This document shows positions 1-64,000 of a stretch of 64,000 nt of DNA, piece after piece. Numbering within the stretch: position 1 is the stretch's first letter; every line of letters starts with the position of its first letter. Both the position numbers and the translations under genes were made by a program. This stretch comes from an uncultured Roseovarius sp. (GTDB lineage: Bacteria; Pseudomonadota; Alphaproteobacteria; Rhodobacterales; Rhodobacteraceae), in NCBI GenBank assembly GCA_951812895.1, contig OX638333.1, positions 2,150,001-2,214,000 on the forward strand, in the 5' to 3' direction. The notes beneath the pieces are model-generated. The model was not told where the DNA came from. It made no database searches and saw only the letters and a list, made by a program, of their open reading frames with translations.

Positions 1-1958
<1,958 letters not shown>

Positions 1959-2045
1959 GATCCAGTAGAAGCAAGATTTCTACTAGTGATATCAAAAGCA
2001 TACACACCAACATGCGTGTTTGACTTGGATTCGAGGATTTTTCTT

Positions 2046-2163
2046 GGTTTGGTGGTCATAGCAAGAGCAAAACACCCGGTCCCATCCCGAACCCGGCCGT
2101 TAAGTGCCTTAGCGCTGATGGTACTGCGTCTTAAGGCGTGGGAGAGTAAGTCACCGCCAAACC
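2046..2163 (+). rRNA. rrf: 5S ribosomal RNA
   Basis: About 118 nt with the standard 5S signatures: a terminal helix pairing GTTTGGTGG at the start with CCGCCAAAC at the end, and the conserved CCCATCCCGAACCCGG loop. It lies about 90 bp after the 23S gene in the same direction, as the distal part of an rRNA operon. No tRNA follows before the terminator, although many relatives carry initiator tRNA at this position. Confidence 0.95.
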
Positions 2164-2223
2164 TAGTAAGATCCTTGAATGTATCTCTCTGACGATTTCA
2201 ACAACAATTCAAACTGAACCACG

Positions 2224-2246
2224 CCGCCCGATGGGCGGTTTTTTCG
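2224..2246 (+). terminator. Rho-independent terminator of the rRNA operon
   Basis: A perfect CCGCCC-GAT-GGGCGG hairpin is followed directly by TTTTTT. It lies about 60 bp after the 5S gene and closes the rrn transcription unit before the exporter gene at 2358. Confidence 0.85.
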
Positions 2247-2357
2247 TTTCCCAGAGCTTGAATTCGTGGTCTGCGACAAAACTTTGTCGTGAAAAAGCGA
2301 GATCATGAGACAATTTGGCGCAATCTGAAAACTGCAACAGCAGCGAAGGGGAGCGTC

Positions 2358-3347
2358 ATGACCGATGCAAATGTTCAGTCGGCCGATACCCCGGATTCGC
2401 GTCCCCTGTTGGGCATTTCATTCCTGTTGTTATCCTGTACGATTTTTCCGCTACAGGACGTCATCATCAAATCGATAAGCGGTGAATACGCCGTACACCA
2501 GATTGTTTTTTTACGAGGGGTATTCGCGCTGCCGTTGGTAGCGGTCATAGCCCATTTTGACGGCGGAATTTTCCCACTCAAGCTCGGCTCAATCACGTTA
2601 CAAGTGCTTCGGGCAACATCTGCCTTTGCGTCGTATCTGGTGTACTACATGGCGCTCGCCGCAATTGGCCTTGCCGAGACTGCGGCAATCACCTTTTCCA
2701 CCCCGATCTTTGTGACGATCTTTGCGATGTTGTTTCTGGGAGAAAAAATTGGTGTTTTCCGCTGGATCGCTGTGGTCATCGGGCTGGCGGGGGTTGTGGT
2801 CATTGTTCAGCCGGGTTCGGGCGTGTTCGAGCCTGCGGCGGTGCTCGCGCTTGGGGCGGCAATCTCGTATGGGATTTCGATCATCATCACTCGCAAGATC
2901 GGCAAGGCCGCAAAAGGCGGGTCGATGACATTGTTCACTCTGGTGTTGTTCGTGATTTATGGCGCAATTCTAGGAGCTGTATTTTCTAATGTTGAAAACA
3001 GTTCCCCACATCCCAGCCTGGCGTTCCTTTACCGCGAATGGATCTGGCCGGCGGCAGATCAATGGATACTGCTTCTGGCCCTTGGCGTCATTTCAGCCAT
3101 TGGGTTTTTCTGTCTGGCACAAGCTTACAGGGTGGCGGAATCCAGTGTCGTCACTCCCTTTGAATATACGTATCTGCCCTGGTCGGTTCTGTGGGGTTAC
3201 GTATTCTTTGCGGCGTTGCCGAGCTACTCCACCTGGATTGGGTTGACGATGATCGTGGGCGCCGGTTTGTTGATTGTGTTCCGAGAAGCCGTGTTGGGCC
3301 GCAAAATCGTGCGGCGCAAAGGCCTTGGGATCATGCGGCAGCGCTAA
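2358..3347 (+). CDS. DMT-family (EamA) permease
   Basis: Inner-membrane permease of the drug/metabolite transporter superfamily, 329 residues from the chosen start. About ten hydrophobic helices form two EamA repeats, with glycine-rich helices and the typical (A/G)xxPxF element ('TFSTPIFVTIFAMLFLGE') closing the first repeat. The ATG at 2358 is preferred over an in-frame start at 2289 because AAGGGGAGC precedes it and the extra N-terminus is polar and unconserved-looking. Such proteins export or import small metabolites; the substrate cannot be read from sequence. Its stop overlaps the convergent oxyR stop by 4 bp, so the two genes share their ends. Confidence 0.88.
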   Translation: MTDANVQSADTPDSRPLLGISFLLLSCTIFPLQDVIIKSISGEYAVHQIVFLRGVFALPLVAVIAHFDGGIFPLKLGSITLQVLRATSAFASYLVYYMALAAIGLAETAAITFSTPIFVTIFAMLFLGEKIGVFRWIAVVIGLAGVVVIVQPGSGVFEPAAVLALGAAISYGISIIITRKIGKAAKGGSMTLFTLVLFVIYGAILGAVFSNVENSSPHPSLAFLYREWIWPAADQWILLLALGVISAIGFFCLAQAYRVAESSVVTPFEYTYLPWSVLWGYVFFAALPSYSTWIGLTMIVGAGLLIVFREAVLGRKIVRRKGLGIMRQR

Positions 3348-4285
3348 ATCTGGCTGCTTTGCAGTAGGCGCCGGGTTTCCAATGTTCGGATTGCACCTGC
3401 CTCGGCAAGGATCGCTGTAAGGGGGCCCAGGTCAAGGCTATGTCGTAAGGCGCGGCGCGATATCAACGAGATCACACGGTCGGGTTCTGGCGAGGCGAGA
3501 CGCAAAACCGTTAGCGGTCCGCGTAACAGAGTTTCATCAAGTGCAATTTCCGGAAGCAAAGTTGCACCATAACCGCTTGCGGCAAGCCCGGCGAGGGTAT
3601 GCAGGGAACTGGCGCCGATTTGATTTAATGTTTCCTGCGACGCAAACCGGCAGAGATCTTGCGTTTGTTCGCGCAGGCAATGCCCCTCTGACAGCAAAAG
3701 CAGGCGAAGTGGAACCATATCCGATAGCTCAATATGGCTGTCCCGCAGGCCCAGTTCGTGTGCCTTAGTGCTTTGTAATGCGAGAAGAAACCGGTCGTGG
3801 AATAATGTCTGTTGCTGAAATTGTTCCGGATCAACCGGGCTTGCCAGTACGCAGGCATCAAGCTGCCCGTTTGCCTGTTCTTCGATCAGCACGTCGGTGG
3901 TGGCTTCGCGAATGTGGAGATCGAGCGCGGGCAACCGTTTCTGGATTAGTTCCAGCGCGGGAGGAAGCAGATATGGCGCGACGGTGGGAATGACACCAAG
4001 GCGAAATGGGCCTTCCAGACCGCGCCTGTATCTGGCGCTGGTTTCAAGCGCGTCCACTTCGCCGAGGATACCCTTGGCCCTTTCATAGACTTCGCGACCG
4101 TAGGGCGTGGGTTTGAAAGGGCGTTCTGACCGGTCAATCAAGGCGCAGCCAAGATGGTCTTCCAGCTCGCGGATGGTCACGGACAAAGCGGGTTGAGTTA
4201 CATGCACTTGAGCTGCGGCCTGGCCAAAATGACCCGTGTCACAAAGTGCCTCGAAGTATTGGAGATGGCGCAGAGACAATATCAT
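3344..4285 (-). CDS. oxyR: OxyR-type LysR-family peroxide sensor/regulator
   Basis: LysR-type transcription factor, 313 residues. The N-terminal winged HTH spans about residues 1-60 ('FGQAAAQVHVTQPALS') and a periplasmic-binding-like effector domain follows. The strip 'LLLLSEGHCLREQTQDLC' matches OxyR, with cysteines at 203 and 212 in the C-x8-C spacing of the redox disulfide pair Cys199/Cys208 of E. coli OxyR. It is divergent from the catalase gene at 4382 with a 96-bp shared control region, the standard arrangement for a peroxide-responsive activator and its target. The family assignment is strong; direct control of katA is inferred from layout. Confidence 0.92.
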   Translation of the reverse strand: MILSLRHLQYFEALCDTGHFGQAAAQVHVTQPALSVTIRELEDHLGCALIDRSERPFKPTPYGREVYERAKGILGEVDALETSARYRRGLEGPFRLGVIPTVAPYLLPPALELIQKRLPALDLHIREATTDVLIEEQANGQLDACVLASPVDPEQFQQQTLFHDRFLLALQSTKAHELGLRDSHIELSDMVPLRLLLLSEGHCLREQTQDLCRFASQETLNQIGASSLHTLAGLAASGYGATLLPEIALDETLLRGPLTVLRLASPEPDRVISLISRRALRHSLDLGPLTAILAEAGAIRTLETRRLLQSSQI

Positions 4286-4292
4286 TAGTAAA

Positions 4293-4335
4293 AATTATCA
4301 AATATATAGAAAACTGCAATTTCTAATTATCAAAT
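4293..4335. promoter_or_regulatory. Candidate OxyR operator between oxyR and katA
   Basis: The AT-rich divergent region holds an inverted repeat TAGAAA-N7-TTTCTA (4307-4325). It is flanked by two perfect 11-bp direct repeats AATTATCAAAT (4293-4303 and 4325-4335) whose starts are 32 bp apart. LysR-family sites are palindromes containing T-N11-A, and this one sits in the right place between divergent oxyR and katA. The assignment is inferred from position and symmetry. Confidence 0.5.
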
Positions 4336-4381
4336 GAGGTGAGTAATCTCTCGTCATCCACCAGGTAAAAAGAGATGTTCT

Positions 4382-5851
4382 ATGACCCAAAACAAATTAA
4401 CCACTACTGCTGGCGCACCAGTTGCTGACAACCAGAATTCTATGACAGCCGGCAGCCGCGGGCCTGTCCTGTTGCAGGACTATCAACTGATTGAGAAACT
4501 GGCGCATCAGAACCGCGAGCGGATTGCCGAGCGCGTTGTACATGCGAAAGGCTGGGGCGCTTATGGAACGTTGACCGTAACCAACGACATTTCGAAATAC
4601 ACCGGTGCCGATATGTTTTCAGAAGTAGGCAGGGAAACCAGGGTTCTGGCCCGATTTTCAACCGTTGCTGGCGAGGCTGGAGCCGCTGACAATGAACGCG
4701 ATGTACGTGGTTTTGCGCTCAAGTTTTACACCGAAGAGGGAAACTGGGATCTGGTTGGCAACAACACGCCAGTATTCTTTTTACGCGACCCTTATAAATT
4801 TCCCGACTTTATACATACCCAGAAACGTCACCCGAAAACCAACCTGCGTAGCGCCACGGCCATGTGGGACTACTGGAGCCTGAGCCCCGAAGCGCTTCAC
4901 CAGATTACGATTCTGATGTCGGACCGTGGATGCCCGACGACGCCGATGCAGATGAACGGCTATGGCAGCCACACGTTTAGTTTCTACAATGCAGCTGGTG
5001 AGCGGTATTGGGTGAAGTTCCACTTTAAAACCGAACAGGGCCACGCCCACCTGACCAATGAAGAGGCTGCAGACAAGATCGGGCAGACCCGCGAAGGGTA
5101 TCAGGAGGCGTTGTTTGGCACGATTGAGGCTGGTCAATTCCCGCGCTGGAAGATGTGCGTGCAGATCATGCCGGAAACAGATGCCGAAAAGACCAGCTAC
5201 AATCCATTCGACCTGACCAAGGTGTGGCCGCATGGGGAATATCCGCTGATCGAAGTAGGTGTGCTTGAGCTGAACGAGAACCCGGAAAATTACTTTGCCG
5301 AAATCGAACAGGCCGCATTCAGCCCCTCGAACGTGGTGCCGGGAATTGGGTTCAGCCCGGATAAGGTATTGCAGGCACGCATTTTTTCCTATGCGGATGC
5401 ACATCGCCACCGGTTGGGGACGCATTACGAGGCGCTGCCGGTGAACACGCCGAAATGCCCTGTGCATCACTATCACAAGGACGGTCAGATGCGGTTTTTC
5501 CGCAATGATGCGGGTAATCCGGATCTCTATTACGAGCCCAACAGCTTTGGCGGCCCTGCAGAGGGAACGCGTTTGCCGGAACCGCCGCTGCGGATTAATG
5601 GTGATGCTGACAGGTTCAATCATCGCGATGGTAATGATGACTATACCCAGCCCGGAAACCTGTTCCGGATGATGAATGCGGAACAGCAAGGCCGCCTGTT
5701 CCGCAACATCGCCGAGGCGATGCAGGGTGTTCCTGCAGACATCGTAGAACGTCAAATGGTGCACTTTGAACGTGCTGATCCGGCCTATGGTGCCGGTGTG
5801 CGATCGGCACTGAGCGACATGGCTCAAGCTGTAGTTCAAGCCGCTGAATAA
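4382..5851 (+). CDS. katA: Monofunctional haem catalase (small-subunit type)
   Basis: Dismutates hydrogen peroxide to water and oxygen in the cytoplasm. 489 residues, the usual length of small-subunit catalases. The catalytic histidine is H54 in '[11 protein letters not shown]', the distal asparagine N127 in 'NWDLVGNN', and the proximal haem-ligand tyrosine Y337 in '[14 protein letters not shown]'. The core run from 'RFSTVAGE' to '[14 protein letters not shown]' is intact. It is divergent from oxyR and followed 10 bp later by a small ORF with a good ribosome-binding site, so probably bicistronic. Peroxide induction through OxyR is the likely control. Confidence 0.96.
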
Positions 5852-5861
5852 GGAGAGAAAA

Positions 5862-6044
5862 ATGAATAGTAACAGCCGTTTAATTGAATTTGTCGTGCAT
5901 GGTGAAATTGACGACGTGAATTCGGAACTGACCAAGCGCGGGCTTTCTTCGGTTGACGTATTGACCATTCAATACGAGCCAAAACCAAACCTGCCTATCG
6001 GTGAAAACCGCGCATCTTATCGCGTTATTTCTCGCGCGGCCTAG
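5862..6044 (+). CDS. Small protein of unknown function downstream of katA
   Basis: Sixty residues, not recognised. The start is supported by AAGGAG placed 8-9 bp before the ATG, and the gene begins 10 bp after the catalase stop, so it is probably co-transcribed. The product is soluble, has no cysteine, no membrane helix and no signal peptide, and contains alternating polar/hydrophobic segments ('RLIEFVVHGEIDDVNSEL', 'VDVLTIQYEP', 'ASYRVISRAA') compatible with a small alpha/beta fold. Linkage to catalase suggests a peroxide-stress role, but no function can be assigned. Confidence 0.65.
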   Translation: MNSNSRLIEFVVHGEIDDVNSELTKRGLSSVDVLTIQYEPKPNLPIGENRASYRVISRAA

Positions 6045-6066
6045 GATTTTTCTTAGGGCTTTTAAC

Positions 6067-6091
6067 CGCAAAGGTAAGCGATACCTTTGCG
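6067..6091 (+). terminator. Hairpin ending the katA transcription unit
   Basis: A perfect 10-bp stem CGCAAAGGTA/TACCTTTGCG with a 5-nt loop lies 23 bp after the small ORF. There is no immediate T-run (a short AT-rich stretch follows), so it may terminate weakly or protect the mRNA 3' end. Confidence 0.55.
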
Positions 6092-6170
6092 ATCAAATAT
6101 TTTGTGGTCCGCTTGTCGATTTGCCATTGCAGATTCAGCAACAGGGTTCTACATAGACCTCCTGAAATGG

Positions 6171-6247
<77 letters not shown>

Positions 6248-6258
6248 AAAATACAACA

Positions 6259-6299
6259 AAAACAAGCAGCTAAGAGAAATCTTGACTGCTTGTTTTGTT
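6259..6299 (+). terminator. Rho-independent terminator of the tRNA-fMet gene
   Basis: An 11-bp stem AAAACAAGCAG (6259-6269) / CTGCTTGTTTT (6286-6296) lies 11 bp after the CCA end. The 3' arm itself supplies the T-rich tract. Confidence 0.75.
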
Positions 6300-6360
6300 A
6301 GAAATAGCCTTGCACACATCTTTCACAAAGTTGCGCAGTCGGATGCTGTAGGAGGAATCC

Positions 6361-6585
6361 ATGGCTAAATACACGATTCTGGGCGGGAAAGTTCACGTCT
6401 ACTTGCGGCCGGATAGCCTGGTTTGACAGTGCTCGGCTTATCTAGAGGGAAAAAATCGGGGTGTTAGCACCAAGGTTAAAAGTTTGGCTGAGGCCAATGA
6501 ATTTGCCGAGGACTGCTACCTCACCCTCCGGGGAAATGTGCATGTTCAAAAGTTTTCCTTTCAGTTTGACTGCCTACACGTGTAG
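6361..6585 (+). pseudogene. Remnant of a tRNA-associated tyrosine-type integrase (N-terminal part)
   Basis: Opens with AGGAGG and ATG and reads 'MAKYTILGGKVHVYLRPDS', then an in-frame TGA at codon 22 where a tryptophan would fit (LVW-QCS). It continues in the same frame as 'QCSAYLEGKNRGVSTKVKS', then 'LAEANEFAEDCYLTLRG', and stops at TAG 6583. From memory this resembles the N-terminus of phage-type integrases in Roseobacter relatives (SAM-like core-binding region). The catalytic domain is absent. Its place 113 bp behind a tRNA gene is where such integrases sit, so it is probably the decayed end of an integrated element. The assignment is by memory of the family, not by search. Confidence 0.65.
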
Positions 6586-6855
6586 CTCTGTACAGTTGAT
6601 TACCCCCATTTTGGGGTAAAACCCATAACGGGTAGAGGTGCTTGTCCAGGCTGAGTTGGCAGGAAAATGGCAGGGACGGTACATACAGATGCTTACAAAA
6701 GTATTGTACGACCTTTAGTGGCGCTCCGATGCGAGTGCGGGTTCTCACAGGCCGAATTGGCAAACCCTCGCTATTTGTTGGAAAGTACGAGCTTGGTGAA
6801 CGTCGATTGGATGTGATCGAGACGCTTGTAATCTTGCAAGCTTGGAGTTGGACAT

Positions 6856-6996
6856 CCCCCGGTTTGATGGACACTTTTTCACTGATGAAGGAGAGTGTTT
6901 TACGTGCCGAGAACGAGGCACCAGCACCCGATGGAATTCAGAGAGCAATTAGTTGCGCGACCTGCACGAAGATTCCGCTCAGCCTATTTGTCGTAA
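6856..6996 (+). mobile_element. Fragment of an IS3-family insertion sequence (end plus OrfA start)
   Basis: A short frame from GTG 6904 to TAA 6994 reads 'VPRTRHQHPMEFREQLVA' then RPARRFRSAYLS, resembling the opening of IS3-family OrfA proteins (MPRTRR..PPEFR.QLV.L.R.GRS). About 30-45 bp upstream, CCCCCGGTTTGATGGACAC looks like the terminal inverted repeat of the same kind of element. The rest of OrfA and all of OrfB are missing. The stretch between the integrase remnant and this point (6586-6855) holds no convincing gene, only a small TTACCCC/GGGGTAA hairpin at 6600-6619. Confidence 0.5.
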
Positions 6997-7130
6997 GACA
7001 TTACAAACGCGACACCGCACATATCCTTTTTAGAAGAAGTGTGAAGCAATTGTGAACCGAGGTTGGTTGATAAGACCTCAACTTATGCTATGCTTTCTCG
7101 GAGCCTTTCGGCGATGTTGGGAATGCGATT

Positions 7131-7991
7131 ATGTTCAATCCCGCCACAGTGTTAGCTGCTGGTTTTTGTGATCATCTTACTGAAACGTACCTGCAGGTTT
7201 TTCCGGATCAGAAGACGCGGTATGCAGAATTCTTAAATCACACGGCGCGCGAAATACTCGAACATCTTAGCAATTGCGACGCACCATATCACAACTCTGA
7301 GCATACGATGATGGTTACGCTGGTTGGCCAGCAGATCCTTCTTGGGCAGCATAAAACGAGTACCGTGCACCCAGAGGATTGGCTGCACTACATCCTGGCA
7401 CTTTTGATCCATGACATTGGTTTTACGCGTGGTGTTTGTGATGGTGACACGCCCAATGAGGTGGTCATTAACGACGCAGGTGAACGGGTTTGCCCGCCGC
7501 GCGGGGCCACAGATGCCTATCTTGGGCCCTACCATGTTGACAGGGGCAAGATTTATGCGCGTGACCGCTTTGCGGGGTGTGATTTCATAGATGCGGAGCG
7601 TATTGCACAGGCAATAGAATACACCCGCTTTCCCGTACCGGATGACCCTGCTTATACCTGCCTGGAGAGCGAACCTGCGCTGGTGCGGGCCGCGGATCTG
7701 ATTGGTCAGATTGCCGATCCCTACTATCTGAGAAAGCTCAGCGGACTTTATCATGAATTCGTGGAAATCGGCTTTGCGCTGAAGCTTGGAATTAGCTCGC
7801 CCATGGATTTGCTCGAACAGGTTCCAGGCTTTTTCCATCAATATGTAGAGCCGCTGATTAGCCCGGCGCTCGCGCATTTGGGGCAAACCCCGGACGGCAA
7901 AGAGTTGGTCGTGCAGCTCTACAGCCGTGTGTCGCAAGCATCACGCCGGGAAAACACGCTTGGACCGTTCACCGGCCCTGCGGACACGTAG
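7131..7991 (+). CDS. HD-domain metal-dependent phosphohydrolase-like protein
   Basis: 286 residues, cytoplasmic. Histidines H54 and H58 in 'YHNSEHT' and the pair H94-D95 in 'LLIHDIGF' form an HD/PDEase-type metal site; a second conserved-looking acidic segment ('ALVRAADLIGQIADPYY') would supply the last metal ligands. Proteins of this type hydrolyse phosphoesters, including cyclic nucleotides or nucleotides, but the substrate of this branch is unknown to me. The gene stands alone after the element remnants and before the convergent aldehyde dehydrogenase operon, with only a weak ribosome-binding site before the ATG. The 233 bp that follow (7992-8224) contain nothing I recognise. Confidence 0.75.
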   Translation: MFNPATVLAAGFCDHLTETYLQVFPDQKTRYAEFLNHTAREILEHLSNCDAPYHNSEHTMMVTLVGQQILLGQHKTSTVHPEDWLHYILALLIHDIGFTRGVCDGDTPNEVVINDAGERVCPPRGATDAYLGPYHVDRGKIYARDRFAGCDFIDAERIAQAIEYTRFPVPDDPAYTCLESEPALVRAADLIGQIADPYYLRKLSGLYHEFVEIGFALKLGISSPMDLLEQVPGFFHQYVEPLISPALAHLGQTPDGKELVVQLYSRVSQASRRENTLGPFTGPADT

Positions 7992-8224
7992 GGTTGTGAC
8001 GCCGCCGACAAATGTAGAACGTCAGAAACCTTTGCCTCGATTGCGGGATCTCACGAAACAAACCAGTGCTTAGTGCCACGCGCTGCTGGCTCAAACGTCA
8101 AGTATCTCTGACCCAAGGTCCGTCCTGCGGGACGATACAGGCTTTCGCGGCAAATGCATCAATGTCCGTTTTTTTTCTACAGCTTCCTTGCCAGATATAA
8201 AGACGTTGCCGTTTTACCTTCGCT

Positions 8225-9718
8225 TTAGCCACCCGGTGTCTGAACCCAAATCGTCTTGGTCTGCAGATATTGGTCCAGAGCTTCTGTACCGTTGTCGCGC
8301 GCTAGCGATCCAGACTGCTTATAGCCCCCAAACGGCGTTTTGATGTCACCCTCAGAAAATCCGTTTACCGAAACCGTGCCGCAGGGCAATGATCTTGCCA
8401 TGTGTAGCGCACGATCGATGTCTTGCGTGAAGACGGTGGCATGCAGCCCATAGTCTGTGTCACTGGCAACGGCCAAAGCCTCCTCGGCGCTGCCCATGGG
8501 CATGATGCCAAGGACGGGTCCAAAGATTTCTTCACGCGCGATTTTCATGTCATGCGTCACACCCTGGAAGATAGTTGGTTCGATAAAAAAACCTGGCAAA
8601 TCACTGCCACCGCCCATTATCATTTGTGCGCCATCATCAACGCCACTTTGGATATAGTTCATCACCATTTCTTTGTGACCTTTGGTGATCATTGAACCGA
8701 TGTCAGTAGCGGGATCCAAAGGATCACCCAATTTGAACGCCTTAACACGATCACCGATGCGCCCGGTAAATTCTTCAACCAAAGGTTTGGCGATTAACTG
8801 ACGCATGTTGGCCGAGCAATTTTGGCCACCGTTCCAAAAGGCGGACATCGCGGCGTGCTCGATCAGATCGTCGTTTAGCTTTGCATCATCCAACACGATA
8901 AACGGGCTTTTGCCGCCCATTTCCAAGCCGACGCCTTTCAAATTGCTTTCGCCCGAATAGCGCATGAACATGCGGCCTACCTCTGTCGAACCGGTGAAAG
9001 ACACGGTGTCAATGTCATTATGCAACCCGATGGCCTTGCCAGCAGTGTGCCCATAACCCGGCACGATATTGATCACACCATCTGGCACGCCTGCCTCGCG
9101 CATCAATTCGGCAAGGCGAATGGTGGTCAGAGGCGTCTGCTCGGCTGGTTTGATCACAGCAGAACAGCCAACGGCTAAGGATGGCGCGATTTTCCATGCG
9201 GCCATGACCAGCGGGAAATTCCAAGGCAGAACCGCCCCTGCGATACCGGCGGGTTCTTTGGTGATCAACGCCATCGCGCCGGGCCCTGTCGGGGCGATTT
9301 TGCCAAAAGTTTTGTCGGCAAGTTCTGCGTACCATTGAAAGAAATTGGGAACATCGCCGCCGATTTCGTCAAGGCAATCGTTAATGGTTTTACCGGTGTC
9401 CAAGCTTTCCAGCACCGCCAGTTCATGGGTGTTTTCTCGCACCAATTGGGCGACTTTCAAAAGAACCTCTTTACGTTCTTCAGGTTCGGCTCTTGACCAT
9501 GTGCCTTCGTTGAACACCCGACGGGCCGCGGCAACGGCGCGATCTACATCTGCCGCTTTACAGTGGGCAACCTCGGCCAACACTTGTCCGGTAGCGGGGT
9601 TTGTGGTTTCAAATTTTTCACCGTCCAACGCATCGCAAAACTTGCCGTCAATAAAGGCCTGGCCACTGGGTTGTTGCTTGCGTGCAATGGCCTGAAATTC
9701 CGCGTGTGAAAGGGTCAT
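8225..9718 (-). CDS. NAD(P)-dependent aldehyde dehydrogenase
   Basis: Oxidises an aldehyde to its acid. 497 residues from ATG 9718, chosen because GGAGAGAAG precedes it (an in-frame GTG lies 15 bp upstream). The cofactor fold carries 'PWNFPLVMAAWKIAPSLA' and FTGSTEVG, with the general base in 'LEMGGKSP' and the nucleophilic cysteine in GQNCSAN, about residues 266 and 301. It is closest in feel to the PuuC/betaine-aldehyde group, which does not fix the substrate. The start lies 18 bp after the epoxide hydrolase stop, so the two form an operon; the diol made by the hydrolase could feed an aldehyde to this enzyme after another oxidation. Confidence 0.93.
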   Translation of the reverse strand: MTLSHAEFQAIARKQQPSGQAFIDGKFCDALDGEKFETTNPATGQVLAEVAHCKAADVDRAVAAARRVFNEGTWSRAEPEERKEVLLKVAQLVRENTHELAVLESLDTGKTINDCLDEIGGDVPNFFQWYAELADKTFGKIAPTGPGAMALITKEPAGIAGAVLPWNFPLVMAAWKIAPSLAVGCSAVIKPAEQTPLTTIRLAELMREAGVPDGVINIVPGYGHTAGKAIGLHNDIDTVSFTGSTEVGRMFMRYSGESNLKGVGLEMGGKSPFIVLDDAKLNDDLIEHAAMSAFWNGGQNCSANMRQLIAKPLVEEFTGRIGDRVKAFKLGDPLDPATDIGSMITKGHKEMVMNYIQSGVDDGAQMIMGGGSDLPGFFIEPTIFQGVTHDMKIAREEIFGPVLGIMPMGSAEEALAVASDTDYGLHATVFTQDIDRALHMARSLPCGTVSVNGFSEGDIKTPFGGYKQSGSLARDNGTEALDQYLQTKTIWVQTPGG

Positions 9719-9736
9719 CTCTTCTCTCCGCACATT

Positions 9737-10909
9737 TTATCCACGCAAGCTGCGGGCGAATTTTCGTATGTCGTTTAGCAACAACTCGGGTTCTTCCATT
9801 GCGGCGAAATGGCCGCCGCGGGGCATCTCGCTCCAATGGGTGATGTTATAGATGCGGTCTGCATAGCTTCGGGGTGGCCAACGCAACATCTCGGCCGGAA
9901 ACACGGCGCACCCCGTGGGCACTTCCACGCGGTCGCCTTCGGCGGATAACACCCGCCCGCCCTCTTCCCTTCGGCCATAGTAAATCCAAGATGCAGAATT
10001 AAACGTGCCTGTGGTGATATAGATCATGATGTTGGTCAGAAGCTCATCCTTGGAATGCGCGTCTTCGACAGCGCCCGCCGGCACATCTGACCAATCATGA
10101 AACTTTTCCACCAGCCAGGCGGCGATACCAACAGGGCTGTCCATCATGGCATAGCTTAGCGTTTGCGGGCGCGTGGCCTGCTGCGTGCGGTAGCCGTTTT
10201 GCATGATTTGATCTTGGTCAAATTGATTGGCCCAGGCCCTTTCATCAGGCGTCTGCGGGCCATCGGGATGGCGCATGGTCAAGACATTGATGTGGATCGC
10301 AGAACAAGCTGGAGCATGTTCATAACCAAGCCAGGAACAGACCGCACCGCCCCAATCACCGCCTTGTGCAAGATAGCGGTCAAATCCAAGTGAGGTCGTC
10401 ATCAGAGAGTTGATGACGCTTGCCATCTTACGCGGCCCATAGGGACGTGGCGGGCGTCCGGAAAATCCAAAACCTGGCAGCGACGGAGCGATAACGGTGA
10501 AGGCATCTTCTGCATCGCCGCCAAAACGCTCTGGATGGGCAAGGGGTTCAATCAATTCAAAAAATTCAGCAACTGATCCGGGCCACCCGTGGCTGATCAT
10601 CAAGGGCAATGGATTTGATCCACTGCCCTTTTCATGGATGAAATGCATGTCAATACCATCGACGGGCGTTTTGAAATGCGAGAAGGAATTCAGCCGTGTT
10701 TCTTGAGCGCGCCAATCAAATTCACTGACCCAGTAAGCGCAAAGCTCTTTCATGTAATCCAGATTGGCACCATAATCCCATCCGCCATCATCCGGCATCT
10801 CATGCCAAGGAAAACTGGCCACTCGGTCACGGATGCGCGCAAGTTCAGCTTCCGGAACGCGAAACTCAAACGGTGTCACCTGAGGATTGCTTTCAATTTG
10901 ATCTTTCAC
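9737..10909 (-). CDS. Epoxide hydrolase (EHN-type alpha/beta hydrolase)
   Basis: Opens an epoxide ring to a vicinal diol. 390 residues with the N-terminal EHN segment (about 10-115, 'PFEFRVPEAELARIRDRV', 'YWVSEFDWRAQE') that marks the microsomal/juvenile-hormone-like branch, followed by the alpha/beta hydrolase core. Visible elements are the oxyanion motif HGWPG (about 107-111), the nucleophile elbow GGDWGG with D185, and the C-terminal catalytic histidine in RGGHFAA. It is the first gene of the operon with the aldehyde dehydrogenase. The control region at 11005-11033 carries paired CTGTC sites matching those before the TRAP genes. The natural substrate is unknown. Confidence 0.9.
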   Translation of the reverse strand: MKDQIESNPQVTPFEFRVPEAELARIRDRVASFPWHEMPDDGGWDYGANLDYMKELCAYWVSEFDWRAQETRLNSFSHFKTPVDGIDMHFIHEKGSGSNPLPLMISHGWPGSVAEFFELIEPLAHPERFGGDAEDAFTVIAPSLPGFGFSGRPPRPYGPRKMASVINSLMTTSLGFDRYLAQGGDWGGAVCSWLGYEHAPACSAIHINVLTMRHPDGPQTPDERAWANQFDQDQIMQNGYRTQQATRPQTLSYAMMDSPVGIAAWLVEKFHDWSDVPAGAVEDAHSKDELLTNIMIYITTGTFNSASWIYYGRREEGGRVLSAEGDRVEVPTGCAVFPAEMLRWPPRSYADRIYNITHWSEMPRGGHFAAMEEPELLLNDIRKFARSLRG

Positions 10910-11004
10910 AAGTTCGATCCTTGGGCATGACAGTTGTGCGGCCGCACCAAATTCGGCGCGTATCGGTCACAACAGTTAACTGAAAAGGCGCGATTTCGAC
11001 GAGA

Positions 11005-11033
11005 GACAGGTTAGCCAATTCGAAGGGACAGAT
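11005..11033 (-). promoter_or_regulatory. Candidate MocR operator upstream of the epoxide hydrolase operon
   Basis: Read on the minus strand there are two direct repeats, ATCTGTCCC and ACCTGTCTC, whose CTGTC cores begin at 11031 and 11009, exactly 22 bp apart. Spacing, orientation toward the gene and consensus (A-Y-CTGTC-N-C) are the same as in the dctP promoter at 12584-12613. MocR-family proteins typically bind two direct repeats. Confidence 0.6.
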
Positions 11034-11045
11034 TGATTGCAATTC

Positions 11046-12557
11046 TCACAACATCGCCGTCACTTCATCCGCAATGATCTCTATCCCTGCCTCTAGGTTT
11101 GACACCGGGACATAGGCAAAACCCAATCTAAAACTTCGACTGTCGTTGTAATTCAGGTAATAGTCTTGCCCCCGATCCACCAACACACCCTTGTCCTTCA
11201 GGCGGACGGCGAGTTCCGAAGCGTCAAAACCCTTGGGTCCAGAAAGCCAAAAGGATGTGCCCCCTTCTGATTTGGTGCGGTCCAACATGCTAAGATGTTT
11301 GGTGATCGCGCTATTCATTGCGTGCCAACGTTTGTTGTAGCGTCGTTCAATGTTGCGCAGATGCGAATCGTAATGGCCAAGCTGAAAGAACAGCGCGACG
11401 ATTTCCTGCACGATTGTGGGCGGGTGTCGCATCATTACTCCCCGAGCGATGCGCGCCTCACGTATGATGTCACGATGGGCTACGATAAAGCCAAGGCGAA
11501 TGCCTGGGGACACGGTTTTTGACAAGCTGCCAACGTAAATAACTCTTCCAGTCTTATCCATCGACCGCATGGACGGCGACGATTTGGCGACATAGTTCAT
11601 CTCTGCTTCGTAATCGTCTTCGATGATCAAAAAGTCTTTGTCGACCGCTGCTTTCAACAGGTCTTCGCGGCGCTGTTGGCTCATGGTGACCATCGTTGGA
11701 AACTGGTGGCTGGGTGTGGTGAAAACCAGTTGGCACCCGGTTGGAATAGCGTCGGGAATGATCCCATCGTCGTCAATTGCAACGCCTACCAATTCACTAC
11801 CTGACAGGCGAAACGCATTGCGGGCGCCAAAAAATCCAGGGTCCTCCAGGGCAATAGGTTTGCCTGACTGCGCAAAAATGGTTCCCAGGATATAAAGTGC
11901 GTTTTGCGAACCCAAGGTGATTAGGATTTCATCCTCATCTGCGTAAATTCCGCGTGTGTTCAGCAGTCTTTGACGCAATTGCTGAACCAATTGCGGACTG
12001 TCGCTTTCAACTGAATCGTTCGCCCAGGTCGGCATCTGTTTGCGTCCCAAAGCCTGGCGCGTACATTCCCGCCATCCGTCAACAGGGAACAAATCAGGAT
12101 CGATTTGGTTATAGATGAATGGATACGGGTAAGCGTTCCAGTCCAGAGGGTTTACTATAGGCATCAGGTTGTTGGACGGGAAAGAAACCGGACAGGGCGC
12201 CGCGTCTTTTTCAGAAAGTTCGCGATCTTCAAGCGCAGTGTTCAAGGCAGCCATTTGCGGTGCAACAAAGTAGCCCGAGCGATCTCGCGACACCAACAAC
12301 TCAAGATCAACAAGTCGGTTGTAGGCTGCGAAAACCGTGTTGCGCGATACCTGCAGCTGCTCAGCAAGTTCCCGGCAAGATGGCAACGGACGATCGTGGG
12401 CCAGCGATTTCGAAGTAATTGCAGCACTGACAACCTCACAAATCTGATCTCTGAGACTGAGGGGGGAATTCTCAGGCAGTTTCAGAAATCTGGGCGTGAT
12501 TGAGGCCAAAGTATTCTCCCCGCATTTGTGTTTGGCACAATCGAAACTTAATGCCAT
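11046..12557 (-). CDS. MocR/PdxR-type GntR regulator with aminotransferase-like domain
   Basis: 503 residues. A GntR winged HTH (about 35-95, 'PLPSCRELAEQLQVSRNT') is fused to a fold-type I aminotransferase domain (about 145-500). The PLP-binding lysine is K347 in 'YVGSLSKTVSPGIRLGF', so effector binding through PLP is plausible. Such fusions are transcription factors of MocR type (GabR, TauR, PdxR) sensing amines or amino acids. It lies between the epoxide hydrolase operon (same strand, downstream) and the divergent TRAP operon. A CTGTC palindrome immediately before its start codon suggests autoregulation. Confidence 0.92.
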   Translation of the reverse strand: MALSFDCAKHKCGENTLASITPRFLKLPENSPLSLRDQICEVVSAAITSKSLAHDRPLPSCRELAEQLQVSRNTVFAAYNRLVDLELLVSRDRSGYFVAPQMAALNTALEDRELSEKDAAPCPVSFPSNNLMPIVNPLDWNAYPYPFIYNQIDPDLFPVDGWRECTRQALGRKQMPTWANDSVESDSPQLVQQLRQRLLNTRGIYADEDEILITLGSQNALYILGTIFAQSGKPIALEDPGFFGARNAFRLSGSELVGVAIDDDGIIPDAIPTGCQLVFTTPSHQFPTMVTMSQQRREDLLKAAVDKDFLIIEDDYEAEMNYVAKSSPSMRSMDKTGRVIYVGSLSKTVSPGIRLGFIVAHRDIIREARIARGVMMRHPPTIVQEIVALFFQLGHYDSHLRNIERRYNKRWHAMNSAITKHLSMLDRTKSEGGTSFWLSGPKGFDASELAVRLKDKGVLVDRGQDYYLNYNDSRSFRLGFAYVPVSNLEAGIEIIADEVTAML

Positions 12558-12560
12558 GAG

Positions 12561-12613
12561 TGACAGCCTGTCAGGCTCAAACTGATCTGTCCCCTACTTT
12601 CAACAGATCTGTC
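12561..12613 (+). promoter_or_regulatory. Candidate MocR operators in the regulator/TRAP divergent promoter
   Basis: Two direct repeats GATCTGTC lie at 12584-12591 and 12606-12613, starts 22 bp apart, both continuing as CTGTC-N-C toward dctP. A third CTGTC (12568-12572) is the right half of a perfect palindrome TGACAG-C-CTGTCA (12561-12573) that lies 3 bp from the regulator's start codon. The layout would allow one protein to control dctPMQ and its own gene. Confidence 0.65.
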
Positions 12614-12682
12614 ACTTTCTTTGCCCGGTCCCTGCGTAAAGGATGAGCGCAACAAAAAATCCAATCACGGGAGTCGAGGAAA

Positions 12683-13723
12683 ATGAAACTGAAAACCGTA
12701 GGAAAGGCACTATGCATTGCAAGCGCCTTGGCATTATCGGCGCAAACTGCCGTTGCTGAAAAAATACTAAAACTGGGAACTGTTGGATTTTTGGGGATGC
12801 CAATAGGTGATGCAATTGATCAAGCTCTTATCCCAACGCTGGAAGAAGTTTCCGGCGGCAAAATGTCGATCGAACCACATTACCGCAAATCGCTTTGCAG
12901 CGAACAGTCTTGTGGTGAGCAAGCAAATCAGGGCCTTTTGGCACTTTGGACCAGCTCAACCGCCAACTTTGGTAACTTCGGCACTTCATTGGCGATTTTT
13001 GACCTTCCGTATATCTTCAAAAGCATCGAAGACGCCGACCGGATTTCGTCGTCCTGGCTGGCGAAAAAGCAGTGCGACATTGCCGCCGAAGAGGCGGGTC
13101 ATGTTTGCCTGACCGTCTATTCAAGCGGTGGTTTCCGGCAGCTTGGCAACGCCCATGGCCCCATCCATGCCCCCGGTGATATGGCTGGCATCAAGTGGCG
13201 TGTTACCAAAAGCCCAATCGAATTTACTCTTGTGAAAAACTGGGGTGCGGTACCGGTCCCTTATGACTGGGCGCAGCTGTACCAGGGCCTGCAAACAGGT
13301 GTGGTATCAGGTCAGTATGTTGCCACGCCTTGGCAACACGTGGCCAAGCTGCACGAAGTAGCTCCTTATTTCACCGAAATTGGTGGATCATGGTCTGGCA
13401 ACCAATTGTCAATCGACAAACGCCAGTATGATGCTTTGACCGACGAAGAAAGAGTGTGGCTGCACGAGGCTGCCACTGCCTTTGGTCAGAAAGTTCAGGA
13501 ACTGGACCGCGCATGGGTCGAAGCAGGCGAGACCGAGATCAAGAAAACCGCGAAAGAGTGGTATGTTCCTAACGAAGAGGAAATGACCCAATGGCGTGCA
13601 GGTGCGATTGACGCATGGCTGAATGCCAAAGGCAGCTTTGATCCGGCAACTGCCCGTCGTGTGTTGGAAGAGCAGGGAATGCACGGCTTTATTGCCCAGC
13701 TGGAAGAAGCGGGCGCGCTGTAA
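12683..13723 (+). CDS. TRAP transporter periplasmic binding protein, DctP family
   Basis: Periplasmic receptor that hands its ligand to a TRAP permease. 346 residues with a Sec signal peptide (about 1-25, cleavage near AVAEKI). The DctP fold is visible in 'IFDLPYIFKSIEDADRI', 'GGFRQLGNAHGPIHAPGD' and 'MAGIKWRVTKSPIEF', where the arginine of 'KWRVT' corresponds to the conserved carboxylate-binding arginine of the family. The ATG follows GAGG. It is divergent from the MocR regulator and followed by a stable hairpin before the permease genes. The ligand is probably an organic acid connected with the epoxide hydrolase/aldehyde dehydrogenase pathway. Confidence 0.92.
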   Translation: MKLKTVGKALCIASALALSAQTAVAEKILKLGTVGFLGMPIGDAIDQALIPTLEEVSGGKMSIEPHYRKSLCSEQSCGEQANQGLLALWTSSTANFGNFGTSLAIFDLPYIFKSIEDADRISSSWLAKKQCDIAAEEAGHVCLTVYSSGGFRQLGNAHGPIHAPGDMAGIKWRVTKSPIEFTLVKNWGAVPVPYDWAQLYQGLQTGVVSGQYVATPWQHVAKLHEVAPYFTEIGGSWSGNQLSIDKRQYDALTDEERVWLHEAATAFGQKVQELDRAWVEAGETEIKKTAKEWYVPNEEEMTQWRAGAIDAWLNAKGSFDPATARRVLEEQGMHGFIAQLEEAGAL

Positions 13724-13749
13724 ATAACAGTCTGTTTGACAAAACACAC

Positions 13750-13778
13750 AAGGGCGCGGGATGTTGTTCCGCGCCCTT
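13750..13778 (+). terminator. Intra-operon hairpin between dctP and dctM
   Basis: A 10-bp stem AAGGGCGCGG/CCGCGCCCTT with a 9-nt loop lies 26 bp after the dctP stop, without a T-run. Hairpins here usually stabilise or attenuate the message, so that the binding protein is made in excess over the membrane subunits. Confidence 0.6.
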
Positions 13779-13815
13779 ATCCTAGAAAAGACCACCCCAA
13801 TTAGGATCAATATCC

Positions 13816-15105
13816 ATGGAAAGTGTCCTGCTGCTGGTAATTCTGGTCGTCATGATCATGCTTGGGGCCCCCGTTGGGTTCATCATGATCCTGATCCCAG
13901 TGGTCTATATTCTGATCACTGACGCCGCCCCAATGATCCTGATCCCCAGTCAAATGTTTCAGGCGATCGACTCGGTGCCACTCACAGCGATCCCATTTTT
14001 CATGCTGACGGGCGAGTTGATGACATCAGCAACCATCACTGACCGTTTGGTTGATCTAAGCCAGCGGATCATTGGACGAATGCGAGGTAGCATGGCGCAG
14101 GCAAACGTGTTGGTCAGCATGTTTTTTGCAGGCATGAATGGATCGGTCGTAGCGGATACCGCTACCGTTGGATCGCTTCTTGTACCTGGCATGAAAAAAG
14201 CAGGTTACCCGCCTGAATTTGCCGCCGCCATTACAGCGGTTAGCTCAACCATCGGTGGGATAATTCCGCCATCGATCATGATGATCGTTTTGGCAAATGC
14301 TGGTGGCATTTCGGTAGGTGCTTTGTTCGCTGGTGGCATCATTCCTGGCCTGTTGATCGGCGCGCTGCTTATGGTGATCAATTATATCATTGCGAAGAAA
14401 AACAACTTTGAACGCAGCGAAGAACCTTTCAGCCTTAAAGGTGTTGCGGTTGCCAGCTACAAATCTTCATTTGCGTTACTGATTCCGGTAGTGTTGGTTG
14501 GATCAGTCGTCTTTGGCATCGCGGGCGTCGTCGAGGCCGGTGCACTAACCGCCACCATCGCTCTGTTTGTGGGCCTGTTCGTCTATCGCACCATCAACTG
14601 GGGCAATTGCAAAGGCGCGTTTGTCCGTGCCTTCCGCAACTCGGCAATGGTGTTTATCATCATCGCAGCCGCAGGCCCGTTCAGCTGGTTGCTGACATCC
14701 TTGGGTGCCATCAACCAATTGGAAAACTGGCTCTTGGGGTACACTTACAATCCGCTTCTTTTCGCTTTGGTCCTGGTGTTGTTCATCTGCCTTTTAGGCA
14801 TGGTCATGGACAGTGCTGCCAATATCATCGTTGCTGGTCCTGTGTTGGTCGATGTGATGGTCAAGGCCGGTTATCCAGATGTGCAGGCGGCTTTGGTTGT
14901 CGTTGTCGGCTTCCTGATCGGTTCGGTCACACCACCCGTTGGCGTCGCCTTCTTTACCGCGGGTGCCATTGCCCAGGTCAGACTTGAAAAGGTCGCCGTT
15001 GCGATGCTGCCCTATCTGGTGGCATTGTTTGGATTGTTGTTTGTGCTCATCGTCGTGCCGGATATCACTATGTACCTGCCACGCGTCTTTGGCTTTGCGA
15101 ATTAG
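13816..15105 (+). CDS. TRAP transporter large permease, DctM family
   Basis: Inner-membrane channel subunit, 429 residues, about 11-12 helices, the usual DctM length. Typical elements are the N-terminal 'LGAPVGFIMILIPVVYI', the 'GSVVADTATVGSLLVPGM' loop, 'IIPPSIMMIVLANAGGISVG' and the C-terminal 'VTPPVGVAFFTAGAIA'. It couples sodium entry to uptake of the substrate delivered by the DctP protein. The gene order binding protein, large permease, small permease is less common than P-Q-M. Confidence 0.94.
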   Translation: MESVLLLVILVVMIMLGAPVGFIMILIPVVYILITDAAPMILIPSQMFQAIDSVPLTAIPFFMLTGELMTSATITDRLVDLSQRIIGRMRGSMAQANVLVSMFFAGMNGSVVADTATVGSLLVPGMKKAGYPPEFAAAITAVSSTIGGIIPPSIMMIVLANAGGISVGALFAGGIIPGLLIGALLMVINYIIAKKNNFERSEEPFSLKGVAVASYKSSFALLIPVVLVGSVVFGIAGVVEAGALTATIALFVGLFVYRTINWGNCKGAFVRAFRNSAMVFIIIAAAGPFSWLLTSLGAINQLENWLLGYTYNPLLFALVLVLFICLLGMVMDSAANIIVAGPVLVDVMVKAGYPDVQAALVVVVGFLIGSVTPPVGVAFFTAGAIAQVRLEKVAVAMLPYLVALFGLLFVLIVVPDITMYLPRVFGFAN

Positions 15106-15117
15106 GAGTGCTGATAG

Positions 15118-15681
15118 ATGATTTCCGCAATCAGGTTCCTGGACAACGCCATCAAAAAGACCCTGACGGCCTTTTGCGCAATACTTCTTTTGATGATGGT
15201 GGCTTTCACGGTCTACACGGTAATCATGCGCTACGTCTTTCTGAACCCACCTATTTGGGGAGATTTGCTTACGGTTCTCAGCAACATCTGGCTGGTATTC
15301 TTCGCTTTGGCACTCACCGTGCGTGACAAAGATCACATTGCACTGGATATGATCTATAATTGGCTTCCGCAAAAAGTGGCGTTTCTTGTTCAGCAATTCT
15401 GGACGGCAGTTATTTTTTGTCTGGGTTTGGTCATGATCATCTGGGGCTTGGAAGCAGTTTCTACTATGGGCGGTAAATACTGGGAAATGTGGTATTTTGC
15501 ATGGGAAGACGGCGGAATAGTTTTTAAACCTAACTACATGCCAAAGAAATACGCCATCGCCATCGTTCCTATCTCAGGTCTGCTTGTCTGCGTGGCTGCG
15601 ATTGCTTCGATTATCGAGGACAGTATGCGCCTGAAAGCAGGCAATTACAGCCAATCCAAGGAAGCTGAATATAGCGATTAG
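15118..15681 (+). CDS. TRAP transporter small permease, DctQ family
   Basis: Four-helix inner-membrane subunit that scaffolds the DctM channel. 187 residues with hydrophobic segments near 15-37, 53-73, 92-115 and 143-167. 'VIMRYVFLNPPIWGDLL' and 'VRDKDHIALDMIYNWLP' are typical of the family. It begins 12 bp after dctM with a clear ATTAGGAG site and is the last gene of the operon. A hairpin follows at 15781. Confidence 0.9.
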   Translation: MISAIRFLDNAIKKTLTAFCAILLLMMVAFTVYTVIMRYVFLNPPIWGDLLTVLSNIWLVFFALALTVRDKDHIALDMIYNWLPQKVAFLVQQFWTAVIFCLGLVMIIWGLEAVSTMGGKYWEMWYFAWEDGGIVFKPNYMPKKYAIAIVPISGLLVCVAAIASIIEDSMRLKAGNYSQSKEAEYSD

Positions 15682-15780
15682 CCTCGTGTTTTGTAACCGG
15701 AAATAACGCAGTCGCCTACCGTTGAGGCAAGTCAGTAACCGAAGGGCACAATTGCAAGAAGCAGAGTGATTTAAGGTCCG

Positions 15781-15828
15781 CAAAGGTGCAGTTGTTGCAC
15801 CTTTGTATCGAGTGCAGCATCGTGCACT
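15781..15828. terminator. Twin hairpins between convergent dctQ and cNMP-binding gene
   Basis: CAAAGGTGCA/TGCACCTTTG (15781-15805, 5-nt loop) is followed by AGTGCA/TGCACT (15811-15828). Lying 20 bp from the end of the convergent gene at 15848, they probably end transcription from both sides. The TGCAC elements of both hairpins could also pair with each other. Confidence 0.5.
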
Positions 15829-15847
15829 TTGGGCTCCAACCGGACTT

Positions 15848-16471
15848 TTAAGTCTCTTGCGTTTGCGCGGCGTTTGCCACCAGCCGCTTGGTGACCAGGC
15901 GCATTACGGACATGGCGAATTTGGGGTCTTCGTATTGCAATCGCGTAAAGCGTTTCTCGTTGACTTCGTAAACCACCGTATCCTCTACGCACCGGACTGT
16001 CGCCATGCGCACGGCACTGCTGTTGAAGAACGCCATCTCTCCAAAAATGTTCCCCGCGGGCACAGTCACATTCTGGCCCTCGATTTCAACGGCGCCCTCG
16101 GCCAGATAATACATGCAGTCAACAGAATCGCCCTTTTCGAACAGGACATCGCCCGACTTGATGTCACGTCTTTTGCCATAAGCCATGGCGGCGGTGAAAT
16201 CAGCCTCAGAGTCGTCCGTCATATGCGTCACCAATCTGCGAAGTGCCACAAGTTCGTAGAGGCGGTAGGCGTTGATGGAAAGCAAGATGACCTCAATCGC
16301 CAGTAGCGGCCAGATCTGAAACAAAGCGCTATAGATAATGAAGCAGGCCGATGACAAAATCACCAGGACACGCAGCCAGATCATCGAATTCATGCGGAAA
16401 GTCGCCAGCTTGAACAAAACAGCGAGCCAGCCAACGGCCTCAATAATGTGGTGAGTTGTGATAAATTCCAT
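15848..16471 (-). CDS. Membrane-anchored cyclic-nucleotide-binding-domain protein
   Basis: 207 residues. The N-terminal third has two to three hydrophobic segments (about 8-25, 31-52 and 54-70), and residues about 85-195 form a cNMP-binding beta-barrel. 'IKSGDVLFEKGDSVDCMYYL' matches the start of such domains, and 'GNIFGEMAFFNSSAVRMATV' is the phosphate-binding cassette with the expected GE and arginine. No DNA-binding domain, kinase or channel pore is attached, so it may sense cAMP/cGMP at the membrane or act through a partner. An adenylate cyclase gene lies 3 kb away, hinting at a shared pathway. Confidence 0.8.
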   Translation of the reverse strand: MEFITTHHIIEAVGWLAVLFKLATFRMNSMIWLRVLVILSSACFIIYSALFQIWPLLAIEVILLSINAYRLYELVALRRLVTHMTDDSEADFTAAMAYGKRRDIKSGDVLFEKGDSVDCMYYLAEGAVEIEGQNVTVPAGNIFGEMAFFNSSAVRMATVRCVEDTVVYEVNEKRFTRLQYEDPKFAMSVMRLVTKRLVANAAQTQET

Positions 16472-16606
16472 TGGCTTCTTCTCCTAATGGGCCTGTCGAA
16501 TTAAAAACAAGGTCAAGGATTTAGTCAAACGCTACAGTCTTGTTGCTGCTTCCATGCGGCAATGTACAGTTTTAGTCGGCGTCAGGGCTTGGTCCCTCGG
16601 TCTGGT

Positions 16607-18025
16607 TCATTTATCTCCCCCATGCTTATGGAGGGTATGGGCAATGAGGCTGCCATGACCAAAGAGCGCGCTATGGCTGCGATGCCGCATGTTTTCCTGC
16701 GGCGGGTTCTTTATCAACCGCCAGCCCAACCATATCGCGATTGATGCAAAGATGATGCTTCCCAATGCCTGACCGATCAAAACCCCCTGTGCGCCCATCA
16801 ACATTCCCCCGGCGACGACAAACGGCCAAGTGCCCAGAGTATGCTGCCCCCAACTCAACCACGTCGAATAAGACGGGCGGCCCAGCGTGTTAAACGACGC
16901 GCTCGCCACAAAGACCGAGCCACTGAAGAACGCCGACAGCGCCACGGGGAAACAATAGAGGTAGATCAGCTCCCGCGTCAGGTTCTCCGCATTAAACAGA
17001 TCGGCAATCGGGCCGCGGCAGGCCAACAATATCATTGCAATACAGAACACATAGATCGCGACAAACTTAATGGCATCGAGATATGCGCGTCGGACCCGAT
17101 CAACATGGCCGGCACCGAAATTCTGTCCGATGATCGGCCCGATGGCACCCGACAGCGCCCAAATGACGGAGAAGGCGACCGGCGTCATCCGCCCGATCAC
17201 AGCCATCCCGGCCACCGCCTCTGGTCCGAACTTCGACATTTCGCGGGTCACGATCGCCGTGCCAATGGGCGTGGCCACATTGGCCAGCACGGCCCGATTT
17301 GCGAAATGTGTCACCGTCTGGAGATCGCGCCAGAGTAAGCGAAAGCTTGGAGGGACAAACGCTTTGTGCTTGCGCAACGCCGGATAAAGGGCAAGGCCCA
17401 ACGTCACGAACCGGGCCGCTACCGTTGCCCAGGCTGCACCTGGCAGGCCCATGCCCAGTGCGAAGATAAAGATAGGGTCAAGCACCGCATTGGTCAGCGC
17501 CCCGAAAAGAGCCGGATACATCGCCATCCGGTTCTCACCGTAGCATCGCAGCGACGCGACCGTGACCATGGACAGACCAGACACCCAAGTGAAGGGTACG
17601 ACAATCCAAAGATAGGTTGCCGCCAGTTCGGCCACTTCACCCGTGGCCCCGAGAAGCCCCACAAAGAATTCGATGTTTATTAACAAAATCAGCGGTATGG
17701 CGATTCCAGTCAGCATAACAAGCATCGCGGTACTTGTGGCATACTCACGGGCCTCCAGCTCGTCATCTTCACCGATGGACCGGGATACCAGGACACCCGC
17801 GGCGACAGACAGGCCGATATTGATGGCACTCGTAAAGAACATGAGAGCGCTGGCATAGCCCGCTGCCGCGGCCATCTCCTCATACCCGAGCATCGATATG
17901 AATATCAGATCGATCAGATCGACCGCATAGATGGCCATCAGACCGATGCTCGCCGTAAATGATGACACCGTCACGTGACGCATAATGCTGCCAGTGGTAA
18001 ATAGTGCGTTTTTCCCGGTCGTCAT
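16607..18025 (-). CDS. MATE-family efflux protein
   Basis: Cation-coupled multidrug/metabolite exporter of the inner membrane, about 472 residues with 12 predicted helices. Two MATE halves are visible ('AVDLIDLIFISMLGYEEM' in the first, 'GPIIGQNFGAGHVDRVRRAY' in the second, matching the conserved G-Q-N-x-G-A loop). An open frame continues upstream to a GTG at 18100, but that leader is arginine-rich, polar and lacks a convincing ribosome-binding site, so the ATG at 18025 is preferred; this choice is moderate. It is flanked by the cNMP-binding gene and the DUF3095 gene on the same strand. Confidence 0.88.
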   Translation of the reverse strand: MTTGKNALFTTGSIMRHVTVSSFTASIGLMAIYAVDLIDLIFISMLGYEEMAAAAGYASALMFFTSAINIGLSVAAGVLVSRSIGEDDELEAREYATSTAMLVMLTGIAIPLILLINIEFFVGLLGATGEVAELAATYLWIVVPFTWVSGLSMVTVASLRCYGENRMAMYPALFGALTNAVLDPIFIFALGMGLPGAAWATVAARFVTLGLALYPALRKHKAFVPPSFRLLWRDLQTVTHFANRAVLANVATPIGTAIVTREMSKFGPEAVAGMAVIGRMTPVAFSVIWALSGAIGPIIGQNFGAGHVDRVRRAYLDAIKFVAIYVFCIAMILLACRGPIADLFNAENLTRELIYLYCFPVALSAFFSGSVFVASASFNTLGRPSYSTWLSWGQHTLGTWPFVVAGGMLMGAQGVLIGQALGSIIFASIAIWLGWRLIKNPPQENMRHRSHSALFGHGSLIAHTLHKHGGDK

Positions 18026-18200
18026 CTCAAATCTTTCATCGTTGGGACGGCCATAGGCCGTGCACGCATCTCTGGGGACCAAATTTCCCCTTCGCTTCAC
18101 ACCAGTTTACAAACATTCGTCAGAGGCTGGTAGTCTTGAGTTTAGAAGTCCAACAGACCGAGTACACGGAATTCGTGCTATATCGGCTCAAAGCGATGCA

Positions 18201-19460
18201 TCACGAAGTTGACCTGTCTGCCCCTTTCAGACGCTGTTTCAAATCTCTGGCAGCCATCGCATATCCCCCGTCAGCACCGTCTATGAAATGAACGTGCTTG
18301 CTTTCTGACAGGCTGAACAGAAGGCAAGTCATCATCGCCTGATCGGCTTTCCAAGTGCCATAGAGCACTCTTCCAGCTTGGTACTCCCGCTCCAGAAAGG
18401 CCTCTATTTCAGAGGCCTGCGCATGGCTCACATCAAGAACCATGCGCAGCGCGCCATCGTATTTGCGGTAATCGGTGTTGGATTTCAGTTCTCCACGGTA
18501 GGTCGCGCCATTGTAGCCGCCAACCAGAATTCCAAATCGCTCGCAAAAATATTGTATAAGAGCTGTGAGATATATCCAGAATGTTTGTCTGAAACGTTTT
18601 GCTCCGCGCGCGCCTGCGGCTATTTCAAGCGGCAGGCCCGAGGGAGGGAATCGAAATTTCAGGGTGGCATCATGGGCTGGGGCGAAGTTGGAAATTTCAT
18701 CACCCAGAATGTCAGATATCGTATCGGAAATCGCTTGTATTTCTTCGGCAGCATCGGCGTCTGAGGGGAGCAGGATGGTCGTCAGCATAATGCCATTCCG
18801 GGCTTTCAATGGCTCCCATCGGCATGAGAGACCCTGCAAATCGGGATACTCCTCATCTTCATTCGGTAGCAGCGCAAATCCTTTGCTTTGGTCATCCGAC
18901 TTGAGCCATTCATCCGCCACCGTCGGGCCATTGCCCGCGAACATCGCGAGGTCATTTCCTTCAGACAGGCGGTACTTTCCAACGAGGATCTCTGCGCCGG
19001 AAGACCGCAGCACAGACACGGGGATCGCAGCGGTTCGCAACGACAAACCGAAAAGGTTGAAGGACACCGCCTGCAGTTTTCTGGCCTCTTCACAGGCGCT
19101 GTTCAGCAATTCTGGCGGGACCGCTACCAACCCTCCATCACCGCCAAAGACGAATGGCAGCGACACTCCTCCGCTTACATTAAGCACTGCTGTAATGAAC
19201 GCCGCGCCAACCATGTTAACGTTTTTATATTCACCTCTTTGAATGGCTTTCGTGGAGCCGACGACGTCAGAAACGATAAGGGTCCAGTCATCAGGCAGCG
19301 CCCGGTAATGGATCAAATCAGAGACTTCCCGAAAATCGGCAAAGGCCGGAAGGTCCGAATAGAAATCTCGTGTCGCTTTTTGCGGTGTCAAACTGATGGC
19401 GGGCCTTTCACAAGCTGGTCGGCGGTGGCAAGTGATCCTGACCCGAAAAGCTAACATCAT
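18201..19460 (-). CDS. DUF3095 protein with class III cyclase-like N-terminal domain
   Basis: 419 residues, soluble. The front part carries 'WTLIVSDVVGSTKAIQRG' (D65) and 'LPFVFGGDGGLVAVP' (D108), which mirror the two metal-binding aspartates of class III nucleotide cyclases (D-I-x-G-S/F-T and G-D-G). The rest matches my memory of DUF3095 proteins, including 'YNGATYRGELKSNTDYRKYD' and 'MVLDVSHAQASEIEAFLE'. Activity is unproven for the family as far as I know. The true start may be internal, since the conserved region begins near residue 30 and a TTG at about 19391 is possible. The stop codon is 175 bp upstream of the MATE gene on the same strand. Confidence 0.75.
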   Translation of the reverse strand: MMLAFRVRITCHRRPACERPAISLTPQKATRDFYSDLPAFADFREVSDLIHYRALPDDWTLIVSDVVGSTKAIQRGEYKNVNMVGAAFITAVLNVSGGVSLPFVFGGDGGLVAVPPELLNSACEEARKLQAVSFNLFGLSLRTAAIPVSVLRSSGAEILVGKYRLSEGNDLAMFAGNGPTVADEWLKSDDQSKGFALLPNEDEEYPDLQGLSCRWEPLKARNGIMLTTILLPSDADAAEEIQAISDTISDILGDEISNFAPAHDATLKFRFPPSGLPLEIAAGARGAKRFRQTFWIYLTALIQYFCERFGILVGGYNGATYRGELKSNTDYRKYDGALRMVLDVSHAQASEIEAFLEREYQAGRVLYGTWKADQAMMTCLLFSLSESKHVHFIDGADGGYAMAARDLKQRLKGADRSTS

Positions 19461-19751
19461 CCCTATGCTTAGGCAATCAACTGGAAATTTTCTGGGTTAG
19501 GTCATTCATTTAAAGCGCTTTAGGAACTGACTTGGCTCAAAGGCAGCCTTTCGCGCCTTTTGAGGTTTGCACCACTAGCCTGCGCAGGCAGAGGAAGAGA
19601 TGTGTCCGGCCCTTGCCCAAATCGCAGCTAAGCTAGCCAATCCGACCGGAAGCGTGCCGATATGCATCACCTACTGCTTACAGCAATGTGATAAATGCCT
19701 TGAGGAACGCTTTCCCATGCCTATCATGCCGATGCGCGTTCCAATTTGGGA

Positions 19752-21491
19752 ATGCGGTTGATCGTTACTTTTGAAATCGATGAGAGAGATCCAAAGGTGG
19801 ACACCCCGGACCAACCGACCTCCGACCCGGCGAAAACGCGGACATATTATGTGCCGCAGCTGCGCATCGCCTCGGGTCTGATCCTGTTCATCTTTGTCAT
19901 CACCCATTTTATCAATCACGGTCTGGGTCTGGTTTCGATCAATGTTATGCAGGCGGGTCAGGACATCAGGGTGTGGGTCACAGAAAGCGCTCTGGGCATG
20001 GCTCTGCTGATTGCGGCTGCGACATTTCACTTCGTGCTGGGCATCGCAAAGTTTATCGGAACACGAACCTGGCGACTTGGAAGTCGGGACATCGTTCAGC
20101 TGATTTTTGGGCTTCTCATTCCCATATTCCTGATTCGTCACGTACTTGGCACCCGCGGCGTCGAAGAGATGTTTGGCGTCGAGGCCGACTATGCCTATGC
20201 ACTGTGGGCCATGTGGCCGAATGAAGCGTTGTGGCAGGCCATTCTGATGCCCCTAGTTTGGATTCATGGCTGCATTGGAATCCATCACTGGCTGATTGTC
20301 CGACCTTGGTACCGCCGGTCATTCTGGCTCTGGAACGGGCTGGCGGTGATCATTCCTGCGTTGGCCTATGCGGGCTATGTCGCGGCGGGCCGAGTTAGCA
20401 CGCTGCAATCGAACTATCATAACCCGCTCTCAGCAGAACAATATTCGACTTTCGTGTCGACGCTTCAGATGACCAACACTGTCTATTACGTCCTTCTCGC
20501 CGGTGCCTTGGGGATATGGCTGCTGCTCTTGATCTGGCAACGTTTTTCCAGTCGTGTTGTCGTTACTTACACCAATGGCCCCGCCATCCCGGCCACCCGA
20601 GGGCTTACTGTGCTGGATATCAGCCGTATCAATCGGATCCCGCACGCCTCGGTTTGCGGTGGCCGGGCGCGATGTTCAACCTGCCGGGTGCGTGTGGTCG
20701 AGGGGTACGAGTCGCTACCACCGCCGTCGGAGACGGAAATCAAGGTGCTGAAACGGGTCGCAGCGCCTGCGAATGTCAGGCTGGCCTGCCAGTTGCGCCC
20801 GACCGCCAATCTGACCATCTCGACGCTGATGCCGGGCAACGTAGATGCGAAACGTGGGGCAGCGATTGACCGATACCATTGGGGCGTCGAACAGGAAGCA
20901 ACGATCCTGTTCTGCGACCTGCGCGGATTCACGAAGATGTCCGAGGGCAAGCTGTCCTATGACGTCGTGTTTCTTCTGAACCAGTTCCTTGGTCGCATGG
21001 CGGAGGCAATTCAGGATTCCGGCGGTTTTGTTGATAAGTTCATGGGCGACGGGATTATGGCGATCTTCGGGATGGAAACGTCGGTTCAAGACAGTGCAGT
21101 GAGCGCGATCAAGGCCGCGCGGGCAATGGGCGGAGTTCTCGACGGGCTTAATCAAAGCCTGCAGGATGAGCTTCCCGCACCACTCCAGATCGGGATTGGG
21201 TTGAATACCGGTCCCGTTGTTCTGGGTCGCATTGGGGCTGGGCACAGGACTGACGCTGCCGCAAGGATCACGGCGCTTGGTGAAACAGTGAATACGGCGA
21301 GCCGCCTGGAAGGGCTCACTAAGCAGTTAGAAGTTCAGGTTGTCGTTTCGAATACAACGATTGAAGCGTCGGGCCTGCCCCATGACGAAAAGATGGAACG
21401 CCGAAATGTTGATGTCAGGGGGCTCAGCCAACCGGTATCTGTCTATGCGGTCAAGCGGGCGACAGACCTGCCGTCTTCGGATAACGGCTAA
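19752..21491 (+). CDS. cyaC: CyaC-type redox-sensing adenylate cyclase (dihaem anchor, 2Fe-2S, cyclase)
   Basis: Makes cAMP from ATP under control of the quinone pool, by analogy to CyaC of Sinorhizobium meliloti. 579 residues in three parts. The membrane anchor (about 35-265) has six helices and histidines H52, H56, H93, H130, H172 and H178/H179 of the succinate-dehydrogenase-like dihaem-b type. A 2Fe-2S ferredoxin domain follows (about 270-360; C302, C308, C311, C346). The class III cyclase domain (about 380-570) has metal aspartates D389 in 'ILFCDLRGFT' and D433 in 'KFMGDGIMAIFG', plus the 'LGETVNTASRLEGL' segment. The ATG at 19752 is preferred over an in-frame TTG 6 bp upstream. It is divergent from the DUF3095 gene; the 285-bp gap shows no clear operator. 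Confidence 0.9.
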   Translation: MRLIVTFEIDERDPKVDTPDQPTSDPAKTRTYYVPQLRIASGLILFIFVITHFINHGLGLVSINVMQAGQDIRVWVTESALGMALLIAAATFHFVLGIAKFIGTRTWRLGSRDIVQLIFGLLIPIFLIRHVLGTRGVEEMFGVEADYAYALWAMWPNEALWQAILMPLVWIHGCIGIHHWLIVRPWYRRSFWLWNGLAVIIPALAYAGYVAAGRVSTLQSNYHNPLSAEQYSTFVSTLQMTNTVYYVLLAGALGIWLLLLIWQRFSSRVVVTYTNGPAIPATRGLTVLDISRINRIPHASVCGGRARCSTCRVRVVEGYESLPPPSETEIKVLKRVAAPANVRLACQLRPTANLTISTLMPGNVDAKRGAAIDRYHWGVEQEATILFCDLRGFTKMSEGKLSYDVVFLLNQFLGRMAEAIQDSGGFVDKFMGDGIMAIFGMETSVQDSAVSAIKAARAMGGVLDGLNQSLQDELPAPLQIGIGLNTGPVVLGRIGAGHRTDAAARITALGETVNTASRLEGLTKQLEVQVVVSNTTIEASGLPHDEKMERRNVDVRGLSQPVSVYAVKRATDLPSSDNG

Positions 21492-21532
21492 TACGGCGCA
21501 GCCAATTCGATGCCGTCGGCAACGCCGTTAAC

Positions 21533-21777
21533 ATGTGCGTCCGACAATTCGGTATGCGGATGATGACTGTTCCGGGCGCCGGCCCGATAGCTGCACTCAC
21601 CTTCAGAGCGGTCGTTGATAATTCCGCCCGCTTCAAACGATCACGTACGGCAGGCGCGCATTTTGGCCTCGCGCCACGGGATATCAATCGCGCGAGCATG
21701 ACAACCAAGATCGCATAACCCGAGCAGGAGGACGGGGTGTTTGTGCAATCCTATACGCATCAGCGATACAATCCTAG
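21533..21777 (+). pseudogene. IS110-family transposase remnant, frameshifted C-terminal part
   Basis: The first frame reads 'MMTVPGAGPIAALTFRAVVD' and 'RFKRSRTAGAHFGLAPR', the hallmark of the IS110/IS116/IS902 C-terminal domain. Near 21679 the match jumps by one base to a frame reading GYQSREHDNQDRITRAGG and CAILYASAIQS, where intact transposases have RRYQSGE..N.GRISK.GD...R..LY.AA, so a 1-bp frameshift is present. The N-terminal catalytic domain is missing. It begins 41 bp after cyaC. The 340 bp from here to the MAPEG gene look non-coding. Confidence 0.8.
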
Positions 21778-22115
21778 CGTCACCCAAGCAACGGAGAAAA
21801 GCGTTACCCGAAGGGGTGGCAATGATCCAAGAATACCCAAAAAACGAGCTTGACCCGAACGCTCAACTTAAGAAGTTGCCTTTGAACGATTGCCTCAATG
21901 TGCGCCGCAGCTTAACCAAAGCAGCCCTTCATCGAAAGCGCAGTATTTCTCTCTGCTCAATGACATCACTGCGGACGCTTTGTCCCGGTGCAACAACACA
22001 GTGGTTATGCCCGCAAAGGGCCGAAAGGACCTTGGATATATCGATAAGATTGTCTGCAATGAACCATATTGGCTATATTCATCAGACATTCCCTAAGGAG
22101 AAGGCCCTACCTGTC

Positions 22116-22574
22116 ATGCTGACATTTGAAAATCCGGTCTTTCAGAGCTATGCCGTGGCGGCAGCGCTCATCATTCTGAAGCTTTCGTTGCACTCTTATT
22201 TTACAGTTTATCGAATGATAAAATCCAATGGTGGGTTGCTAAACCCGGAAGACCTTAGCAAGACCATCTTGAACCCAGAGCCAAGCCCCGAACAGATCAA
22301 GCCGAATGACTATGTTGAACGGTCGCGGCGCATGCATCGCAATGAGATGGAAAACGGTCTGCCGTTTCTTGCCTGCGGGATATTGTTCGTTCTTACGGAT
22401 CCAAACCTGTTTCTGTCTCAAGTTTTCTTTTATGGGTATGTATTGGCACGCATATTGCACTTTGTGGCTTACGCCGCGGCGATGCCGCATGAAGTCCGGG
22501 CCACGTTTTTCACGGCCGGATCGCTTCTTACGATTGTCATGGCATTGATGGTGCTGCTCGCAGCGATACGATGA
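22116..22574 (+). CDS. MAPEG-family membrane protein
   Basis: About 152 residues, four hydrophobic segments. The run 'MHRNEMENGLPFLACGILF' with R-x-x-x-N-x-x-E matches the glutathione-binding element of the MAPEG family (microsomal glutathione transferases and eicosanoid enzymes), and 'FYGYVLARILHFVAYAAAM' is the third/fourth helix signature. The ATG at 22116 is chosen because AAGGAGAAG precedes it and the domain starts there; the long open frame upstream (from 21741) is not protein-like and begins inside the IS110 remnant. It probably conjugates or peroxidises hydrophobic compounds with glutathione; the substrate is unknown. Confidence 0.8.
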   Translation: MLTFENPVFQSYAVAAALIILKLSLHSYFTVYRMIKSNGGLLNPEDLSKTILNPEPSPEQIKPNDYVERSRRMHRNEMENGLPFLACGILFVLTDPNLFLSQVFFYGYVLARILHFVAYAAAMPHEVRATFFTAGSLLTIVMALMVLLAAIR

Positions 22575-22900
22575 TGGAAATTCAGCCTCTAGATGCCCTT
22601 CGTGAATGGAAGCCAAACGACTGAAAGTCTCGGGTTGTGTGAAATCAACATTTGTTGATTTTGCGGCTGCGTCGAATGTCCGAACTCACGGGCCGTACCG
22701 CAGCAGATGCAGTCAAAGTCAACGTCGGCTCAGAGTTGCCCGTGAAAGCAGCCCTCGTTCACGATGCTGCTGCGGCGTCTTCAATCATCGGAACGAGGCC
22801 ATACTTACAAGTGCTGGCGAGTTGGTGATTCTCGGCAATTCTAGTTGAAAAATGATGTTCCTAAAGCTCCAAGGTGAGCTGGATGCCCTGAAAGGTGTAC
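22575..22900. other. Intergenic stretch without a recognisable gene
   Basis: 326 bp between the MAPEG gene and the convergent GntR regulator. An 80-residue open frame at 22606-22848 has no ribosome-binding site and an arginine/serine-rich composition typical of chance translation. No tRNA, terminator with a T-run or repeat was seen. Confidence 0.5.
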
Positions 22901-23593
22901 CTAACTTGCTTTGGTCACAAGCTGATATCCCGGTGCCGCGATTGCACGAACCATCGTAATTGGCGCTTTGTTTATCCAGGTCGTGCGCTCCATCACAAAT
23001 ACCGCATCACCAGGGTCTGCGGAAAGAAGTTCGGCTTCGTGGTGCGTCGCATTTTTTGCAAGAAAGCGTACTTCGCAATCGCTGTAGGGTCGGTTTCGAA
23101 TGAGCCATTCGTTCGCACTTTCACGGCTGAGATCGATATCCAGTATTTCTGGCGTGGTTGAGTGCACGATCCATCTGTCTTCGTAGATATAGGGTTTTTT
23201 GTCAGCGAGATGCAGCGCAACGACATGCAGCATTTCCATAGGCTTGGCGAGACCGAAGGATGATGCGACATGTGTTGGGGAAACACGAATTTCACGGGAA
23301 ACCAGGAAGTAGCCGTACTCTTTCCCGGCAGTTTGGATTTCTAGTCGGGTTATGGGAATATCGAAGGTCGTGCGTGTGATCGGATGAAGCGTTACAGTGG
23401 TTCCACCTTTTCGCCGCCGGTTGACAGTCCCACTGTGCACCAAATCCTGCATCGCGCGTTGAACGGTTGTCCTGGCGCACCCGAATTCTTCTGCAAGTTC
23501 CTGATCATTTGGCAGTTTCGCACCTGGCAGCAATTCGCGTTCAAGCACACGGCGTTTTATTTCATCTCTGATTTCGCTCCAGCTGTTGCTCAT
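22901..23593 (-). CDS. GntR-family regulator with UTRA domain
   Basis: 230 residues of the HutC subfamily. The N-terminal winged HTH (about 5-70) includes 'LPNDQELAEEFGCARTTVQR', and the UTRA effector domain (about 85-230) ends in the typical 'VFVMERTTWINKAPITMVRA' and PGYQL. It is divergent from the second TRAP operon with a 161-bp shared promoter region containing a palindrome that overlaps a sigma-70-like promoter, so it is probably the local repressor of that operon. The effector would be the transported substrate or a derivative; its identity is not visible. Confidence 0.9.
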   Translation of the reverse strand: MSNSWSEIRDEIKRRVLERELLPGAKLPNDQELAEEFGCARTTVQRAMQDLVHSGTVNRRRKGGTTVTLHPITRTTFDIPITRLEIQTAGKEYGYFLVSREIRVSPTHVASSFGLAKPMEMLHVVALHLADKKPYIYEDRWIVHSTTPEILDIDLSRESANEWLIRNRPYSDCEVRFLAKNATHHEAELLSADPGDAVFVMERTTWINKAPITMVRAIAAPGYQLVTKAS

Positions 23594-23683
23594 CTATGAC
23601 TTCCGGTTCATTCGTTCTGTCTTCCAAAAATAGGGTTCTGCCATCCACTCCAGCTTCAGGCGAAACAGGGAATTCATTCAGGA

Positions 23684-23713
23684 TTGACTATTATTATGTG
23701 CATGCTTAATAGT
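23684..23713 (+). promoter_or_regulatory. Promoter with embedded palindrome upstream of TRAP operon 2
   Basis: TTGACT (23684-23689), a 17-bp spacer and TAATAG (23707-23712) make a reasonable sigma-70 promoter. Overlaid on it is the inverted repeat ACTATTA (23687-23693) / TAATAGT (23707-23713) with a 13-bp centre. A repressor bound here would cover both promoter boxes; the adjacent GntR/UTRA protein is the obvious candidate. Confidence 0.55.
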
Positions 23714-23754
23714 ATTACGCAACTATTTAAAAAATGACGCAATTGGAGGGAACT

Positions 23755-24840
23755 ATGAAACGCAGAGAATTTGTGATGGCCGGTGCAGTCGGTGTGGCAG
23801 CCACAACGCTAGCCGCGCCGGCAGTGGCGCAAGACATACGTCAATGGAACATGGTCACAGCTTGGCCAAAAAACCTGCCCGGACCCGGAGTTGCGGCGCA
23901 GATGCTGGCGGATCGAATCACAACATTGTCGAGCGGGCGGCTTGAAATCAAACTGCATGCCGCCGGAGAGCTGGTGCCCGGACGGGGTGTTTTTGATGCC
24001 GTGTCAGAAGGCACTGCAGAACTTTACCACGCGGTTCCGGCTTACTGGGGGTCGAAGTCCAAAGGCATTCTGCTGTTCGGTTCGCAGCCATTCGGCTTGC
24101 GCGCGGATGAACAGTTTGGCTGGCTCTATCACGGCGGCGGGCAAGCGCTCTATGATGAGATTTATGCGCGTTTCAATCTGAAGCCGTTCCTTTGCGGCAA
24201 CTCCGGCCCACAGTGGCAAGGGTGGTTCCGTGATGAAATCAAATCGCTGGACGATCTGAAGGGCCTGAAGTTTCGTACGACCGGCCTAGCCTCGCAAATG
24301 TGTTCCAAGATCGGCATGGCGGTTCAGGCAATGGGTCCCCGCGACATGTTCCAAGGATTGCAAACTGGCGCACTGGATGCGGGTGAATTCATCGGTCCGT
24401 GGACGGATAGCGCGGTCGGATTTCAGCAGGTTGCCAAGAACTATTACTGGCCGGGAGTTGGCGAACCATCGTCGGCCGAAGAATGCGCCGTAAATGCCGC
24501 GGCATACGCGGATCTGCCGGATGATTTGAAACAGGCCGTCAGCTTTGCCTGCGAAAGCCTATATAATCCGGTCTGGACCGAGTATACGACCAAACATGCA
24601 CAAGCGCTGGCTCGGCTGGTCGCCGAAGAAGGTGTACAGGTTCGCACTCTGCCAGATGACGTTGTTCAGGCTATGGGCGCGGCATCGATCGAAATTATGG
24701 ACGAGCTGTCGCAAGACGAAGATGAGCTGGTGCGCCGGATCACAGAAAGCTTCCTGACTTATCGCGACTCTGTCGGGTCTTATATGAGATATGCTGACAA
24801 TGGTCAGATGAATGCCCGAGCCGGTGTTCTGGGCTACTAA
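23755..24840 (+). CDS. TRAP transporter periplasmic binding protein, DctP family (Tat signal)
   Basis: 361 residues from ATG 23755, which has GGAGGG 5 bp upstream; the in-frame start at 23734 lacks one. The leader MKRREFVMAGAVG carries the twin-arginine motif and cleaves near AVAQD, so the receptor is probably exported folded. The mature part resembles the TakP group of DctP proteins ('WPKNLPGPGVAAQMLADRI', 'KGLKFRTTGLASQMCSKIG', 'MFQGLQTGALDAGEFIGPWT'), where the arginine in 'KFRTTG' is the ligand-carboxylate contact. TakP relatives bind alpha-keto acids, so a 2-oxo or hydroxy acid is a guess. It is the first gene of an operon with the two permease subunits. Confidence 0.93.
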   Translation: MKRREFVMAGAVGVAATTLAAPAVAQDIRQWNMVTAWPKNLPGPGVAAQMLADRITTLSSGRLEIKLHAAGELVPGRGVFDAVSEGTAELYHAVPAYWGSKSKGILLFGSQPFGLRADEQFGWLYHGGGQALYDEIYARFNLKPFLCGNSGPQWQGWFRDEIKSLDDLKGLKFRTTGLASQMCSKIGMAVQAMGPRDMFQGLQTGALDAGEFIGPWTDSAVGFQQVAKNYYWPGVGEPSSAEECAVNAAAYADLPDDLKQAVSFACESLYNPVWTEYTTKHAQALARLVAEEGVQVRTLPDDVVQAMGAASIEIMDELSQDEDELVRRITESFLTYRDSVGSYMRYADNGQMNARAGVLGY

Positions 24841-24853
24841 TACTTGATACCTC

Positions 24854-24883
24854 ACTCCGGCGTGCTTTTGCGCGCCGGAGTTT
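24854..24883 (+). terminator. Intra-operon hairpin after the TRAP 2 binding-protein gene
   Basis: A 9-bp stem ACTCCGGCG (24854-24862) / CGCCGGAGT (24873-24881) followed by only TTT lies 13 bp after the stop codon. As in TRAP operon 1, it separates binding-protein and permease genes and probably attenuates or stabilises. Confidence 0.6.
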
Positions 24884-24897
24884 ATCCTGGGGCTAAT

Positions 24898-25398
24898 GTG
24901 CAGAAAATCATCAAAACTTTGGATGGCTTCAGCCATGCGGTTGGGTCAGTAATTCGCTGGATCGCGTTGGCCATGGTCCTGGTGCAGTTCGCGATCGTAG
25001 TTGCTCGATACGTATTTGGGTTGAGCGACGTCGCTGCACAAGAATCGGTTCTATACATGCATTCAACCCTGTTCATGCTTGGGGCCGGGTACACGTTGCT
25101 TGTCAACGGTCATGTACGTGTGGACATTTTCTACAATCGCTTTGAAGCAGCTGGGCAGCGGCGTATCGATCTGTTTGGTCACCTGTTTTTGCTGATGCCC
25201 ACCATGATTGCAGTGATCTACTGGTCGTGGCCTGCCGTCGTAAATTCCTGGAGCATTCTTGAAGGGCCAATCTCGGTGGGTGGAATTAAGGCTGTATTTT
25301 TTCTGAAATCCCTCATTCCTGCCTTCTGTGTTCTCCTGTTGCTTCAGGCCACATCCGAAGTGCTGCGCATCGTCATCGGGGAAAAGCCGCGTGATTGA
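24898..25398 (+). CDS. TRAP transporter small permease, DctQ family
   Basis: About 166 residues from GTG 24898. An ATG 54 bp upstream is in frame, but it would put the terminator-like hairpin inside the coding region, so the GTG is preferred. Four hydrophobic helices, with 'IVVARYVFGLSDVAAQESV' and 'YTLLVNGHVRVDIFYNRF' as family signatures (R-Y-x-F and H-V-R-V-D). The end overlaps the large-permease start by 8 bp, indicating coupled translation. Confidence 0.85.
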   Translation: MQKIIKTLDGFSHAVGSVIRWIALAMVLVQFAIVVARYVFGLSDVAAQESVLYMHSTLFMLGAGYTLLVNGHVRVDIFYNRFEAAGQRRIDLFGHLFLLMPTMIAVIYWSWPAVVNSWSILEGPISVGGIKAVFFLKSLIPAFCVLLLLQATSEVLRIVIGEKPRD

Positions 25399-26941
25399 AT
25401 ACCTCGATCTGCTGATGTTCGCGGCCCTGATGGTGGCCGTGCTTTCGGGTTTTCCAGTGGCATTCAGCATTGCCGGGACAGCCATCTTCTTTGCCTTTCT
25501 CGGCTGGTCTCTGGGCGCTATGAATATCTCATTGTTGGGGGCTATGTCTCAGCGCATTTTCGGGCTGCTGACAAACGGTGTTCTCATCGCGATACCGCTC
25601 TTCGTGCTAATGGGGGCGGTGTTGGAAAAAAGCCGGATCGCCGAAGAAATGCTCGACACAATGGGGCGGTCTTTCGGGCAGCTGCGAGGTGGCCTGGGCA
25701 TTTCGGTTATTCTGGTTGGTATGTTGCTTGCGGCATCTACAGGTATCGTAGGAGCCACCGTTGTTGCGATGGGTATGATCGCCCTGCCAACGATGTTGAG
25801 ATCAGGATATGATCCCCGTCTGGCTGCTGGCGTGGTATGCGCGTCAGGTACTCTCGGCCAGATCATTCCGCCATCGACACTGCTGATCATCCTTTCCGAT
25901 GTTGTATCCAATGCCTATCAGCAGGCCCAGTACGAGCAGGGAAAGTTCGCAATCGACACCATTTCCGTCGGGCAGATTTTCGCCGCAGCCCTGCTGCCCG
26001 GTCTGACAATGGTTGTACTTTACATCCTCTACATACTGGTTCGTGGTCTGGTGCGCCCAGAAGATGTGCCTGTTATGGCTGACGATGGAATTCGCCTGCC
26101 ATTGTCAAAGATGATCTCAGCGATTGCGCCCGCGATCCTTCTTATTCTGGCTGTTTTGGGCGCAATCTTGAGTGGCGTCGCTTCGCCTACAGAGGCTGCT
26201 TCCGTCGGTGGCCTCGGGGCCATCCTGATGGCGGCCATCAAATCGGGGCACTCCCGCAGATTCCTGCTTTTGGGTACGAGTTGCCTTGTCCTTTTGGGCG
26301 TGGGCGCAGGCCTGTACCCTGTGCGTTTGCAGCGCAGCGATCTGAGTTTAGCGGATTACGCCATCGGTGGGGGATATGTTGTGCTTTCAGCAATCGCCGC
26401 TGTAGCCATTTTCATCGCGGTGAAATCCCTGATCACCCAAAAGACGCTGCAACCGGCACTCAATTCTACGCTGACCATGACTTCAATGATTTTCGCAACG
26501 ATCTTGGCGGCGGGTATATTCTCTTTGGTCTTTATCGGCCTGGGCGGAGAAGAACGCGTACACGGTCTGCTGTCTGAACTTCCGGGCGGTCCGACCGGCG
26601 CGCTGATTTTCTGTATGTTGTTCATATTTGTTCTGGGGTTCTTTCTGGATTTTGTTGAGATCGCCGTAATTGTGCTGCCATTGGTGTTGCCCGCGCTTAT
26701 TCTGATGGGGCATGATCCGGTCTGGTTGTCCGTATTGATTGCAATCAATCTTCAGACCTCCTTTCTGACGCCGCCTTTTGGGTTTTCTCTGTTCTATCTG
26801 CGCGGTGTCGCCCCAAAAGAGCTGACGACGGGGCAAATCTATGCCGGTGTCGCCCCGTTCATTCTGATTCAGATACTCGCAGTAGCCGTGATCTGGTTCC
26901 TCCCCGAGATCGCAACATGGCTACCCAAAATTCTGTTCTGA
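25391..26941 (+). CDS. TRAP transporter large permease, DctM family (extended form)
   Basis: Inner-membrane transport subunit, 516 residues from a GTG overlapping the dctQ stop. DctM signatures are 'LIAIPLFVLMGAVLEKS', 'ASTGIVGATVVAMGMI', 'IIPPSTLLIILSDVVSNA' and, near the end, 'FLTPPFGFSLFYLRGVAP'. It is roughly 90 residues longer than the DctM at 13816. The extra part follows 'SGVASPTEAASVGGLGA' and seems to add two helices (around residues 290-375), as in the TakM-like branch, agreeing with the TakP-like receptor. Confidence 0.92.
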   Translation: MIEYLDLLMFAALMVAVLSGFPVAFSIAGTAIFFAFLGWSLGAMNISLLGAMSQRIFGLLTNGVLIAIPLFVLMGAVLEKSRIAEEMLDTMGRSFGQLRGGLGISVILVGMLLAASTGIVGATVVAMGMIALPTMLRSGYDPRLAAGVVCASGTLGQIIPPSTLLIILSDVVSNAYQQAQYEQGKFAIDTISVGQIFAAALLPGLTMVVLYILYILVRGLVRPEDVPVMADDGIRLPLSKMISAIAPAILLILAVLGAILSGVASPTEAASVGGLGAILMAAIKSGHSRRFLLLGTSCLVLLGVGAGLYPVRLQRSDLSLADYAIGGGYVVLSAIAAVAIFIAVKSLITQKTLQPALNSTLTMTSMIFATILAAGIFSLVFIGLGGEERVHGLLSELPGGPTGALIFCMLFIFVLGFFLDFVEIAVIVLPLVLPALILMGHDPVWLSVLIAINLQTSFLTPPFGFSLFYLRGVAPKELTTGQIYAGVAPFILIQILAVAVIWFLPEIATWLPKILF

Positions 26942-27846
26942 CAAGTTCCAGGATTTGCGCGGTCAATTGAAGCGCCTCTTGACATGACGACCTGTCAGCA
27001 TCGCAGTAACCCTAGTTTGCACGTATCCCAGCATCTTGACGTTATGTGCATCAGTTTTGCTACAAAAATCTCTCACGCGCCAAATTGATCTATGTATAGA
27101 GCTGGCCACAACGGGATTTTTCTGATTGCCCTGATCCATGATCCGTCCGCGTTTCGGCCTGACTAGATGGGTTTTTGTCGCTGGTGCTGACATCAACAAA
27201 TCGCTCTTTGCAATTTTTCCAGCGTTGCGGGGATATTCCTTGTCCGCGATTCCGATGACGTTTATCGAAGCCAGGCCTGCCTTAGTCACCGCGCTGCTAA
27301 AGCGTTTCGCAATAAACCTGAGGCATGAGGTATTTGGGGAACGCAGCAACATCAATGCGTTGTCGGGACGGTTTTCGCCAAACCTGATTCAGGTTTAACG
27401 AAAACCGCTTTAGTGACTTTTGTAGACGTCGTGCCGGCCTTGATTTTCCTTTGCGAAACGCCTGAATTTATGCAGCTATAGGGCGGTCTATGTAAATTGA
27501 TCGCGGCTACGCGAATAATGACCGTATGATGCAAAACACGCGTCGTTCGGATTATACCATCCGTAACCGGACATTGGTGTGCCTACAGCGAAAGGCCGCA
27601 AAGTCCCGCTCTGCCTTCTTTCGAGAATCGTAGTTACTGCGTTATCGATGGATCGCAAATTGCTTACGGTTGTTCCGTTCTTTCTGGCGGCTTTTCCTTT
27701 GAGTGGATATGGCTTGTTTTGCAGGATATTCGGGTATTTGGAATTTGTACAAATTGCTCAAATTTCACATCTGATTTGTATAAGATACGGGATGTTCGGC
27801 ACAATTTTGTGCATCATGTACACTACATCCAAAAGTGACGCCGCGT
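26942..27846. other. Gene-poor region of about 900 bp
   Basis: No convincing gene. Open frames of 85-130 codons occur on both strands (26963-27355 minus, 27138-27398 plus, 27579-27890 plus), but none has a good ribosome-binding site or a recognisable domain, and they overlap each other. The minus-strand frame has a faint transposase-like GIADKEY segment, which is too weak to call. The one clear structure is the palindrome at 27369-27407. The region may be a decayed insertion. Confidence 0.5.
27369..27407. repeat. 39-bp imperfect palindrome
   Basis: CGGTTTTCGCCAAACCTGA (27369-27387) is followed, after one base, by TCAGGTTTAACGAAAACCG (27389-27407). Seventeen of 19 positions pair. There is no T-run on either side, so it is not a standard terminator. 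It could be a protein-binding site, the fused ends of a lost element, or a foldback transcript. Confidence 0.7.
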
Positions 27847-28308
27847 TCAGCCCTCGGGAGTGCCGAACACCTGATTCAGAATGGCGTTGAGTGCATCAGC
27901 ATCGGTCTGAGTAAATGCGTCCGGTTGGTCGCTGTCGATGTCCAGAACGCCGATCAGATTGCTGGAACTGTCATGAACCGGCAATACTATTTCTGAACGT
28001 GTTGAGCTGGAACAGGCGATGTGACCGGGAAAGGCCATGACATCGTCAACCAGCTGAACCTCACCGGTTCGGGCCGCAGCACCACATACGCCGCGCGAGA
28101 AGGGAATCACAAGGCACCCGTGCCCGCCCTGATAAGGCCCGATTTTGAGCAGGTCGGGGCCCGTTACGCGGTAGAATCCGGTCCAGTCAAAGCGGTCATC
28201 GGCATGGTGTAATTCACAAACCACCGTCGCCATGAGTGCCACGGTATCATCTTCACCTTCGGTCAGGGCCGCGATGGTTTGAGCGGTATTATGATAGTCG
28301 ATCTGCAT
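27847..28308 (-). CDS. msrC: Free methionine-(R)-sulfoxide reductase (GAF-domain MsrC)
   Basis: Reduces free methionine-R-sulfoxide in the cytoplasm using thioredoxin. 153 residues from ATG 28308, made of one GAF domain. Cysteines C65, C75 and C99 in 'GGHGCLVIPFSRGVCGAAA' and 'MAFPGHIACSSSTRSEIV' reproduce the spacing (10 and 24) of the catalytic cysteines 84, 94 and 118 of the E. coli enzyme. The open frame extends 12 codons further upstream, but the domain starts at the chosen ATG. It is followed on the minus strand by the gene-poor region. Confidence 0.9.
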   Translation of the reverse strand: MQIDYHNTAQTIAALTEGEDDTVALMATVVCELHHADDRFDWTGFYRVTGPDLLKIGPYQGGHGCLVIPFSRGVCGAAARTGEVQLVDDVMAFPGHIACSSSTRSEIVLPVHDSSSNLIGVLDIDSDQPDAFTQTDADALNAILNQVFGTPEG

Positions 28309-28367
28309 GGTGCGAATTTTGCATGAGTTTGAACTGCCTGACAACTTGCCCTGCTGCGATCACGCGA

Positions 28368-28964
28368 TCAGAATAAACGCCCGCGTCGGCAGCTGCGCAG
28401 CTGTGCCTTGTACATATCCGCGCGATCCGCAACCGTACCGGCGACCCGAACCAGCCACGCCTTGCTTTTGTGGGTGCCTCGGGAAAATCCGGTGCGGCCC
28501 TCATGATAGGCGAGATACTGATTGCGGGCATCGTTCAGAGACAGGCCAAGTCGTTCCTTTGACTTGGACATGTACCATCCGATGAAATCGGCAGAATCGC
28601 TGATGTCGCTGCGGCGCGCGGCAAAGCGTTTGCGTTCGTCTTTGTATTCCTGCCACGTGCCATCCAGCGCCTGGCTATAGCCATAGGCAGAGCTGATCCG
28701 GCCCATTGGAATCACACCAATCACCCAGCGGAAGGGGGTGCGTGCCTCACCATCGAATTTGCTTTCCTGATAGATTGTGGCCATCTGGACATGCACCGGC
28801 ACGCCCCATTTGCGTTCAGCCGCGCGGAACGCACGGCCATAGTCCGGGCGCTGTGCAAGGATCGTGCACGCATTATCCAAGTCTTTGGGTGCCGGACCGC
28901 TATCGCGTCCACCACACGCTGCTACCAGCAGCAACAACAGAAAAGTGCGGAGAGTTCTGCTCAT
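28368..28964 (-). CDS. Lipoprotein with lytic transglycosylase (SLT-like) domain
   Basis: 198 residues. The leader MSRTLRTFLLLLLVAACGG is a lipoprotein signal with lipobox VAAC, so the protein should sit in the inner or outer membrane facing the periplasm. The domain (about 45-190) shows 'VQMATIYQESKFDGEARTP', where E would be the catalytic acid, then 'SSAYGYSQALDGTWQEYK' and 'ARNQYLAYHEGRTGFSRGTH', in line with SLT-type glycan-cleaving enzymes. It probably cleaves peptidoglycan during growth or envelope assembly. It precedes msrC on the same strand with a 59-bp gap. Confidence 0.82.
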   Translation of the reverse strand: MSRTLRTFLLLLLVAACGGRDSGPAPKDLDNACTILAQRPDYGRAFRAAERKWGVPVHVQMATIYQESKFDGEARTPFRWVIGVIPMGRISSAYGYSQALDGTWQEYKDERKRFAARRSDISDSADFIGWYMSKSKERLGLSLNDARNQYLAYHEGRTGFSRGTHKSKAWLVRVAGTVADRADMYKAQLRSCRRGRLF

Positions 28965-29057
28965 CTGCCTCTCGCTATGTTTTGTTTTTTTGATACTCTA
29001 GCGGAAAGTGCGTTGATGGGGAATCCCGAAATCCGGTTTGTGTTCGCAATGTTGTGA

Positions 29058-29939
29058 TCAAATCAGAAATGTCAGGATCAAGGGCAGCAGGGGCACTGCG
29101 ATCAGCGTTGATATCATCACCAATCCGGCAACTGCTTCTGCATCGGCTTTGTATTTTTCTGCCAGAAGGTAAGCGGTTACTGCGACTGGCATGGCAGTTT
29201 GCAGCACGAGCACGCCAAATGCGGTTTGATCCAGCTCGAACCACAGCCCGATTCCCCATGCGACTGCCACACATGTTCCCACCCGCCCAAAGCTGAGCGC
29301 GGTTGCCAGAAGTACCCGCGAAGAATTGAGCCGGGCGACCGCAACACCAAGTGTGATCAGCATCATAGGGATCGCCATTTGACCGGCGAGGTCCATTGTC
29401 CGGGTCAGAATCCGCGGTGTTTCCCAATCTTGCCATAAGAACAAAGCACCGAGCGCCGTGGCCCAGATCATAGGCTCACGCAAAATTTTTCCTGTTGAGC
29501 CCCGGCCCGCCACCAACCAGATGCCGACGGTGAAGGACAGCACTGCGCTAACCGATAATATCACGACTGCCAGTTCCAATCCCGGCTGGCCGAAGGCAAA
29601 GAGTGCCACCGGAAGGCCGAGATTGCCGGTGTTACCGAATATCAGAGGGGCGAGATAGGTCCGTTGATTCAGGCCGATCGCGGCCAAGACCGCCCAAAAA
29701 ATGACGCCCAATGCCAGATAGGCCAGGGCAGAGGCGGCGGCCAAGCCGCCAAGCGAGGCCAGATCAGCCTCTGATTTCATCAGCGCAGTGAAGATCAGGC
29801 AGGGCACGGCCAGGGTCATTGCCAACCGCGTAACAAACTGAATCCGATACTCGAATCCCATTTTGACCCACACGTAACCAACCCCTGCAAGCAGGAAGAC
29901 CGGTGCCACGATCTCGATCACTGTCACGACTAGGTTCAC
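29058..29939 (-). CDS. AEC-family (auxin efflux carrier-like) transporter
   Basis: 293 residues, about ten helices in two five-helix halves, as in AEC and MdcF-like permeases. Family marks are 'APVFLLAGVGYVWVKMGFEY' at the N-terminus, 'LIFGNTGNLGLPVALFAFG' in the middle, and 'AIPMMLITLGVAVARL' and 'VLQTAMPVAVTAYLLAEKY' in the second half. The start is a GTG. The substrate is probably an organic acid anion, but the family is broad. It is divergent from hspQ. Confidence 0.88.
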   Translation of the reverse strand: MNLVVTVIEIVAPVFLLAGVGYVWVKMGFEYRIQFVTRLAMTLAVPCLIFTALMKSEADLASLGGLAAASALAYLALGVIFWAVLAAIGLNQRTYLAPLIFGNTGNLGLPVALFAFGQPGLELAVVILSVSAVLSFTVGIWLVAGRGSTGKILREPMIWATALGALFLWQDWETPRILTRTMDLAGQMAIPMMLITLGVAVARLNSSRVLLATALSFGRVGTCVAVAWGIGLWFELDQTAFGVLVLQTAMPVAVTAYLLAEKYKADAEAVAGLVMISTLIAVPLLPLILTFLI

Positions 29940-30022
29940 ACACTGTTTCCTTAAAAATCGGCGTCAATGTTGGACAAACACCCCTTGAAACCCCTAATCT
30001 GTGGCATTAGGGGCTGCAACCA

Positions 30023-30349
30023 ATGTTAAAGACACGTGCGAAATATCATCTGGGACAGATTGTAAAACATCGGAAGCATCCATTCCGTGGTGTTGTGTTT
30101 GATGTGGACCCTGAATTTTCGAATTCCGATGAATGGTATGAGGCGTTGCCGGAAGAAGGCCGCCCTGTGAAAGATCAGCCTTTTTACCATCTGCTGGCCG
30201 AGAATGACCAAAGCTATTACGTCGCCTATGTCAGCGAGCAGAACCTGATTGCGGATTATTCAGGTGAGCCGGTTGGTCACCCGGATATCCCCGATTTGTT
30301 TGGTCCGTTTGAGGACGGGCAATATCCGCTGCATTTTCAGCTGAATTAG
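30023..30349 (+). CDS. hspQ: Heat-shock protein HspQ (YccV family)
   Basis: 108 residues with the YccV/HspQ fold: 'AKYHLGQIVKHRKHPFRGVV', 'YEALPEEGRPVKDQPFYHLL' and 'YYVAYVSEQNLIADYSGEPV'. In enterobacteria HspQ binds and promotes turnover of certain proteins (mutant DnaA, Lon substrates). Full length and intact. It stands as a single gene between the divergent AEC carrier and the convergent gamma-glutamyltransferase, whose stop is 33 bp away. Confidence 0.92.
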   Translation: MLKTRAKYHLGQIVKHRKHPFRGVVFDVDPEFSNSDEWYEALPEEGRPVKDQPFYHLLAENDQSYYVAYVSEQNLIADYSGEPVGHPDIPDLFGPFEDGQYPLHFQLN

Positions 30350-30381
30350 GGATTTACCGGGTGTTAACCCATCACTCCGCG

Positions 30382-31959
30382 TCAATACCCCAAAGCACAA
30401 CCGTCTTTGCGTGGATCTGACGCGCCTTCGAGTACGCCATTGGGGTGGATCTGGATGGCCTGTGCCCCACCGATCGGGTCGTCGCTGATAACGACATTGT
30501 GGCCCATATCTGTGAGCTGTTGCCGCACAGTGCCGGAATAGCCCTGTTCAAGGCGCAATTGCCCAAGCTCTGCGAATGCCCGAGGCGCGTCGATTGCGCT
30601 TTGCGGGTCCATACCGAAATCTTGCAGGTTGGAAACGAATCGCGCGTGCCCGGTAGATTGGTACTGGCCGCCCATCACGCCAAAAGGCATGGTCAAACGG
30701 TTTTGAGAGCGGAGCATGCCGGGGATAATGGTATGCATTGAACGCTTGCCGCCGCACAGTTCATTGGGATGGCCGGGGGTCAGGCAAAAGCCAGAGCCGC
30801 GGTTTTGCAGCAGGATACCGTATTTTTCCGACGCAATTCCGGATCCGAAACTGTGGAATATCGAATAAATCAGCGAGACGGCCATGCGGTCCCGGTCGAC
30901 CACGGTGATGTACACGGTGTCGCGGTGCACTTCTTCGGTCAATGGTGCGGGGTCGGGCATTGCATTTTGCGGATCAATCAATGCGGCAAGACGATCTGCG
31001 GTTTCAGGTGCCAGCATGCGTTCCAGGCGGGCGGTGTGATCAGGATCGGCGATCAGCCGGTTGCGGGCATCGTAGGCAAGTTTGGTTGCCTCTGCCTCGA
31101 TATGCGCGCGCTGGCTGCCGTCCGGGTCCATCAGGCCGATGTCGAAGTGTTTGAGGATGTTCAGCAACAAGATTGCCGTCGCCCCCTGACCGTTGGGGGG
31201 ATGTTCGAGAAGTTCGATGTCTTGGTAGGTGCCGCTGATCGGAATGGTATGGTTGCCCTTGTGGGCGGCAAAGTCGTCCAACGTGTGAACCCCGCCCAGC
31301 TCTGCCAGGGCGTTCACCATGTCGGCGGCAACTTCGCCGCTATAGAACGCATCGCGGCCCTCTTTGGCGATTCGACTCAGGACTTTTGCCTGACCCGGGG
31401 CGCGAAAGATTTCGCCGACCGAAAGAGGAGCGCCAGCATGTGTGAAGTGGGTGATGCCATGGTGCTGCAGGTTCGAGGTTTTCTGTGACCAGTCCCGTGC
31501 CACGCGCGGGGCCACGGGGACGCCTTGGGTGGCATAGTGAATGGCAGGGGCCAGAATCGCGTCGAGGCCAAGGTTGCCGTGTTCTGCGCTGAGTGTGCAA
31601 AAGGCGTCTACAGCGCCGGGTATTGTGGCGGCGGCGGCAGATTGCGGGGAAACAATGCTGTGCCCGTCGGCGCGCAAGGCGGCCGCGGAGGCGGCGGCAG
31701 GGGCGCGGCCTGATCCGTTGAAGGCCTTGATGTCATCGCTGCCCGGGGTGTTGAACAGGACAAAGCAATCACCGCCGATCCCGGTCATGTGAGGTTCGCA
31801 AAGTCCCAACAGAACCGCCCCGGCGATGGCTGCATCCATGGCGTTTCCGCCCTGTTTCAGAATATCGACAGCAACTTGTGCGGCCAGCGGGTGGGAGGTG
31901 GCGCACATGCCATTCTGGGCGAAAACCGCAGAGCGGCCGGGACGTTGAAAATCGCGCAT
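30382..31959 (-). CDS. Gamma-glutamyltransferase family protein
   Basis: 525 residues, N-terminal nucleophile hydrolase that makes itself active by self-cleavage into two subunits. Visible are 'NGMCATSHPLAAQVAVDILK' and 'GGNAMDAAIAGAVLLGLCEP' with 'HMTGIGGDCFVLF' in the large subunit. The cleavage point lies before the threonine in 'RDTVYITVVDRDRMAVS', and 'SYGIL..GSGF'-type segments appear later. No Sec signal peptide is evident, so it may be cytoplasmic and act on gamma-glutamyl compounds other than glutathione. A long 5' gap (31960-32474) with two copies of a repeat separates it from the anti-sigma gene. Confidence 0.87.
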   Translation of the reverse strand: MRDFQRPGRSAVFAQNGMCATSHPLAAQVAVDILKQGGNAMDAAIAGAVLLGLCEPHMTGIGGDCFVLFNTPGSDDIKAFNGSGRAPAAASAAALRADGHSIVSPQSAAAATIPGAVDAFCTLSAEHGNLGLDAILAPAIHYATQGVPVAPRVARDWSQKTSNLQHHGITHFTHAGAPLSVGEIFRAPGQAKVLSRIAKEGRDAFYSGEVAADMVNALAELGGVHTLDDFAAHKGNHTIPISGTYQDIELLEHPPNGQGATAILLLNILKHFDIGLMDPDGSQRAHIEAEATKLAYDARNRLIADPDHTARLERMLAPETADRLAALIDPQNAMPDPAPLTEEVHRDTVYITVVDRDRMAVSLIYSIFHSFGSGIASEKYGILLQNRGSGFCLTPGHPNELCGGKRSMHTIIPGMLRSQNRLTMPFGVMGGQYQSTGHARFVSNLQDFGMDPQSAIDAPRAFAELGQLRLEQGYSGTVRQQLTDMGHNVVISDDPIGGAQAIQIHPNGVLEGASDPRKDGCALGY

Positions 31960-32041
31960 GTCTGTCTCGGGGTTGGTTCCGTTGGAACGAACCCTAGGGC
32001 GATGATCGGAAATTGCAATTGTCTCGGGGATAGAGCCCCGG

Positions 32042-32154
32042 CGCCGCGCATTGGGTGGGGGCTGTTACACACGACGCCGGGGGAAGCTTTTGCAGCTACA
32101 AGGCCAGTTATGAAGGTTCATTCCGGCGAATCTTGGAAGGGAATGAGGCAATAT
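32042..32154. repeat. 113-bp repeat, copy A
   Basis: The first ~59 bp, containing CCGCGCATTGGGTGGGGGCT, match copy B (32319-32432) almost base for base at an offset of 277-278. The rest up to GCAATAT at 32148-32154 keeps a weaker match at the same offset. Both copies lie in the non-coding gap between ggt and the anti-sigma gene. Confidence 0.75.
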
Positions 32155-32318
32155 AGAGATGCGGAGCGTTGTTCGTCCTATCAAAGATTTGGCAGCCAAA
32201 AGTGTTTGTGCCGGGGCAGGCCGGTAGATGATTCGAGAGAGTGCTGTCAGCTTTGCGAACTCACAGGGAAGCTGCCAGTGTCTGAACATTCATGATATAA
32301 GGGGGTTTAGTACCTCGA

Positions 32319-32432
32319 CGCCGCGCATTGGGTGGGGGCTGTTACGCGCAGCGCCGAGGGAAGCTTTATGCAGCTACATCTCTGAATATGACGATTCAAT
32401 CAGGCGGATTTTCGATGGGATTGGGGCAATAT
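32319..32432. repeat. 113-bp repeat, copy B
   Basis: Second copy in the same orientation. It shares CCGCGCATTGGGTGGGGGCT and the following GTTAC, GCGCCG, GGGAAGCTTT and GCAGCTACA blocks with copy A, then diverges, and ends in GGGGCAATAT. Translations of both copies contain 'PRIGWGLL', but no frame is supported as a gene, so an intergenic repeat family is the better reading. Confidence 0.75.
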
Positions 32433-32474
32433 TGCGGCCTGGGAAATTTATCGCACAATTAACGAAGTGGTTAT

Positions 32475-32927
32475 TCAACCGCTCTGAAGATTAGTGTCGA
32501 ACCGCAATTCCAGATGATTCTCACCTCCTACATGCTGGTAAGACAGGTGCTGGGTCAGGTTGTGGATCAGGAACCACCCAAAGCCCCCTTCGGGCAACGA
32601 TTCGAGCGGCACATCTGTATCCGGCAAACGACCCTCAGGCATCACGGCATTGGGTAACAAGTGACCGCAGTCGCGCAACCGAACAGTCAAAGACCCCGAT
32701 ATCAGATTTGCATCGATTTGAACGGGGCCGGGAGGCAGCTGTGCGTAAGCATGCTCGGCTATGTTATTAAGGGCTTCAGCCAGCACCAGTTCGACCGTGC
32801 CGCTAAGTTCGCGGCCTGACGCCTGTTGTGACAGCCATTCGCAAAACTGCACCAGCGCCTGACGCGTTTTTGCCTCGCTTCCTGTTGTTAAAAGGCTAAA
32901 AAATGGGTCAAGCTGCGCTTTGTTCAC
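32475..32927 (-). CDS. RsbW-type anti-sigma factor / serine kinase
   Basis: 150 residues with a GHKL-type ATPase fold. The N-box 'ELVLAEALNNIAEHAYAQLP' carries the E-x-x-x-N element, and the G-box appears in 'LESLPEGGFGWFLIHNLTQH'. Such proteins bind ATP and either hold a sigma factor or phosphorylate a STAS antagonist. The gene starts 31 bp after the STAS gene on the same strand, so both are one operon and probably partner-switching mates. No sigma-factor or PP2C phosphatase gene lies in the window. Confidence 0.82.
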   Translation of the reverse strand: MNKAQLDPFFSLLTTGSEAKTRQALVQFCEWLSQQASGRELSGTVELVLAEALNNIAEHAYAQLPPGPVQIDANLISGSLTVRLRDCGHLLPNAVMPEGRLPDTDVPLESLPEGGFGWFLIHNLTQHLSYQHVGGENHLELRFDTNLQSG

Positions 32928-32957
32928 CCCATTCCCCTTTGGCCAGGTTCGAGTTGT

Positions 32958-33296
32958 TCAACCCGTCGCGCGTACTGTGGCCGCATCGGTGTCTGCATAA
33001 ATATCAAATACAGTATCCATACGAGTCAGGCGAAACACCTTATCTACGTCAGGGGTAAGCCCGGCGAGGTCGAAACGCCGTCCGGCCCCCATTTGTTTCA
33101 GGGACGCGACAATTGCGCCAAGTCCGCTTGAATCAACAAAGGTCACCTGTGACAGATCGAGAATGAAACGATCCGGGCCCTGATCCATAGCGGCGCGCAT
33201 CGCGTCCTTGAACTGAATCGCGGCGGCCGCGTCGATGCGGCCAGCGTTGACTGTGATGATATCGATGCCATTGTGAATATTGCTTTGCAGTTCCAT
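32958..33296 (-). CDS. STAS-domain anti-sigma factor antagonist
   Basis: 112 residues from ATG 33296, chosen over an upstream ATG (33311) because CCGGAGA lies just before it. A single STAS domain with 'IITVNAGRIDAAAAIQFKDA' and 'RFILDLSQVTFVDSSGLGAI', where the serine pair after VD is the usual phosphorylation site. The unphosphorylated form would bind the RsbW-like kinase encoded next and free its target. It heads a two-gene operon and is divergent from the thiolase gene. Confidence 0.86.
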   Translation of the reverse strand: MELQSNIHNGIDIITVNAGRIDAAAAIQFKDAMRAAMDQGPDRFILDLSQVTFVDSSGLGAIVASLKQMGAGRRFDLAGLTPDVDKVFRLTRMDTVFDIYADTDAATVRATG

Positions 33297-33392
33297 GATG
33301 TCTCCGGCCATAGGTAGTAGTACGGCAGAGGCTAGACCCCATTCCTTACCATTCGGTATTCATGCGGGTGAAAACCTTGGGAGGGTTGAATC

Positions 33393-34565
33393 ATGAAGCA
33401 GGTTGTTATTGCAGGTGCCGCGCGCACACCGATGGGTGGCTTTCAGGGGGATTTCGACGGTGTTGCTGTTCCGGTTTTGGGGGGGGCTGCGATTCGGGCT
33501 GCACTGGCGGATGCCGGGGCAACATCTGTGGACGAGGTGTTGATGGGCTGCGTTCTGCCTGCGGGTCTGGGACAGGCCCCTGCACGGCAGGCGGGTTTTC
33601 AGGGCGGTTTGGATGACAGCGTTCCGGCAACAACGCTTAACAAGATGTGTGGATCGGGGATGAAGGCGGCGATGATGGGCTATGACCAGATTGCACTGGG
33701 CCATGCGGATACCATGATTGCCGGGGGTATGGAGAGCATGTCGAATGCGCCTTACATGCTGCCCAAGATGCGGGGTGGGGCACGGATCGGGCATACAGAG
33801 GTGCAGGACCATATGTTTCTGGACGGGCTGGAGGACGCCTATGACAAGGGTCGCCTGATGGGGACCTTTGCCGAAGACTGCGCTGAGAAGTACCAATTTA
33901 CCCGCGAGGCACAGGATGAGTATGCAATCGGCTCATTGACCAATGCGCTTGCAGCGCAGGTTTCTGGCGCGTTTGATGGTGAGATTGCCCCGGTCACGTT
34001 CGCCACGCGGCGCGGCGAAGTAACAGTTTCAGAAGATGAGCAACCGGCCAAGGCGCGGCCGGAAAAAATCCCCCTGCTCAAACCGGCCTTTCGCAAGGAT
34101 GGGACAGTGACGCCGGCCAATGCCTCTTCGATCTCGGATGGGGCGGCGACGCTGGTTCTGGCGTCGCAAGAGGTGGCCGAAGCACAAGGGTTGAACATTC
34201 GTGCGCGGATTGCCGGGCATGCCAGTCATGCGCATGCCCCGGGTTGGTTTACCACGGCTCCGGTGCCTGCGGCGCAGAAACTGCTGGCCCAGATTGGCTG
34301 GACCGCAGGTGAGGTTGACCTGTGGGAGGTGAATGAGGCGTTTGCCGTGGTGCCGATGGCGTTCATGCATGAATTGGGCCTGCCCAGAGAGAAGGTTAAC
34401 GTGCACGGCGGGGCCTGTGCGTTGGGGCATCCGATCGGGGCCAGTGGTGCACGGATCATGGTTACATTGCTGAACGCGCTTGAAACACGCGGGTTAACCC
34501 GTGGCGTTGCCGCGATATGTATTGGTGGCGGAGAAGGTACGGCGATAGCGATTGAGCGGGTTTGA
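33393..34565 (+). CDS. Acetyl-CoA C-acyltransferase (thiolase)
   Basis: Condenses two acetyl-CoA or cleaves 3-ketoacyl-CoA. 390 residues, the usual thiolase length. The acyl-accepting cysteine is C86 in 'TTLNKMCGSGMKAAM', the basic histidine is in 'ALGHPIGASGARI', and the second cysteine is in 'AAICIGGGEGTA'. 'WEVNEAFAVVPMAFM' is also typical. The ATG follows GGGAGGG at a good distance. It stands alone, divergent from the STAS operon. Whether it serves beta-oxidation or polyhydroxybutyrate synthesis cannot be told from sequence alone. Confidence 0.93.
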   Translation: MKQVVIAGAARTPMGGFQGDFDGVAVPVLGGAAIRAALADAGATSVDEVLMGCVLPAGLGQAPARQAGFQGGLDDSVPATTLNKMCGSGMKAAMMGYDQIALGHADTMIAGGMESMSNAPYMLPKMRGGARIGHTEVQDHMFLDGLEDAYDKGRLMGTFAEDCAEKYQFTREAQDEYAIGSLTNALAAQVSGAFDGEIAPVTFATRRGEVTVSEDEQPAKARPEKIPLLKPAFRKDGTVTPANASSISDGAATLVLASQEVAEAQGLNIRARIAGHASHAHAPGWFTTAPVPAAQKLLAQIGWTAGEVDLWEVNEAFAVVPMAFMHELGLPREKVNVHGGACALGHPIGASGARIMVTLLNALETRGLTRGVAAICIGGGEGTAIAIERV

Positions 34566-34646
34566 GGCGCCAGTCGGACGGGGAAATCGCCATATTGCGG
34601 AATAGCGAAAAACGCCCTGCGTGACTTGGTCTCTATGTTTTTCGAT

Positions 34647-35252
34647 TCATCGGTCGATCACGGCATCCTCGAGGCCAGGAATGACAAATTTCTCATTCTT
34701 TAACTGCATTCCGGTTTCCAGCGCACCCAGAACAACAGTGGTGCGGCTGCCGCTGCCGTCGTTGATTACCCATTGGCGCAATTCTATCGGGCTGTCGGTA
34801 AAGACCAGTTCAATGTTGCCATATTCGGGATTTTCCGGGTCTTGGGCACGGACCGTTGTTGTCGTACCGTCGCTGGTGTGTCCCGTGACCATTTTTTCCT
34901 GACCCAGATTGATGCGGCGGGCGAGGATGATCTTGAGCGGTGTCCGGTGCAGCGGATAGGCCTCTGGCCCTGTGTTGGATTTGCCGTCAACAACACCCAC
35001 CGTATCACCATCGGCCACAACTAGGATCTGTTCGGGCGGGTTGTATTCGAACCGCACGCGACCGGGCCTTTTGATATAGATCTGGCCCGTGCTTATCGTG
35101 TCGTCATCATTCAGCTGGGTGAATTCTCCGGACGCGGTCTCAAAGCTGTTGAGATAGCTGGAAATGGCGCCGAGCGATAATTGCTCTGCTGTGGCGGGAA
35201 GGGCGAGGAGCATTGCGACAGCGCCTGCACCAAGGATTCGTAATCTGCTCAT
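34647..35252 (-). CDS. lolA: Outer-membrane lipoprotein carrier protein LolA
   Basis: Periplasmic shuttle that carries lipoproteins from the LolCDE complex to the outer membrane. 201 residues with a signal peptide ('AVAMLLALPATAEQLSLGAI', cleavage after TAE or nearby). The LolA fold is shown by 'FETASGEFTQLNDDDTISTG', 'QIYIKRPGRVRFEYNPPEQI' and 'LVVADGDTVGVVD'. It is the last gene of an ftsK-lolA arrangement that I recall from other Rhodobacteraceae. A GC-rich hairpin separates it from ftsK. Confidence 0.92.
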   Translation of the reverse strand: MSRLRILGAGAVAMLLALPATAEQLSLGAISSYLNSFETASGEFTQLNDDDTISTGQIYIKRPGRVRFEYNPPEQILVVADGDTVGVVDGKSNTGPEAYPLHRTPLKIILARRINLGQEKMVTGHTSDGTTTTVRAQDPENPEYGNIELVFTDSPIELRQWVINDGSGSRTTVVLGALETGMQLKNEKFVIPGLEDAVIDR

Positions 35253-35271
35253 GGGTATTACCTAAGTACTT

Positions 35272-35295
35272 CGGGCCGGATTTGCACCCGGCCCG
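35272..35295. terminator. Hairpin between ftsK and lolA
   Basis: CGGGCCGG (35272-35279) / CCGGCCCG (35288-35295), an 8-bp perfect stem with an 8-nt loop and no T-run on the minus strand. It may attenuate read-through from ftsK into lolA. Confidence 0.45.
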
Positions 35296-35342
35296 TGAAA
35301 TTTTCTGAACTGGTGGCCAAGGATCGCCTGTTATTGCACCGG

Positions 35343-38174
35343 TTATTGTTCGGGCACCAGAATTTCGCGTTTTCCCACATGGTTGGCGGAGCTGACGATA
35401 CCTTCATCCTCCATCTGCTCAACCAGTCGCGCGGCCTTGTTATAGCCGATGGCCAGCTTGCGTTGGATGTAAGAGGTCGAGCATTTGCGATCTGTGATTG
35501 CGATTTGCACCGCCTGATCATAGAGCGCGTCTTCGCCATCCGTATTGCCGCCGGTCAGGCCCAGCACTGCGTCGATATTGCTGGCTTTGCCTTCTTCGGG
35601 ACCATCCTGAACACCGCTGACATATTCTGGTGCACCAAAGGCCTTGAGGTGGTTCACGACCTCTTCGACCTCTTCATCAGACACGAACGGCCCGTGACAG
35701 CGAGTAATTTTGCCACCCCCGGCCATATAGAGCATGTCGCCCATACCCAGAAGCTGTTCCGCGCCCATCTCGCCCAGAATGGTCCTGCTGTCGATTTTTG
35801 ACGTCACCTGGAATGAAATCCGGGTGGGAAAATTGGCCTTGATAGTGCCGGTGATTACGTCAACCGAGGGGCGCTGCGTGGCCATGATCAGGTGGATGCC
35901 GGAGGCACGAGCCATTTGGGCGAGGCGCTGAATGCAGGCCTCGATTTCCTTGCCCGCAACCATCATCAGGTCGGCCATTTCGTCGACAATCACAACGATG
36001 TAGGGCATCTTTTCCGGTGCGAACTCATCCGTTTCGAACACGGGTTCACCGGTTTCTTCGTCAAAGCCGGTTTGAACCGTGCGGCTGAACATCTCACTCT
36101 TGGACAGCGCCTCTTCAACCCGACCGTTGTAACCGTCGATGTTGCGCACACCCATCTTAGACATTTTGCGATACCGGTCTTCCATCTCGGCAACGACCCA
36201 TTTAAGCGCCACAACCGCTTTTTTCGGATCGGTAACAACCGGCGAAAGAAGATGCGGAATGCCGTCGTAGACCGACAATTCCAACATTTTTGGATCGATC
36301 ATGATCAACCGGCATTCCTCAGGTGTCAGCTTGTACAACAAGCTAAGAATCATGGTGTTGATGGCCACAGATTTACCCGAACCCGTGGTTCCGGCGATCA
36401 ACAGGTGGGGCATCTTGGCCAGATTGGCCACGATCGGATCACCGCCAATATCCTTGCCCAACGCCAGGGGCAGTTTCTGATTGCCATCACCGTAATCCCG
36501 CGACGACAGGATTTCACGGAAACCCACCATTTCGCGGTTGTCATTGGGCAGTTCAATCCCGATCACGCTGCGCCCTGGTACCGTGCTGACCCGTGCGGAA
36601 AGCGCACTCATGGACCGGGCAATGTCATCGGCCAGTCCGATCACCCGGCTGGCCTTGAGGCCCGGAGCCGGTTCCAGCTCGTACATGGTGACAACGGGAC
36701 CCGGGCGAACCGAAACGATCTCTCCCTTGACGCCATAATCGTCTAGCACGTTTTCCAGCATGCGGGCGTTTTCCTCTAACGCGTCGTCGCTGAGGTGATG
36801 GCGCTGAATGTTGACCGGATTGGTCAGAAGGTTGAGCGGAGGAAGTTCATATTCGACCTTTGGCTTTTCTTCGAACTGCAATGCTGGCTGGGCCTCTTCC
36901 AGCGCGCGACTGGAGGGCTGTGGTGCACGGCGCGGCGGGTGCTGGACCACCTTTTTAGGCTCTGCCACAGGTATGCGCGGTGCAACGGGTGCCTCGGGCG
37001 CCGGAGGGGCGATGAATTCGGCCTGAGTCGGTTCAGGCGAAACATGTGCGGCGGTCAGTGGCGGCTCAGGCGGAAGCCGAATATCGGTTGAAGTTTCCAG
37101 TATAAGTGGGTCCGGGCCACGCCCGCGTCCTTTGGTCAGAGGTGTATCAGATGTGTCTACCTCTGGTTCAGTCGGAGTGTGACCGCGTGATTTGATGATA
37201 TCGGCGATCTTGGCGCTGATACGCTCGTCCCCGGGTGCTTCTGGATCAGCGCCCTGATAATCCCGCTCCAGCAATTCCGGTTCCGGCTCAGGATCTGAGC
37301 GACGGATCAGAGATGGCATGCGTGCCAGAAGGCCGGTTTTTTCTGCTGGTTCAGTGGCTGTGGTGTTGCTTAGCACTGGCTCCGCCCGGCGGCGCAGGAC
37401 AGGTTGTACGGCAGGTTGCGCGGCTTCTTCTTCATAGGCTTTGGTGGCGGCCTCGATCCGTTGCTCGCGCCGATCTGCAGCGCGTGCGCGAATGCCTTGG
37501 GTGGCGTTGGTAATTCCTGAAAAGCCACGGCCCAAACTGGTCATGATCCAGGCATATGTCATGATCACACCAACCAGCAAAAAGCGGACAAACCGGGCCA
37601 CTTCGATGCGGGTGAAGCCAAGCACGAAAGCGCCGAAGGCCAGAACCAGCAACCCAAGCGCCAGCGAAACAAGCTTTATTCCTAAGCTTGCGCCAACAGG
37701 TAACATGCCCAAGAGCGTGCCCAAAATGGTGTCTCCGAACAGACCACCAAGGCCGAAACTATGGGTTCCGGCCCATGTTTCACCCGGAGTCAATGTGGAG
37801 GCGTATAGCGACAGCAACGCGACCCAGATCGGCGCAAAGATCAGGCGGCCAACTGCGCGGTTCTCGCCTCTGTGCAAGGCAAAGCGGGTACCCCAAGCAA
37901 GGATCACCATGGCCAGCCCCCAAGCGCCCCAACCCACAATCATGAAAAGCGGAGTGGCAATGGCCGCGCCAACAGGGCCCATCCAGTTGCGCACGGGCGC
38001 ATCCGTGGCAGACATCCAGCTTGGATCGTCAGGGTGATAAGACAGGATCATTGCGACCGCCATCAAACCCAGAGCCAACAGAAGCAATCCCAGCAATTCC
38101 TTGCCTCGTTTCTCGATCGCCTCGGCCATCGAGCTGTCAAGCAATGGGTCGCGCCCGCGTGTCTGATATGCCAT
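35343..38174 (-). CDS. ftsK: DNA translocase FtsK
   Basis: 943-residue septal DNA pump that moves the chromosome termini apart at division. The N-terminal membrane domain has four or five helices (about 25-210), followed by a long proline/glutamate-rich linker (about 225-445). The RecA-like motor (about 450-850) has Walker A '[16 protein letters not shown]' (595-602) and Walker B '[13 protein letters not shown]'. The C-terminal gamma winged helix (about 875-943; '[20 protein letters not shown]') reads KOPS DNA sites. All parts are intact. It follows the aminotransferase gene by 18 bp on the same strand and precedes lolA. Confidence 0.96.
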
Positions 38175-38192
38175 GTCTTACCTCGTCTTCAA

Positions 38193-39368
38193 TTAATTGT
38201 AGAGACAGTCGCGCAACCGGGTGAGGCCGCGCGCCATCTCCTTTTTTGGGGCCACCATTGCGGCCCGGATAAATTCGTGCCCCGGGTTTTCGCCATTCAC
38301 TTCACGGCTTAGATACGCGCCGGGGAGGACGCGAACGCCCGTTTTCTGCCAGAGCTCGAGCGCCGCTGCTTCGCCATCGGGGACTGGAAGCCACAGGAAA
38401 AACCCGGCCTCGGGCCCGGCATAGCCGGGGACGCCCTGCATGATGTCATCGGCAGCGGTGTATTTCTCCTGATACAGCCTGCGGTTCTCAATGACATGTG
38501 ACTCATCATCCCAAAGTCGTTCGGACGCGTGTTGCAACGGCATTGGAAGGGGAGCGCCTGCATAGTTCCGCAGTTGTTTTATCCGCGCAATGCTTTGCGG
38601 TCCGCCAGCAACAAAGCCACTGCGCAGTCCGGGCAGGTTCGACCGCTTTGACAGGCTGTGGAAGGCAAGAACACGTTCAGGATCTGCCCTAAGCTCTTGT
38701 GCCACCTGCAGTGCGCCCGCTGGAGGTGCGTCGCGGTAAATCTCGGAATAGCATTCGTCGGCGAAAACTTTGAAATCATACTTTTCGGCGAGCGTGATCA
38801 GGACGGCCCAGTAATCGCGTGATGCTACTGTGCCTTGTGGGTTTGAGGGCGAACAAAGGTAGGCGACAGTGACCTGATTGAGTAAATCCGGTGAGAGCGC
38901 AGTGAAATCGGGTATATAGCCGTTGTCCCGAGTGGCAGGCAGCAAAATCGGTTCAGCGCCGACGCTGAGCGCGGCAACCATATAGACCTGATAGAATGGA
39001 TTGGGCAGTAAAACTTTGGGCCGGCCGGCCTTGGTTTCGGGGCAAAGCGCCATCATCGCATTGTACAGGCCTTCGCGCGTGCCATTGAGCGCCATCACAT
39101 TTGTATCGGGATCAAGGAAAACACCATAGCGGCGGCCGATCCATTCACAGATCGCACGGCGCAGGCCAGGCATACCTTCGTTGACCGGATAATTTCCAAA
39201 CCCAGAGGCGTTTTCTGCAATAATATCAATAACCCAGTCGGGAAACGCATGTTTTGGCTCGCCGATTGTCATGTGCAGGATTTCGCCACCTGGCGCATGG
39301 GCGTCAAGTAACCCCCGCAAACGCGGGAACGCATACTCCGGAAGGTTCGAAAACCGCTCGGGGAACAT
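38193..39368 (-). CDS. Class I/II pyridoxal-phosphate aminotransferase
   Basis: 391 residues, fold-type I. The PLP lysine is in 'AFHSLSKRSNLPGLRSGFVA', the ring-stacking and phosphate contacts are in 'NGTREGLYNAMMAL' and 'LPNPFYQVYMVAA', and 'DECYSEIYRD' carries the aspartate that pairs with the PLP nitrogen. The sequence most resembles the alphaproteobacterial DapC-like group (succinyldiaminopimelate transaminase for lysine and peptidoglycan synthesis), but I cannot rule out other 2-oxoacid substrates. Followed by ftsK 18 bp downstream. The 181 bp between this gene and the amidase show no gene. Confidence 0.88.
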   Translation of the reverse strand: MFPERFSNLPEYAFPRLRGLLDAHAPGGEILHMTIGEPKHAFPDWVIDIIAENASGFGNYPVNEGMPGLRRAICEWIGRRYGVFLDPDTNVMALNGTREGLYNAMMALCPETKAGRPKVLLPNPFYQVYMVAALSVGAEPILLPATRDNGYIPDFTALSPDLLNQVTVAYLCSPSNPQGTVASRDYWAVLITLAEKYDFKVFADECYSEIYRDAPPAGALQVAQELRADPERVLAFHSLSKRSNLPGLRSGFVAGGPQSIARIKQLRNYAGAPLPMPLQHASERLWDDESHVIENRRLYQEKYTAADDIMQGVPGYAGPEAGFFLWLPVPDGEAAALELWQKTGVRVLPGAYLSREVNGENPGHEFIRAAMVAPKKEMARGLTRLRDCLYN

Positions 39369-39549
39369 TCAATACTGCCTCAAATATCGGGATCGTTATC
39401 GCCCCGTTCGAAACAAATCTAACCAAGCGTGGCGCTTTGGTCCAGTGAAAGCGACCGGTCTGCGAGCGATATGTGGCATTTTTGGCAACGGTTTAGCCAA
39501 ACAAGTTGGCCAAACCATTTCTGCCCGCAAAAGGTCTTTGCGAAGCCTG

Positions 39550-40878
39550 TCAGCTCAGCGCGTCTTCGGCCGCTTTTGCAACGCGCAGCAGGCGCTCTTC
39601 GCCAAAGGGTTGGCCGCAAAGCTGGATGCCGCAGCTGGGCACGCCAGTGGGAAGTGTAATGCCGCATAGCCCCAGCAGATTTCCTACGCGGGTGTTGCGC
39701 AACGCCAGCAGGTTTTCTGTTACATAATATTCGTCATCGCTCAGCAAACGATCATGGTCAGGTGGGAGGATCGGTGCGGTCGGCATAAGCACTGCGTCAT
39801 AACCCGCGACACGAGTATTCCAGATATCGCGCAGAATGTTGAGCCGCTGCCAGCCTGCAACGTAGTCGGAAGCGGAGAAATCTTTTCCAATTCGGAAGCG
39901 ATCAAGGATCGCGGGGAACATTTTTTCTGGTGCGGCTTCAATCACTTTTTCCCATTGGCCATAGGCCTCAGAGGTAAAGAGCAGGCCGGACATCGGCATC
40001 GCCTCGGCCACTTCGGGGGCGTCGATTTTCTCGATACTTGCCCCGGCATCCTGCAGGCGTTCGATCGCGCTATGGTAACCTGCCAGAGGTGCATCGCGAA
40101 TATCGTCGAGAACGACGGTTTGCAGGGTTGCAAAGCGCATGCCTTTGAGAGTGCTTCCCCGCAGGTCAACGGCCCGGCTCCCTTCCAGTGCTGCCAACAT
40201 CAATGCGCAATCTTCAACCGAGCGGGATAGTGGGCCAACAGTGTCAAACTTTGCACATAGGGGGACTGATCCCTTTACTGACACTCGTTCGGCGGTGGTT
40301 TTGAGGCCAACCAGGTCGTTCCATGCTGACGGTATGCGTACGGATCCCCCGGTGTCGCTTCCTATGCCGCAGGCGGCCAATCCAAAGGCCACGCTTGCCG
40401 CGGCACCGGAAGATGAGCCCCCGGGTACGGCGTTCGGATCGTTGATGCATGGTGGCGTTGCAGTGATCGGATTTAACCCCAACCCGGAGAACGCTAGTTC
40501 GCTCATGTGCGTTTTGCCCAGGCAAACCAGACCGGCGCGGGTGGCGTTGCCAAGCACCTCGGAGTCATGGTCCGGGGTTCGGCTTTTTAGCAGGGCCGAG
40601 CCTGCCTCGGTTGCGATGCCTGCGCTGTCAAAAAGATCTTTCCAGCTAATCGGAACACCGTCGAGCGGACCCAGGCGTTGACCCGCATCGCTACGGGCCT
40701 TCGCAGCGCCCGCTTCGGCAAGCGCACGGTCTTCGGTGACGGCGGAATAGATACGGTCGCGTTCAGGGTGGGTAGCGATGGCTGAAAGATAGGTTTCTGT
40801 CAGCGTTACGGCATCAATTTCCCCTGACCCAATTCCGCGCCCCAGTTCCGCCGCGCTCATTCCTAGCCATTCGCTCAT
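39550..40878 (-). CDS. Amidase-signature family hydrolase
   Basis: Cleaves an amide bond with a Ser-cisSer-Lys triad. About 442 residues from ATG 40878 (an in-frame ATG lies 12 bp upstream). The catalytic lysine is in 'GVPISWKDLFDSAG', the cis-serine in 'NAVPGGSSSGAAASVA' and the nucleophile in 'GIGSDTGGSVRIPSAW' (about residue 179). The family includes GatA, but this protein is not in a gat operon and is probably a free amidase; the substrate is unknown. It lies upstream of the aminotransferase-ftsK-lolA genes on the same strand. Confidence 0.9.
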   Translation of the reverse strand: MSEWLGMSAAELGRGIGSGEIDAVTLTETYLSAIATHPERDRIYSAVTEDRALAEAGAAKARSDAGQRLGPLDGVPISWKDLFDSAGIATEAGSALLKSRTPDHDSEVLGNATRAGLVCLGKTHMSELAFSGLGLNPITATPPCINDPNAVPGGSSSGAAASVAFGLAACGIGSDTGGSVRIPSAWNDLVGLKTTAERVSVKGSVPLCAKFDTVGPLSRSVEDCALMLAALEGSRAVDLRGSTLKGMRFATLQTVVLDDIRDAPLAGYHSAIERLQDAGASIEKIDAPEVAEAMPMSGLLFTSEAYGQWEKVIEAAPEKMFPAILDRFRIGKDFSASDYVAGWQRLNILRDIWNTRVAGYDAVLMPTAPILPPDHDRLLSDDEYYVTENLLALRNTRVGNLLGLCGITLPTGVPSCGIQLCGQPFGEERLLRVAKAAEDALS

Positions 40879-40957
40879 CCAAGCCCTCATTCGTGGTCTG
40901 CTACGTCACGAATGAACGCAGATGAGAGCGGATTTCGCAAGAGAAGAAGGCGTTAGA

Positions 40958-41851
40958 TCAAATTGCAGAAAGTTTGAACCCGACTGGCTCTCCCCAATGC
41001 ATGTGGCAGGAGGTACAGGCAAAGCCATTGCGCCGATAGTTGCGCAGATTGTATTTTGCTTCACTATATGCCTCTTCATAATCATCGGGGGCGCCACCAA
41101 GATTATCGCGAACCGGATTGAGTAAGAGTACGATGGATCTGCGTGTGATACGGCAAAACTCGTCGATGATTGTCATCCAATCTTTTGGATGACAATAGTG
41201 TTCGATTGCCTGCATGCAGATAAGAACGTCGAATTTTTTGTCCTCGAATGGATAGGGGACGTGTCCCGCATCGAATAACGCCATTGGGATGTTGATTGAA
41301 TCAATTATGCGGCGATAGGGCCAGTCCACAAGTTCATCTTCCGGGCCGGGTACAGGCAGACCATAATCATCGGTCTCGCGCTGAAAATCCTTGTCATTCA
41401 AATTTCGAAAAAATGCGCGTGACTTTTCAGACGTGTTAGACACAAAGTTCAGGTAGTCATTGCCCAAAACATCGTGGCCAAAGTGCCTGAGCACCTCAAG
41501 CATCCCACCGTGTGCGGTGGACATTTCCAAAACTTTTTGACCAGGAGCGTCGTGGTGCATGAGTTCAGGCAAATAAAGTTGTACGCGGTTCCAACACCGT
41601 TTTATATTGCTTGGCCGTTTGAGGTACTTTTTCTGAATACCCCTTCTAAGGTTACTGTCAAAATCGTCTACGCGGTACTCGCCCATCAATTCGGATGGGA
41701 TAGGGTCACCAAACAGATCCATAACATCACCGCCCACTTTGAGTTGTCGTACTCTGCGGATCAGTCCTTTGACGTATTTGCTTTCTTTCGCTGATACCTG
41801 CTGAAGTTCCGCAACATCTCTTGTCGCGGCCTGCAATGACTCTGCACCCAT
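40958..41851 (-). CDS. SAM-dependent methyltransferase (class I)
   Basis: 297 residues. A Rossmann-type SAM site is suggested by 'QKVLEMSTAHGGMLEVLRHF' and 'GHDVLGNDYLNFV', with 'FEDKKFDVLICMQAIEHYCH' as the post-motif typical of small-molecule or glycan methyltransferases ('D-V-I/L-x-x-x-x-x-I-E-H'). The first 90 residues are charged and without a known domain. Composition is visibly more AT-rich than the flanking amidase and ubiH genes, and it is transcribed toward the amidase with a 79-bp gap. It may have been inserted into an otherwise conserved neighbourhood. The substrate is unknown. Confidence 0.75.
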   Translation of the reverse strand: MGAESLQAATRDVAELQQVSAKESKYVKGLIRRVRQLKVGGDVMDLFGDPIPSELMGEYRVDDFDSNLRRGIQKKYLKRPSNIKRCWNRVQLYLPELMHHDAPGQKVLEMSTAHGGMLEVLRHFGHDVLGNDYLNFVSNTSEKSRAFFRNLNDKDFQRETDDYGLPVPGPEDELVDWPYRRIIDSINIPMALFDAGHVPYPFEDKKFDVLICMQAIEHYCHPKDWMTIIDEFCRITRRSIVLLLNPVRDNLGGAPDDYEEAYSEAKYNLRNYRRNGFACTSCHMHWGEPVGFKLSAI

Positions 41852-42088
41852 AAAAATGGTCTCCGGGTTATTATTTTTAGTTGTTCGACCCCGGTTGTTT
41901 TTTTGTTTTGGAGCCTGCCTCGGTAGACAGTCTTATCCAAAGCGACTGTATTTGCACGCATATTGTTGAAAATTCTCAAAATGGACCATTTGCGTTATGG
42001 CGCTGATGCCACACTGAAAATTGATCTGCGGTGGGCTGCGGCTCTTCGCTCACTGGACAAATCCCGCATGATGCGCATGTTGGCGGGC

Positions 42089-43303
42089 ATGGAATATGAC
42101 AGTGACATTCTGATTGTTGGTGGTGGATTGAATGGCCCTGCGCTGGCGTTGGCGTTGGCGCAAACGGGCCTGACAATCACAGTGATTGATCCTTTGTCTG
42201 AAACCGTGCGGCGTAATGCGGCCTTTGATGGGCGGGCGTATGCTTTGGCGCTGGCGTCTGTCCGGCTGTTGGGGGCGATCGGCGTTTGGGAGGGGGTCGC
42301 TGACAAAGCACAGCCGCTGCTGGAGATCAAAGTTGCAGATGGGCGCGCGGGCGAGGGGGCCTCGCCGTTTTTCATGCATTTTGATCATGCCGAGATTGAA
42401 GAAGGCCCGATGGGCCATATGCTGGAAGATCGATTTCTGCGGCGGGCCTTTCTGGATGCGATGACTGATGACTCCAACATCACGCAGGTCAGAGATAAAG
42501 TGCAGTCGCAAACGATAACCACTGGAGGAGTAAGCATTGATCTGGCTTCAGGCAAGACACTCACCGGCCGACTGTTAGTGGGAAGTGATGGGCGTAGTTC
42601 GGGCACGGCGCAGCGGGCCGGGATTGGCCGAACCGGGTGGGGGTATGGTCAAACTGCGCTTGTGGCGGCGATTGCCCATCAGAAGCCTCATGATGGAATT
42701 GCCCATCAGTTTTTTATGCCACCGGGGCCGTTGGCGATTTTGCCCCTGCCCGGGAATGTGAGCTCTATCGTCTGGAGTGAAACCGATGAAACAGCGGCGG
42801 AATTTGCATCATTGAGTGACGCCGAGTTCATCGAGGTGTTGCGCCCGAGATTTGGGGATTTTCTGGGGGATATCAGCCTGAAAGGTAAACGGTTTACCTA
42901 TCCTTTGGGATTGACCATTGCCAACAGTTTTATCGGCGATCGGCTGGCGTTGATCGGGGATGCAGCCCATGGGATGCATCCGATTGCCGGACAGGGGCTT
43001 AATGCCGGGCTGCGGGACGTTGGCGCATTATCGCAGGTGCTGAATGAGGCCTCGCGGCGCGGTGAAGACATGGCCGCGCCAAACGTTCTGGCGCGCTATC
43101 AGCAGTGGCGCCGGTTCGATACAGCGACACTGGCACTGGCCACAGACCTGACCAATCGGCTGTTTTCGAATGACAACCCGTTGCTGCGAGCGGCAAGAGA
43201 TTTGGGTATGGGAGCGATTAATGCCATGCCAGGCCTGCGCCGCAGTTTTATCCGCGAAGCCGCGGGCCTGACCGGTGAATTGCCAGAACTGATGCGGGGC
43301 TGA
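42089..43303 (+). CDS. UbiH/UbiF-family FAD-dependent monooxygenase (ubiquinone biosynthesis)
   Basis: Hydroxylates the aromatic ring of ubiquinone precursors. About 404 residues from ATG 42089. The N-terminal FAD fold reads 'DILIVGGGLNGPALALALAQ', the NADPH/FAD motif is in 'GRLLVGSDGRSSGTAQRAG', and the second FAD contact is 'RLALIGDAAHGMHPIAGQGL' with 'NAGLRDVGAL'. Alternative in-frame ATGs at 42077 and further up to 41963 would add a non-conserved leader, so the start is uncertain. The family resolves into UbiH, UbiF, UbiI and UbiL by ring position, which I cannot decide from sequence alone. Convergent with rsmD. Confidence 0.9.
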   Translation: MEYDSDILIVGGGLNGPALALALAQTGLTITVIDPLSETVRRNAAFDGRAYALALASVRLLGAIGVWEGVADKAQPLLEIKVADGRAGEGASPFFMHFDHAEIEEGPMGHMLEDRFLRRAFLDAMTDDSNITQVRDKVQSQTITTGGVSIDLASGKTLTGRLLVGSDGRSSGTAQRAGIGRTGWGYGQTALVAAIAHQKPHDGIAHQFFMPPGPLAILPLPGNVSSIVWSETDETAAEFASLSDAEFIEVLRPRFGDFLGDISLKGKRFTYPLGLTIANSFIGDRLALIGDAAHGMHPIAGQGLNAGLRDVGALSQVLNEASRRGEDMAAPNVLARYQQWRRFDTATLALATDLTNRLFSNDNPLLRAARDLGMGAINAMPGLRRSFIREAAGLTGELPELMRG

Positions 43304-43315
43304 GTGCTGCTTTGA

Positions 43316-43873
43316 TCAGGCCGCTTTCAGTATCCGGATCACGGTATCGCCGTACTGACGCTCATCAGCGAGCGTAAATCCGGCGGGTATTGCGATTTCG
43401 CTGCTTTCTTCCCAGACGATAAGAGAATTCTCGGCTATCCAACCGTCGGTTAATGCCGCCGATATCGCCTGTTCCCCAAGCTTTTTGGCATAAGGGGGGT
43501 CGAGAAAGATTAGGTCATAGGGCACGTCAGGATTTTGCCCGAGTTTGCGAACATCGCGCGCCAGAATGCGTGCTGCCTCTTGGGCTTGGCAAAGCGAAAT
43601 ATTTTCACGCAGGATTTGTTGCGAGGTGCGCCCGCTTTCCACAAATACCACCGTGGTCGCGCCGCGCGATAACGCCTCTAACCCCAGAGCGCCCGTGCCT
43701 GCAAACAGGTCAAGAACGCGCGCGTTTTGGCAGGGGTCATCGTAGCCACTGGCCAGCACGTTAAAGAGACTTTCGCGCACCCGGTCCGCTGTCGGTCGCA
43801 GGTGGGCGGCGACATCCCCTTTGCCAACGCTTGCCAGTCGCCGACCTCGGAATGCTCCGCCGATGATCCTCAC
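43316..43873 (-). CDS. rsmD: 16S rRNA (guanine966-N2)-methyltransferase
   Basis: 185 residues. 'MRIIGGAFRGRRLASVGKGD' and 'LRPTADRVRESLFNVLASGY' are the RsmD opening. The SAM site is 'NARVLDLFAGTGALGLEALS', and the catalytic N6/N2-methylase motif is 'YDLIFLDPPYAKKLGEQ' with DPPY. It acts on assembled small subunits or naked 16S rRNA. Start and preceding stop overlap (ATGA at 43870-43873), so it is translationally coupled to the FAD reductase upstream. Confidence 0.94.
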   Translation of the reverse strand: MRIIGGAFRGRRLASVGKGDVAAHLRPTADRVRESLFNVLASGYDDPCQNARVLDLFAGTGALGLEALSRGATTVVFVESGRTSQQILRENISLCQAQEAARILARDVRKLGQNPDVPYDLIFLDPPYAKKLGEQAISAALTDGWIAENSLIVWEESSEIAIPAGFTLADERQYGDTVIRILKAA

Positions 43874-45075
43874 GCCTTGAGCAACCCTTTTAGATCTGTT
43901 TCGGGGTTGGCGACGGCGTCAGGATCTGGGGATTTACCCATATCAATCAGGCGCTTGCCGACCATGTAGGCACGTGCGTCGTTCATGGCATCAACCGCCA
44001 GTAGCTGAGCATCATTGTAATACCAAAACGAAACGCCGCCATCACCCGGGCGCGTAACGATCCGGTTGAACCCGGTGTTTAAGCCAGCAATTTGCAGCTT
44101 TACGTCATACTGGTCCGACCAGAACCACGGCTGTGGCACGTAAGATTTACCTGCGCCAAGAATGTTCTCGGCGACGCATTCGGCCATATCGATCGCGTTT
44201 GGCACGCTTTCAAGGCGCAGGCGCCCATCTCCATGTGGGAATGAAGCGCAATCCCCTGCAGCCCAGATGTTTGGATCGCTGGTGCGACCCTGATCATCCG
44301 TTTTAATTCCATTTTCGATGACCAGACCTGCCGCTTCGGCCAATGTGGTTTCGGGCGCGATGCCGACACCGACGATGACAAAATCAACGTTCAACTCTGT
44401 TCCGTCACTAAGGCGTGCGCCAGTTACGCGCCCGTCCCCGAGAAGGGTTCCAAGACCCGTCCCTTCGCGGATGTCCACGCCGTGGTCTTGATGCAAGGCA
44501 CGGAAATAGTCAGAAGTTTCGCGCGCTGCGACGCGCTGTAAAATACGGTCAGCCATTTCGACTAAGGTCACTTTGACACCACGTTTGGCGGCAACTGCTG
44601 CGGCCTCCAGGCCGATATAACCTCCGCCAACGATCAGCACATGGCGCCCTTCAGAAAATTCAGGGGCCATTGCATCCACGTCGACCAGACCGCGCACAAC
44701 GTAGACCCCATCCAAATCACCGCCTATTGCAGCAGGCAAACGGCGGGGGCTCGAACCAGTGGTCAGGGCCAGCTGATCATATTCCAGCACTTCATCGCCG
44801 AGCGTCAGCGATTTTGCGGCTGGGTCGATGCCGGTGACTTTCGCGTCAAGCCGCAGGGTAATTCCCTGATCTGCATAAAAGCTCTCGGGGCGCAGATAGA
44901 GCCGCTCAAGATCCATTTCACCGAGCAAATACTTCTTGGAAAGCGGTGGCCGTTGATAGGGGGGTGCGGTTTCTTCGCCGATCAGCGTTATATCACCGGT
45001 GTGCCCCAGTGACCGCAATTTCGCGACAAGCGACGATCCTGCTTGTCCAGCCCCAATGACGACGATACCGGGCAT
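43870..45075 (-). CDS. FAD-dependent NAD(P)H oxidoreductase (ferredoxin-reductase type)
   Basis: 401 residues, two Rossmann folds. FAD binds at 'IVVIGAGQAGSSLVAKLRSL', NADH at 'HVLIVGGGYIGLEAAAVAAK', and the second FAD element is 'DPNIWAAGDCASFPHGDGRL'. The layout matches the putidaredoxin/rhodocoxin reductase group, whose C-terminal domain ('PWFWSDQYDVKLQIAGLN') contacts the ferredoxin partner. No ferredoxin or P450 gene is close by, so its partner lies elsewhere. It is divergent from the peroxiredoxin gene with a 90-bp gap, suggesting a link with oxidative metabolism. Confidence 0.88.
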   Translation of the reverse strand: MPGIVVIGAGQAGSSLVAKLRSLGHTGDITLIGEETAPPYQRPPLSKKYLLGEMDLERLYLRPESFYADQGITLRLDAKVTGIDPAAKSLTLGDEVLEYDQLALTTGSSPRRLPAAIGGDLDGVYVVRGLVDVDAMAPEFSEGRHVLIVGGGYIGLEAAAVAAKRGVKVTLVEMADRILQRVAARETSDYFRALHQDHGVDIREGTGLGTLLGDGRVTGARLSDGTELNVDFVIVGVGIAPETTLAEAAGLVIENGIKTDDQGRTSDPNIWAAGDCASFPHGDGRLRLESVPNAIDMAECVAENILGAGKSYVPQPWFWSDQYDVKLQIAGLNTGFNRIVTRPGDGGVSFWYYNDAQLLAVDAMNDARAYMVGKRLIDMGKSPDPDAVANPETDLKGLLKA

Positions 45076-45165
45076 TGCCCACCTCCTTTGAATTTCATAG
45101 CCTTCTGACGCAATGAACCTATATTTTCATCCAAAGCAAACACATTTGATTGACAGGAAGCGACT

Positions 45166-45654
45166 ATGAGCATTTCCCCCGGCGACAAACTCCCCTCTGC
45201 AACTTTACTTCGCGTTGGGGATGAGGGGCCTGAACAGTTGAGTCTTTCCGATTGGACCGACGGGCGCAAGGTTGTGATATTTGCCGTTCCGGGGGCTTTC
45301 ACCTCGACCTGCACCTCGGCGCATGTACCAAGTTTTATCCGCACAAAAGACAAGTTAACGGACCGTGGTATCGAAGACATTATCTGTATCAGCGTGAACG
45401 ACCCGTTTGTGATGTTCGCATGGGGGGAATCGACTGGTGCGACCGAGGCCGGGATTGTCATGCTGGCCGATTCTGACAGCTCTTTTACCAAGGCGATGGG
45501 GCGTAATTTCACAGCGCCGCCCGCGGGTTTCATTGACCGGTCAATTCGATACGCGATGGTTGTGGAAGACGGAACTGTTACGCTGTTGCACGAGGAAGAA
45601 TCCCGCAGCGTCTGTGAGGCGACCGCGGGCGAGGCGGTTCTGGCAGCATTGTAG
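45166..45654 (+). CDS. Peroxiredoxin (Prx5/thiol-specific antioxidant type)
   Basis: Reduces peroxides with a thiol; 162 residues. The peroxidatic cysteine is C49 in 'AVPGAFTSTCTSAHVPSF', which is the Prx5-class signature, followed by the supporting 'IICISVNDPFVMFAWG'. 'ADSDSSFTKAMG' and 'RSIRYAMVVEDGTVTLLHEE' are also typical. Reductant may be glutathione/glutaredoxin, as in homologues fused to glutaredoxin. It is divergent from the FAD reductase and convergent with the cytochrome c gene, whose end is 15 bp away. Confidence 0.93.
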   Translation: MSISPGDKLPSATLLRVGDEGPEQLSLSDWTDGRKVVIFAVPGAFTSTCTSAHVPSFIRTKDKLTDRGIEDIICISVNDPFVMFAWGESTGATEAGIVMLADSDSSFTKAMGRNFTAPPAGFIDRSIRYAMVVEDGTVTLLHEEESRSVCEATAGEAVLAAL

Positions 45655-45668
45655 GTGGTTTCGGCTCG

Positions 45669-46067
45669 CTAATATTCCTGAATGCTTTCGAGATAGACCA
45701 GCAAAGCCGCGAGGGGTCGGGGGGTTGGTGTTAGAACCCCGTCATCGGTTTCAATCGGCACCGTTTCTCCTTCGAGCAGCAGGCCGAATTCCGGCATTTC
45801 CTGACCCTGTAGGTTGGCGCGGTGATACCCGTCTATGACGCTGAGAACACGAACCCGGGGGAATTTCCCGCCGTCGGAAAGCTTGGTCAAATCAGGAGGG
45901 CGAGTGGATAAATCGCTGGCCCAAGGCCCGTCACCACGGCCAGTGGTGCCATGGCAGGACGCACAGTTTTCGGCGAACAATGCCTGTCCTTCGCGTGGTT
46001 CGGGCATGGATATCTGGGTTGAACAGGCGGCGAGCCCTAAGAAAATCAAGTGGAATACTGGCTTCAT
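45669..46067 (-). CDS. Lipoprotein c-type cytochrome
   Basis: 132 residues from ATG 46067 with a strong AGGAGG; a TTG is in frame one codon upstream. The leader ends in the lipobox LAAC, so it should be an anchored lipoprotein facing the periplasm. The haem attaches at CASCHG (about residues 36-41), and the axial methionine is probably in 'LQGQEMPEFGLLL'. One class I cytochrome domain. It probably carries electrons in a periplasmic redox chain; the partner is not visible. Confidence 0.85.
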   Translation of the reverse strand: MKPVFHLIFLGLAACSTQISMPEPREGQALFAENCASCHGTTGRGDGPWASDLSTRPPDLTKLSDGGKFPRVRVLSVIDGYHRANLQGQEMPEFGLLLEGETVPIETDDGVLTPTPRPLAALLVYLESIQEY

Positions 46068-46188
46068 CAATGGGTCCTCCTGTCATGTTAGTGGGGTAAT
46101 CTGGAAAGGTGGGCATTGATCTGGCGCAAAGTGTTGACTTGCTCGTGATCAAGCAACGGGCCAAATTCGATCAGGAATGGAGGGGCAC

Positions 46189-46851
46189 ATGCGAGAGTTT
46201 CACGAGATTTTTCAAATTGCAGCGGAACGTAAGGGTGGCGCAAATGCTTTTGAGGCGTTGCTGTCAAAACCTTTGAGCTCTGACGAGCTGGCCCAGATTC
46301 CAGAAGACCGTTGGCTGGCGACAATCACCAAATGCATTTTTCAATCCGGATTTAACTGGAAGGTCATTGAGAACAAATGGGATGGATTTGAGGTGGCGTT
46401 TGATGGGTTCGATATCGGCAGATGTGCGTTCATGGATGACGAGAAACTTGACCACCTGCTGACGGATAAAAGCATCGTGCGTAATGGCATGAAGATCGCC
46501 ACAGTGCGCGATAACGCTGCATTTCTGCTTGAACTGCGGAAAGAGGGCGGTGTGGCAAAGGTTCTGGGTGGCTGGCCATCTGCTGATTACATCGGATTGC
46601 TGGATCTGTTAAAGACACGTGGTTCACGCCTTGGCGCCGCGACAGGGCAATACGCGATGCGGTTCATGGGGCGGGACAGCTTTGTTCTTTCCCGTGATGT
46701 CACGGCGCGCTTGATCGCCGAAGGGGTGATAGACAAACCAGCCAGTTCCAAAACATCTATGCGGGCCGTGCAGGCCGCATTTAATGAATGGATGGAACAA
46801 TCAGGCCGATCCCTGACGGAAATCAGCCGCACACTCGCAATGTCGGTATGA
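46189..46851 (+). CDS. DNA-3-methyladenine glycosylase I family protein
   Basis: 220 residues from ATG 46189 (GGAGGGG just upstream; an earlier in-frame ATG at 46177 overlaps that site). The helix-hairpin-helix glycosylase core resembles Tag-like proteins: 'ITKCIFQSGFNWKVIENKWD', 'FDGFDIGRCAFMDDEKLDHL' and 'DKSIVRNGMKIATVRDNAAF'. The N-terminal C-x-W and the C-terminal H/C zinc ligands of classical E. coli Tag are not present, so it belongs to a divergent branch and base specificity is uncertain. Convergent with the livF end. Confidence 0.7.
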   Translation: MREFHEIFQIAAERKGGANAFEALLSKPLSSDELAQIPEDRWLATITKCIFQSGFNWKVIENKWDGFEVAFDGFDIGRCAFMDDEKLDHLLTDKSIVRNGMKIATVRDNAAFLLELRKEGGVAKVLGGWPSADYIGLLDLLKTRGSRLGAATGQYAMRFMGRDSFVLSRDVTARLIAEGVIDKPASSKTSMRAVQAAFNEWMEQSGRSLTEISRTLAMSV

Positions 46852-46870
46852 GTAACATGCCCTGAACAGT

Positions 46871-47560
46871 TTAGACGCCGATGAATTTTTTCGAGATTTC
46901 TTCGGTCAGGTCAAAAAACGCCCCCGACCAAACAGTCGCGCCGCGTTGCAGGATCACGGCGCGGTCGGCCACCTGCGCCAGCTCTCGCAGGGATTTATCG
47001 ACCAGCAGAATGGCCAGACCTGTTTCACGTTTGAGCGTTGCGATTGCGGTCCAGATTTCTTGCCGTACCATCGGAGCAAGCCCCTCGGTCGCTTCATCAA
47101 GGATCAGCAGTCGTGGGTTGGTCATCAATGCGCGCCCGATGGAGAGCATCTGCTGTTCCCCGCCTGATAGTGTGGCGGCGTTTTGATCGCGGCGTTCGTA
47201 CAACCTGTGAAAAAGTGCTGAGACCTGATCAAAGTTCCAATACCCTGGTCGGGCTGCAGCGATGAGGTTTTCATATACTGTTAAGTTTGAGAAACAACGC
47301 CGCCCTTCCGGCACCAGTCCGATCCCCAGCCGTGCGGCTCGGTGGCTTGGGATGTGTGTGATTTCCTGATCGGCGAAGGTCACAGACCCCGAGCTGACCG
47401 GGAGCATTCTGCAGATGGTTTTGATCGTGGTGGTTTTACCCATTCCATTGCGGCCCATCAGGGCCAGCACTTCACCGGGTTCAAGGTCAAGAGAAACGTC
47501 AAAAAGAGCCTGTGCTGAGCCGTAAAAGGCCGTGACATTGGACAGGGATAACAGGCTCAT
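46871..47560 (-). CDS. livF: Branched-chain-amino-acid-type ABC transporter ATPase, LivF
   Basis: 229 residues, cytoplasmic ATPase. Walker A 'LMGRNGMGKTTTIKTI', signature 'LSGGEQQMLSIGRALM' and Walker B 'PRLLILDEATEGLAP' are intact. It is the last gene of the operon and overlaps livG by the ATGA at 47557-47560. LivF and LivG form the heterodimeric motor for LivH/LivM; the true substrate of this copy may be another amide or organic compound, since many liv-type systems carry urea, amides or aromatic acids. Confidence 0.9.
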   Translation of the reverse strand: MSLLSLSNVTAFYGSAQALFDVSLDLEPGEVLALMGRNGMGKTTTIKTICRMLPVSSGSVTFADQEITHIPSHRAARLGIGLVPEGRRCFSNLTVYENLIAAARPGYWNFDQVSALFHRLYERRDQNAATLSGGEQQMLSIGRALMTNPRLLILDEATEGLAPMVRQEIWTAIATLKRETGLAILLVDKSLRELAQVADRAVILQRGATVWSGAFFDLTEEISKKFIGV

Positions 47561-48306
47561 GCGGCATCCCCCAGATAGGCGGTGCGCACGTCCGGATCAT
47601 TGCGGATTTCATCAACCGTACCAGTGGCGATGATCTGTCCGTAGACCAAAACTGAAAGCCGGTCGGCCAGTGCAAAGACTGCGTCCATATCATGTTCGAC
47701 CAGCAGGATCGGTGCTTCGTCTCGCAGCCCATCAAGGAAGGTGGTCATGCCGCGCGAACCGTCGGCCCCCATACCGGCCATTGGTTCATCCATTACAAAG
47801 GCTTTTGGGCGTAGCGTGAGGGCGACAGCAACTTCGAGCTGACGCCGTTGGCCATGCGAAAGCTCTGACGTGCGGGTGAAAATGTGATCTGCAAGGCCTA
47901 CGCGTTCCAAAGCCAGCATTGCGGTTTTGCGCAAATCTTTCTGTTTCAGCGCGCTGGAGAAAAAATCAAAAGGCTTGCCGCGGGCACCGAGGTTTCCGAG
48001 GATTGCGTTCTGCAACACAGTATCATCCATCGCAAGTGCTGATACCTGAAAGGTGCGCGCCAGACCCAGCCGCGCGCGTTGGCGCAAAGGCATGGTAGTT
48101 ATGTCCCGGCCCAGAAATTCTACACGTCCGGAGTCTGGTTTGAGCCCGCCACAGATCTGGCTGATGAGTGTGGATTTGCCAGCACCATTTGGACCGATGA
48201 TGGCGTGAATTTCACCCTGATTAAGCGTCAGGCTAACGTCTGAGCTGGCGCAGACCGCGCCAAAAATTTTGGTAAGCCCGAACGTGGCAAGAACAGGCTC
48301 AGTCAT
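47557..48306 (-). CDS. livG: Branched-chain-amino-acid-type ABC transporter ATPase, LivG
   Basis: 249 residues from ATG 48306, where the domain begins; the open frame extends much further up only by chance inside livM. Walker A 'IIGPNGAGKSTLISQI', the signature region 'LSHGQRRQLEVAVALTL' and Walker B 'PKAFVMDEPMAGMG' are visible. The LSHGQRR form is usual in LivG. It overlaps livM by 8 bp. Confidence 0.9.
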   Translation of the reverse strand: MTEPVLATFGLTKIFGAVCASSDVSLTLNQGEIHAIIGPNGAGKSTLISQICGGLKPDSGRVEFLGRDITTMPLRQRARLGLARTFQVSALAMDDTVLQNAILGNLGARGKPFDFFSSALKQKDLRKTAMLALERVGLADHIFTRTSELSHGQRRQLEVAVALTLRPKAFVMDEPMAGMGADGSRGMTTFLDGLRDEAPILLVEHDMDAVFALADRLSVLVYGQIIATGTVDEIRNDPDVRTAYLGDAA

Positions 48307-49282
48307 GCGCAGATCCCCGGCCTGCCAGCAATCCGATAATTCCACCGCGTGCGAAGAGTACGACCAGTAGCAGAAGTAGCCCAAGCCAGATGTGCCAGAA
48401 CTCAGATATTCCTCCCAGCAGGTGTTCAAGCGTGATGAACAAAGCGGCCCCGGCAACAGGGCCAAAGAGCCGGCCAACGCCACCGAGAATAACAAAAACC
48501 ATGATCTCTCCGCTGGTTTGCCAACTGAACATACTTGGCGAAACAAAGCGATTCAGATCAGCAAACAACGCGCCTGCCAGACCTGTAATCGCGCCTGAGA
48601 TGACAAACGCGACAAGGCGTAGCTGATAGGGAGATAGACCAACAGTCTCGACCCGTTGCGGGGATTGGCGTGCGGCATTTAAGGCAAGCCCAAAGGGGGA
48701 ATGTGCCAGACGGGCCGCAAGCCAAAGCGCACAAATCAATAGTGTGAAACTGATGCCGAAAAACTGGATCGGGTCGAGTGTGTTGAGACCTGGAAAACCG
48801 TTTCGCACATAGATCGACAATCCATCCTCACCACCATAGGCGGGCCAGCTGATTGCGAAGAAGTAGAGCATTTGGCCAAAGGCCAGCGTAATCATTATGA
48901 AGTAGACGCCAGACGTGCGCAGAGATAGCGCCCCGATGATCATGGCCATCAGGGCCGAGGATATGATCGCGGCGATCCAGATCAGCGGCATAGATTTGGT
49001 ACCCTCCAGCAAAAAAGGGCTTTCGATCAGAGGGGTATAGCTTTGGGCATGGCTGGCAAGAATACCCATCGCATACCCACCGATACCAAAAAATGCAGCA
49101 TGGCCCAGGCTCACCAACCCGCCAAGGCCCAATGCAATGTTAAGTCCGACACCTGCCAGCGCAAGGATGGCAACACGTGTGGCAAGCGTGATTGTGAAAG
49201 GCTCGTCGCTTACATAGGCCCAGAGGGGGATGGCCACCAATCCTAAAAGGAGCGCTGAGTTGACCATGAATTCCCGATTCAT
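48299..49282 (-). CDS. livM: Branched-chain-amino-acid-type ABC permease, LivM
   Basis: 327 residues, about nine helices. Family marks are 'LALAGVGLNIALGLGGLVSL' followed by GHAAFFGIGGYA in the first half, and 'NAARQSPQRVETVGLSPYQL' before the coupling region, with 'RLFGPVAGAALFITLEHLL' near the end. It starts in an ATGA overlap with livH and ends in an 8-bp overlap with livG. Confidence 0.91.
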   Translation of the reverse strand: MNREFMVNSALLLGLVAIPLWAYVSDEPFTITLATRVAILALAGVGLNIALGLGGLVSLGHAAFFGIGGYAMGILASHAQSYTPLIESPFLLEGTKSMPLIWIAAIISSALMAMIIGALSLRTSGVYFIMITLAFGQMLYFFAISWPAYGGEDGLSIYVRNGFPGLNTLDPIQFFGISFTLLICALWLAARLAHSPFGLALNAARQSPQRVETVGLSPYQLRLVAFVISGAITGLAGALFADLNRFVSPSMFSWQTSGEIMVFVILGGVGRLFGPVAGAALFITLEHLLGGISEFWHIWLGLLLLLVVLFARGGIIGLLAGRGSAHD

Positions 49283-50199
49283 GCGCGCGCCCCAAACAGA
49301 CCCTGGGGCCGCCAGATCAGAACAAAGGCCATCAGGATATAAATCAGCATTGAGGCCAGTGCAGAACCTGTTGCAGTGGCAGACGCGTTGTCCATGAAGA
49401 GACGGAACAATTGCGGTAAGAACAGTTTTCCCATCGTATCTGTCAGACCCACCATCAACGCACCGATAAGGGCGCCTTTGATCGATCCGATGCCTCCGAT
49501 TACGATGACAACAAAGGCGAGGATCAGCACTGGTTCGCCCATTCCCACCTGTACCGACTGGATTGCACCCACCATCGCACCGGCAAGCCCTGCCAATGCA
49601 GCCCCGAGGGCGAATACGATGGTGTAGAGGCGCGATATATTAACGCCAAGCGCTGCGATCATTTCACGATCTGATTCTCCTGCACGAATGCGGATGCCCA
49701 AACGCGTGCGCGAAATGAGCCAAAAGAGGCCAGCCGCGATCGCCAGCCCGGCCAGAGTGATTGTGAGCCGGTAGAGAGGGTATTCGATACCACCGGGCAA
49801 GGTGATTGTGCCAGACAGGTAATCCGGAATGTCGAGAAACAGGGGAAATGACCCAAAGGCCCACCTCGTGCCTTCCGAAAAGATCAGTATAAGCGCAAAG
49901 GTGGCCAAGACCTGATCCAGATGATCACGATCATACAGGCGCCGGATGACAACCAATTCCACGATTGCCCCTGCCGCTGCAGCGGCGCCGAGTGCGGCGA
50001 TCAATGCCAAAAGAAACGACCCGGTCCAGCCTGCGGCCGCCGCAGCGGCAAAGGCACCGATCATGTAAAGAGAGCCATGGGCGAGGTTGATCAGGCCCAT
50101 GACACCGAAAACAAGGGTTAATCCCGCAGCCATGAGAAACAACATGATGCCAAACTGAAGCCCGTTGAGGACCTGTTCGACAAAAAGGACCAGGGTCAT
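49279..50199 (-). CDS. livH: Branched-chain-amino-acid-type ABC permease, LivH
   Basis: 306 residues from ATG 50199; the long upstream open frame overlaps the lysE gene and is not the real N-terminus. The characteristic opening is 'LNGLQFGIMLFLMAAGLTLV' and 'FGVMGLINLAHGSLYMIGAF'. 'IRAGESDREMIAALGVNISR' is the EAA-like cytoplasmic loop that docks the ATPases, and 'VVIGGIGSIKGALIGALMVG' closes the domain. The start lies 2 bp from the lysE stop. Confidence 0.9.
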   Translation of the reverse strand: MTLVLFVEQVLNGLQFGIMLFLMAAGLTLVFGVMGLINLAHGSLYMIGAFAAAAAAGWTGSFLLALIAALGAAAAAGAIVELVVIRRLYDRDHLDQVLATFALILIFSEGTRWAFGSFPLFLDIPDYLSGTITLPGGIEYPLYRLTITLAGLAIAAGLFWLISRTRLGIRIRAGESDREMIAALGVNISRLYTIVFALGAALAGLAGAMVGAIQSVQVGMGEPVLILAFVVIVIGGIGSIKGALIGALMVGLTDTMGKLFLPQLFRLFMDNASATATGSALASMLIYILMAFVLIWRPQGLFGARA

Positions 50200-50201
50200 T
50201 C

Positions 50202-50828
50202 TCAGGTGATCCTGGCCGTGGCTAGTTTGAACGCGAAGGCACCAAACATCACAGCGCTCGCGCCCTGAATAAAACGTGCCGCGCGGGCATAACCGTGCCG
50301 AAAGGCGGGGCGAGAGAACAGAATTGCGTAACCCAGAAAAACGATGCCGCTCTGCAGACCTACAGCCGCGAAGATCATCACCAGTGTCGATGTCGTTTGT
50401 GTTGGCCCAAGGGCAACGGCATAGAGCGCGCCAAAGAACAGGATTGCCTTGGGGTTGGTGAGGTGAAGCAACAGCCCGCGAAAGTAAAGGCCCCTGAGAC
50501 CACCCTGTCCGGCGGTGCCGCCAAAGGCAGAACCCCCCCGAATTGCAGCGCGGGCGGATTTCCATGCAAGCCACAGCAAATAGGCCGCGCCGCAATAGCG
50601 GATCATTTCCACGACCCAGCTATGTGCAAACATGACCGTTGCCAATCCAAATGCGGCAAGAGCAGACCAAGTCAGAGAGCCGGTTAGAATGCCCAATGCC
50701 AGAAACAGCGCAGACTGTTTTCCACGCTCTGCCGCCGTGGTAGCGATTGCAACGGTTGCAGGGCCGGGGCTGGCCACGCCGACCAGGGCGGCGAGCATGA
50801 CCAGAGGCAGAAGGGTAAAATCGGGCAT
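50202..50828 (-). CDS. LysE/RhtB-family exporter inside the liv-type operon
   Basis: About 208 residues from ATG 50828, preceded by AGGTGA; a GTG three codons earlier is also in frame. About six helices with the LysE signature 'GVASPGPATVAIATTAAERG' and 'LLHLTNPKAILFFGALYAVA'. The family exports amino acids and analogues. It sits between the binding-protein gene (56 bp upstream) and livH (2 bp downstream) on the same strand, so it is co-transcribed with an importer. Such an overflow or analogue-export role is inferred, not shown. Confidence 0.88.
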   Translation of the reverse strand: MPDFTLLPLVMLAALVGVASPGPATVAIATTAAERGKQSALFLALGILTGSLTWSALAAFGLATVMFAHSWVVEMIRYCGAAYLLWLAWKSARAAIRGGSAFGGTAGQGGLRGLYFRGLLLHLTNPKAILFFGALYAVALGPTQTTSTLVMIFAAVGLQSGIVFLGYAILFSRPAFRHGYARAARFIQGASAVMFGAFAFKLATARIT

Positions 50829-50884
50829 AAGGATCACCTATTGTGCAGATGGCCGCATGAGTTAGTCGGCCATCTGTGTTTGCC

Positions 50885-52033
50885 TTACATACTGCAATCA
50901 GCGGCGTAGACATTGCCGTGATCTTCAAGCGCTACACCAAGAATCCGATTGGTAAAAACGTCGCCTTCTTTGATCACTTCGCGCACATAAATGTCCTGCA
51001 CCGGGTGCTGGTTCGACGCAAATTCAAAATCGCCCCGGACACTGTCAAATTCAGCGGCAGCGAGAGCGGCGCGGAAAGCATCGGCATCGCTTACATCCGC
51101 CTGGGCCATGGCCGATAGCAGAAGGTTGGCGGTGTCATAGCCTTGTGAAGCATAAAGCGAAGGCAAGCGGCCATATTCCTCTTGAAAGGCAGCGACAAAA
51201 GCAGCGTTGGCGGCGTTGTCGATATCCTTGGACCATTGCGAGGTATTTTTCACCCCCATTGCGGCATCGCCGACCGCCTGCAGAATGCCCTGATCAAAAC
51301 TGAAGGCCGGGCCCACTACTGGCAGGTCGATCCCTGAGTCCGCATATTGCTTGAGGAAAGAAATCCCCATGCCACCGGGCAGGAAGAAAAATACGCTGTC
51401 GGCATCTGATGCGCGGATCTGAGCTAGCTCGGCGGCGTAATCCTTCTGCCCGAGCTGGGTAAAGATTTCACCGGCAAGGCCACCTTCGTAAATCCGTTTG
51501 TATCCGGTCAGAGCGTCCTGACCCGCAGGGTAGTTTGGCGCGAGGATAAAGGAATTCTTGAAGCCCGCAGAATTGGCATAGCCGCCGGCCGCTTCGTGCA
51601 GGTTGTCATTCTGCCAGGCCACGTTGAAGTAAAGCGGATGACAGCCCTTGCCGGCAAGAGCGGACGGCCCGGCATTGGGTGAGAGATAGAATTTGCCTTG
51701 TGCCGTGGCCGCGGGCACGACGGCCATCGCAAGATTCGACCAGATGATACCGGTCAGGACATCAACCTTTTCCGATTGGATCATTTTATCTGCCAATTGA
51801 ACGGCGATGTCGGGTTTGCGTTGATCGTCTTCCACCACAACTTCGATATGATCGTTGCCGGACATTTTTACCGCTAGCAGAAACCCGTCGCGCACGTCGA
51901 TGCCAAGGCCCGCACCCCCGCCGGAAAGCGTTGTGATCATGCCGACCTTTACGTTCGAGGCGTGGCCGTCGGCCACCGACATAGAGCCGAGCGCTGCAAT
52001 GCCTGCAGCGGCCATCAGTGTTTTCAGTTTCAT
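50885..52033 (-). CDS. Liv-type ABC transporter periplasmic binding protein
   Basis: 382 residues, first gene of the operon, preceded by GGGAGAG. The signal peptide covers about 1-22 (cleavage near SVADGHA). The mature part is a type I periplasmic binding fold with 'VKVGMITTLSGGGAGLGIDV', 'HIEVVVEDDQRKPDIAVQL' and 'NAGPSALAGKGCHPLYFNVA'. It resembles the aromatic-acid and amide binding branch as much as the amino-acid branch, so the ligand remains open. Upstream DNA (52034-52161) shows no clear operator. Confidence 0.9.
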   Translation of the reverse strand: MKLKTLMAAAGIAALGSMSVADGHASNVKVGMITTLSGGGAGLGIDVRDGFLLAVKMSGNDHIEVVVEDDQRKPDIAVQLADKMIQSEKVDVLTGIIWSNLAMAVVPAATAQGKFYLSPNAGPSALAGKGCHPLYFNVAWQNDNLHEAAGGYANSAGFKNSFILAPNYPAGQDALTGYKRIYEGGLAGEIFTQLGQKDYAAELAQIRASDADSVFFFLPGGMGISFLKQYADSGIDLPVVGPAFSFDQGILQAVGDAAMGVKNTSQWSKDIDNAANAAFVAAFQEEYGRLPSLYASQGYDTANLLLSAMAQADVSDADAFRAALAAAEFDSVRGDFEFASNQHPVQDIYVREVIKEGDVFTNRILGVALEDHGNVYAADCSM

Positions 52034-52161
52034 TTATTCTCTCCCTTGAATTGGTGCGGAATTTAAAAACACCTTGAATGTCAGCGTTGTTTCCGTCTGT
52101 ATGATCCCGTCGATATCGAGCGGGTTTTGAGTTGAGTTGGGGTCGACACTACTCCATCACG

Positions 52162-52587
52162 TCAGACAGTTGTATGCCGCGCCCGAGAGCCGCGTTCGAT
52201 CGCGGCTGCATGCAAACGGTCGATGTTCAGCTCATAGCGAATTTCTTCCAGCAGGCGAAGCTCTGCCTCGTCCAATGCACCATCTGCTGCTGCTACATCA
52301 CAGGCGAGCGCATAGGCTGTTTCGAACAGGCGCTCCGGCAGATTGTCGCGGACAAGGCCAAACAGCGCATCAAGCCCTTCTTCAACGCTGAACAGATCAA
52401 ACACCGTTTGCGCCATGAGTTTCATCCGGTCGAGATCATACCCGGCGAACACCGGCAGGTTGTTCACAGCCGATTCGATTTTTACCAGTTCGGATGTTCT
52501 GATGGTTTCATCGGAGGCCGAGACCGCAATCATCACCGCAACAAGGCAATCTTGTGGGGTGAGGGGATGTGGAATCTGTTCGGTCAT
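52162..52587 (-). CDS. TerB-family protein
   Basis: 141 residues from ATG 52587. All-helical, with 'CLVAVMIAVSASDETIRTSE' and 'ALACDVAAADGALDEAELRL' carrying the repeated acidic D-G/E-T/A motifs typical of TerB and DjlA N-terminal domains (two-fold symmetric helical repeat with metal-binding aspartates). TerB proteins are linked to tellurite resistance and general stress, but the isolated gene here has no ter partners. It is divergent from lysS/lysK. Confidence 0.78.
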   Translation of the reverse strand: MTEQIPHPLTPQDCLVAVMIAVSASDETIRTSELVKIESAVNNLPVFAGYDLDRMKLMAQTVFDLFSVEEGLDALFGLVRDNLPERLFETAYALACDVAAADGALDEAELRLLEEIRYELNIDRLHAAAIERGSRARHTTV

Positions 52588-52710
52588 ACGGGCATCCTTC
52601 ATGATAGGTTATGTTGCGGTGCAGAATATTGACTGTTCCGCCCCTCGGCAATAGGAAGCGGACGACCTTACGCGCTTATGTCAAAGTGCGAGGAAACCCG
52701 GAGAAAACCA

Positions 52711-54285
52711 ATGTCTGAGCTGCGCGAAGCTGCCCTCACCTCGAAAGCCTGGCCTTTTGAAGAAGCCCGCAGCGTGCTTAAACGGTACGAAAAGACGCCA
52801 CCCGAAAAAGGGTACGTTCTGTTTGAGACGGGTTATGGCCCGTCAGGATTGCCGCATATCGGTACATTTGGCGAAGTGTCGCGCACCACGATGGTGATGC
52901 GCGCGTTTCAGATGATCAGCGACATTCCGACTAAGCTGGTGTGCTTTTCCGACGATCTGGACGGGATGCGCAAAGTGCCGGGCAACGTGCCCAATCCTGT
53001 GCTTTTGCAGCAGCATCTTCAGCGGCCACTGACATCTGTGCCTGATCCGTTCGGGACCCATTCCAGTTTTGGTGAACATAACAACGCGATGCTGCGCCGG
53101 TTTCTGGACACGTTTGGCTTTGAATACGAATTTATCAGCGCGACAGAATTTTACCGTTCGGGCCGGTTTGACACGGTGCTGCTGAGGGCGGCGGAACGGT
53201 ATGATGAGATCATGGCAGTGATGTTGAAATCTCTGCGCGAGGAACGGCAACAGACGTATTCGATATTCCTGCCAATTCACCCGGAAAGCGGGCGGGTGAT
53301 GTATGTGCCGATGAAGAATGTAAATGCCCAGGACGGTACGGTCACCTTTGACACCGAAGATGGTCAGGAAATGACCCTGCCGGTGACCGGCGGGAATGTA
53401 AAACTCCAATGGAAGCCGGATTTCGGTGCGCGTTGGGCGGCGTTGGGTGTTGATTTCGAGATGTATGGCAAAGACCATTCGACCAATACGCCGATCTACG
53501 ACAAGATTTGTCGAATCCTGGGACAGCGTGCGCCAGAGCATTTCACCTATGAATTGTTCCTCGATGAAAACGGTCAAAAGATTTCCAAGACCTCGGGCAA
53601 TGGCGTTTCGATTGACGAATGGCTGACCTATGCGGCCACGGAATCTCTTAGCTATTTCATGTATCAAAAGCCAAAGACCGCAAAGCGGATGCATTTCGAT
53701 GTGATCCCCAAAGCCGTGGATGAATATCATCAGCAGCTGCGTGCCTATCCGGATCAGGACGCGAAGGCGAAGGTGTCAAATCCGGTGTTTCATATCCACG
53801 GGGGTGAGGTTCCGCCCAGCAACATGGTTGTTCCGTTTGCAATGCTTTTGAATCTGGCGTCGGTTGCGTCTGCACAAGACAAGGAAACACTTTGGGGCTT
53901 TATTCAACGCTATGCGCCGGAGGCGAGCCCGGAAAGCCATCCTGATCTGGATGCGGCAGCTGGGTTTGCTGTGAAGTACTACGAGGACTTCGTCGCACCC
54001 CACAGGCAGTACCGTTTACCAACTGATCTGGAACGTGAAGCTTTGGAAGAGCTGCGCGAGAAACTTGCGGCTTGGGACGGGCCGGTGGATGCAGAGGAAT
54101 TGCAGAGCCTGGTGTTTGCTTGCGGACGCGAGTGTTTTGATCCGCTGCGGAATTGGTTCACAGCACTTTACGAGGTGCTTTTAGGCGCAAGTCAGGGCCC
54201 GCGCTTTGGCGGGTTTGTTGCACTGTACGGAGTGTCCGAGACAGTTGCGCTTATTGATGAAGCGCTTGCGGGTAACCTTGTCTAA
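52711..54285 (+). CDS. lysK: Class I lysyl-tRNA synthetase
   Basis: Charges tRNA-Lys with lysine. 524 residues from ATG 52711, which has GGAGAAAA upstream; an earlier in-frame start lacks support. The class I Rossmann core has the HIGH-type motif in '[20 protein letters not shown]' (HIGT near 49-52) and the KMSKS-type motif as KISKT (290-294). Class I LysRS is found in archaea and in Alphaproteobacteria, replacing the usual class II enzyme. It is followed by the half-site array and the XRE-cupin gene. Confidence 0.95.
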
Positions 54286-54304
54286 ATTTCGTTTATGTCG
54301 TGGG

Positions 54305-54388
54305 TTTTCACGCTGCGCTGCGGCGTGAAAAAAGGCTTGAAAATTTCACAGAATCGGAGCACCGTGAAATTCGGACAAGAATTTTCAC
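54305..54388 (+). promoter_or_regulatory. Five alternating TTTCAC/GTGAAA half-sites upstream of the XRE-cupin gene
   Basis: TTTCAC at 54306, GTGAAA at 54325, TTTCAC at 54344, GTGAAA at 54364 and TTTCAC at 54383: starts are 19, 19, 20 and 19 bp apart and orientation alternates. The first pair extends to TTTTCACGC/GCGTGAAAA, which can also fold as a hairpin near the lysK end. The second pair extends to AATTTCAC-N14-GTGAAATT. The array ends 15 bp before the regulator's start codon. Helical phasing (about two turns) suggests cooperative binding by a dimeric regulator, most likely the XRE-cupin protein itself. Confidence 0.65.
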
Positions 54389-54403
54389 GGAAGGCACTGC
54401 AAG

Positions 54404-54976
54404 GTGCAGCAAACTGACATCAGCACCAGTCGCACACTTGGCGTCGATCTGCGGGCATTACGCAAGTCGCGCGGTGTGACGCTTGCTGATCTGGCTGGAA
54501 GGCTTGGGCGGTCTGTTGGGTGGCTTAGCCAAGTGGAGCGTGACAAATCCGAACCTTCCATAGGAGATTTGCGCCAGATTGCAGCCGCTTTGGATGTTCC
54601 CTTGTCCCTGCTCTTTGGTCATTCAGCGGCACCAGCCGAAGAAGACGGGTTTGTGGTGCGGGCAGGCGCGCGACGTCAGATCGGTTCTGGCGAGGGCGGG
54701 CTGTACGAGGAACTGCTTTCGCCTGATCTGACTGATGACTTTGAAATGGTGCATTCCACCTTTGCGGCGAACAGCCGTGCAGGCGAGACCATTCAACGAC
54801 CGACACAGGAAGTTGGTTTTCTCATGTCCGGCAAGCTTGATCTGCAGATAGAGAACCAGACATTTACCATCCACCCGGGCGACAGTTTTCGAATTCGCGG
54901 CGAACCGCACGAGTGGTTAAATCCCTATGACGAACCGGCGGTTGCGATCTGGGTTATCGCTCCGCCGGTTTACTGA
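54404..54976 (+). CDS. XRE-family regulator with C-terminal cupin domain
   Basis: 190 residues from a GTG preceded by GGAAGG. The lambda-repressor-like HTH spans about 13-68 ('ALRKSRGVTLADLAGRLGRS', 'VGWLSQVERDKSEPSIGDLR'). The cupin barrel spans about 110-185 ('RPTQEVGFLMSGKLDLQIEN', 'IHPGDSFRIRGEPHEWLNP'). Such fusions (PuuR-like, or regulators of amino-acid and polyamine genes) sense a small ligand with the cupin. It is followed 6 bp later by a LysE-family exporter, which is its probable target. Confidence 0.92.
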   Translation: MQQTDISTSRTLGVDLRALRKSRGVTLADLAGRLGRSVGWLSQVERDKSEPSIGDLRQIAAALDVPLSLLFGHSAAPAEEDGFVVRAGARRQIGSGEGGLYEELLSPDLTDDFEMVHSTFAANSRAGETIQRPTQEVGFLMSGKLDLQIENQTFTIHPGDSFRIRGEPHEWLNPYDEPAVAIWVIAPPVY

Positions 54977-54982
54977 GGTGGA

Positions 54983-55603
54983 ATGATGAGTTGGGAAGCA
55001 TGGACCATATTCGCGCTGTTCTGGGCAGTGTTCGTGGTCACGCCGGGGCCGAACGCGGTCAATTGCATCACCAATGGCATGACAATCGGATTTAGACGGT
55101 CATTGCCCGGGGTTGCTGCGATTTTGACACAGGCTGCATTGTTTCTGGCCCTTTCCGCAGCCGGGATTACAGCCTTGATCGCTGCTTCGCCCACGGCATT
55201 TCAAATCATGAAACTAATCGGTGCAGGATTTCTGGTTTACATGGGAATCCGAGGCTGGATAACGGCCCGAAATCCGGTGCGGGTGCCCGCATCAAAAGGA
55301 TCAGTTTACTGGCGTGCGCTTATGATCGCGACGATCAATCCCAAAAGCGTGGCCGGATACCTGGCCGCGTTCAGCCAGTTTGTTCAGCCGGATGTTCCGA
55401 TTGGTCAACAAATGTGGGTGATCTTTCCCACCGCACTTACCCTGACATGCCTGAGCTACACAGGATTTACGGCAGTCGGAGCGGGAATTGGTAAGGCGGC
55501 GCTAGGTGCGGTGATCAATGTTTGGGTGCGCCGGGTGCTGGCGGCCTGTTTCATAATTTACGGTGTGCTGTTGGGCAGCGCAGCAACTCCGGGGAGGGCG
55601 TGA
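54983..55603 (+). CDS. LysE-family exporter
   Basis: 206 residues, about six helices. The family element is 'FVVTPGPNAVNCITNGMTIG', and 'IATINPKSVAGYLAAFSQFV' is the typical mid-loop. Two adjacent ATGs are possible (54983 and 54986) with GAGGTGG upstream. It lies in an operon with the XRE-cupin regulator, 6 bp after its stop. It is the second of three LysE-family genes in this window; the substrate is probably an amino acid or analogue. Confidence 0.9.
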   Translation: MMSWEAWTIFALFWAVFVVTPGPNAVNCITNGMTIGFRRSLPGVAAILTQAALFLALSAAGITALIAASPTAFQIMKLIGAGFLVYMGIRGWITARNPVRVPASKGSVYWRALMIATINPKSVAGYLAAFSQFVQPDVPIGQQMWVIFPTALTLTCLSYTGFTAVGAGIGKAALGAVINVWVRRVLAACFIIYGVLLGSAATPGRA

Positions 55604-55695
55604 GATGACCAACCATTTCGTTGGCTCGGAAATTGAGCGTTTCCACCCCGGAGTTAAGGGATTGCTACGGACAACTGAAGTTGGCGGAGGGCACG

Positions 55696-56076
55696 ATGCT
55701 TAAGGGAAGCTGCTTGTGCAGGGATATCACGTTTAGCGTTTCTGGTGAGTTGCGCGGAATGGCAAGCGCCTGCCACTGCGGGCAATGCCGCAAGCAGTCC
55801 GGACATCACTGGGCCTCTGGTAATGTCGGTGAAAACGGGATCACAATAGATGGCCCGGTCGCATGGTTCGAAGCTTCGGCAGTGGCCAAGCGTGGATTTT
55901 GCGCACGCTGCGGATCGTTCCTGTTCTGGAAAGCGCATGACGAGGACCAGATCAGCTTTGCTCTGGGTGCGTTGGATGAAGAGGCTGGTATCCGGTTGCA
56001 GCGGCATATTTTCGTCGCGGACAAGGGTGCATATTACGAGATATCAGATGACCTGCCAAAATTGGAGCGGTCGTAA
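55696..56076 (+). CDS. GFA-family (CENP-V/glutathione-dependent formaldehyde-activating) protein
   Basis: About 126 residues from ATG 55696, preceded by GGAGG; the longer open frame to 55621 is not supported. Zinc ligands are in 'GSCLCRDITFSVSG' (C-x-C), 'ASACHCGQCRKQSGHHW' (C-x-C-x-x-C) and 'AKRGFCARCGSFLFWKA' (C-x-x-C). The fold is that of the GFA/CENP-V family. Actual catalysis is doubtful for many members. Its stop overlaps the next gene's start by one base. Confidence 0.88.
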   Translation: MLKGSCLCRDITFSVSGELRGMASACHCGQCRKQSGHHWASGNVGENGITIDGPVAWFEASAVAKRGFCARCGSFLFWKAHDEDQISFALGALDEEAGIRLQRHIFVADKGAYYEISDDLPKLERS

Positions 56077-56699
56077 TGTGGGACGTTCTGACAGGGTTTG
56101 ACCCGGCAGTGCTGGCCGCCTTTATCGGCGCGGGGTTACTTCTTAACCTGACGCCGGGTGCCGATTTTGTCTTTGTTTCGGCAAGCGGCATTGGGGGTGG
56201 GCCCCGCGTTGGGATGGCCGCAGCTTTGGGAGTTAATATCGGAGTGGCGCTGCATGTGGTGTTGGCGGCGGCCGGGCTATCCGCGCTGATATTGGCGTGG
56301 CCTCTGGCCTATGATCTGATCCGCTATGCGGGGGCGGCCTATCTTGTGTTCCTGGCGGTACAGGCCTGGAGGTCCAGTGGAGAGCTGGAAGAGGCACGCG
56401 CCGCTTCAAGCATGGCACGTGCGGTGCGGCGCGGGTTTGTGACAAACGTCCTGAACCCCAAGACCGCGCTGTTTATCTTTGCGTTCATTCCGCAATTCAC
56501 TGACCCAACTTTGGGTTCCATTGGTCTGCAAATCCTAATCCTCGGCGCGATCTTTCTGGTGTTCGGCGGGATGTTTTCGATGAGCCTTGGCGCTGCTGCC
56601 GGATATTTCTCTCATATTTTGCGGGCACGTACTCGGCTTCTGAATCGCATATCTGCGGTGATGTTCGGCGGGTTGGCCGCGCGGTTGGTTTGGGAATGA
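56076..56699 (+). CDS. LysE-family exporter
   Basis: 207 residues with about six helices. The signature is 'LLLNLTPGADFVFVSASGIG', and 'RGFVTNVLNPKTALFIFAFI' with 'PQFTDPTLGS' is the classic LysE/RhtB middle segment. The ATG shares a base with the GFA stop (TAATG), so translation is coupled. With the exporter at 54983 it may form one four-gene unit under the XRE-cupin regulator. Confidence 0.9.
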   Translation: MWDVLTGFDPAVLAAFIGAGLLLNLTPGADFVFVSASGIGGGPRVGMAAALGVNIGVALHVVLAAAGLSALILAWPLAYDLIRYAGAAYLVFLAVQAWRSSGELEEARAASSMARAVRRGFVTNVLNPKTALFIFAFIPQFTDPTLGSIGLQILILGAIFLVFGGMFSMSLGAAAGYFSHILRARTRLLNRISAVMFGGLAARLVWE

Positions 56700-56856
56700 A
56701 CAAATGAAACGCCGCAGAACGATTGCAGTTAAAACGACACGCCAGCGGACTGGTCCGAAAGCAGGCGCACACATCTTCACTGCGGACAGAGGTGACTATT
56801 TTGAGATCTCCTGTACCGCACCACAATTTGCACACTACGAGTAAGGGAATAAACTC

Positions 56857-59304
56857 ATGGCTGATCTGCCAAGCAAAGCAAAAGTTGTCATCATCGGGGG
56901 TGGTGTTGTTGGCTGTTCCTCGCTGTATCATCTGGCGAAAAAAGGCTGGACCGATTGTGTTCTGCTGGAAAAGAACGAGCTGACCGCGGGTAGCACGTGG
57001 CACGCCGCGGGCAATGTGCCGACCTTTTCGACCAGCTGGGGCATCATGAATATCCAGCGCTATTCGACCGAGCTGTACAGCGGCTTGGCCGAAGAGGTCG
57101 ACTATCCAATGAACTATCATCAGTCCGGGTCGATCCGTTTGGCGCATACCAAGGAGCGGGTACAGGAATTTGAACGCGCAATGTCGATGGGTAAATACCA
57201 AGGCATCGAGATGGAGATGTGGACGCCGGAGCAGGCGAAAGAGCGGTATCCGTTTCTGGAAACGCACGATCTGGAAGGTGTGCTGTATGATCCTTCCGAC
57301 GGAGACATTGACCCCGCACAGGTTACGCAGGCACTGGCTAAAGGTGCCCGTGACATGGGCGCCAAGATCGTTCGATTCTGTCCGGTTACAGATGTGGCCC
57401 AGAAAGAAGATAAAAGCTGGATCGTTCATACTGACAAAGGCGATATTGAATGTGAATTTGTGGTCAACGCCGCGGGCTATTATGCACAGCGTGTCGGTGA
57501 GATGTTCAAACCCTACGGTGGACGCACTGTGCCGATGATGGTGATGAGTCACCAATATCTTCTGACTGAGCAAATCCCCGAAGTTGAAGCATGGAGCAAG
57601 GAGCATGGTGGTAAGCTGCCTCTGATCCGCGATGTGGATGTGTCCTATTACCTGCGGCAGGAAAAGAACGGCTATAACCTTGGCCCATATGAACCGAATT
57701 GCAAAGGTGAATGGACCGAAAGCGGCGAAGCCATTCCGCATGATTTCAGCTTCCAGCTCTGGCAGGAAGATCTGGACCGGATCGAGGATATCGTAACGGA
57801 TGCGATGGAGCGGGTGCCGCTGATGGCAGAAGCTGGTGTGTCGAGCGTGATCAACGGACCAATCCCCTATGCGCCGGATGGCTTGCCGCTGATCGGGCCC
57901 ATGCCGGGCGTCGAAAACGCGTTTGAGAACTGTGTCTTTACCTTCGGGATCGCGCAAGGTGGTGGCGCCGGCAAGGTTCTGGCTGAGTGGATCATCGATG
58001 GACATACCGAATGGGATATGTGGGCGGTGGATCCGCGGCGTTACACCGATTACACCGATCACGATTACTGTGTGGCCAAAGGTATGGAGGTATATGGCAA
58101 CGAATACGCCATGCACTTCCCGCAACATGAATGGCCCGCCGCACGCAACAAAAAGCTGTCGCCGGTGCATGACCGGATCATTGCACAGGGTGGCGTGATG
58201 GGCGCCTATAACGGTTGGGAGCGGGCCAACTGGTTTGCGCAGCCGGGCGATGATACGTCCGAGGAAAGTACGCATACCTGGGGACGTTCGGGCCCATGGG
58301 AGCAGCGGGTCAAGGAAGAATGCGAAGCGGTTCGGGATCACTGCGGTGTTCTGGATCTGCCGGGCTTTACACGTCTCTGGCTGCAGGGAGAAGGCGCGGA
58401 TGAATGGCTGCGCGGGTTCTGTACTGGTGGCATCCCCAAAGTTGGGCGGATGAACCTGATCTATGTCTCTGACAAGCGCGGGCGTATCCTGACCGAGATG
58501 TCGTGTATCCGGATTGCTGAAAACAACTTTGTTCTGATCACAGCTGCAACCGCGCAGTGGCACGACGGAGAGCTGGTGCGCCGTTCGGTGCCTGACACAG
58601 TGACCGTGCGTGAGACGACGACCGAACGTGATTCCCTGATTGTTACAGGTCCGAAGTCGCGTGAAATCCTGTCTGGCCTCACCGATGCGGATCTGGAACA
58701 GGGGTGGCTGACCCACCAGTTTGCAACAGTGGCTGGTCAGAAGGCGTTTTTGCTCCGCGTGTCATTTGCCGGTGAACTGGGTTGGGAGGTGCATGTCGAA
58801 GGTGATGCGATGGTTCCGGTCTATGACGCGATCATTGCAGCCGGTGCCAAACCCTTTGGGATGTATGCTCTGAACAGCCTGCGGATCGAAAAGGGCTATC
58901 GCGCGTGGAAAGGTGATCTTTCAACCGATTACAGCCTGCTTGAAGGTGGTCTTGGGCGTTTCGTGAAGTTGGACAAGCCGTATGATTTTGTCGGCAAGGC
59001 GGCCATTCAGAGCGAGATGCAGCAAGGCGTCAAAAAAGGGTTTGTCACCCTGATCGTTGACGCCGGCGATGCCGATGCGCCTTACATGTCCACCATTTGG
59101 CATGACGGTCAGGTTGTAGGTGAAACCACGTCCGGTGCCTGGGGTTACCGGGTGAATGCCTCGATCGCACTTGGCATGGTGCGGGCCGATCTTGCGGTGC
59201 CGGGTACAGAGCTGGAAGTGGAGATTTACGGAGAGCGGTGCAAAGCCGTTGTTCAACCGGATCAGCCGCTGTGGGACCCAGAAAACGAACGGCTGAGAGC
59301 CTAA
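56857..59304 (+). CDS. FAD-dependent dimethylglycine/sarcosine-dehydrogenase-like protein (DAO + GcvT)
   Basis: 815 residues, full length. The N-terminal DAO domain (about 8-370) carries the FAD dinucleotide motif 'VVIIGGGVVGCSSLYHL' and 'STWHAAGNVPTFSTSWGI', where the histidine after TW is the place of covalent FAD attachment in dimethylglycine dehydrogenase. A FAO-like linker and a GcvT/aminomethyltransferase domain follow (about 430-815, 'VLDLPGFTRLWLQGEGADEW', 'LRVSFAGELGWEVHVEG'), which would pass the one-carbon unit to tetrahydrofolate. It probably oxidises N-methyl groups of dimethylglycine, sarcosine or a similar compound. A strong terminator follows. Confidence 0.9.
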   Translation: MADLPSKAKVVIIGGGVVGCSSLYHLAKKGWTDCVLLEKNELTAGSTWHAAGNVPTFSTSWGIMNIQRYSTELYSGLAEEVDYPMNYHQSGSIRLAHTKERVQEFERAMSMGKYQGIEMEMWTPEQAKERYPFLETHDLEGVLYDPSDGDIDPAQVTQALAKGARDMGAKIVRFCPVTDVAQKEDKSWIVHTDKGDIECEFVVNAAGYYAQRVGEMFKPYGGRTVPMMVMSHQYLLTEQIPEVEAWSKEHGGKLPLIRDVDVSYYLRQEKNGYNLGPYEPNCKGEWTESGEAIPHDFSFQLWQEDLDRIEDIVTDAMERVPLMAEAGVSSVINGPIPYAPDGLPLIGPMPGVENAFENCVFTFGIAQGGGAGKVLAEWIIDGHTEWDMWAVDPRRYTDYTDHDYCVAKGMEVYGNEYAMHFPQHEWPAARNKKLSPVHDRIIAQGGVMGAYNGWERANWFAQPGDDTSEESTHTWGRSGPWEQRVKEECEAVRDHCGVLDLPGFTRLWLQGEGADEWLRGFCTGGIPKVGRMNLIYVSDKRGRILTEMSCIRIAENNFVLITAATAQWHDGELVRRSVPDTVTVRETTTERDSLIVTGPKSREILSGLTDADLEQGWLTHQFATVAGQKAFLLRVSFAGELGWEVHVEGDAMVPVYDAIIAAGAKPFGMYALNSLRIEKGYRAWKGDLSTDYSLLEGGLGRFVKLDKPYDFVGKAAIQSEMQQGVKKGFVTLIVDAGDADAPYMSTIWHDGQVVGETTSGAWGYRVNASIALGMVRADLAVPGTELEVEIYGERCKAVVQPDQPLWDPENERLRA

Positions 59305-59307
59305 GAG

Positions 59308-59340
59308 AAAGCACCCCGGGGCTTGACCCGGGGTGCTTTT
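59308..59340 (+). terminator. Rho-independent terminator after the FAD/GcvT gene
   Basis: AAAGCACCCCGGG (59308-59320), loop GCTTGA, CCCGGGGTGCTTT (59327-59339) with a short T-tract. A 13-bp perfect stem directly after the stop codon closes this unit before the MDR gene. Confidence 0.85.
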
Positions 59341-59404
59341 GTCCCCTCCGATGGGTGCAGAGCCCGGCTGGAATGCTGGGACACTTAACAAAAGGATGTT
59401 TCCC

Positions 59405-60475
59405 ATGACCCCCCGAACCATGTCCGGCATTTACCTTACCCGCCACGGCGGGCCCGATGCCCAGGAGTGGCGAGAGGACATTCCAGTACCCCAACCCGGA
59501 GTTGGCCAGGTGTTGGTCAAGGTACTGGCGGCGGGGGTGAATAACACTGACATCAATACGCGGATCGGTTGGTATTCTTCGGATGTGACCACAGCCACGG
59601 AAGATGTCGGTGAGGATGAAGAGATCGAGGCTGGTGGATGGGGCGGGGCACTACAGTTCCCGCGCATTCAGGGCGGCGATATCTGCGGTGAAGTTGTGGC
59701 TATCGGTGATGATACCACCGGGGTTTCCATCGGTGACCGAGTGACGAGCCAGATCAACATTCCTCGACCGACACCCGACAATCCGTTCGCATATGTCGCG
59801 CTTGGGTCCGAAATAGATGGGGCATTTGCGCAGTTCTGCCTGTTGGACATGAGCGAGATTTTCGATGTGAGTACCTCTCCACTGAGCAATGCTGAGGTGG
59901 CGGCGATTCCTTGTGGCTTTGGCACCGCCTGGAACATGCTTGTCCGGGCAGGTGTGGCCGAGGGGCAAGAGGTGCTGATCACCGGTGCGTCGGGTGTTGT
60001 TGGATTGGCAGGGGTACAACTGGCGACGTTTCTGGGCGCGCGGGTGACCGGGACCGCATCGGATTCAAAGGCACAACAGGTGCTGGATGCGGGGGCGCTT
60101 CAGGTGTTGCCGCGCGGGGTTGACCTGGGCCGGGATCACTATGATGCTGTCATCGACGTGGTGGCAGGTGACACATGGCCCGCACTGATACTGGCGCTGA
60201 GACCGGGTGGTCACTACGCCACTTCGGGTGCGATAGCCGGACCGGTGGTGCAAGCAGACCTGCGGGATATCTATTTGCGCGATATCACCATTCACGGAGC
60301 CTCATTCATGTCGCGAGACGTGTTTGAAGGGCTGGTCAAACTGATGAACGATGGTCGCATCAGGCCAACGATCGCCAGAACCTACCCTTTGAAGGAGATT
60401 TGGCAGGCGCAGGATGATTTCCAGTCAAAAAAAGAGGCGGGCAAGTTGATCCTGCTTCCTTGGGAGGACGCTTAG
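59405..60475 (+). CDS. MDR-superfamily zinc-type/quinone-type oxidoreductase
   Basis: About 356 residues from ATG 59405 (AAGGA upstream); ATG 59420 is an alternative. The GroES-like start is 'GVGQVLVKVLAAGVNNTDIN', and the nucleotide fold is 'EVLITGASGVVGLAGVQLAT'. 'IPCGFGTAWNMLVRAGVAEG' is typical of quinone-oxidoreductase-like MDRs, and classical zinc cysteines are lacking. It begins a tight run of genes (60477, 60976, 61879) that continues to the AraC regulator. The role in betaine or methylamine use is inferred from place only. Confidence 0.85.
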   Translation: MTPRTMSGIYLTRHGGPDAQEWREDIPVPQPGVGQVLVKVLAAGVNNTDINTRIGWYSSDVTTATEDVGEDEEIEAGGWGGALQFPRIQGGDICGEVVAIGDDTTGVSIGDRVTSQINIPRPTPDNPFAYVALGSEIDGAFAQFCLLDMSEIFDVSTSPLSNAEVAAIPCGFGTAWNMLVRAGVAEGQEVLITGASGVVGLAGVQLATFLGARVTGTASDSKAQQVLDAGALQVLPRGVDLGRDHYDAVIDVVAGDTWPALILALRPGGHYATSGAIAGPVVQADLRDIYLRDITIHGASFMSRDVFEGLVKLMNDGRIRPTIARTYPLKEIWQAQDDFQSKKEAGKLILLPWEDA

Positions 60476-60476
60476 G

Positions 60477-60965
60477 ATGACATCCATGAACGGACAATTT
60501 AGCCACATGCCACCCGGTGAGGGTACCAATTACGATTGGGAGAATGACCATACGTTCGTCAAGGTCTCATCGGCGGATTCTGGTGGGGCTTTTACGCTGA
60601 TGGAGGATAATCTCAAGTCAAGCTTTGCGCTTGGATTGCACCGGCATGACCAGCATGCAGAAACATTTTACTTTGTCGAAGGCGAGGTGGATTTTTTCGT
60701 GGAGGGTGATTGGATCAGGGCCACGCCCGGAACAACAATTCACGTGCCATCAGGGGTGGCACATGCCTGCAAGGTGGCAGGCGGAGGAACGGCGAAGATG
60801 ATCATGATCTTCCAACCTGCGGGGTTCGACGGGTTTCTGGCCGAGATAGCCGGGATGACGGCCAAAGACTTTGAAGACGAGGCAAAGATGGCTGCGTTGA
60901 ACGAGAAATATGACATTGTCCCGATGGGCCCGGTCCCGGCCCATCCCGATGATCAGGATGTCTAA
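60477..60965 (+). CDS. Cupin-domain protein
   Basis: 162 residues. One cupin barrel (about 45-115) with the metal-binding pattern 'GLHRHDQHAETFYFVEGEV' (H, H, E) and 'IHVPSGVAHACKVAG' (final H). The start is 1 bp after the MDR stop, so it is co-transcribed. It may be a small-molecule-binding or lyase/dioxygenase-like enzyme; the substrate is unknown. Confidence 0.85.
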   Translation: MTSMNGQFSHMPPGEGTNYDWENDHTFVKVSSADSGGAFTLMEDNLKSSFALGLHRHDQHAETFYFVEGEVDFFVEGDWIRATPGTTIHVPSGVAHACKVAGGGTAKMIMIFQPAGFDGFLAEIAGMTAKDFEDEAKMAALNEKYDIVPMGPVPAHPDDQDV

Positions 60966-60975
60966 GGAGAACCAG

Positions 60976-61875
60976 ATGGCTGAGATTACCCTTTTGGATG
61001 GATCTATCGGGCAGGAAGTTGTCAAGCGCTCTGGCGACCGGCCGACACCGCTGTGGTCAACACAAGTGATGATTGATCACCCTGGCACCGTTCAGGCGAT
61101 TCATCAGGCTTATTTTGACGCGGGTGCGACTATCGCGACGACAAACAGTTATGCCATCCACCGTGACCGTTTGCACATGGGCGGGCGATCAGAAGATGAA
61201 CTTCCCGACCTGATCGAGCGCGCGTTAGTTGAAGTTGAAGCAGCACGCGATGCTGTGGGCCGGGGCCGGATTGCAGCTGCTCTTGGCCCGCTCGGTGCGT
61301 CGTACCGGCCGGATATTTGCCCCCCTCCGGAAGAAGCTGAAATTCCTTATGCAGAACTGGTTTCGCTTATGCGAGACAGGGTGGACCTGTTCCTGATAGA
61401 AACCGCATCGTCGGTTTCACAGGCAGAGGGGGCATTACGGGGTTCTAAGAACGCGGGCAAGCCCGTCTGGCTTGCCGTGACGGTGCAGGATGACAACGGG
61501 AAAAAATTGCGCTCTGGTGAACCCGTCGTGGAGCTGGCCAATATTGTGGATCGCTATACGCCAGAGGCGGTATTGATCAACTGTTCCCGACCCGAAGCAG
61601 TGACCGATGCGTTGGATGTGATCAGTGGATTTGACCGTCCCTTCGGCGCCTACGCCAATGGATTTACCCGCATCACCGATGGCTTTCTTGAAGACAGCCC
61701 AACTGTCGAGGCGTTGGAAGCTCGAAAAGATTTAGGCCCGAATGACTATGCCGAGTTTGTGCAGAGTTGGATCAGTCAGGGGGCAACGATTGTAGGCGGT
61801 TGCTGTGAAGTGGGGCCGGATCATATCGCCGAGATATCGCGCCAATTGCGCGCGGCGGGGCATGTGATTGTCTAA
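60976..61875 (+). CDS. Betaine-homocysteine/homocysteine S-methyltransferase family protein
   Basis: Moves a methyl group from betaine (or S-methylmethionine) to homocysteine. About 299 residues from ATG 60976, which has AAGGAGAA. The TIM-barrel opening 'ITLLDGSIGQEVVKRSG' and 'AHQAYFDAGATIATTNSYAI'-like core, and zinc ligands C203 ('INCSRPEA') and C276/C277 ('IVGGCCEVGPDH'), match the BHMT/Pfam homocysteine methyltransferase fold. Product dimethylglycine would be the substrate of the FAD/GcvT enzymes on both sides of this cluster, which supports a betaine-demethylation route. Confidence 0.88.
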   Translation: MAEITLLDGSIGQEVVKRSGDRPTPLWSTQVMIDHPGTVQAIHQAYFDAGATIATTNSYAIHRDRLHMGGRSEDELPDLIERALVEVEAARDAVGRGRIAAALGPLGASYRPDICPPPEEAEIPYAELVSLMRDRVDLFLIETASSVSQAEGALRGSKNAGKPVWLAVTVQDDNGKKLRSGEPVVELANIVDRYTPEAVLINCSRPEAVTDALDVISGFDRPFGAYANGFTRITDGFLEDSPTVEALEARKDLGPNDYAEFVQSWISQGATIVGGCCEVGPDHIAEISRQLRAAGHVIV

Positions 61876-61878
61876 TCC

Positions 61879-62871
61879 ATGGAAAAACAGGCCGCTATGA
61901 TGACTGATGCAGCGTCATGCCGTGTGTGGCACTTTGATGTTATCGTGGTGGATGGTTTTGTCCTTACCGAACTGGCCGCAGTTGTGGACACCCTGCGTAC
62001 AACTAACCGGGTGACAGCGCAGCCGGTATTTAGCTGGACATTCAGATCTCCTAAAGGGGGTAAAGTAAAGGCCAGCAGCGAGGCCTATGTTAATACCGAG
62101 ACCTTTATCGAAAGACCGCAGGCAGATTACCTGTTCGTGATTGGCAACACAGATCAGGATGACCCCGCACTTTCGATGGGATCTGTAGTCGGCCGGTACA
62201 CGCATCGGGGTGCACAGGTGTTTCTGCTGGCCGAGGCCGCCAGTCGTTACATCAAAGATCGTGGCGGTGCTGCACGCGGGATGTCGACACATTGGGAAAA
62301 CTCGGCAGTTTTACGTGAACGGATGGAACTATTTGACGCCGACAATGCCATTGCCAGCCAGGACGGGCAGGTTGTGACCTGCGCGGGCATGGGTGCCACC
62401 ATGGATGTTGTGCTGGCAGTTGTTGGCCGGCATGTGTCGTCGGCCGAGCTCATGACTGTTGCCAATATTTTCCTGCACGAAAAGATCCGGGACTTTGGCA
62501 CACGACAGCCCTTTGGCGGGGCGCGTGGCACCGCAACGGGTGACAGTGATCTGGATCGTGCGATTGAAATTATGCAGGCCAATATCGAAGACCCGGTGTC
62601 GATTGGCGATCTGGTAGAAACCATAGGGACCTCTAACCGGTCGATGGAGAGGAAATTTCGCGCATATCTTGGGACAACACCCAATACATATTACAGGCAG
62701 CTGCGGTTGGCGCAGGCAAACAACCTGTTGGTAAACACAACGCTCAGCGTGCGCGAGGTTGGATTGGCCTGCGGATTTTCGGGTGGATTTTCGGTTCTCT
62801 ACAAAAGGTTTTTTGGGGTTACTCCGCTGGAGATGCGTCGGCGTCGGCGGGAGACTGCAAAAGGCATTTGA
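61879..62871 (+). CDS. GlxA/GbdR-like AraC-family regulator
   Basis: 330 residues. A DJ-1/PfpI-like effector domain (about 15-190) and a C-terminal double HTH AraC domain (about 225-320). The latter has 'DLVETIGTSNRSMERKFRAY' and 'VREVGLACGFSGGFSVLYKR'. The design is the same as GbdR, which senses glycine betaine and dimethylglycine in Pseudomonas, and GlxA-type proteins in general. It starts 4 bp after the BHMT stop and lies next to the second FAD dehydrogenase, so is the likely activator of this cluster. The 196 bp after it (62872-63067) contain no recognisable gene. Confidence 0.9.
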   Translation: MEKQAAMMTDAASCRVWHFDVIVVDGFVLTELAAVVDTLRTTNRVTAQPVFSWTFRSPKGGKVKASSEAYVNTETFIERPQADYLFVIGNTDQDDPALSMGSVVGRYTHRGAQVFLLAEAASRYIKDRGGAARGMSTHWENSAVLRERMELFDADNAIASQDGQVVTCAGMGATMDVVLAVVGRHVSSAELMTVANIFLHEKIRDFGTRQPFGGARGTATGDSDLDRAIEIMQANIEDPVSIGDLVETIGTSNRSMERKFRAYLGTTPNTYYRQLRLAQANNLLVNTTLSVREVGLACGFSGGFSVLYKRFFGVTPLEMRRRRRETAKGI

Positions 62872-63067
62872 TATGCTCTTGGCATCTGATCTTTTGTATC
62901 CAACAGGGCCATCAATGATTTCGACTTGGTACGAACAACAAAAAACGCGGCGCACAGATATAAGCTACAAAATTGCAGGAGCTGTGGCGTATTTTGAACA
63001 TTTTGTGTCGGATGACCGTGGTATTTTGGGCGGGAGCGACTCGAAAATTTTTCCGGAGATATAAGAC

Positions 63068-64000
63068 ATGGGCACTCTTCCCCAAAAGGCGCGGGTGGTT
63101 ATTATTGGCGGTGGCGTTGTGGGCTGTTCTGTAGCCTATCATCTGGCCAAGCTGGGCTGGACCGATGTGGTTTTGCTCGAACGAAAGCAGCTTACAAGTG
63201 GCACGACCTGGCATGCCGCTGGTTTGATCGGGCAGCTGCGCGCCACATCTAACATGACCAAGCTGGCGCGCTATTCGGCCGAGCTTTACCTGGGGCTTGA
63301 GGCAGAGACCGGTGTGGCAACGGGTATGCGGCAGGGCGGTTCCGTTTCAGTCGCACTTACCGATGAACGGCGTGAAGAACTGTATCGCCAGGCGGCCATG
63401 GCACGCGCTTTTGGCGTTCCTGTGGAAGAGCTGAGCCCGAAGGAAGTAAAAGAGCGTTACGAGCATATCAACCTGGATGGTGTCACAGGTGGGGTCTGGT
63501 TGCCTACGGATGGACAAGCTGATCCTGCGAACATCGCGTTGGCATTGGCCAAGGGTGCACGGCAAAACGGTGCGCTGGTCAAAGAGCGCATCAAGGTTAC
63601 CGGGATCTCCAGAAATGGCCGCCGTGTGACCGGGGTCGACTGGGCCAGAGACGATGGCAAGGACCAAGGCCATATCGAGGCGGATATGATCGTGAACTGC
63701 GCCGGTATGTGGGGCCACGAAGTGGGCCGGATGGCAGGCGCGAATGTACCGCTACATGCCTGCGAGCACTTTTACATCGTGACCGAAGCTATTTCCGGTC
63801 TGACCCAGATGCCGGTGCTGCGTGTTCCGGATGAATGTGCCTACTACAAGGAAGATGCAGGGAAATTCCTGCTTGGCGCGTTTGAGCCGCATTCGAAACC
63901 CTGGGGGATGAATGGCATTCCGGATAGTTTCGAATTCGATCAGCTGCCGGAAGATTTCGATCACTTTGAGCCGATACTGGAAGCAGCGTGTGAGCGGTTG
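63068..64000 (+). CDS. FAD-dependent dimethylglycine/sarcosine-dehydrogenase-like protein, 5' part
   Basis: Open to the right edge; at least 311 residues are present. The start ATG follows CCGGAG. The N-terminus 'VVIIGGGVVGCSVAYHLAKL' and 'GTTWHAAGLIGQLRATSNMT' match the paralogue at 56857 closely, with the same TWHA covalent-flavin element. 'GGVWLPTDGQADPANIALAL' is the DAO-domain core. The C-terminal GcvT part would lie beyond the window. It is the second copy in the same cluster, and the shared layout suggests tandem duplication with different N-methyl substrates. Confidence 0.88.
   Translation, partial: MGTLPQKARVVIIGGGVVGCSVAYHLAKLGWTDVVLLERKQLTSGTTWHAAGLIGQLRATSNMTKLARYSAELYLGLEAETGVATGMRQGGSVSVALTDERREELYRQAAMARAFGVPVEELSPKEVKERYEHINLDGVTGGVWLPTDGQADPANIALALAKGARQNGALVKERIKVTGISRNGRRVTGVDWARDDGKDQGHIEADMIVNCAGMWGHEVGRMAGANVPLHACEHFYIVTEAISGLTQMPVLRVPDECAYYKEDAGKFLLGAFEPHSKPWGMNGIPDSFEFDQLPEDFDHFEPILEAACERL

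Follow-up and report, generated by a model that had tools for sequence, protein, structure and literature searches.

Two 25-bp palindromes lie immediately upstream of an XRE-cupin regulator gene in the window, i.e., the whole 64-kb stretch of DNA that was analysed, and they very probably serve a demethylase operon as its double autorepressor operator, at which the XRE-cupin protein would bind and occlude the promoter. The array formed by these palindromes is real, conserved and functional-looking as far as sequence comparison can tell, and it is ordinary in kind. Local repressors of the XRE-cupin type are already known as a kind of regulator; the wide and doubled operator is this system's own trait. 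The palindromes, their conservation, their link to the regulator family and the operon were all read from sequence comparison.

Half-site array and its conservation

Five alternating half-sites were found at 54306 (TTTCAC), 54325 (GTGAAA), 54344 (TTTCAC), 54364 (GTGAAA) and 54383 (TTTCAC), with start-to-start steps of 19, 19, 20 and 19 bp, exactly as the first-pass annotation had described. When steps of 18–21 bp were allowed, this was the single alternating five-site chain in the whole window. A chance origin is unlikely, as had also been claimed, because 100 random sequences, generated with a first-order Markov model based on the window, contained no chain of at least three half-sites. The exact palindrome GTGAAA-N13-TTTCAC occurred twice in the window, both copies being within the array, and allowing up to one mismatch gave three matches compared with 0.22 expected. 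The interval annotated earlier ended at 54403 and thus ran up to the start of the XRE-cupin gene; the last half-site stops at 54388. The DNA elements of the array are as follows.

54306–54331, no strand: inverted repeat consisting of an extra half-site TTTCAC (54306–54311) and an imperfect 12-bp stem with the first O1 half-site
54325–54349, no strand: candidate operator O1, exact palindrome GTGAAA-N13-TTTCAC; half-site spacing 19 in all 80 upstream regions that have the array
54364–54388, no strand: candidate operator O2, exact palindrome GTGAAA-N13-TTTCAC; half-site spacing 19 in 78 of 80

A scan of genome contigs found 335 relatives, of which the best 80 were used (L005–L084), and a class-wide draw of 289 genomes provided 29 loci from other genomes (L085–L113), three of them from the same family. 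The 84 upstream regions of the window, the 80 relatives and the three family genomes were compared by fitting GTGAAA/TTTCAC/GTGAAA/TTTCAC, with 18–20 bp inside pairs and 18–22 bp between pairs. The four-half-site array, comprising two palindromes, was present in 80 of the 84 regions, where no more than 4 of its 24 positions were mismatched; since relatives share descent, such counts are non-independent trials. The mismatches numbered 0 in 33 regions, 1 in 25, 2 in 19, 3 in two, 4 in one and 6–8 in four, while the randomised control (80 regions, two each of 40) gave 8–12. Absence of the periodicity from orthologous upstream regions had been named as the observation that would speak against an operator, and the periodicity was instead retained.

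The 80 good arrays were spaced 19/20/19 in 60 cases, 19/21/19 in nine and 19/22/19 in six, with the rarer classes being 19/19/19 (three), 19/20/20 (one) and 19/21/18 (one). Thus, the gap between the palindromes varied from 19 to 22 bp and the internal spacing was nearly fixed, which indicates that the conserved unit is a 25-bp palindrome, present twice. Four exceptions (L013, L022, L046 and L051) carried two palindromes that were interleaved with a 12-bp offset and not in tandem. These fitted the interleaved layout, which was defined after L051 had been seen, with 4, 3, 1 and 0 mismatches, respectively; among 1000 randomised regions, one had 5 mismatches and the rest at least 7. A scan of 40 genomes of the genus gave a match in 37 and 34 strong matches besides the window's own, 29 of which were used as loci, although several of these genomes are apparently identical to genomes among the 80 relatives. 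At most 2 mismatches were found in 26 of the 29 loci; L138, L150 and L152 had 4, 5 and 8, respectively, and the O1 fit was poor in the latter two.

The first half-site behaved differently from sites 2–5, which are conserved in relatives. None of the 112 relatives (79 array-bearing, four interleaved and 29 genus loci, some genomes being counted twice) had TTTCAC with 0–1 mismatch at a distance of 19 or 20 bp before the first conserved half-site. A near-TTTCAC with at most one mismatch occurred at 17, 18, 21 or 22 bp in 11 of the 79 other array-bearing regions and, among the 29 genus loci, only in L147 at 22 bp; the four interleaved regions had none at 17–22 bp. Site 1 is therefore apparently a lineage-specific addition or a chance occurrence outside the conserved element, and the view of the five half-sites as one array holds for the last four. 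The suggestion that operator and lysK terminator may be the same DNA was not sustained, since site 1 and its hairpin are unconserved. A and not T comes after the stem that site 1 forms with O1, and no intrinsic terminator (a G+C-rich stem followed by a T-run) was found in 54200–54480. By tblastn, lysK was absent from the flanks of 109 relatives, searched up to 3000 bp in L005–L084 and up to 1500 bp in L085–L113. The terminator reading was accordingly rejected.

Regulator, operon and known systems

The genes downstream of the array were assigned as follows.

54404–54976, plus strand: XRE-cupin transcriptional regulator, presumed ligand-responsive autorepressor (Pfam HTH_31, HTH_3, Cupin_2)
54983–55603, plus strand: LysE-family exporter, optional operon member (Pfam LysE); next gene after that of the regulator in 55 of 83 loci
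55696–56076, plus strand: GFA-family protein, optional member (Pfam GFA); in 71 of 83 loci
56076–56699, plus strand: second LysE-family exporter, optional member (Pfam LysE); in 15 of 83 loci
56857–59304, plus strand: dimethylglycine-dehydrogenase (DMGDH)-like protein, constant partner and presumed main target (Pfam DAO + FAO_M + GCV_T + GCV_T_C)

The start codon of the GFA gene at 55696 was our choice, the Pfam search having begun at 55684. The regulator has an N-terminal XRE-type HTH (HTH_31, 49.7 bits with a cut-off of 27; HTH_3, 42 bits with a cut-off of 23) and a C-terminal cupin domain (Cupin_2, 42.5 bits with a cut-off of 27.2). Its AlphaFold2 model had a pLDDT of 85.7, and the top Foldseek match was 1y9q, an HTH_3 regulator of Vibrio cholerae. 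As judged by sequence only, a palindromic site adjoins the regulator's own gene, in the manner of XRE-cupin regulators.

In 81 of 83 loci, the DMGDH-like gene was present further downstream, on the strand of the regulator gene, and both misses were explained: in L009 the gene lies beyond the 2600-bp cut, and L048 ends before it. In L169, it comes directly after the regulator. The protein showed full-length similarity to dimethylglycine dehydrogenase (4pab, 5l46), scoring 573 bits over residues 6–813 against 4pab, which we take to be the rat enzyme, and its DAO + FAO_M + GCV_T + GCV_T_C architecture is that of dimethylglycine dehydrogenase. The own genome contains 17 full-length DMGDH-like DAO-GcvT genes, including that of the operon. 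Another of the 17, at 2213068–2215512 (window position 63068 to beyond the end), is cut by the window end. The first-pass annotation had described a LysE exporter operon; as LysE is an optional member and the DMGDH-like gene a constant one, LysE was rejected as the main target.

Several neighbouring frames were also observed. A short frame after the second LysE gene, 56764–56844, resembles the C terminus of the GFA protein (GAHIFTADRGDYFEIS compared with RHIFVADKGAYYEIS) and has probably remained from a further copy of the GFA gene. On the minus strand, the translations between 47557 and 52033 suggest an ABC transporter of the amino-acid type and a LysE-like protein; these frames lie beyond a TerB-like gene (52162–52602, profile match), on the far side of lysK.

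The system was compared with known regulators. The available part of PMC7901475 describes XRE-cupin regulators of P. aeruginosa (PsdR, PauR, ErfA and others) as local repressors with palindromic sites beside their own genes and suspected autoregulation. The present regulator resembles them in its HTH and cupin domains, in the palindrome by its own gene and in its presumed local metabolic targets. The PsdR site, given as TTAAG-N5-CTTAA in the part of PMC10965056 available, is narrower, whereas the half-sites here are 19–20 bp apart and the two palindromes cover the putative promoter. According to the accessible text of PMC12724383, DbuR of Pseudomonas putida is an XRE-cupin repressor whose footprint includes a predicted −10 element and whose neighbouring operon encodes an amino-acid oxidase. 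The present regulator is likewise of the XRE-cupin type with a putative −10 overlapped, but DbuR has one 20-bp palindrome before a divergent operon, while here two 25-bp palindromes precede the regulator itself. Because the half-sites are wider apart than those of the PsdR and DbuR sites, occupancy by one dimer per palindrome is not assured. An XRE survey that uses autoregulatory palindromes has spacers of about 12–14 bp in its complex models (available part of PMC12565409), and these would suit the N13 of the palindrome. The accessible portion of the work on NceR (PMC10470515) had no bearing on site geometry. No published form of the operator was recognised in the literature as far as its text was available, and one may be listed in the supplements to PMC12565409 or PMC7901475 (figure S1).

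The best NCBIfam match of the regulator was PuuR (PRK09943.1; residues 11–177), with 54.8 bits against a family cut-off of 211, and a canonical PuuR identity was thus rejected. Unlike that match, the regulator is followed by LysE, GFA and DMGDH-like genes. R. pomeroyi SPO3400 and SPO3396 are named DMG and sarcosine dehydrogenase, respectively, in the part of PMC4744692 available.

The dyad in the own genome and in divergent homologues

The shorter pattern TGAAA-N13-TTTCA occurred at 8 places in the own genome compared with 1 for the reversed control. Six of them were outside the array, and only the one at 353835, inside an ABC-ATPase-like reading frame, fitted the stricter pattern exactly. One-mismatch operator sites outnumbered the reversed-pattern control (14 and 21 vs 2 and 2). 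Because of this excess, control by the regulator may not be strictly local, and a wider regulon in the own genome is possible.

Outside the family, the 26 best-scoring class-wide homologues (L088–L113) were considered. A perfect TGAAA-N13/14-TTTCA dyad was located upstream of 16 of these 26 XRE-cupin genes (spacing 19 in seven and 20 in nine), several of the sixteen being common to one family, and was absent in the other 10. At the neighbouring spacings of 17, 18 and 21, none of the 26 had a perfect dyad, and among 1040 randomised regions spacing 19 was seen in five and spacing 20 in none. Across the phylum, 299 drawn genomes added 24 further loci (L165–L188), 14 with the dyad (12 at spacing 19 and two at 20) and 10 without it; four of the 14 (L165–L168) are same-family orthologues. 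Two dyads 39 bp apart, the layout of the window, were present in six of eight loci of family f160. In L181 and L183, which belong to another class, two dyads of spacing 20 have a 24-bp offset. The translation of a frame downstream of the related XRE-cupin gene in L181 reads like glutamine synthetase.

The recognition helix was compared among 46 non-orthologous loci, with L165–L168 left out. Where the S of the recognition helix is preceded by R or K, the dyad was present in 19 of 24 cases, compared with 7 of 22 for the other regulators, two of which lack a recognisable helix motif (Fisher p 0.0025). When one locus per family and class was counted, the association was 8 of 11 vs 4 of 17 (p 0.019); the helix classes were chosen after the data had been seen, and both comparisons are exploratory. 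The dyad was lacking despite the same helix type in L089, L090, L094, L182 and L186. Taken at the level of sequence, the dyad follows the XRE-cupin regulator family.

Putative promoter, alternative readings and implications

Among the 60 arrays with a 20-bp gap, two pairs of columns stood out from the rest of the sequence outside the half-sites: TT at +12/+13, with either T in 58 of 60, and CA at +35/+36, with 55 and 58 of 60. The conserved pair reads TTGGAA-N17-CATCGT, and its counterparts in the window are as follows.

54337–54342, plus strand: putative −35 element TTGAAA inside O1; first two T in 58 of 60 each
54360–54365, plus strand: putative −10 element CACCGT overlapping the left O2 half-site, 17 nt after the −35; C in 55, A in 58 and T in 60 of 60, this T being a half-site base

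A strict consensus promoter scan reported no promoter. Nothing in the left flank of O1 corresponds to the CA column, a point in favour of a promoter element; the column could be an operator flank instead. The best −10-like hexamer was found at spacers of 16 (3 of 3), 17 (60 of 61), 18 (7 of 10) and 19 (5 of 6) for gaps of 19, 20, 21 and 22, respectively, an agreement that comes in part from the scoring itself, in which the final T, a half-site base, is rewarded. Spacers of 16–19 are tolerated by sigma-70 promoters. Separation of promoter and operator by the varying gap failed, as the CA column shifts together with O2, an outcome to which the score is biased. With the −35-like member of the pair inside O1 and the −10-like one at the O2 edge, these columns would place the promoter at O1/O2, and promoter occlusion is the model that fits best. 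We infer that the XRE-cupin protein would bind each 25-bp palindrome, most simply as a dimer. With O1 enclosing the −35 and O2 overlapping the −10 and the probable start point, the bound protein would exclude RNA polymerase and repress the regulator gene, the optional LysE and GFA genes and the DMGDH-like demethylase gene. A small amine or N-methyl amino acid in the cupin domain, which is our guess for the inducer, would presumably release the protein.

The first-pass annotation had proposed a regular polymeric operator, i.e., a lattice of five half-sites on which the regulator might multimerise or which might set a graded response. The near-equal steps in the window agree with such a lattice, a succession of half-sites could allow cooperativity, and the f160 palindromes keep their 39-bp offset in all six loci that have both. 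However, site 1 has no counterpart at its spacing in the relatives, four relatives have the interleaved order, and the gap between palindromes varies while the internal one hardly does, so that neighbouring sites would differ in helical phase. A five-site lattice is therefore very unlikely, and multimerisation of the regulator is not indicated; what stands from that proposal is an operator of the XRE-cupin gene, as the four-site array suggests. It is also very improbable that another regulator binds the palindromes and the XRE-cupin gene is simply its target. Binding by the XRE-cupin protein is predicted from sequence, and, as the regulator is encoded in one operon with its presumed targets, synteny by itself does not tell them apart. 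Nevertheless, the dyad accompanies the regulator gene across large divergence and in other gene contexts. It goes with a divergent GcvT-like match upstream (29% identity) in L099 and L101 and with the glutamine-synthetase-like frame downstream in L181; L094, also divergent, is without it. The exploratory correlation with the recognition helix likewise speaks against another regulator.

Alternatively, the inverted repeats may act as RNA hairpins (attenuator or terminator) and not as DNA sites. The strand folds better than its shuffles (z −2.83, with 2 of 200 as good), the predicted fold has one stem in O2 and another, of 12 pairs, at the extra half-site, and the core TGAAA/TTTCA columns are nearly invariant, which gives no argument against pairing. 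However, the outer half-site bases were unpaired in 9 (O1) and 11 (O2) of 78 relatives. The outer pairs were G-C in 47, G-T in 16, A-C in seven, A-T in six and C-C in two for O1, and G-C in 57, A-C in 11, G-T in eight and A-T in two for O2. The next two A/T columns paired in 30 and 23 of 78 (O1) and in 31 and 36 of 78 (O2). Base pairing thus does not seem to be a conserved trait of the palindromes. Moreover, Rfam gave no match up to E 1, no terminator was reported at the array, and O1 would be untranscribed from the putative promoter. An RNA element is accordingly extremely improbable, and it was rejected in favour of the double autorepressor operator.

A more general reading, possible but rather doubtful at present, is that TGAAA-N13/14-TTTCA marks a large proteobacterial XRE-cupin subfamily of unusually wide geometry. 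Two dimers or a tetramer would clamp the promoter between and within the sites, and the tandem (38–41 bp offset) and interleaved (12 bp) layouts would be interchangeable.

The proposed double autorepressor operator provides a testable DNA-binding code for a lineage of regulators that is present in many Rhodobacteraceae, and it links this lineage to a demethylase-type operon. The operator may be used to find orthologues of the regulator, and, combined with a reporter, it could lead to the inducer and thereby to the assignment of one DMGDH-like enzyme among the many in these genomes. The attribution of the operon also shifts from lysine export to demethylation.
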